Virus record (IMG/VR): IMGVR_UViG_3300027771_000090
Span: 1 to 25,577 of that record
Source of the DNA: a virus
Reading direction: 5' to 3' (one strand)
Length of the DNA stretch: 25,577 nucleotides
Part shown: positions 1 through 25,577 of the stretch, piece by piece
Numbering within the stretch: position 1 is the first letter of the stretch
How the letters are laid out: the number at the start of each line of letters is the position of its first letter
Made by a program: the position numbers and the translations under genes
Notes under the pieces: generated by a model
Seen by the model: only the letters and a program-made list of their open reading frames with translations
Database searches by the model: none
What the model was told of the DNA's origin: nothing

Positions 1-142
1 CATTGATTCACACGGGAAGGAGAAGGGCGAGGAGCCGGAGCCGGAGCACAAATCTCCAACAAAACCCTAGCCTCTGAATCACGCTCGCACAGGAATCAAA
101 AGATTTTCCTGGTCGGACTCACACTCCCAACCTCCGATATAT

Positions 143-168
143 GGGGTCCCCTATATATAGGGGTCCCC
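143..168. promoter_or_regulatory. Double GGGGTCCCC palindrome
   Basis: GGGGTCCCC occurs at 143-151 and again at 160-168, separated by TATATATA. Each copy is a near-perfect palindrome with an odd central base. The whole 26-bp block is also an inverted repeat except for the central T of each copy, so it can fold into a hairpin with one T-T mismatch. It is flanked by more TATATA runs. There is no T-tract after it, so an intrinsic terminator is unlikely. A protein-binding operator or a replication or transcription control element ahead of the first operon is a reasonable guess, but the role is unknown. Confidence 0.45.
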
Positions 169-194
169 GACTTATATATATACATAGCGGAATC

Positions 195-210
195 ATTTAT
201 ATATATAAAT
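195..210. promoter_or_regulatory. 16-bp TA palindrome abutting the first start codon
   Basis: ATTTATATATATAAAT is a perfect 16-bp palindrome ending on the base before the ATG at 211. No Shine-Dalgarno sequence is visible ahead of this ATG, so the palindrome replaces the usual leader. On the minus strand bases 204-213 match the window's recurrent TATATTTATA motif at 9 of 10 positions. Whether it is a promoter, an operator or a feature of the leader RNA cannot be decided from sequence alone. Confidence 0.35.
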
Positions 211-750
211 ATGGAAGAACAACCAATATACGCAGTAGAATATAGAAATGGATCAAAGTGGAATGAAAGACCTGAACACTTATATAGATTCATGGAATGT
301 AAAACATGTGGCCAAATGGCAAAAGCATCGGAAGAAACAGAGTCAATAACCTGTCCGCAATGTGTAATGGAAATGTGGGAACCAATAGAAACAAGTTATA
401 AAAAGTCAGATAGACCTAGAGGTTGGACGCTAATGGCCCAATTTATAGATAAGGATGGAAATGTATATCATAGTGGAACAGAACAACCCGACCTAAAGGA
501 TACTCTCCCAGTAACTGTAGTGGAAAAATCACACAAACCAACCAAAAGAATGACCAAACGAGAAAAGCAAGATTTAGTATATGTTGCATCCACAAACTTA
601 AATAGACTTAAAAAAGAACTATCTAAGGCTCGTTGGAAAAAGGATAAAAAAATAATTATGAGTGAAATTAAGCTTCATAGTAAAATTGCATCTGAAAAAT
701 TCCCAAGAAACCTAGATAAAAATTCGTATTTATCAAAATACAAAAAATAG
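211..750 (+). CDS. Zinc-ribbon phage protein, unknown function
   Basis: This is a 179-residue basic protein with four cysteines in two CxxC pairs (C30/C33 and C48/C51), spaced as in a zinc ribbon. They are followed by a segment with a PRGW...GNVYHSG...EQPDL...TLP pattern that I associate with hypothetical proteins of marine T4-like phages. The last third is highly basic and probably helical. The likely role is nucleic-acid or protein binding in the infected cell, but no enzymatic motif is seen. The ATG at 211 is the first in frame and sits directly against a TA palindrome without a Shine-Dalgarno sequence. It is the first gene of the operon that ends with the late sigma factor. The zinc ribbon is seen in the sequence; the function is not known. 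Confidence 0.8.
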   Translation: MEEQPIYAVEYRNGSKWNERPEHLYRFMECKTCGQMAKASEETESITCPQCVMEMWEPIETSYKKSDRPRGWTLMAQFIDKDGNVYHSGTEQPDLKDTLPVTVVEKSHKPTKRMTKREKQDLVYVASTNLNRLKKELSKARWKKDKKIIMSEIKLHSKIASEKFPRNLDKNSYLSKYKK

Positions 751-798
751 TCAATAAATAATTTTTTTGTTTAAAATATTTTTATTATATTAACTAAT

Positions 799-933
799 AT
801 GAAAAGAATAATAACAGACTGTTTTATTTATTTAGCTGCAATAACACTTGCACTATTTGCAATATCCGTTTCTATTATTTATAGTATTATATTAATACCA
901 TTTAAAATTGTAAAAAAGATAACACATGGATAA
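799..933 (+). CDS. 44-residue single-pass membrane microprotein
   Basis: An ATG at 799 opens a 44-codon frame that ends in TAA at 931-933. It starts MKRIITDC, continues with one hydrophobic segment (about residues 9-36, rich in Ile, Leu and Ala) and ends in a basic tail (KIVKKITHG). That is the layout of a small inner-membrane protein with a single helix. Its last eight bases overlap the start of the next gene, the same close packing seen between other genes here, which supports it being real. No Shine-Dalgarno sequence is evident in the AT-rich gap before it. Function is unknown; small phage membrane proteins of this type can modulate host membrane proteins or lysis, but nothing here decides that. 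Confidence 0.55.
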   Translation: MKRIITDCFIYLAAITLALFAISVSIIYSIILIPFKIVKKITHG

Positions 934-1159
934 TAAACCTGATATGTTAATTTACCAACGTGGTAATGATACAACTGAAGCAAAGTCTATAGAACTTAAA
1001 ATACCTAGTGATATTACTTGTAAAGAATTTAAAATTATATGTATAAGAATGGCTCACGCCCTTGGATATCACGAATCATCTGTTAGAGAAACATTCGGCG
1101 ATATTAAAGATACAACTGCCAAACTAGATAAAAATCAATTAAACTTATTACTTGACTGA
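926..1159 (+). CDS. Small unknown protein (77 aa)
   Basis: This encodes a 77-residue soluble protein of mixed charge with no signal peptide, membrane segment or metal-binding motif. The segment EFKIICIRMAHALGYHESSV looks helical. It starts inside the end of the membrane microprotein gene (8-base overlap), and its TGA is one base before the ATG of the following gene, so it is probably translated by coupling within the operon. I do not recognise the family. The frame is supported by its gap-free fit between neighbours and by AT-rich third positions typical of this genome. Confidence 0.7.
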   Translation: MDNKPDMLIYQRGNDTTEAKSIELKIPSDITCKEFKIICIRMAHALGYHESSVRETFGDIKDTTAKLDKNQLNLLLD

Positions 1160-1160
1160 T

Positions 1161-1400
1161 ATGGAATATTTAGAAGAAAAAAAGCTTGTGCTCGAAAGAG
1201 TACCTCCAGGAGATAATTGGAAGCCTGTTGGAAAAAATGCACCTACCCTATCATCATTAACTGATGCTTTAGAGTGGTGTTATCAAGAAACAAAATGTAG
1301 AGATTATTATCTAGCAGCTCTAGATGGTAAAATATATTCTATTAACCAAGTAGAAAAATCACCTGAACCAGAAAAAACATTTAGCCTTTATGGAGAATAA
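1161..1400 (+). CDS. Small unknown protein (79 aa)
   Basis: This encodes a 79-residue acidic protein beginning MEYLEEKKLV, with an aromatic and cysteine-containing middle (LEWCYQETKCRDYYLAAL). The frame can be extended three codons upstream to a TTG at 1152, but the ATG at 1161, one base after the previous stop, is the more natural start. The end overlaps the Shine-Dalgarno region of the HD-hydrolase gene. No conserved domain is recognised. The LDGKIYSIN stretch resembles a small beta hairpin. Its place in a tight operon with the sigma factor suggests it acts during infection rather than in the virion. Confidence 0.7.
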   Translation: MEYLEEKKLVLERVPPGDNWKPVGKNAPTLSSLTDALEWCYQETKCRDYYLAALDGKIYSINQVEKSPEPEKTFSLYGE

Positions 1401-1401
1401 C

Positions 1402-2166
1402 ATGAATTTAACAGAAGAACAAATATTAAGTAATTGGAATAGCTTATTGCAATCCATTAATGATAATTTTAGTGGAGATCGACAAACTAAACTTTTAGAA
1501 ATGTATAATAAGTTTGGTGAAAATATGATGATAGCACCAGCATCGGGTATCGAGCATTTTCACAATTGCTTTGCTGGTGGATATGTTGACCATGTATTAA
1601 ATGTTATGCGGTGTACTGAAAAATTATATAATGTATGGACCGAAATGGGAGCAGATATGAGTGGCTACACTAAGGAAGAAATTATGTTTTGTGCACTTAA
1701 CCATGATTTAGGAAAAGTTGGAGATATAGATAATGAATACTATATACCTAATCCAAGCGAATGGCATCGTAAGAATCAGGGTAAAATATATGACCCAAAC
1801 CCCAACATACAACATATGACAGTACCACATAGAGGTATTTGGCTCCTTTCTAGTTTTGGAATTCAATTCTCACAAAATGAGATGATAGGAATACTCACTC
1901 ACGACGGAGTATATGATTCTGCAAACGATGCTTATCTTAAACCGTATGGTAAAGAAAAAGCACTATGGAATAATCTACCAATTGTATTACACCACGGAGA
2001 CCACATGGCAGCACGAATAGAATATGAAAAATGGAAATCTGGTTCTGAAATAAAAACTGCATTTAGTAAGGCTCCAAAATCGTACACTAAAAAACCTAAA
2101 ATATCTAGTGCTGAATCGTCTCAAGCACAAGACATGTTTAAGGATTTATTTGGAGATACTGAATAA
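1402..2166 (+). CDS. HD-domain metal-dependent phosphohydrolase
   Basis: This 254-residue protein has the signature residues of the HD superfamily. H64 lies in GGYVDHV, the name-giving H101-D102 in NHDLGK (with K105), a further THD pair is at 167-168, and the closing HHGDH at 197-201 supplies more metal ligands. HD enzymes hydrolyse phosphoester bonds in nucleotides or nucleic acids using two metal ions; T4-like phages carry such enzymes, but the substrate here (dNTP, 5'-nucleotide, cyclic nucleotide or signalling alarmone) cannot be told. The last 40 residues are a Lys/Ser-rich tail ending in an acidic helix. I chose the ATG at 1402 over the in-frame ATG at 1390 because GGAG at 1392-1395 is correctly spaced only for 1402. 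The stop overlaps the next start as TAATG. Confidence 0.8.
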   Translation: MNLTEEQILSNWNSLLQSINDNFSGDRQTKLLEMYNKFGENMMIAPASGIEHFHNCFAGGYVDHVLNVMRCTEKLYNVWTEMGADMSGYTKEEIMFCALNHDLGKVGDIDNEYYIPNPSEWHRKNQGKIYDPNPNIQHMTVPHRGIWLLSSFGIQFSQNEMIGILTHDGVYDSANDAYLKPYGKEKALWNNLPIVLHHGDHMAARIEYEKWKSGSEIKTAFSKAPKSYTKKPKISSAESSQAQDMFKDLFGDTE

Positions 2167-2432
2167 TGGTTTTTGAAATTATATTAATAGTCCTACTCAT
2201 TGCTAGTTTTTATATTATTTTTAATTTATTTAAAAAATTGGAATCTTATGAAATAGCAAATGAAGAATATGATACCTGGATATCAAAATTCAATACTAAA
2301 ATCAGAGAAATTTTAGTAACTATAAAAACCTTAGATTCTAAAAATATTTTTGAGTCAGACGATGAGGTTGGTTCAGTATATGAAAAAATATCTGAAACAA
2401 TAAAGGAACTAGAGGAAGTTAAAAATGACTAA
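2166..2432 (+). CDS. Membrane-anchored small protein with helical cytoplasmic tail
   Basis: This is an 88-residue protein whose N-terminal 20 residues (MVFEIILIVLLIASFYIIF) form one membrane helix. The rest is an acidic, probably coiled-coil domain containing a SDDEVGSVYEKI motif. Small proteins with this plan (N-terminal helix, then a DDxVG motif) are, from memory, common near regulatory genes in T4-like cyanophages and related marine phages, always as hypotheticals. It shares one base with the preceding gene's stop codon (TAATG) and overlaps the sigma factor by eight bases, implying coupled translation. No function is known; membrane association is the only property the sequence supports firmly. 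Confidence 0.75.
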   Translation: MVFEIILIVLLIASFYIIFNLFKKLESYEIANEEYDTWISKFNTKIREILVTIKTLDSKNIFESDDEVGSVYEKISETIKELEEVKND

Positions 2433-3213
2433 GCTTAAACCAGTTGAACAATTCTATATAGACATAGAAGCATATAGGGAAAAAGAAAGATTAGAAGAAG
2501 AAGCCTTAATAGAAGCAGGTAAAAAAAGAAGAGGTCGACCAAGATCTAAAAAAATGTATTTTACTCCTGAAACAGACCTTGCAATTATAGCATATAATGC
2601 TGAAACAGATCAAAGATTAAGGAATAAAATATATAATGAATTCATACAGTATCCATTTGATAAATTGGCTGAAAATATTATACATACATTTAAATTTTAT
2701 TATATGGATGGTGGCCATCGAGAAGTTAAGCACGAGGTTATAGCCTTTTTATTAGAAAAGTTAGACAAGTTCACGCCTGGTAAAGGTAAAGCTTTTTCAT
2801 ATTTTAGTATTGTAGCAAAAAATTATTTGATACAAAATAATAATAGACACTATAAAGATTTAAAAAATTATGCCCCATTAACTGTCATTGATTCACGTAG
2901 AGATATTGGATCTGAAATATCTAATCAAGACATGTTGGAGGGCTTAACTATATTCATTGATAGGTTTAGTGAATATTATGAGAAGAAACTCGATGAAAAA
3001 TTTAGAAATGATAGAGATAAAAGGACAGCTAGAGCACTATTAACACTGTTCCAAGATAGAAAAAATATAGAAATATTCAATAAAAAAGCATTATATATTA
3101 TGATTAGAGAGATGACTAACACCAAAACACAACACATTACAAAGGTAGTTAATGTCATACGGGAAGATTTTGCCATATTATACAAAAGATTTAATGAGGG
3201 AAGATTTTTTTAG
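2425..3213 (+). CDS. gp55: gp55-type late-transcription sigma factor
   Basis: This 262-residue protein has a sigma-70 region-2-like core. A helical segment around residues 68-92 is followed by VKHEVIAFLLEKLDKF (101-116) and GKAFSYFSIVAKNYLI (121-136), the pattern of phage gp55-like factors that direct host RNA polymerase to late promoters. It is longer than T4 gp55 (about 185 residues). The N-terminal extension carries KKRRGRPRSKK (33-43), an AT-hook-like sequence that could bind the minor groove of A/T DNA. Regions 3 and 4 of ordinary sigma factors are not apparent, consistent with late promoters that lack a -35 box. It ends the first operon. The first TATATTTATA motif lies ten bases after its stop codon, which invites the inference that this factor recognises that motif. 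Confidence 0.8.
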   Translation: MTKLKPVEQFYIDIEAYREKERLEEEALIEAGKKRRGRPRSKKMYFTPETDLAIIAYNAETDQRLRNKIYNEFIQYPFDKLAENIIHTFKFYYMDGGHREVKHEVIAFLLEKLDKFTPGKGKAFSYFSIVAKNYLIQNNNRHYKDLKNYAPLTVIDSRRDIGSEISNQDMLEGLTIFIDRFSEYYEKKLDEKFRNDRDKRTARALLTLFQDRKNIEIFNKKALYIMIREMTNTKTQHITKVVNVIREDFAILYKRFNEGRFF

Positions 3214-3222
3214 TCTAAAAAA

Positions 3223-3232
3223 TATATTTATA
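3223..3232 (+). promoter_or_regulatory. Putative late promoter (TATATTTATA), copy 1
   Basis: This exact TATATTTATA lies in the gap after the sigma-factor gene and 117 bases ahead of the beta-barrel gene. No -35-like element is seen upstream. Same 10-mer as the other four intergenic copies; this one has the longest leader, filled with GGTTAT repeats. Confidence 0.6.
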
Positions 3233-3235
3233 AGT

Positions 3236-3297
3236 GGTTATAACAAAAGGTTATTAAATAAAGGTTATTAGAATAGCGCGAGGTTATTCAATAAAGG
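3236..3297 (+). repeat. GGTTAT repeat leader ahead of the beta-barrel gene
   Basis: GGTTAT occurs four times, starting at 3236, 3249, 3263 and 3282. Two of these belong to a longer 17-bp repeat, AGGTTATTxAATAAAGG (3248-3264 and 3281-3297), identical except at one base. The repeats lie between the promoter motif and the start codon, so they would be transcribed in the 5' leader. They may be a binding site for a regulator or affect leader stability. Copy number and irregular spacing (13, 14 and 19 bases) rule out a CRISPR array. Confidence 0.5.
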
Positions 3298-3348
3298 CTT
3301 AACGAAGAGAGCATTCAACTAAGCAAATTAAACAGAAAGAGAAATTTT

Positions 3349-3759
3349 ATGAAAAACATGATTTTAACAGTAGTATTGGCATGTGCAACTATTTTAGGTT
3401 CACAAGCACAAACAAAAGGCGATTGGTACATTGGTACTGGTGACGTAGCAAACGTAGCATGGACAGAATTGGCAGTTAGCCCAACTGTAGGTTACGGTGT
3501 AACAGATAAGTTGATGGTTGGCTTAGCAGTTTCACAAGCAGATTCAACAGTTGACGTATCATATAACTTACATGCAAGATATTTTGTAAAGGGTTATTTC
3601 GTATACGCTGCAACAGCTGGATTAGATACTGAGACATTAAGTCTTGGTGTTGGTAGATTATTCACAATTCACAAAGGTATTTATATAGACCCAAAATTGG
3701 TTTATAATACTGGAGACAAGACTACAAACCTTACAATAGGGTTTGGTCTTAAATTTTAA
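3349..3759 (+). CDS. Secreted outer-membrane beta-barrel protein
   Basis: This encodes a 136-residue precursor. The N-terminus (MKNMILTVVLACATILGSQAQ) is a clear signal peptide with an SQA|Q cleavage site, a style frequent in Bacteroidota. The mature part alternates hydrophobic and polar residues in about eight short strands (VGYGVTDKLMVGLAV, YFVYAATAGL, LSLGVGRLF, YIDPKLVYN) and ends LTIGFGLKF, the aromatic C-terminus of an outer-membrane barrel. It resembles small OmpX/OmpW-like barrels. AGAAAGAG lies ahead of the ATG. A phage-encoded outer-membrane protein could block receptors against superinfection or alter the envelope; neither is shown. It sits alone with its own promoter motif and a repeat-rich leader. 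The alternative is a virion-attached secreted protein, which I consider less likely. Confidence 0.75.
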   Translation: MKNMILTVVLACATILGSQAQTKGDWYIGTGDVANVAWTELAVSPTVGYGVTDKLMVGLAVSQADSTVDVSYNLHARYFVKGYFVYAATAGLDTETLSLGVGRLFTIHKGIYIDPKLVYNTGDKTTNLTIGFGLKF

Positions 3760-3763
3760 TTAA

Positions 3764-3779
3764 TACCCAATAATGGGTA
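3764..3779 (+). other. Small hairpin after the beta-barrel gene
   Basis: TACCC and GGGTA pair around a six-base loop just after the stop codon. There is no T-tract, so it is at best a weak terminator or an RNA-stability element. It separates the beta-barrel gene from the following membrane-protein gene, which would otherwise share its transcript. Confidence 0.3.
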
Positions 3780-3827
3780 AATGCTCTCGACACAATTATT
3801 AACAATTAAAAAACAGGAGAAAACAAA

Positions 3828-4052
3828 ATGGAAAACGTAATTAAATATATTACAGGATTCTTTGGCGGATTAGGTACAATTCTTATGGCAGTTCTTCCAG
3901 TAACGATCTTATGGTTCGTATTAACTGGTGGATCAGTATTTGGAATGGACGTGATTGCAAATCTTACTTCATTAGTGAATGGATTTGGTCAAGGTGGCTT
4001 TGCAGGATTAGTGGTACTAGTATTAGTAGCATCATTTTTTATCAAGAAATAA
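3828..4052 (+). CDS. Small two-helix membrane protein
   Basis: This encodes 74 residues with two hydrophobic helices (about residues 12-34 and 55-71) separated by a glycine- and asparagine-containing loop, and a lysine pair at the very end (SFFIKK). AGGAGA at 3815-3820 is a strong Shine-Dalgarno sequence eight to nine bases before the ATG, and a strong intrinsic terminator follows the gene. The plan (two membrane helices, short, basic tail) fits class II holins but also many small phage membrane proteins that modify the host envelope. Together with the preceding outer-membrane protein it forms a two-gene envelope cassette. No endolysin gene adjoins it, which weakens a holin call. Confidence 0.65.
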   Translation: MENVIKYITGFFGGLGTILMAVLPVTILWFVLTGGSVFGMDVIANLTSLVNGFGQGGFAGLVVLVLVASFFIKK

Positions 4053-4075
4053 TAGATAAAATACATATTATTATT

Positions 4076-4110
4076 AGGCTCGGAGTTAATTCTCCGGGCC
4101 TTTTCATTTT
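4076..4110 (+). terminator. Intrinsic terminator after the envelope cassette
   Basis: AGGCTCGGAG (4076-4085) pairs with CTCCGGGCCT (4092-4101) across a six-base loop, ten pairs including one G-U wobble. TTT, a C, and then further T-rich sequence follow. It is the only strong stem-plus-T-tract seen in the window and separates the envelope cassette from the baseplate module, whose promoter motif starts 12 bases later. Confidence 0.8.
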
Positions 4111-4121
4111 TATCGGAATTC

Positions 4122-4131
4122 TATATTTATA
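4122..4131 (+). promoter_or_regulatory. Putative late promoter (TATATTTATA), copy 2
   Basis: This exact TATATTTATA lies between the intrinsic terminator and the first baseplate-module gene, ending 30 bases before the ATG at 4161. GGAG at 4150-4153 follows it. It is the best-placed of the five copies because a terminator directly upstream makes a new transcription start necessary. Confidence 0.65.
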
Positions 4132-4160
4132 GTATATGATAAAGATAATGGAGAAAATAC

Positions 4161-4532
4161 ATGTTTAATGACGAAATATTTGAAGGTAAAAGCTTTTCTG
4201 ACCTATTAAAGGAAATTCACACTAATTCTAAAAGGAAGGAAAAACAAATAAATTCATTGATTGCACAACTACAACCATTGGTTAAAAATATAACTGATGC
4301 AACTATACTAGTACCACTAATAAAGGATTATTTAGATGTTGGTATTAAAAATGACGATGCACTAATTAAAATGGCTGGTATAATACAGCGAGCTATGGTT
4401 AGATCAGAATCCGAAGGATCAGACTTTAATTTATCAGAAGATGAAAAAAAGCAGCTATTAGACACCGTTAAAACAACAAGTAAGGTTGAATGGGAAGAAG
4501 AGTCTAAAGTAAGCGATGCCAAGAGCAAATAA
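4161..4532 (+). CDS. Small helical phage protein preceding the hub genes
   Basis: This encodes 123 residues, almost entirely helical and charged, beginning MFNDEIFEGKSFSDLLKEI. It contains the segment VPLIKDYLDVGIKNDDALIKMAGIIQRAM and ends in an acidic, Lys-rich tail. I recognise the plan as a conserved hypothetical found next to baseplate hub genes in aquatic T4-like phages. Its position suggests an assembly or accessory role for the hub, but that is inference. GGAG with a seven-base spacer supports the ATG at 4161. Its last 17 bases overlap the next gene in a different frame. No membrane segment or catalytic motif is seen. Confidence 0.75.
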   Translation: MFNDEIFEGKSFSDLLKEIHTNSKRKEKQINSLIAQLQPLVKNITDATILVPLIKDYLDVGIKNDDALIKMAGIIQRAMVRSESEGSDFNLSEDEKKQLLDTVKTTSKVEWEEESKVSDAKSK

Positions 4533-6804
4533 TTCACGAAATAAAGCTGCAACATCAAGAATAACGGCTAATAAAACCCTAGATAGTAAAATATCTAAGG
4601 CTTTAGGACAATCGGCAGAAGTGGTGGATATTATTTTAGACCCAGGACATCCTGCCTGGTCACCATCAGAATTTCCAAGCAGAAAAATAGGTGATATATT
4701 AGCAAGACCACTATTAGAATTTAATAAGACAACTGATCAACTCCAATGGTATCACCCTTTATTTCCAAACTTTTTTGCTGGCTATCCGCTTATAGGGGAA
4801 ATACTACTACTAATTGAAGCTGCAGGAGAATCAACAACTAAATCATATGCTGGTAAAAACCTATATTATTTACCAAGTATAAATGTTTGGAACGATCCAA
4901 ATCACAATCAATTACCTGCATCAAGCTTTGATATAAACTTATTAAGTACAACCCCATCGGAAGCAGAAAACTGTAACCCTTCAGGACAGTTCACGGCAAA
5001 TCCAGGAACAGAACAAGAACCCGTAGATTTAACCCCAGCTCTTGGCAGAACGTTTCAAGATATGCCAATAATGAGATTACAACCATATGAAGGAGATGTA
5101 ATGTTTGAAGGCAGAAACGGCCAAAGTTTGCGGTTTGGTAGTACCTTTAAGACAGGACTGTCTCCTAATTTTTGGTCTGCTGGTGGAGTAAATGGTGATC
5201 CAATAACTATAATAAGTACTGGACACAGACCTGGAACAAAGGATAAAAACGAATCTGATATACCTATAGTAAACCATATAGAAGACCCAAACCAAGATGC
5301 CGCCATAATGTTTATGTGTAGTGGCAATAGTGTAGATCTTGAAACAGCGTCAGATAATTGGGACTCATATGAAGTAACTTATGAAGCTAACATTGAGAAA
5401 GAAAGAGAAGAGGCAGGATATTCTCCAACTCCTGCTCCTGATCCGTTTAAACCAAAACCAGCTGAAGAGGCTCCAGAAGAAGAAGAACCACCTGTAAAAG
5501 AAGATGAAGCTTGCCCTGAATGTCCAGACGGATCTATTCCTAAAAAAGATAATACTGGAGATTGTTTGCCATGTGAAAAACAATTAAAGGAAGAAAAAGC
5601 TAGAAAGGAATCTCTGGTTGCTGAAGAAAATAAAACGAAGGAGCATACCTGTGGATTGGATAGAAGTCTTAGTAAATCTTTATGTATGCAAATAGTAAAC
5701 GAGACAATTGCTGGTGGTGGTTCTAAAAAATATACAGATCTTGGTTGGATGGAAGAAAAGTGGAAACTAAAACCCGGAGGGTATTCCTCTGGTGGTGGAG
5801 AATGTTGGGTAGGTATACTACATTGGACAGGTAGATCTACTGAAACACTATATTATGGTATGGAAAAAGAAGGCTTAATTAAAAAGTACTGGCCAGATGT
5901 AGTTGAAATACCAAATGTTAATGCAGCTAAGGGCTGGTATTATGACGGTATTTATGCTGGAAAAACTGTAAATATAACATACGAAGTATTAAAAGACTTT
6001 TGTAAGCATGCAGGATATAAAGAATTAAATTACCCATGGTGGGCAGAAGCCATGCAAAGATACGTGAATAATTCTGGTGATGCAAGAAGATCACAAAGAA
6101 GAGGAGTATATGAAAAATTTGGATCAAAGGTAAAAGATATGAGTGCAAAGGCCGAAGCTGCTGGATATCCCCCATTCCAAACAGCTAGGGAATATGCAAT
6201 GTTGATGTTTCATTTGAATTCTTATGGTGCACCATTGCATTCAGATGATTTCTTTAAAGACCAAGAAAGTTGGGGTACAAAACTAAATTGGGATTCAGAA
6301 GAATTACTAAAAATATATTGTGGAGGAATGGTTAAGGGTAGATCAAAGGATGGTAACCAATCTGACACCCAACAAATAGCTTGCTGTAGAAGTAGGTGTA
6401 ATCTACTACATAAAAAATATCCACCTTGTAAATGTACCCTAGATCCCAATAACGTGCACTATAAACCATGGATATGGGGTGGATGTGGTGGACCTAGAAG
6501 ATCCAGCTTAGATGGTTCTGGTGGAACAAATAAGGATAATTGGCAAGGAGCTAAATGTACAGTAACAGAATATACAGGTCAAGGTGTTGGGGATGTTGCC
6601 CCACTCCCGGATGGATCTCCAGGCGAATGTGCAGACCCTAATTATGATAAAGGATTAGATGGATGGAAATGTATGAATCAAGACGATTTTTGTACATGGG
6701 CCACCGCATTCTTTAAAAATGTTAATAGGTCTTTTGGCTTTCAACAAAGCTTATCAAGTGAAGATAAGGAACTACTAACGGATAGAACAAGAAAGTGTGA
6801 ATAA
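4516..6804 (+). CDS. Baseplate hub/spike paralog A with degenerate lysozyme-like domain
   Basis: This 762-residue protein has a basic N-terminal tail followed by the OB-type/spike domain shared by three tandem genes (about residues 30-285; AEVVDIILD, PLIGE, DPNHNQLP, CNPSG, GRNGQSLRFGS, NGDPITIIS). An acidic Pro/Glu linker leads to a four-cysteine knuckle (CPECPDGSIP...CLPCEK, about 331-355). A lysozyme-like region (about 386-620) contains GILHWTG, comparable to GIIQWTG in paralog B. By eye, the catalytic Glu of B falls on an Ala here; the nearest Glu is E396 in VNE. The C-terminus is cysteine-rich (about 22 Cys in the protein) and lacks the terminal domain shared by B and C. Role: a virion tail-tip component, with lytic activity uncertain. 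The stop overlaps the next start as TAATG. Confidence 0.75.
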   Translation: MPRANNSRNKAATSRITANKTLDSKISKALGQSAEVVDIILDPGHPAWSPSEFPSRKIGDILARPLLEFNKTTDQLQWYHPLFPNFFAGYPLIGEILLLIEAAGESTTKSYAGKNLYYLPSINVWNDPNHNQLPASSFDINLLSTTPSEAENCNPSGQFTANPGTEQEPVDLTPALGRTFQDMPIMRLQPYEGDVMFEGRNGQSLRFGSTFKTGLSPNFWSAGGVNGDPITIISTGHRPGTKDKNESDIPIVNHIEDPNQDAAIMFMCSGNSVDLETASDNWDSYEVTYEANIEKEREEAGYSPTPAPDPFKPKPAEEAPEEEEPPVKEDEACPECPDGSIPKKDNTGDCLPCEKQLKEEKARKESLVAEENKTKEHTCGLDRSLSKSLCMQIVNETIAGGGSKKYTDLGWMEEKWKLKPGGYSSGGGECWVGILHWTGRSTETLYYGMEKEGLIKKYWPDVVEIPNVNAAKGWYYDGIYAGKTVNITYEVLKDFCKHAGYKELNYPWWAEAMQRYVNNSGDARRSQRRGVYEKFGSKVKDMSAKAEAAGYPPFQTAREYAMLMFHLNSYGAPLHSDDFFKDQESWGTKLNWDSEELLKIYCGGMVKGRSKDGNQSDTQQIACCRSRCNLLHKKYPPCKCTLDPNNVHYKPWIWGGCGGPRRSSLDGSGGTNKDNWQGAKCTVTEYTGQGVGDVAPLPDGSPGECADPNYDKGLDGWKCMNQDDFCTWATAFFKNVNRSFGFQQSLSSEDKELLTDRTRKCE

Positions 6805-9272
6805 TGGGAAGATCAGGAAATACACAAAATAAAACACAATTTGACAAGCCAGGAGCAGCGAATCGTTCGGCTGTATCTGCAGTAACTAAAATAATAGAAA
6901 CAGCAGAAGTTATAGACGTTGTAATGGATCCAAGTCATCCTAACTATTCCCCAGCATCTGGAATAGTTATTGGTGCAATCAAGGCTCGCCCTTTATCAAG
7001 ATTTAATAATCCTATAGAAAATTTATCATGGTATCACCCATACTTTTCTAATTTCTATACACAGTATCCGTTAATAGGTGAAAATGTTGTATTGATAACG
7101 GCTGCTGGTAAGGGTAATTCAATAAATCCAAATTTAGACGAAAAATACTATTTACCACCTATTAATGTTTTTCAAGATGCAAATCACAACCAAAACCCTG
7201 GAATAAGTATAAGTAAGCCTCTAGATCCAAGCGAGGCAGAAGACTGTAATCCCTCAGGGCAATACACCTCTAACCCTGGGACAGAAAAAGAAGAGGATCC
7301 AGAAGCTGTAGAATTAGGAAAAACCTTTGAAGCAAAAGAGTTAATAAAAATATTCCCATATGAGGGTGATACTGTATTAGAAGGTAGATTCGGGCAAAGC
7401 ATGAGACTTGGAAGCACATCTAAGTTTGCTGATACTCCAAATTATTGGTCAAGCGAGGGAAAAAATGGAGATGCAATAACAATAATAAGTAATGGCCATA
7501 GTGTACCTGAAGATTCTGAATTCCACTTAGAAGATATTAATAGAGATTCCGCGGTTATAATGTATTGTGAGGGACAATTAATACCTATTTTGGTTGCTTC
7601 TGAGTTGTGGGATTCTTACGGGGTAACTTTTGAAAGAAAGGAAGCAGAACAAAAAGCTTTGGATTTTGTAAATGATAAAGAAATGGAAAAACACCCAGAA
7701 ATAGACATAAACATGGAGGAAACCGGAGGAGAAAATAAAGATGATGCTTGTGAAGACGGTTATGTAATGGATGAGGATGGAGAATGTGTTGAGGAGCAAA
7801 ACGTAGAGAAAGAAGAGGAATTCGAAGCAAATACAGATGTAAGAGGAACAGTTAAAAATTGTTGGGATGCAGATGAAGCAAATGGTAACGATGAAAGAAA
7901 ATCACTACTAAAAGAAATGGTTGATGATTTAGTATCAAATGGTGCAACCCCTGAAGGTGCATGTGCAATAATTGGAAATGCACTTGCTGAAGGAGCTGGA
8001 CCAGTATGTAATTCTCCAGCAAGCAAGGATCCAGGAGAGGCAGTTAAATCTTCATTAAGAAATTTAGAAAAATGGAGAACTGGTAATAAAATAAAGTCAA
8101 ATCAAAACGCATATTGGAACGGAACAAAAACAACTGAAAGAGGAGGTAAAGTATGTGATCAAGGTTGTTGGTGCGGTGTTGGTGCATTTGAGGTAGATAC
8201 GGTATATCCATTAGACGGTAAAAAATATGGACCAGGCCAAAGCTCCCAATATTCTAGATATTCCAATTGGCAAGGAGGAATAGGCATAATACAGTGGACC
8301 GGTACACGAAGAACCAAATTTGAAATAGCACTTGGTATACCAGCATATAATGACGGAACAGGTGGAATAATGTGGCCAAAAACTAGTATGGGTAAAAATG
8401 GAGGAGGAAAATGGAAAAATGATAGCCTTATTAAGGCTCCAACAGATATTAATTTCACACCAGCCCCACATAATAGAACAGCATATAATAGGGCAATAGA
8501 AACTGCAACATATAAGGGTAGTAAACCTGGACTAAACGCCCAATTAGTTTATGCAATGGAAGAAATGAGAACTAGAAATAATAGTGTATATGTACTAGTA
8601 ACAACAAGTAGAGATATAGGCAAAATAACACACGAAGTATATGCTAAATATGAAACTCCAACGTCGTATGTTTATGGTGGCCCAAATGGAAAAAGAAAAA
8701 AGTCAATATCGGATCATCCTAATCGTGGTGATACATATGAAGATTACTATAATTACTCAGTAAAAAAACGTACTGAAAATGCTGAAGATACACTTATAAC
8801 TTGGAAAGGTTTTCTTTTTGCCCCACCAATTCAACCAATTGAACCTAGTTCAACCTTAACACCAACCGTACAACCAATACCTGTAGTTATAGGGAGAGCT
8901 GACGGTCACACTGAGATTGAAGTATATAAAGGCCTTATTATAGCCCAAGAAGATACTGCTGAAGACGATTATAGTGAAATAAATGATAATCCAGCAAGTT
9001 ACTTTTTTAAAGTAGAAAATAGTTTTTTACCCCACAGTGGATTAGATGGTATAGAAGATAAAGCCGGTTTTTTAGAGAATATGACGAGAAATGGTGGACC
9101 TATGAAATATCAGTTACAAACAAATATAAGGAGTGCACAATCCATACCGCATATAGAAGCTAACAAAACTTTTCCAAGATCAGCACCATTTGGAGCAGAC
9201 GGTTATTTATTTGCAATAAAAAAAGCAATAGACGAAGAAATTGAAACTTGGATAGAAGACGAGAACTTTTAA
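6804..9272 (+). CDS. Baseplate hub/spike paralog B with phage tail lysozyme domain
   Basis: This 822-residue protein has the same N-terminal domain as A and C (about 30-275; AEVIDVVMD, PLIGEN, YYLPPINVF, GRFGQSMRLGS, NGDAITIIS). It has a degenerate two-cysteine version of the knuckle (CEDGYVMDEDGEC, about 315-330). A domain matching the phage tail lysozyme plan (about 350-650) carries GACAIIGNALAEGAG with the likely catalytic E396, and GIGIIQWTGTRRTKFE near 491-507. It should cut peptidoglycan during injection, like the lysozyme in T4 gp5. A Pro/Thr-rich linker leads to a C-terminal domain of about 115 residues shared with C (IEDKAGFL, SIPHIEANKTFPR, LFAIKKAIDEEIE). It has no Shine-Dalgarno sequence; translation is probably coupled to A through TAATG. 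Confidence 0.82.
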   Translation: MGRSGNTQNKTQFDKPGAANRSAVSAVTKIIETAEVIDVVMDPSHPNYSPASGIVIGAIKARPLSRFNNPIENLSWYHPYFSNFYTQYPLIGENVVLITAAGKGNSINPNLDEKYYLPPINVFQDANHNQNPGISISKPLDPSEAEDCNPSGQYTSNPGTEKEEDPEAVELGKTFEAKELIKIFPYEGDTVLEGRFGQSMRLGSTSKFADTPNYWSSEGKNGDAITIISNGHSVPEDSEFHLEDINRDSAVIMYCEGQLIPILVASELWDSYGVTFERKEAEQKALDFVNDKEMEKHPEIDINMEETGGENKDDACEDGYVMDEDGECVEEQNVEKEEEFEANTDVRGTVKNCWDADEANGNDERKSLLKEMVDDLVSNGATPEGACAIIGNALAEGAGPVCNSPASKDPGEAVKSSLRNLEKWRTGNKIKSNQNAYWNGTKTTERGGKVCDQGCWCGVGAFEVDTVYPLDGKKYGPGQSSQYSRYSNWQGGIGIIQWTGTRRTKFEIALGIPAYNDGTGGIMWPKTSMGKNGGGKWKNDSLIKAPTDINFTPAPHNRTAYNRAIETATYKGSKPGLNAQLVYAMEEMRTRNNSVYVLVTTSRDIGKITHEVYAKYETPTSYVYGGPNGKRKKSISDHPNRGDTYEDYYNYSVKKRTENAEDTLITWKGFLFAPPIQPIEPSSTLTPTVQPIPVVIGRADGHTEIEVYKGLIIAQEDTAEDDYSEINDNPASYFFKVENSFLPHSGLDGIEDKAGFLENMTRNGGPMKYQLQTNIRSAQSIPHIEANKTFPRSAPFGADGYLFAIKKAIDEEIETWIEDENF
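9201..9272 (+). repeat. 3'-end repeat shared with paralog C (copy 1)
   Basis: The last 72 bases of paralog B, including the stop codon, align without gaps to the last 72 bases of paralog C at 11482-11553, with 58 identical by eye. It is a coding duplication that encodes the conserved C-terminal helix LFAIKKAIDEEIE and could support recombination between the two genes. Confidence 0.75.
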
Positions 9273-9273
9273 T

Positions 9274-11553
9274 ATGGGAAGATTTAAAAATTCAAAAAAT
9301 AAAAGTAAAAGTAGCAAAAGAAAAAGTAATGCTAAATCAAGACAGCCAACAGCAACTGCAAACAAGTCATTTGCCTCAGCAGAAGTTATAGATGTAGTAT
9401 TAAATGATGAGCACCCAAGCTACAATCCAGCAGCATTTATTAATATAGGGGCAGTAAAGGCTAGGCAATTAAAGGCAGAGTTTGGTGTACCAGATGATAC
9501 ATTACAATGGCATAATCCCTTATTCGGAACAGGTCTTTGGATTACTCCATTAATAGGCGAGATTGTACTACTAGTTGCAGCAGCAGGTAAAAAATCTCAG
9601 ACTGATAATAAGGTTACTGAACTATATTATCTTCCACCAATAAATATTTGGCAAGACCCCAACCACAACCAATTGCCGGGATCAAGCTTCATGATAAATT
9701 CAGGGACAGAAACAGATGAAACCTCAGAAGCTGAAGATTGTAATCCATCAGGCCAATACTCTGCAAACCCTGGAACAGCAAGAAGTGAACTGCCAGTAAT
9801 ACCCTTGGGTAAAATATTTGATGAAAAAACTGTACAAAAGCTTTTTCCTTATGAGGGTGATATTCTATCTGAAGGAAGATCAGGACACAGCATAAGATTT
9901 GGTAGTACTGTCAAAAATACTGAATATCCTAATTGGTGGTCTACAACTGGAGAAAACGGTGATCCTATAATTATTATAAGTGATGGCCACTCCCCAACAG
10001 GTGGGGAATTTACTATTGGTGAAACTACATATGATAACCCCTACAAAATAGAAGATCCAAATAACGATAGTGCTGTTGTAATATTAACACATTCTCAAAC
10101 TATACCAATTGAAATATCGTCTACTATTGGTAATAATATACGACAAGATTCTTATGGTAACTCCCCGTCAAATAAAAAACAAGATGCAACTAAGTTAGAC
10201 TATAAAAAGAGAGTAGATGATAAAGAAGCAAATAATGAACCTATAGAGGTAAATGATAGGGATCAAGATGTTTTAGAAGATGAAACTTCTTGTCCTGAAT
10301 GTCCAGATGGATCTATTCCTGAAAAAGACTCAGGTGGTGTATGTTTACCGTGTGAAAAGGAAAAAGAATCAAATTCTGATGATGAAGAAATAACAGATGT
10401 TGTTATAGGTGGATATATGGCCCATGAAGTAGCTGGAAGACAAGGCCTAGGTTGGTCTGAGGATACTCCACAAGGTTCATATGGTACAAGTAAACCTAGT
10501 GCACAACCTAGAGAAGTTGAAACAGCTTGTAAAAATTATCCTGGGGATTTAACTGGTTTAAATGTTATACTTTCATCGGGTTTGGAAAATTTCTTTCATT
10601 CAGTAATTATACATGTAAACGAAATGCTTCCAGCATATAAATTGACAAAACTAAAGTATGATGGTACATTTTCACGAAGTATTCAACCTAAAGATATATT
10701 TGATAAACTTACACAAGATTTAGTTATTGATAGAACAAAAAATAAAGATTTTGACATAGATAATCCTCTAGATTATTCAGATTGGAACACTAGTCAACCC
10801 TTATCCAATATGACGGCTCAATTCACTAAAACACTACAAGATTATGCTACTGCTGGAGGAGATAATAGAGAAGGCAATAGTATTCTTATTGCTATGGATA
10901 TCCTAAAAGAAAGAGGTGCAACATCTATAAAGTTATTAGGGGTAGGAGATTATTGGTTAAATACCCACGGATATGCAGACCGCAATTTATTTTTACAAGA
11001 ACAAGCTGATAAAATAGATATATGTACATTTGTCGGTGGATTTGAACAAAAAAAATCAGGACATGTTCGTGGAGGAGAACCTGCAGATATGGGAGCATAC
11101 AGAGAACAAATAAACGGACAAGGGGTACCCCCAATAACAACCCCACCCCCAACAGCAAAGAAAAAATCAGGGTATGAATTGTATTACGAAAAGGTAGATA
11201 CATATAAAGGCTTTCATATTTGGCAAAGTCTAGACGCAGTAGAAACATATAAAGGTGATACGTGGGATGAACCTGCAGACTATCATTTTAGACTTCAACG
11301 AAGCTTTGAGGCTGATCCTGGTTTAAATGGTATAGAAGATAAGGAAGGATTTTTATCATCTGCACTAGAAAGTGGTGGAGGAATGTCATACCAACTGAGT
11401 TCTAATATAAGAACAGGCCAATCCGTCCCACATATAGAAGCTGGAAAAACTTTTCCAAGAAAGGATCCATTTAGTGAAGGTGGTTATTTGTTTGCAATAA
11501 AAAAGGCAATAGATGAAGAAATTGAAGATTGGATAGAGACTGAGTCTATCTAA
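9274..11553 (+). CDS. Baseplate hub/spike paralog C with SGNH-hydrolase-like domain
   Basis: This 759-residue protein starts with a strongly Lys/Ser-rich tail, then the shared domain (about 28-290; AEVIDVVLN, PLIGEIVLL, YYLPPINIWQDPNHNQLP, GRSGHSIRFGS, NGDPIIIIS). The four-cysteine knuckle (CPECPDGSIP...CLPCEK, about 338-362) is nearly the same as in A. The central cargo (about 425-625) is unlike those of A and B. It begins with a strand ending in VILSSG (S434/S435), contains a helix, then IKLLGVGDYW, and later CTFVGGF with H597 in GHV. That order resembles SGNH/GDSL esterase-like folds, with a Ser near the first strand and a late His; the catalytic Asp is not obvious. The C-terminal domain is shared with B. 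The start follows the B stop as TAATATG, without a Shine-Dalgarno sequence. Confidence 0.78.
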   Translation: MGRFKNSKNKSKSSKRKSNAKSRQPTATANKSFASAEVIDVVLNDEHPSYNPAAFINIGAVKARQLKAEFGVPDDTLQWHNPLFGTGLWITPLIGEIVLLVAAAGKKSQTDNKVTELYYLPPINIWQDPNHNQLPGSSFMINSGTETDETSEAEDCNPSGQYSANPGTARSELPVIPLGKIFDEKTVQKLFPYEGDILSEGRSGHSIRFGSTVKNTEYPNWWSTTGENGDPIIIISDGHSPTGGEFTIGETTYDNPYKIEDPNNDSAVVILTHSQTIPIEISSTIGNNIRQDSYGNSPSNKKQDATKLDYKKRVDDKEANNEPIEVNDRDQDVLEDETSCPECPDGSIPEKDSGGVCLPCEKEKESNSDDEEITDVVIGGYMAHEVAGRQGLGWSEDTPQGSYGTSKPSAQPREVETACKNYPGDLTGLNVILSSGLENFFHSVIIHVNEMLPAYKLTKLKYDGTFSRSIQPKDIFDKLTQDLVIDRTKNKDFDIDNPLDYSDWNTSQPLSNMTAQFTKTLQDYATAGGDNREGNSILIAMDILKERGATSIKLLGVGDYWLNTHGYADRNLFLQEQADKIDICTFVGGFEQKKSGHVRGGEPADMGAYREQINGQGVPPITTPPPTAKKKSGYELYYEKVDTYKGFHIWQSLDAVETYKGDTWDEPADYHFRLQRSFEADPGLNGIEDKEGFLSSALESGGGMSYQLSSNIRTGQSVPHIEAGKTFPRKDPFSEGGYLFAIKKAIDEEIEDWIETESI
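11482..11553 (+). repeat. 3'-end repeat shared with paralog B (copy 2)
   Basis: This is the second copy of the 72-base 3' end described at 9201-9272. Differences are mostly synonymous until the last eight codons, which indicates selection on the protein after duplication. Confidence 0.75.
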
Positions 11554-11575
11554 ACACTTAAAATACATATAAAAC

Positions 11576-11585
11576 TATATTTATA
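11576..11585 (+). promoter_or_regulatory. Putative late promoter (TATATTTATA), copy 3
   Basis: This exact TATATTTATA lies in the short gap after paralog C, ending 21 bases before the ATG at 11606, the closest spacing of the five copies. CGGAG lies between it and the start. It gives the needle gene a transcript independent of the hub genes. Confidence 0.6.
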
Positions 11586-11605
11586 TATGTATCGGAGAAT
11601 AATAT

Positions 11606-11995
11606 ATGGCATATGCACCAATTCCACCAGCAGAATACGCTGGTAAACAAGTACTAATAAGCTCAAATAGAATACTATTTAATGCTAGAACTGACTCTGT
11701 TTTTCTGTTTTCAGAAAAATCGGTTGGTATATCTACAAACGGAACCTTTAATGTTGACACTGGTGAAGATACTATAGTAAATAGTCCTGCAATTTACCTA
11801 GGTTTAGAGGCTGAAGAAAAAATGGTATTAGGTGACACCCTTGTTGCATTAATAGAAGAATTATGTGATGCACTTGCTAAGGAAACACATCCAACACCAA
11901 ATGGACCATCTGGACCACCAATAAATGCCGCATCTTACTCATCAATTAAATCCAAGGCCAAATCAATATTAAGTGCCCAAAATTACACATTATAA
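11606..11995 (+). CDS. Beta-helical spike/needle-like protein
   Basis: This 129-residue protein has a middle section of short beta repeats: GKQVLISSNRILFNAR, SVFLFSEKSVGIST, GTFNVDTGED, IVNSPAIYLG. This is the pattern of the triple-stranded beta-helix that forms the gp5 C-terminal needle in T4 and of related spike proteins. It is followed by a helix (LVALIEELCDALAKE) and a Pro/Gly tail. In T4 the needle is fused to the lysozyme; here the three hub paralogs lack it, so this gene probably supplies it in trans as a homotrimer. GGAG at 11594-11597 supports the start. It has its own promoter motif. The needle call is by repeat pattern and position; a PAAR tip protein is less likely because no PAAR motif or metal ligands are seen. 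Confidence 0.65.
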   Translation: MAYAPIPPAEYAGKQVLISSNRILFNARTDSVFLFSEKSVGISTNGTFNVDTGEDTIVNSPAIYLGLEAEEKMVLGDTLVALIEELCDALAKETHPTPNGPSGPPINAASYSSIKSKAKSILSAQNYTL

Positions 11996-11997
11996 CT

Positions 11998-12438
11998 ATG
12001 GCATTCAATCCAGCAGCATTCATATCAAATTTAAATTCTATTGAATCAAATAATCCTCAATCAAGGTCTGATTTTGCAAACGCATGGGCAAATGCATTTT
12101 TCGCAGGATACGGTAACCCAACCCCTCCCTCATTAACAGCCGCAGCAGGAAAATCAGCTATGATGGCATTATTTATGCTAGCATATAAAGATAATAGTAA
12201 TGGTAAAAAATTCATGAATGCCGGTGTTAGTGTATTTGCCGCAACAATGGCACCAGGAATGCTTCCAGCATTTGCATCAGTACCACCAATGAGTTATCAA
12301 GGATTTGCCCAAGTAAATATTGATACAGTAGAAGCAAAAGGACAACTTGGTCCAGCATTGGCTGCAGTAACATCTCCATGGTTTATGTCAGGCACAGCAG
12401 TGCAAACAACTTCAGGTACACCAACCACCTGGTTATGA
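11998..12438 (+). CDS. Small conserved tail/baseplate-region protein
   Basis: This encodes 146 residues rich in Ala, Gly, Pro and Phe, with helical segments (FANAWANAFFAGY, AAAGKSAMMALFMLAY, FAATMAPGMLPAFAS) and no signal peptide or clear membrane helix. From memory, similar Ala-rich proteins with the FANAWANA motif lie between the spike and gp25 genes in aquatic T4-like phages, without a known function. Position between the needle gene and the gp25-gp6 pair suggests a virion component of the baseplate. It starts two bases after the preceding stop without a Shine-Dalgarno sequence, so it is probably coupled to the needle gene. Confidence 0.7.
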   Translation: MAFNPAAFISNLNSIESNNPQSRSDFANAWANAFFAGYGNPTPPSLTAAAGKSAMMALFMLAYKDNSNGKKFMNAGVSVFAATMAPGMLPAFASVPPMSYQGFAQVNIDTVEAKGQLGPALAAVTSPWFMSGTAVQTTSGTPTTWL

Positions 12439-12456
12439 TTATAATCCCTTATACTT

Positions 12457-12466
12457 TATATTTATA
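12457..12466 (+). promoter_or_regulatory. Putative late promoter (TATATTTATA), copy 4
   Basis: This exact TATATTTATA ends 39 bases before the ATG at 12505, in a 66-base gap. AAGGAG follows at 12492-12497. It would drive the gp25-gp6 wedge operon. Confidence 0.6.
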
Positions 12467-12504
12467 TAGTGTATAATATTGTATACGAGTAAAGGAGAAC
12501 ACAA

Positions 12505-12981
12505 ATGAAAAAATCTGAATTAGTGAAAATAATTAGAGAAGCTGTAAGAGCCGAGATAAAGGTAGTACTAAAAGAAATACTTGGTGCAAAAAAATCTAAT
12601 ATAACAGAATTTAGTAACACAATGTCCCATGCTGAAACATTATTTAAGCCTAAAAAATCTAAAAAAACTAAAAAAATAGCCAAACAACAATTTACAGAAA
12701 ATTCAGTGTTAAATGACGTATTAAATGAGACTGCAAATCAAACAGAATGGCCAACAATGGGTGGTAAAACATTATCAGCAAATTCTGCTCCTGCAGGTAA
12801 ATCAGGCCTAGCTGCTGCAATGGGATTAGGAAACATGGATGAAACATTTGGCGGAAAACCAAGTGCACAACAAATGCTTCCTGCAGATAGACAACACGTT
12901 GAAGTACCAAAAGACGTAGAAAAAGCTTTAACAAGAGATTATTCTGATTTAATGAAGGCAATAAACAAGAAGAAAAAATAA
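12505..12981 (+). CDS. Conserved helical protein preceding gp25
   Basis: This encodes 158 residues: an N-terminal amphipathic helix (MKKSELVKIIREAVRAEI) and a very Lys-rich stretch (KPKKSKKTKKIAKQ), then a low-complexity Gly/Ala region, and a C-terminal helix (ALTRDYSDLMKAINKKKK). AAGGAG gives a strong start. I associate this plan with hypotheticals found beside gp25 and gp6 in marine T4-like phages. The disordered, positively charged layout suggests an assembly factor or minor virion protein, but no function is established. Four bases separate it from gp25. Confidence 0.7.
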   Translation: MKKSELVKIIREAVRAEIKVVLKEILGAKKSNITEFSNTMSHAETLFKPKKSKKTKKIAKQQFTENSVLNDVLNETANQTEWPTMGGKTLSANSAPAGKSGLAAAMGLGNMDETFGGKPSAQQMLPADRQHVEVPKDVEKALTRDYSDLMKAINKKKK

Positions 12982-12984
12982 TAC

Positions 12985-13431
12985 ATGGCAAATAGGGAAA
13001 TAATATCAAGCCCAGTAATAGACGACAATGAAGACATTGCTATTGGATTAACTTTACCATTTAATGGTGATGATAATGGGTTGTTTGAATTAAATTATTT
13101 CTCAATAGACCAAGCAATTGCAAATGTAAAAAACTTGTTACTTACTAGAAAGGGCGAAAGAATAAATCACCCTGAATTCGGTACGAATTTGCAAGATTAT
13201 TTATTTGAACCAAATTATCCTACATTACGAGAAAAGTGTGGAACAGAAATAACAGATGCAATAGAGCAATGGTTACCTTATATAGTAATAAAAAAATTAG
13301 AAGTAAAAATACCAAGCGACCAGGGCGGATTAGTTGATCCATTGCATGGAATATTGATTGCCTTAAGCATTGGTTTAATAAACAACACAATAGACGAAAA
13401 AGAAGTTGTACTAGAGATAAAGGAAATATAA
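12985..13431 (+). CDS. gp25: Baseplate wedge protein gp25
   Basis: This 148-residue member of the GPW/gp25 family has its landmark segment QAIANVKNLLLTRKGERINHPEFGTNLQDYLFEP, followed by a helix and IKKLEVKI. The EFG core is characteristic. In contractile tails gp25 sits in the wedge core, contacts gp6 and gp53 and helps start sheath polymerisation. T4 gp25 is about 132 residues, so the length fits. It is followed immediately by gp6, the usual order in T4-like cyanophages and their relatives, and shares the TAATATG junction seen elsewhere here. This is the best-supported family assignment in the window. Confidence 0.95.
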   Translation: MANREIISSPVIDDNEDIAIGLTLPFNGDDNGLFELNYFSIDQAIANVKNLLLTRKGERINHPEFGTNLQDYLFEPNYPTLREKCGTEITDAIEQWLPYIVIKKLEVKIPSDQGGLVDPLHGILIALSIGLINNTIDEKEVVLEIKEI

Positions 13432-13432
13432 T

Positions 13433-15313
13433 ATGGGCCAAAAATTACAAATAAAAGATGTAAATTATCTAAATTTAGACTTTAAAGGTTTTAAAGATAA
13501 GCTTAATACTTTTTCAAGTGTATATTTTCCAGATATTTCTAATGATTTTAATGAATCTTCTCCTGGCCAAATGTTTGTTGAAATGTCAGCATATGTTGGT
13601 GATGTTTTATCCTATTATATTGATAATTCTCTAAGGGAAAGTTTACTACTACATGCACAAGAAAGATCAAATGTGATGGATATATCAAAAGGATTAGGAT
13701 ATAAGCCATTAGCGTCTGCTCCATCTATGGTAGATTTAGATATTTATATATTGTTGCCTTCAAACGGTACCGGTAATGTTTCATCCCCAGATTGGAGATA
13801 TGCACCATTAGTTCAAGAAAATTTAGTTGCACAAACCAATGGAGAAGCTTCTCCATTTTTCACATTGGCACCAGTTGATTTTAGATATTCTAGCTCAATT
13901 GATCCAACCGAAGTATCAATATATAAAATAGATGGTGATGGAAACCCTGAAACGTATCTATTAAGAAAAAGTGTTACTGCAAAATCTGGTACAATAAAAT
14001 ATAAAAGTTTTAGTTTTCAAAACCCTAAAAAATACGATAAAGTAATTATAGGTGATAAAAACATTATTGAAATTTTAGATTGTAGAGACGGTGATGGTAA
14101 TCGTTGGTATGAGGTAGATTATATAGCTCAAAATTTAATATATGAAGAAACACAAAACACAAGAATAATAGATCCTGAATTTTCTCAATTTAATGAAGTC
14201 ACTCCGTATTTATTAAAACTAAGAAAAACTGGTAGAAGATTTACTTCAGACTTAAATGAAGAACTAAAAACCGTAATAAATTTTGGGGCCGGAAATTCTA
14301 ATATAGCTGATGAATTATTAATTCCTAATCCAGGAAATATGGGACTATCATTACCATATGGTAATATTTCTAATCTAGACAACGCATGGGATCCACAAAA
14401 TGCAATGTTTACTCGGGCGTATGGTCAAGCACCTGCAAATCAAATATTACAGTTTAAATATGTTGTTGGTGGAGGAATCAAAGATAACACAAGAGCAGGT
14501 ACAATTAGAGAGGTTACGTCTGTAAACTTTAATATGGATACTGATGGATTATCCGGACCAACAATACAATTTGTAAAAAAATCCATAGCAGTTAGTAATC
14601 CTGAACCAGCAACTGGTGGAAAAGGATTAGAATCAGTTGAAGAAATGCGACAAAATGCAATGGCATTCTATGCAGCTCAATCTAGAACAGTTACTAGAGA
14701 AGATTTTATTGCTAGATTGTATTCTATGCCTGCAAAATTTGGTAATGTTGCAAAGTGTTTTATTATACAAGATGAACAAATATCCCAGGAGACAGGAGCC
14801 GACTTGATAAATCCTCTAGCGTTAAACTTGTATATGTTATCATATAATCAAAGTGGCAATTTAACACAAGCAAACTCTGCAACCAAGGAAAATGTAAGAA
14901 ATTACTTAAGTAAATATAGAATGTTAACTGACGCAATTAATATAAAGGATGGTTTTATAATAAACCTTGGAATAAATTATTCTATAATACCTTTACCCGG
15001 TTATAATTCTAGTGAAGTCATATTAAAGGTAAATAGGGTATTGGCAAAAATATTTGATATTAGGAATTGGCAATTTAATGAGCCTATATTTTTAGCAAAC
15101 ATTGCAACCGAAATAGATAAGGTTGATGGCGTCCAGACTGCCCAATCATTAGATGTGTATTGTAAACACGAAGTAGGCAGTGGATATTCGGGCAATTTTT
15201 ATGACGTACGAGAAGCAACAAAAAATAAAATTGTTTATCCATCACAGGATCCTGCAATATTTGAAATAAAATACCCAGCAATAGATATTAGAGGAAGGGT
15301 GGTAACCTACTAG
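13433..15313 (+). CDS. gp6: Baseplate wedge protein gp6 (J-like)
   Basis: This 626-residue protein is close to the length of T4 gp6 (about 660). The N-terminus has the family pattern VYFPDISNDFNESSPGQMFVEMSAYVGDVLSYYIDNSLRES, cut here into FNESSPGQMFVEM and YVGDVLSYYID. A second block (MRQNAMAFYAAQSRTVTRED, about residues 405-425) is the baseplate-J-type core segment. gp6 dimers form the inner ring of the wedge and dock gp25. The gene starts two bases after gp25 with AAGGA upstream, and ends just before the strong ribosome site of the next gene. No gp53 homologue is recognisable nearby. Confidence 0.93.
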   Translation: MGQKLQIKDVNYLNLDFKGFKDKLNTFSSVYFPDISNDFNESSPGQMFVEMSAYVGDVLSYYIDNSLRESLLLHAQERSNVMDISKGLGYKPLASAPSMVDLDIYILLPSNGTGNVSSPDWRYAPLVQENLVAQTNGEASPFFTLAPVDFRYSSSIDPTEVSIYKIDGDGNPETYLLRKSVTAKSGTIKYKSFSFQNPKKYDKVIIGDKNIIEILDCRDGDGNRWYEVDYIAQNLIYEETQNTRIIDPEFSQFNEVTPYLLKLRKTGRRFTSDLNEELKTVINFGAGNSNIADELLIPNPGNMGLSLPYGNISNLDNAWDPQNAMFTRAYGQAPANQILQFKYVVGGGIKDNTRAGTIREVTSVNFNMDTDGLSGPTIQFVKKSIAVSNPEPATGGKGLESVEEMRQNAMAFYAAQSRTVTREDFIARLYSMPAKFGNVAKCFIIQDEQISQETGADLINPLALNLYMLSYNQSGNLTQANSATKENVRNYLSKYRMLTDAINIKDGFIINLGINYSIIPLPGYNSSEVILKVNRVLAKIFDIRNWQFNEPIFLANIATEIDKVDGVQTAQSLDVYCKHEVGSGYSGNFYDVREATKNKIVYPSQDPAIFEIKYPAIDIRGRVVTY

Positions 15314-15322
15314 GAGATAAAA

Positions 15323-16483
15323 ATGTATTATTCAATAACAGCAAAAAAAGATGCAACAATATACGAAAGATCTGAAAGTCTAAACGCCGGTATAGATGAA
15401 ATCCTTGAGCTTGAAAAAACCATTTCTTCTTCAGGAACATCGAATATATATAATTCTAGAATACTTATAAAGTTTGATTTAACAAATATATCAAAATCAA
15501 TTTCAAACGGAGCAATACCTGCTCAGTATGTTTTTGAATTAAACTTAAAAACCTCTCAAGCAAAAGACCTAGCTATTAAATATGGAATTGAAGCCTTTCC
15601 AGTTTCTCAATCTTGGGAAATGGGTAAAGGAAGAAAACAAACTAAAAAAATTAGTGCTGGTGGCTCGTTAATATTTGAAGAAGAAGGTGTAAGTTGGAAA
15701 TATAGAGATGGTAAAACTCAGTTTGGAAATACTTGGTCTACTACATCATTTGCAGCTGGTACTACTGGTTCGTTTACAACAACTGGTGGTGGAGGTACAT
15801 GGTATACTGGATCAGGTTATTCAGCATTTAGAAGATACGATTATGAAGACACTGATATATCTTTAGACGTTACTTCAATTGTTAATAAGTGGATTACAAG
15901 TAATATACCAAATGAAGGATTTGTATTGTTAAGGAGTGGATCTGCAAATAGTGGTAGTATAAACGAAGAACAAAATGCCGTTGATTATGGTACACTACAA
16001 TACTTTTCCACCGACACACATACAATATATCAACCTAGACTAGTTGTTCACTGGCCAGATAGTACATTTGATACTGGAAGTTTGTCTGCCTTAGATATAT
16101 CTAAGCACAATATACTATATATAAAAAACAATAGAAAAGAATATAAGCGAAATAGTAAAGAAAGATTTAGAATAGTTGGTAGAGAAAAATATCCAACAAA
16201 AACATATAGTAATGTTTCAGCTGAATTAGATGTTAAATATTTACCAAGTTCAAGTTATTATTCAATACAAGATGCCTTAACCGATGAAACAGTAATACCG
16301 TTTAATACAGGTAGTACAAAGGTTCAATGTGATTCTCAAGGAAACTACATTGACCTTTGGATGGACCAATTTTATTCTGATAGAAGATATAAGTTTTTAT
16401 TTAAGGTAATAAGTGGTTCTATGAATTCTCCCTTTTTAGAACGGGTTTATGATAAAGATTATTTATTTAAAGTTGTGAGATAA
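15323..16483 (+). CDS. Virion protein with DNRLRE-like domain
   Basis: This 386-residue protein's first 250 residues follow the DNRLRE pattern of secreted carbohydrate-binding-type modules. It opens with a KKDATIYE strand, then SRILIKFDLTNIS, FELNLKTSQA, PVSQSWEMGKG, a WKYRDG segment, DISLDVTSIVNKWITS and finally PRLVVHW. A Gly/Thr-rich loop (GTTGSFTTTGGGGTW) interrupts it. The C-terminal 130 residues are a separate, beta-rich part ending YDKDYLFKVVR. Position directly after gp6 suggests a baseplate-attached structural protein, and the domain suggests a sticky or glycan-binding surface; both are inferences. AGGAG at 15312-15316 supports the start. Confidence 0.65.
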   Translation: MYYSITAKKDATIYERSESLNAGIDEILELEKTISSSGTSNIYNSRILIKFDLTNISKSISNGAIPAQYVFELNLKTSQAKDLAIKYGIEAFPVSQSWEMGKGRKQTKKISAGGSLIFEEEGVSWKYRDGKTQFGNTWSTTSFAAGTTGSFTTTGGGGTWYTGSGYSAFRRYDYEDTDISLDVTSIVNKWITSNIPNEGFVLLRSGSANSGSINEEQNAVDYGTLQYFSTDTHTIYQPRLVVHWPDSTFDTGSLSALDISKHNILYIKNNRKEYKRNSKERFRIVGREKYPTKTYSNVSAELDVKYLPSSSYYSIQDALTDETVIPFNTGSTKVQCDSQGNYIDLWMDQFYSDRRYKFLFKVISGSMNSPFLERVYDKDYLFKVVR

Positions 16484-16484
16484 T

Positions 16485-17813
16485 ATGGCGATACGTAAAA
16501 AAAGATCAATGGCATCTAGATTATCTGCTCAAAGATATAAGAAACCAAAAATAAAAACGGCAGGAATGGAAAGTGACATGGGAAAAGCCTTTCCAGTTTC
16601 TGAAATAAAAATTAAAAAAACCCAGGTAGATGGTAATGACGTAAGATTTACAGCAACATCAGATACAATAACCCCATATGACGGAGCAGTTGATTTACAA
16701 GATTTTGACTTTCCACAAGCCGCAGAATACGGTATTAATGGAGCAGACCCTTTAGCCGGTGGTTTATCAATACGGGAAGATGGTACAACAATACCTACAA
16801 CAAAGGTAACTAGAACTAGGTTTGGTGTTATTATGTCGTCAGTTGACGACAACGTTCAATCATCTTCTAATCCATATGTAGTACCACTAGTAAAACACGT
16901 CTTTCTTGCAAGTAGCTATATTGGTATTATTGACACTAGTATTACACAACTAAAACGGGTACCAAAAGAAATTTCAAAACCTAAAAATGCACCGATAATA
17001 CAAACTGTCCAGTGTTATCCTGGATTTGGTACACTTGATGGTCAATATAGTGATGGATACTCAATACAAGTACTTCCAGAGCTAGGAGAACCTTCACTAC
17101 AATTAGCTGCAAATAATACCTTGGTCTTAATGTCAAAAGCATATAATTATGTAAATGAACTTGGAACTAGGATTAACCAAGGGTTAACATATACTTGGAA
17201 ATTTAATGCTGATGGAATAGGTAATGCTAGAGATCAAGTCGTAGGTAATACACAGGTACTTAGATTAAATAATGTACAATTGCAACAGCGTGGAAGATAT
17301 CACCTAGAGGTTTCAAATGAAAAAGGAACGACCTCTTCAAAATCATACTTTGTAAACGTTCTTGGTGGATTGTTAAACGCATTAACACCACAACAAATTG
17401 GAGAACAAATAGTATATATTCCAACTGGAGATTACGTTAGAGATGAATTCCATGACGAAGAAGTTTCTAAATATGACAATTATTTTGACTACGTTGAATC
17501 AGAAGGAAGGTGGATTGAATTAGAATGGCAAAATAATCAATGGGTTGAAGTACCTGGTGGAGCAAAACAATCAGTTAGGGCAACTGGAGATGACGATAAT
17601 CCTGTAACAAAAATAGATGGAGGAATTTCAACTGCTGCCAAAGTAACTAAAGCTACAGGTGGAGTATATAGAAGAGTAGCTAACGAACTCGGAGTTTATT
17701 TTGATGCTCCTGGAGGAATATCATATAAATTTAAAACTGAAACAGAATATTTTGAACATAGAGCAGCTAGAGGATTACCTAGAGACTGGTCAAATATACA
17801 AAATGCCGGGTAA
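16485..17813 (+). CDS. Virion protein with Ig-like domain
   Basis: This 442-residue protein starts with a very basic N-terminal tail (MAIRKKRSMASRLSAQRYKK), then a beta-rich domain. An Ig-like domain occupies about residues 168-292. Its core Trp is in LTYTWKFN (about 233-240), and the RGRYHLEVSNEKGTTSS segment (about 266-282) is the classic F-strand region with D/R-x-Y. The C-terminal 140 residues are polar. Surface Ig-like domains on tailed phages are common and thought to bind weakly to cell-surface sugars. The gene follows its neighbour by one base (TAATATG) and is probably co-translated. Identity as a specific T4 gene product is not recognisable. Confidence 0.65.
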   Translation: MAIRKKRSMASRLSAQRYKKPKIKTAGMESDMGKAFPVSEIKIKKTQVDGNDVRFTATSDTITPYDGAVDLQDFDFPQAAEYGINGADPLAGGLSIREDGTTIPTTKVTRTRFGVIMSSVDDNVQSSSNPYVVPLVKHVFLASSYIGIIDTSITQLKRVPKEISKPKNAPIIQTVQCYPGFGTLDGQYSDGYSIQVLPELGEPSLQLAANNTLVLMSKAYNYVNELGTRINQGLTYTWKFNADGIGNARDQVVGNTQVLRLNNVQLQQRGRYHLEVSNEKGTTSSKSYFVNVLGGLLNALTPQQIGEQIVYIPTGDYVRDEFHDEEVSKYDNYFDYVESEGRWIELEWQNNQWVEVPGGAKQSVRATGDDDNPVTKIDGGISTAAKVTKATGGVYRRVANELGVYFDAPGGISYKFKTETEYFEHRAARGLPRDWSNIQNAG

Positions 17814-17819
17814 TAATAT

Positions 17820-20800
17820 ATGTCAACAGAAAGAATAACACAATATAATCAAAAAGACTTATCACTTGTTAAGTCCAAAACTATTTTTACTAATTTCGGT
17901 AAAGGCAAGCATACTGACCATGTAGAATTACATGTATATAGTGGCGAAAATGTTTTAGAAAGTAATTATAATGTTAAGTCATATAATATTGACCAAAAAG
18001 AAACTGGCCAAATAGCACCGTCAATAAAACTAGCTATTCATTCTGATATTAGGTCAATGGGTTATCAATCTGGTACTTTTGGTATTAAGTATAACTTTTT
18101 AAGGTGCTTGGTTGGAGACCCAAATAACAACCTATATATTGATGAAATATCTAACGATAGGCGAGAAATTAGAGTAAGACCAATTGACGATGATTTGGAT
18201 CTAAGCGACGATTTCTTAGAGTTTGGTGAAAGGATTGAAGGTAGTGAACTGTCATCCCATACTTTCTGGCCAGACATTAGGTTAAATTTTGGTGAAGATA
18301 CCCTTTTACTAGCTGTAAATTGGGGAATGGATTACGACGCTTACCCAAACTTTCCTCATTCAATGGTATTTAAACTATATGAACCTCTTCCAGATGAATT
18401 AGAAGATGGTGATAAATTTTGGATATGTCAATCGATAGCTGAACCAATACAAGAAGATATAAAGTTAACAACAGAAGCCCGAGGCTTTTCATCAAATACC
18501 CTTGCTCCACCTGATTTTTCAATACCTGCACAATTTGATCCTCCAAAACCAACAGGATATAAGAGTGAAACTGACATATTATCAGGAGGAGAAGCATCTG
18601 TTAAAAATAAACTATTTCAAAAACTATATAGTGGAAGTTTTGGGGATGTAAGAATAAACATTGATTACAATATTCCACAACAAGTAGATGATAGTACATA
18701 TACTGGATTTAAAAATGTTGTTCATTTTGGATCAGCAGTTACAAAATTAGAAAATTTTAAATATAAACTAAGACAATTAGAAACTTATGATGCTAAAATT
18801 GCTGAAGTTTCAACAAATTTAATTGGATTGGTTAGTTCTTCTGCAACGGGTTCATATTATTTCACTGCAAATAAATTAAAGTGGGAAAATAAAAAAATAG
18901 GACTAGTTGGAACGTTTGATGATTTTGAAGAACACTTATATTATTCGTCTCAATCAATGGTTAGTAATTCACTTGGTGACTTTATACCGTTTTCCTGGCC
19001 AAAAACAGGAAGAGCTACACCATACTCCCTAGCAGCAGTAGACTCAGTACAGGCAAAAGAATGGTTTGGCCAAATAAATAATCCAACTGGTGACTATTAT
19101 AATACTGGTGTAATATATTCTGCATCTAGATATGATGGACACAACGATAATGCATTAGTAAATACAGTTCCGGCCCATATAAAATTCTCAGAAGATAACG
19201 ACAGATATGTAACGTTCGTTAACATGATTGGTGATCACTATGACCAAATGTATTTATACACCAAGCACCTACTAGATATTCATAAGCGTGATAATCCTAT
19301 ATATGAAGGTTTACCTAAAAAATTACTTGAACCAGTTTTAAAATCTTTTGGTTGGCAACCCTTCCAAAGCCTGGATTTTGACGATATATGGTCGTATAAT
19401 TTTGGTACTGATGGAAGTGGGAGTTATGGTGGGAAACTAAACTTTACTACATCTGTACTTACCAAAGAAAATGGTGGTGTTGTCACTGCAAAATCTTCAA
19501 TAATAGGTCTTAATGGTACTCCACCATACTCATTTATTTGGTCACATACACCAAGCACAAACTTAGTAAGTGTAACTCAGACTTTACCATCTTCTTCAAC
19601 AGCAATACCAAAGGTTACAGTAATAGATAGTAAAGGACTTAAAGCAAGTGCAACCGGAATAGTTGCCCCACTACTATCTGTTGGAGATCCTGACTCACTA
19701 ACTTTACATAATAGTACCCCCTCAAATAGGCCAGTTTCTGCATCAAATGACCAACAATACGGTTCATTATCTAAAGATGATATATCAAAAGAATTATGGA
19801 AAAGAATATTAAATAATTTACCACACATATTAAAAACAAAAGGTACAGAAGAAAGTATACGAAGTGTAATAAGTGCGTATGGACTACCTTCAACAATATT
19901 AAAAATACATGAATATGGAGGACCTCAAAAACTACCAGGAAGACACTCTAAAAATATATATGATAGATTTTCATATTCTTTAAATTTTGATGGCCAATCT
20001 AATATTACTGGATCTTGGTCACCAGTTAGTACGTCATTGGACAATGTAAGATATCCAAATGCCGTTGAGTTTAGATTTAATATCCCAGATAAAAGCGAAA
20101 ATAAAAAGGATATGGTTTTATGGAACACATATAGTGGTAGTGCTGCTATATGGGTTGAACACACGAGTTCATTGGTTATTAACCAATCTGAAAGTCTTTA
20201 TGGGAGAGTAAACTTTGCACTTAGATCTGGTTCAGTTGGACCCAATCATAAACATAGATATATAACATCATCAACTGATTGGGCTCCAATATATGATAAT
20301 GACTGGTGGAGTGTAATACTTAATAGGCGAGATCCTGGAAAAGATCATGAATCATTAGCATTTACCCAGTCTATAAACCTACACGATCACGAAGGACAAG
20401 ACTTATTATATGAACTATTTTGTAAAAAAATGTCAGATTTTTCTAGATTTGGTAGAATCAACTGGGCAGTTAGTTCTAGTTTAGTATTGTCTGGATCTCT
20501 TGGAGAACCATCAAAAAGTTATAATAGATCTTGGGGAGGAGGTAGCTCAACAGCTGGAGGTAATAAATATGCTATAATAGATGAATCTAGGGATTTAACA
20601 TTAAAACATTTTCTAGGTGGCGCAACATCTTCATATTTTGGCGATGACTTTTTATATAAAAGTGCAAGTAACGATCCAAATAGAACAATATCAGGATTTT
20701 CAGGGTCTATGCAAGAATTTAGATTATATGCTAACCCTATATCTGAATCAATATTTGATTTCCATGTACAATCTCCATTAACAATTATAAGCCGCGGCAT

Positions 20801-22661
20801 AACATCTTCATATGATGACTTATTGGTACGATGGCCTCTTGGGGCAGATTTAGCACAGTATAACGCATCTCATTCTAATACTATACCTGGAATTCAACCA
20901 AACCAAGTAAGTAAGTTCTCAGGTCCAGCTGGAAGCTCTTTACCTACTTCTGGATATTTCTATGGCTTCAAAGCATCAATATATAATAGTGCTGTATCAG
21001 ATGGATATAGCCAAGAAGAAGAACGATATTATACGGTAATGCCTAGAGCAATTGGTCCATCTTCATATTCTGAAAAAATAAGAATAGAGGACAATAAATT
21101 AAATGGACTACTTCACCCAATAATGAAAAGAGAATTTAGTTCTTTTGACAAAAACCCACTTGATTCAAATAAATTAGGAATCTATTTTTCTCCAACTGAC
21201 GAAATTGATCTTGATATTGCTCAAGAATTAGGTCCCTTTGAATATGATAATTTTGTTGGAGACCCAAGGGATACATATTTAAAAAAATATACTGGATTAA
21301 AAAGAATTAATGATCATTATTGGAGAAAACACGGTGGAAATCCAAATTTTCATGAATTTTTAAAAATGCTTAGATTTTTTGACGATTCATTATTTAAAAC
21401 AGTTAGACAACTCGTACCAGCTAGAGCAAAGGCCCAAGTAGGATTATTGGTAAAACCACATTTCCTTGAAAGACCAAGAATATTAAAGTATCCTAGTGCC
21501 AGTTTACAAGACTATGCTGTTAGAGATTTACCACAACAACAGGACCAAACAATATTAGAAGGATCACTAGGTGTATTTAATTCAATGTCATTTTCTGGAT
21601 ATTCCGCAGGAGAATCTGGACCATTTACATATAATGGATTAAAAGAAAAGAAAAGTTCTAATAACAGACAGGGTACTAGAACAGGCGGATTTGAATTTTC
21701 TCCTGGAATAAAAAATGCTGCAATTTCTAAAGGTAAATTTAAACCTGAAAATAATACTGAACGAGAAAAAGGATTAGATAATAGAACTGTTGGTGAACTA
21801 GAAGGAGACTATAAATACGATAAGTTTGGATACGATCTTAGAGGAGAAGGAAGTAGGTATATACATACAACTGTAGAATTTCCACCAACAGCAGCAGGAA
21901 CGCAAGATGACGGCGCAAAGGTCTGGAATGCATACTATCGTAGAGATGCTATTGGAATGACAATACATACACCACCTCACGGACAATTACATTCTCATCC
22001 AAAATACGGAAAGGTAGGATATGATTATAATAATTTTACAGCATCATCTGCTGGAAATGTAACCGACGGACATGTTAGATATGGATTAAATAGACTAGCA
22101 CATAGTGAAATATATGTACCATTTGTTGGTGATCCTAGACGGTCTTTTGAAAAAAAGAAACAGATATATTATTATGCAACAGCCTTTAGCCAATCACTAA
22201 GAAAAGCAATACCGTTATTTCACCACAAGAATTGGGGAAATGCGGCTATTTTAGGAGGAACCGGCCACCCTCATTATGCCGGTACAAGTGTACCAACATC
22301 ATCTTTACCGTCTCACTCCTTAGAGGAAGCAGCAGAATACCAAGATTTCAGACAAACTCCATTAATGAACCTTTATTTTAATGGTTGTAAGCTCGTTGGA
22401 TCAAATTGGAATATGGAATCTAAACAAACAGTTGATGGTGGGCCGGTTGTAGAATATTATGATGTTAGCCCATATAAATATGTATCTTCAGATGATAGTG
22501 CAGATGGAAAAGTATTAACGGCTGGCGAAGGACTTGGTGAAAGTTTAAATCAAAGAGAAAATAGTTTACCAGTAGGTAGAAGATTTGGTCGACCAGCAGG
22601 CCAAAATTTAAGAGGAGCTACTCCATCACCAAGAGGGCGAAATTTTAATAGGGGTAGTTAA
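17820..22661 (+). CDS. Giant baseplate/tail structural protein with PKD-like and LamG-like domains
   Basis: This 1613-residue protein is in the position of T4 gp7. The N-terminal 530 residues are structural. An SprB/PKD-like repeat spans about 539-622 (GTPPYSFIWSH at 566-576, VTVIDSKG at 599-606). A conserved helical segment, LWKRILNNLPHILKTKGTEE followed by SAYGLPSTILKIHEYGGP, lies at about 657-705. A LamG/concanavalin-type domain spans about 716-987. A second conserved segment with RQLVPARAKAQVGLLVKPHF lies near 1190. There is a His-rich region around 1370-1500, and an Arg/Gly-rich tail ends RGRNFNRGS. The KTKGTEESIR and LVPARA segments are, from memory, shared with large tail proteins of other contractile phages. 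It is probably the wedge initiator or a wedge-attached adhesin, bringing the PKD and LamG folds to the tail surface. Confidence 0.7.
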   Translation: MSTERITQYNQKDLSLVKSKTIFTNFGKGKHTDHVELHVYSGENVLESNYNVKSYNIDQKETGQIAPSIKLAIHSDIRSMGYQSGTFGIKYNFLRCLVGDPNNNLYIDEISNDRREIRVRPIDDDLDLSDDFLEFGERIEGSELSSHTFWPDIRLNFGEDTLLLAVNWGMDYDAYPNFPHSMVFKLYEPLPDELEDGDKFWICQSIAEPIQEDIKLTTEARGFSSNTLAPPDFSIPAQFDPPKPTGYKSETDILSGGEASVKNKLFQKLYSGSFGDVRINIDYNIPQQVDDSTYTGFKNVVHFGSAVTKLENFKYKLRQLETYDAKIAEVSTNLIGLVSSSATGSYYFTANKLKWENKKIGLVGTFDDFEEHLYYSSQSMVSNSLGDFIPFSWPKTGRATPYSLAAVDSVQAKEWFGQINNPTGDYYNTGVIYSASRYDGHNDNALVNTVPAHIKFSEDNDRYVTFVNMIGDHYDQMYLYTKHLLDIHKRDNPIYEGLPKKLLEPVLKSFGWQPFQSLDFDDIWSYNFGTDGSGSYGGKLNFTTSVLTKENGGVVTAKSSIIGLNGTPPYSFIWSHTPSTNLVSVTQTLPSSSTAIPKVTVIDSKGLKASATGIVAPLLSVGDPDSLTLHNSTPSNRPVSASNDQQYGSLSKDDISKELWKRILNNLPHILKTKGTEESIRSVISAYGLPSTILKIHEYGGPQKLPGRHSKNIYDRFSYSLNFDGQSNITGSWSPVSTSLDNVRYPNAVEFRFNIPDKSENKKDMVLWNTYSGSAAIWVEHTSSLVINQSESLYGRVNFALRSGSVGPNHKHRYITSSTDWAPIYDNDWWSVILNRRDPGKDHESLAFTQSINLHDHEGQDLLYELFCKKMSDFSRFGRINWAVSSSLVLSGSLGEPSKSYNRSWGGGSSTAGGNKYAIIDESRDLTLKHFLGGATSSYFGDDFLYKSASNDPNRTISGFSGSMQEFRLYANPISESIFDFHVQSPLTIISRGITSSYDDLLVRWPLGADLAQYNASHSNTIPGIQPNQVSKFSGPAGSSLPTSGYFYGFKASIYNSAVSDGYSQEEERYYTVMPRAIGPSSYSEKIRIEDNKLNGLLHPIMKREFSSFDKNPLDSNKLGIYFSPTDEIDLDIAQELGPFEYDNFVGDPRDTYLKKYTGLKRINDHYWRKHGGNPNFHEFLKMLRFFDDSLFKTVRQLVPARAKAQVGLLVKPHFLERPRILKYPSASLQDYAVRDLPQQQDQTILEGSLGVFNSMSFSGYSAGESGPFTYNGLKEKKSSNNRQGTRTGGFEFSPGIKNAAISKGKFKPENNTEREKGLDNRTVGELEGDYKYDKFGYDLRGEGSRYIHTTVEFPPTAAGTQDDGAKVWNAYYRRDAIGMTIHTPPHGQLHSHPKYGKVGYDYNNFTASSAGNVTDGHVRYGLNRLAHSEIYVPFVGDPRRSFEKKKQIYYYATAFSQSLRKAIPLFHHKNWGNAAILGGTGHPHYAGTSVPTSSLPSHSLEEAAEYQDFRQTPLMNLYFNGCKLVGSNWNMESKQTVDGGPVVEYYDVSPYKYVSSDDSADGKVLTAGEGLGESLNQRENSLPVGRRFGRPAGQNLRGATPSPRGRNFNRGS

Positions 22662-22678
22662 TAAAATCATATTAAAGA

Positions 22679-22688
22679 TATATTTATA
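22679..22688 (+). promoter_or_regulatory. Putative late promoter (TATATTTATA), copy 5
   Basis: This exact TATATTTATA ends 28 bases before the ATG at 22716, in a 54-base gap, with AGGAG between. It would start a new transcript for the last virion genes. Confidence 0.6.
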
Positions 22689-22715
22689 TATGAATTAATA
22701 TATAGGAGCAATTGA

Positions 22716-23387
22716 ATGGGATATTTAGACAAAACAACAATTACAGTAGACGCAATTCTTACCAAGAAAGGTAGAGAACTTCTTGCAAAAGGATCTGAGT
22801 TTTTTGAAATAACACAATTTGCATTAGCAGATGATGAAATAGATTATAATCTTTGGGATGTTAATCATTCTTTAGGTAGTAATTATTATGGACAAGCTAT
22901 TGAGGCTTTACCATTGGTTGAAGCTGTACCAGATGAAACACAAGTTTGTAAGTACAAGTTGGTAACTCTTCCAAAAAATATTGCAAGAATGCCAACAGTA
23001 ACGGTTGTTCCTACTTCAGTAACACTTACAAGTGCAGGACAAACTGCAGTAATATCGCCAACAACAACTAACTTTGCAAATGGTAATGCAGCATATGGAT
23101 ATACTGCTATACTTTCTGACACAGATGTTTGTTATTTAAATGTTGCTCCAGGTGGAGGAATAGATTCTAGATATAATCCTACTGTTGCAGATTTTTCTGG
23201 AGACTCTACAAAATCAATTTCAGTAGCAGGTAAAAGGTTTCAAATTGTTGCAAAACCCCAACCAATTGAAAGTAAAACTGCAACTATCACATTAATCGGA
23301 AATGAAACTGGTGGTGTAGTAACGGTAACCGTAACAGTTAATAAAGAAACATTAAGTAGTAATGTCCTAGAACAGGCAATGTACTAA
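22716..23387 (+). CDS. Virion structural protein with conserved N-terminal domain and Ig-like C-terminus
   Basis: This encodes 223 residues. The first 60 (MGYLDKTTITVDAILTKKG, then FFEITQFALADDEIDYNLW) match a widespread domain of T4-like aquatic phage structural proteins, recognisable by a VDAxLTxxGR-type start and the FALxDDEIDYxL motif. Residues about 90-210 are beta-rich and repetitive in Thr/Val, like a bacterial Ig (BIG-type) domain, ending in a strand TVTVTVNKET. It may anchor a fibre or decorate the baseplate; the exact role is not known. AGGAG at 22704-22708 supports the start. Two AGGAG-led genes follow in a row, indicating independent translation starts. Confidence 0.75.
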   Translation: MGYLDKTTITVDAILTKKGRELLAKGSEFFEITQFALADDEIDYNLWDVNHSLGSNYYGQAIEALPLVEAVPDETQVCKYKLVTLPKNIARMPTVTVVPTSVTLTSAGQTAVISPTTTNFANGNAAYGYTAILSDTDVCYLNVAPGGGIDSRYNPTVADFSGDSTKSISVAGKRFQIVAKPQPIESKTATITLIGNETGGVVTVTVTVNKETLSSNVLEQAMY

Positions 23388-23402
23388 TAGGAGATATAAT
23401 AA

Positions 23403-24614
23403 ATGGCTAGATATAGTGATAAAATGGATCGTTCACCAAGAAGAAACCAAGTCGAAAGAGTTGGTAGAACGAGAGATTTACCAAGAATAAGACAAGTAAG
23501 AAGAAGACCAACACAACCGGTATTACAACCAATATATAGTAGATTTGGTGGAGATGATATAGTTGATAGTGGTGATACTGATACTGTAACAGCAGCATTA
23601 TTTTCAAACCAAGATGGAGTATTAACCTCAGGAGAATACCATACATCGTCTGTACAAAGCCAATCTTCTGGAGAATATTATTTAGATATTTATAGAGAAA
23701 GTTTAGCACAAAATGCTGATAGAGAAGTACAATTTGCTATTGGTTATGGTCATTATAAAGGATCTGGTTCTCAAGTTCCTCAATATGCAACTGAAGGATT
23801 TACACCAACAAGAGCCCTACACTCCCAATACGGTAATTTATTATTAGCGCCTGGAGACGATAGATTTAGTTTAGCAAATAGATCAGGATCATTGCCAACA
23901 GATTTACAACAATTCCATTTTATAAATGTTCAAAGAAGTAGAATGAAAGAAAGATTAGATCCAGGAAACTGGGAATTACATCTTGCTGGATTTGGTGTAG
24001 GAAATTCTAGTATAACTGGGCAAGGATTAGTACCTTCTCATTCAGTTATAAAGCTTATAGATGATTCAACTGTATCTGATGGAACAATAGCAGAAGCTGG
24101 AACAGTTTATAAAATTGTTAGTGGTACAATTGCAAATGGATTATCCACAACATCTGGAACACCAACTGAATTTGGATTATTTTATCCAGATAACGGTGTT
24201 ATATTATTAGATAGTGAAGGTATAGACGGTGAAATAAATATGTATATTAGTTCAGCGTCTTTTGCATACTGTGCAACTCCAGTTACTATGTCAAATGCAA
24301 ACACTGTAGGTTTCTTAAATTCAATTAGTGGTTCTGCGTACTTTGCAGCAAGAAATAAAGAAACTGTACATGCAACCCACTATTTTATTAGAGTAAGAAA
24401 CCAAGATTACAATTTTAGTAATAACCCAAGTTTTACTTCAGGTTCACAAGGAACGTTTACTCACCCATCATTTTTCAAAGAGCCTAAAGTTTATATAACA
24501 ACTGTTGGTCTTTATAATGATAACAACGAACTTTTAGCCGTTGCCAAAATGAGTAAGCCATTATTAAAGTCATATAATAGAGAAGCTTTAATACGAGTTA
24601 AACTTGAATACTAG
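23403..24614 (+). CDS. Virion structural protein (403 aa), T4-like phage family
   Basis: This encodes 403 residues with an Arg-rich N-terminal 45 residues (SPRRNQVERVGRTRDLPRIR) and a beta-rich body. Its C-terminal 70 residues contain YFIRVRNQDYNFSNNPSF, PKVYITTVGLYNDNNELLAVAKMSKP and a closing REALIRVKLEY. The closing pattern is one I know from structural proteins beside the previous family in marine T4-like phages, where it is annotated only as virion structural protein. A baseplate or fibre-attachment role is likely by context. AGGAG at 23389-23393 supports the ATG at 23403. Confidence 0.75.
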   Translation: MARYSDKMDRSPRRNQVERVGRTRDLPRIRQVRRRPTQPVLQPIYSRFGGDDIVDSGDTDTVTAALFSNQDGVLTSGEYHTSSVQSQSSGEYYLDIYRESLAQNADREVQFAIGYGHYKGSGSQVPQYATEGFTPTRALHSQYGNLLLAPGDDRFSLANRSGSLPTDLQQFHFINVQRSRMKERLDPGNWELHLAGFGVGNSSITGQGLVPSHSVIKLIDDSTVSDGTIAEAGTVYKIVSGTIANGLSTTSGTPTEFGLFYPDNGVILLDSEGIDGEINMYISSASFAYCATPVTMSNANTVGFLNSISGSAYFAARNKETVHATHYFIRVRNQDYNFSNNPSFTSGSQGTFTHPSFFKEPKVYITTVGLYNDNNELLAVAKMSKPLLKSYNREALIRVKLEY

Positions 24615-24631
24615 GATAGGTTTGTGATGAT

Positions 24632-25577
24632 ATGTCAATATTTAAAAAAATTCCTAAAGATAACTTTGTAGTATCCCCATATACTGCACACAAAAAATAT
24701 ACACTATTACTTAATGATTATTCTGCATCGAATAATAATGTAGAAACTGTATATGTTTATGGGTACGACTCAGCACATAGGCATTCTTTTCTAAAAGATT
24801 CTACTGTTAGTAGGACAAAAAACGCACATATTATAAAGGGTGATGAGTTTACTTCAGGTAGTGAAGAGACAACAACCAATGGTTATGCTAAGCGATCTAT
24901 TCATGATTCTTTAAACCATATGTATTATAGATCTGCTAATGATTTATCAAAAACATTCTGTGTTGAAGCAACCCGAAATGAGTATAGAGAATTAAATGGT
25001 ACTGCCCAGGTAATATCAATTCCAGGATTACTTCTTGGAGATAAACTACAAGAATCAACAGAATTCCAAAGTTCTATAAAAATTTCTTCTGGTACACTTG
25101 AAATTAGAGACGATGGAAATGGCAACCTATACGATATCTCAGCTGGTGGATTTGCTGATCCATTGGGAATGTATAGGTCTATGACTGGCAGTTTAGTTTT
25201 CCACGTAAACTTCAGTGAAAAATTTCCATACCATAAGGAAAATGTAGGCGCACATTGCCCAGCCTTTACAGATATACTTGAAGACAGATCTAGATATGCA
25301 ACAGATACTAGAGGTAATACCATGTTTTTTAATACTGGTAGTCAAACTCCTCATGGAACAGGTGTAATGCTCACAGGTACTAAGGGCGCAAACATATATG
25401 ATGATACTAGGTGGAGTTACTTTAAGGCTAAAAAACACCAAAATATTGACTTTAGAAAAGACGAAGATTTCGCAGTAAGTCTTTGGTGTAATTTACCAAA
25501 ATCTCAATCTGATGACACAAACATATTTAATTATATTCTTACATCGGGTCAAGGTGATCATTATGATAGCCAAACCC
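24632..25577 (+). CDS. Tail/baseplate protein with LamG-like domain, truncated by window end
   Basis: An ATG at 24632 opens a frame that runs without a stop to the last base (315 codons seen). It begins MSIFKKIPKDNFVVSPYTAH. An internal segment (NEYRELNGTAQVISIPGLLLG) followed by SGTLEIRDDGNGNLYDISAGGF matches a repeated plan in phage tail proteins of this type. From about residue 243 a LamG/concanavalin-like domain begins (GANIYDDTRW, then FAVSLWCNLPKS). It has the same general layout as the second half of the 1613-residue protein, so the two may be related. The ribosome site is weak (GGATAGG, about 12 bases upstream). Its size and C-terminus are unknown. Confidence 0.75.
   Translation, partial: MSIFKKIPKDNFVVSPYTAHKKYTLLLNDYSASNNNVETVYVYGYDSAHRHSFLKDSTVSRTKNAHIIKGDEFTSGSEETTTNGYAKRSIHDSLNHMYYRSANDLSKTFCVEATRNEYRELNGTAQVISIPGLLLGDKLQESTEFQSSIKISSGTLEIRDDGNGNLYDISAGGFADPLGMYRSMTGSLVFHVNFSEKFPYHKENVGAHCPAFTDILEDRSRYATDTRGNTMFFNTGSQTPHGTGVMLTGTKGANIYDDTRWSYFKAKKHQNIDFRKDEDFAVSLWCNLPKSQSDDTNIFNYILTSGQGDHYDSQT

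Follow-up and report, generated by a model that had tools for sequence, protein, structure and literature searches.

Three diverged, adjacent hub genes and a separate spike gene suggest a phage tail tip built from three different proteins

The window analyzed here, a 25.6 kb IMG/VR fragment from an uncultured phage (GC content 34%), encodes three complete, adjacent open reading frames on the plus strand, hub paralogs A, B and C (Table 1). We rejected the possibility that a frameshift or split has broken one gene into three because each reading frame is complete and has its own N-terminal domain (N-domain). The small gene overlapping the start of A has a near-identical counterpart in the related locus L004. 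Downstream, homologs of the baseplate wedge proteins gp25 and gp6 start 1.0 and 1.4 kb, respectively, beyond a separate spike gene. This gene order, with one hub gene, is repeated in Immutovirus immuto, a cultured Flavobacterium phage, and in Microcystis phage Mel-JY01. From Immutovirus, a Bacteroidota host may be guessed for the trio-bearing phages. Immutovirus gp115 (locus L099, 10978-12093), which lies between the hub gene and the gp25 homolog, is annotated as a RecN DNA repair ATPase; its sequence is Ala/Lys-rich and probably coiled-coil, and the RecN annotation looks doubtful.

Table 1. Features of the hub and spike region, with positions in the window
Feature	Position	Strand	Length or basis
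Promoter-like element TCTATATTTATAGT	4120..4133	+	core TATTTATA at 4124-4131, 29 nt before next start
Small gene overlapping start of A	4161..4532	+	123 aa; position and motifs as Immutovirus gp117
Hub paralog A	4516-6804	+	762 aa
A N-domain, OB-like (aa 1-281)	4516..5358	+	46% identity to C N-domain; A clade 99/96
A linker and cargo, invariant GGE(C/T)WxGILHWTG (E429, H436)	5359..6801	+	lysozyme fold matches at E>3 only
Hub paralog B	6804-9272	+	822 aa
B N-domain (aa 1-268)	6804..7607	+	50% identity to C N-domain
B tail lysozyme, Phage_lysozyme2 (PF18013)	7911..8321	+	Pfam E 4.5e-9; predicted catalytic Glu396
B C-terminal tail domain, common with C	8925..9269	+	hhalign 96.3%, E 1.5e-9; cargo HMM cross-hits
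Hub paralog C	9274-11553	+	759 aa
C N-domain (aa 1-285)	9274..10128	+	structure model, fold matches
C cargo, degenerate, SGNH-hydrolase-like	10390..11115	+	block I GDS to GGY; fold match 2hsj
C C-terminal tail domain, common with B	11191..11550	+	hhalign; cargo HMM cross-hits
Promoter-like element ACTATATTTATATA, C-spike gap	11574..11587	+	TATTTATA distribution; directional intergenic enrichment
Separate spike gene, β-helix-like	11606..11995	+	129 aa; homologous to C-terminal half of fused hubs
gp25-like baseplate wedge protein	12985..13431	+	PHROG 261, E 4.6e-17
gp6-like baseplate wedge protein	13433..15313	+	PHROG 219, E 2.4e-16

The three proteins share an N-domain of ~280 residues with 46-50% identity, after which their sequences diverge. 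With residues 1-284 of C as the query, the N-domains of B and A are matched with E values of 3.6e-73 and 5.6e-72, respectively. The motifs AEVxDxx, PLIGE, D(P/A)NHNQ, CNPSGQ, EGRxGxSxRxGST and NGDxI follow one another in the same order in each. The initial annotation had described three tandem paralogs with a common N-terminal domain and the same ordered motifs, and it is borne out on both points, all of the motifs that it listed being present. Beyond the N-domain, the linkers of A and C contain a Cys-rich repeat, CPECPDGSIPxKDxxGxCxPCEK, that is present in reduced form in B and is possibly metal-binding or disulfide-bonded. A C-terminal tail domain of ~80-110 residues is common to B and C and absent from A.

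Neither Pfam nor PHROG has a model that matches the N-domain. Searches of the PDB sequences with profiles of this domain, and of A, B and C, retrieved nothing useful, profile comparison of the fused hubs of relatives (see below) with T4 gp5 by hhalign gave no match, and no sequence relation to gp5 or VgrG was found in the profile searches. An AlphaFold (AF2) model of C has a mean pLDDT of 61 overall and about 80-93 over residues 31-120. It contains strands at residues 33-41, 61-65, 78-82, 96-104 and 115-119 in an OB-like arrangement, followed by a second β region (residues 197-272). The best Foldseek match of this model is a 207-residue P1 baseplate chain (E 2.5e-3, probability 0.93), and lower-ranked weak matches (E 0.1-1) are OB proteins and, from two contractile injection systems, VgrG-like chains. 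Thus, the OB/spike fold proposed in the initial annotation agrees with the weak Foldseek matches obtained for the C model and with the gp25/gp6 synteny, whereas sequence comparison with gp5 and the PDB lends it nothing. We regard the assignment of the N-domain as a gp5/VgrG-like, OB-like hub domain as good but not conclusive.

The initial annotation overlooked the spike gene, which is part of the same structure. An iterated HMM built from this reading frame matches the C-termini of most complete fused hubs, that is, hubs of relatives in which N-domain and spike are one protein, with E values of about 1e-26 to 1e-42. The spike segment carries a GPSGPP motif close to its end and shows weak, sub-threshold similarity to DUF2345, the VgrG β-helix family, in 4 of 32 fused hubs. 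The spike is fused to the hub at 183 single-copy loci and separate at 19, and it is separate in every three-copy locus ("trio") with the downstream region covered. The hubs of some single-copy relatives with a separate spike contain a peptidase M15 domain (VanY in L018 and L098, Peptidase_M15_3 in L037). By eye, an M15-like domain fused to the hub in L037 appears in L074, L064 and L077 as its own reading frame between hub and spike, an apparent example of cargo detachment.

Profile scans of viral contigs recovered at least 589-591 relatives of the N-domain; a pattern scan of bacterial and archaeal genome contigs found none with the patterns used. Copy number was assessed with 234 distinct N-domain sequences: the domain is present once at 223 loci, three times at eight and twice at none, some of the single-copy loci being cut by contig ends and the trio contigs being fragments. 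Another trio is L007, whose third copy extends into L183, the neighboring locus of its contig, and two further loci, including that of Immutovirus, give split partial matches only. The picture is the same among loci flanked on each side by at least 3.5 kb (83 one-copy, three three-copy) and among whole records (24 and six of 30), the single-copy records including LR756508 (484 kb) and Mel-JY01 (190 kb).

In a tree of 104 rows, the A copies form one clade and the C copies another; the B copies also form one clade, save for the B copy of L017/L096, the placement of which is ambiguous. The triplication is thus older than all known trios. All of them descend from it, and the one-or-three pattern essentially records this single event and its retention rather than a series of independent ones. 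Between trios, the N-domains have diverged down to 47-56% identity, with no copy lost and no sign of gene conversion among A, B and C. What the loci record is that this lineage swapped one hub gene for three diverged copies that always occur together, with the spike moved to a separate gene.

We consider it probable that A, B and C form one obligate heterotrimeric hub, which replaced an ancestral homotrimer and sits on a homotrimeric spike. The paralogs could instead mix randomly or form separate homotrimers, giving mixed virions or alternative tips as a form of bet-hedging across hosts or envelopes. Homologous N-domains with 46-50% identity could still cross-assemble, and the cargo that follows them differs by slot (A, B or C) and is swapped in L017. 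Against this, the copies have cleanly diverged, A and C as separate clades, and separate homotrimers would leave most virions without lysozyme. The retention of every copy in every lineage makes facultative alternative tips unlikely: losses and two-copy genomes would be expected, but the order A-B-C is constant, all three copies are kept in every trio genome and a two-copy state is never seen. We therefore judge this family of explanations unlikely, and the alternative tips for different hosts envisaged in the initial annotation are disfavored.

Another arrangement would place the paralogs at different sites of the baseplate, with one true hub on the spike and the others in peripheral positions or in stacked rings. 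It is common for a single fold to recur in several rings of a phage baseplate, as with the tube-like folds in P1 (PMC12810830). This arrangement appears distinctly improbable, since all three paralogs keep the whole N-domain, including EGRxGxSIRxGST ... EDxNxD, the stretch that leads into the spike of fused hubs, and since the two-copy intermediates that it predicts are not seen.

The organization of the operon is also consistent with an obligate heterotrimeric hub. In all trio genomes, the A/B and B/C junctions measure -1 to +11 nt, and the gap between C and the spike gene is 44-62 nt; where a single hub gene is followed by a separate spike gene, the gap is mostly -1 to 12 nt. The element TATTTATA lies in the C-spike gap of all 8 trio loci and is missing from the corresponding gap in all 18 single-hub loci that encode the spike separately. 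Across the trio loci, 30 of 45 TATTTATA sites are intergenic, against 3.8% of the DNA, and the nominal p value of this enrichment overstates the case because the loci are related. In the reverse orientation there is no such enrichment (1 of 20 sites intergenic). At most sites in the trio loci, 19-38 nt separate the element from a start codon. This strand bias and spacing suggest that TATTTATA is a promoter element. The sites in the window, at positions 876, 3225, 4124, 11578, 12459 and 22681, mostly lie 19-42 nt before gene starts. The late promoter box of T4, TATAAATA, is the reverse complement of TATTTATA, and a role as a late promoter of this phage group is possible.

In six single-hub relatives, TATTTATA occurs upstream of the hub operon (save where that gap lacks one) and after the spike, and never between hub and spike. 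The extra site in the trios would therefore allow expression of the spike to be uncoupled from that of A, B and C. This is in keeping with a requirement for three spike chains for each A:B:C set, although the extra site may do no more than restore expression of a spike gene that lies behind a 7 kb operon.

The cargo domains differ markedly in how readily they can be assigned. The lysozyme domain of B scores 37.1 bits against the curated Pfam cut-off of 28.2. Its Glu396 (codon 7989-7991), which we take to be the catalytic glutamate by reference to phi29 gp13, lies in a GNxxxEG motif that is found in 8 of 8 trio genomes, L017 included, and the residue is invariant in our alignment (A6). B thus looks like an active tail lysozyme, which would be its role as cargo.

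The cargo of A gave no matches against Pfam, PHROG or PDB sequences, and neither a Phage_lysozyme2 profile match nor the corresponding catalytic glutamate was found in it. A model of A has only Foldseek matches with E≥1 in the PDB, among them several lysozymes, and two relatives in BFVD. Profile comparison of A with the B lysozyme revealed a common ten-residue VGIxxWTG motif and nothing further that could be aligned, and the idea that the A cargo is a diverged copy of the B lysozyme was rejected as unsupported by this comparison. A lysozyme-reminiscent fold is a hint only, from the model; some activity is possible because Glu429 and His436 are invariant.

The cargo of C has no Pfam match and looks SGNH-like from one weak Foldseek match, to the SGNH protein 2hsj (E 0.097, probability 0.47), and from its block pattern. 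Of 7 sequences, L004 alone has the block I nucleophile serine, as GAS; block I reads GGY in the window and either GDA or GGY in the remaining five. The degenerate domain probably has a binding or structural role. In L017, an A-type cargo occupies slot C and, because the cargo of this slot differs in that one lineage, the cargo is swappable and the three N-domains are not.

Of the cargo labels in the initial annotation, the tail lysozyme of B holds and the SGNH-like label of C stands by its weak fold match, whereas A matches no enzyme family. Its suggestion of muramidase and esterase activities together is unsupported because the C nucleophile is lost in 6 of 7 sequences and A lacks an enzyme family; an enzyme family together with a catalytic glutamate is found in B only. 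The absence of an enzyme family for A and C, and the degenerate appearance of the latter, would also suit a scenario in which the extra copies share no structure and are either duplicates, recent or redundant, or enzymes that stay outside the virion. This explanation seems very unlikely, given the deep parallel conservation of A, B and C across the trios, N-domains that in trio genomes are usually more conserved than the cargo, and a coupled operon beside the wedge genes.

T4 gp5 is a homotrimer encoded by one gene that comprises the OB domain, the lysozyme and the β-helix. The locus described here resembles it in the predicted N-terminal OB-like domain, the lysozyme cargo that follows, the β-helix-like spike and the adjoining wedge genes. 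It differs in having three diverged hub genes and a separate spike in place of one gene, and its lysozyme belongs to the Phage_lysozyme2 family and is carried by one of three subunits, with no detectable sequence relation to gp5. Evolved VgrGs are likewise paralogous spike subunits with differing C-terminal cargo. In VgrGs, hub and spike are fused in each paralog and the number of paralogs varies, whereas the locus described here has its spike in a gene apart and, in the trios, always three paralogs. VgrG heterotrimers were reported to be functionally required in V. cholerae and were tested in A. dhakensis, where the authors conclude that several effectors are needed, not a heterotrimer as such (PMC8668125). 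A heterotrimeric VgrG is drawn as one configuration in a review (PMC10433429), and work in Serratia argues against such a complex, since VgrG1 was not co-purified with VgrG2 (PMC4924876).

Among phages, T4 gp5, P1 gp5 and gp25 and gp15 of Anabaena phage A-1(L) are homotrimers (PMC12810830, PMC10966104). P1 has a tip protein, UpfC, and a trimeric, T4-gp5-like spike, gp5 (PMC12810830). The P1 baseplate chain that best matches the C model may be gp5, which differs from the hub proposed here in being a homotrimer and in having no lysozyme domain. Immutovirus immuto (NC_055915) gp116 and Mel-JY01 WWT39504 belong to the same hub family and share the gp25/gp6 synteny, and differ in having one hub gene with a fused spike and no enzymatic cargo. 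In the open literature searched, the phage hub and spike structures found are homotrimers, no heterotrimeric phage hub or spike is reported, and the phage heterotrimers described are wedges, tube-end or accessory proteins.

For the heterotrimeric hub, we envisage an ancestor with one protein of ~400 residues, consisting of an OB-like N-domain and a β-helix spike, present in three copies per virion. The spike would have split off as its own gene, which could remain a homotrimer, and the N-domain gene would have gained C-terminal cargo and been triplicated. As the copies diverged, each would have come to fill one position of the ring and the cargo would have become position-specific, with the tail lysozyme on B, the lysozyme-reminiscent domain on A and the degenerate SGNH-like domain on C. 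An intertwined β-helix presumably forms best from three identical chains, and an OB-like ring may tolerate diverged subunits. The single tightly coupled operon would supply A, B and C at about 1:1:1, and the spike, needed in three copies per virion, would be made from its own promoter-like element, restoring the A:B:C:spike stoichiometry of 1:1:1:3 that we infer.

The heterotrimeric device put forward in the initial annotation thus gains indirect support from the one-or-three copy number, the absence of losses, the split spike and the trio-specific element, the complex itself being our reading of these patterns. A strict slot-signature test found no column that is invariant within each slot yet differs between slots, so no interface signature can be claimed. 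For the more detailed version, a position-specific A:B:C hub on a homotrimeric spike with one arm bearing a recognizable catalytic residue and two non-enzymatic arms, we put the chances at about even.

If this architecture is correct, the puncturing device of a phage can lack symmetry and be assembled from modules, so that a tail bears one enzyme rather than three. It would also be a natural case of the transition from homomer to heteromer by gene triplication, with the spike split off under its own promoter, for which the single-copy relatives, including the cultured Flavobacterium phage, represent the ancestral state for comparison. No Pfam or PHROG model corresponds to the hub family itself, of which well over 200 distinct members were retrieved. 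Tail-like injection devices that display three different cargoes in a fixed ratio are a possible design.

Two other genes of the window merit mention. The product of 3349-3759 (136 residues) has a signal-peptide-like start and weak likeness to outer-membrane β-barrels (DUF5777, E 0.007; OMP_b-brl, E 0.03), and a counterpart is kept in L004 at 706-1116; it is perhaps a phage-encoded outer-membrane-like protein with a role in superinfection exclusion. The 1613-residue product of 17820-22661 matches no family and has tblastn homologs in Immutovirus, Mel-JY01 and LR756508, and it appears to be a large tail protein that is conserved among these phages.
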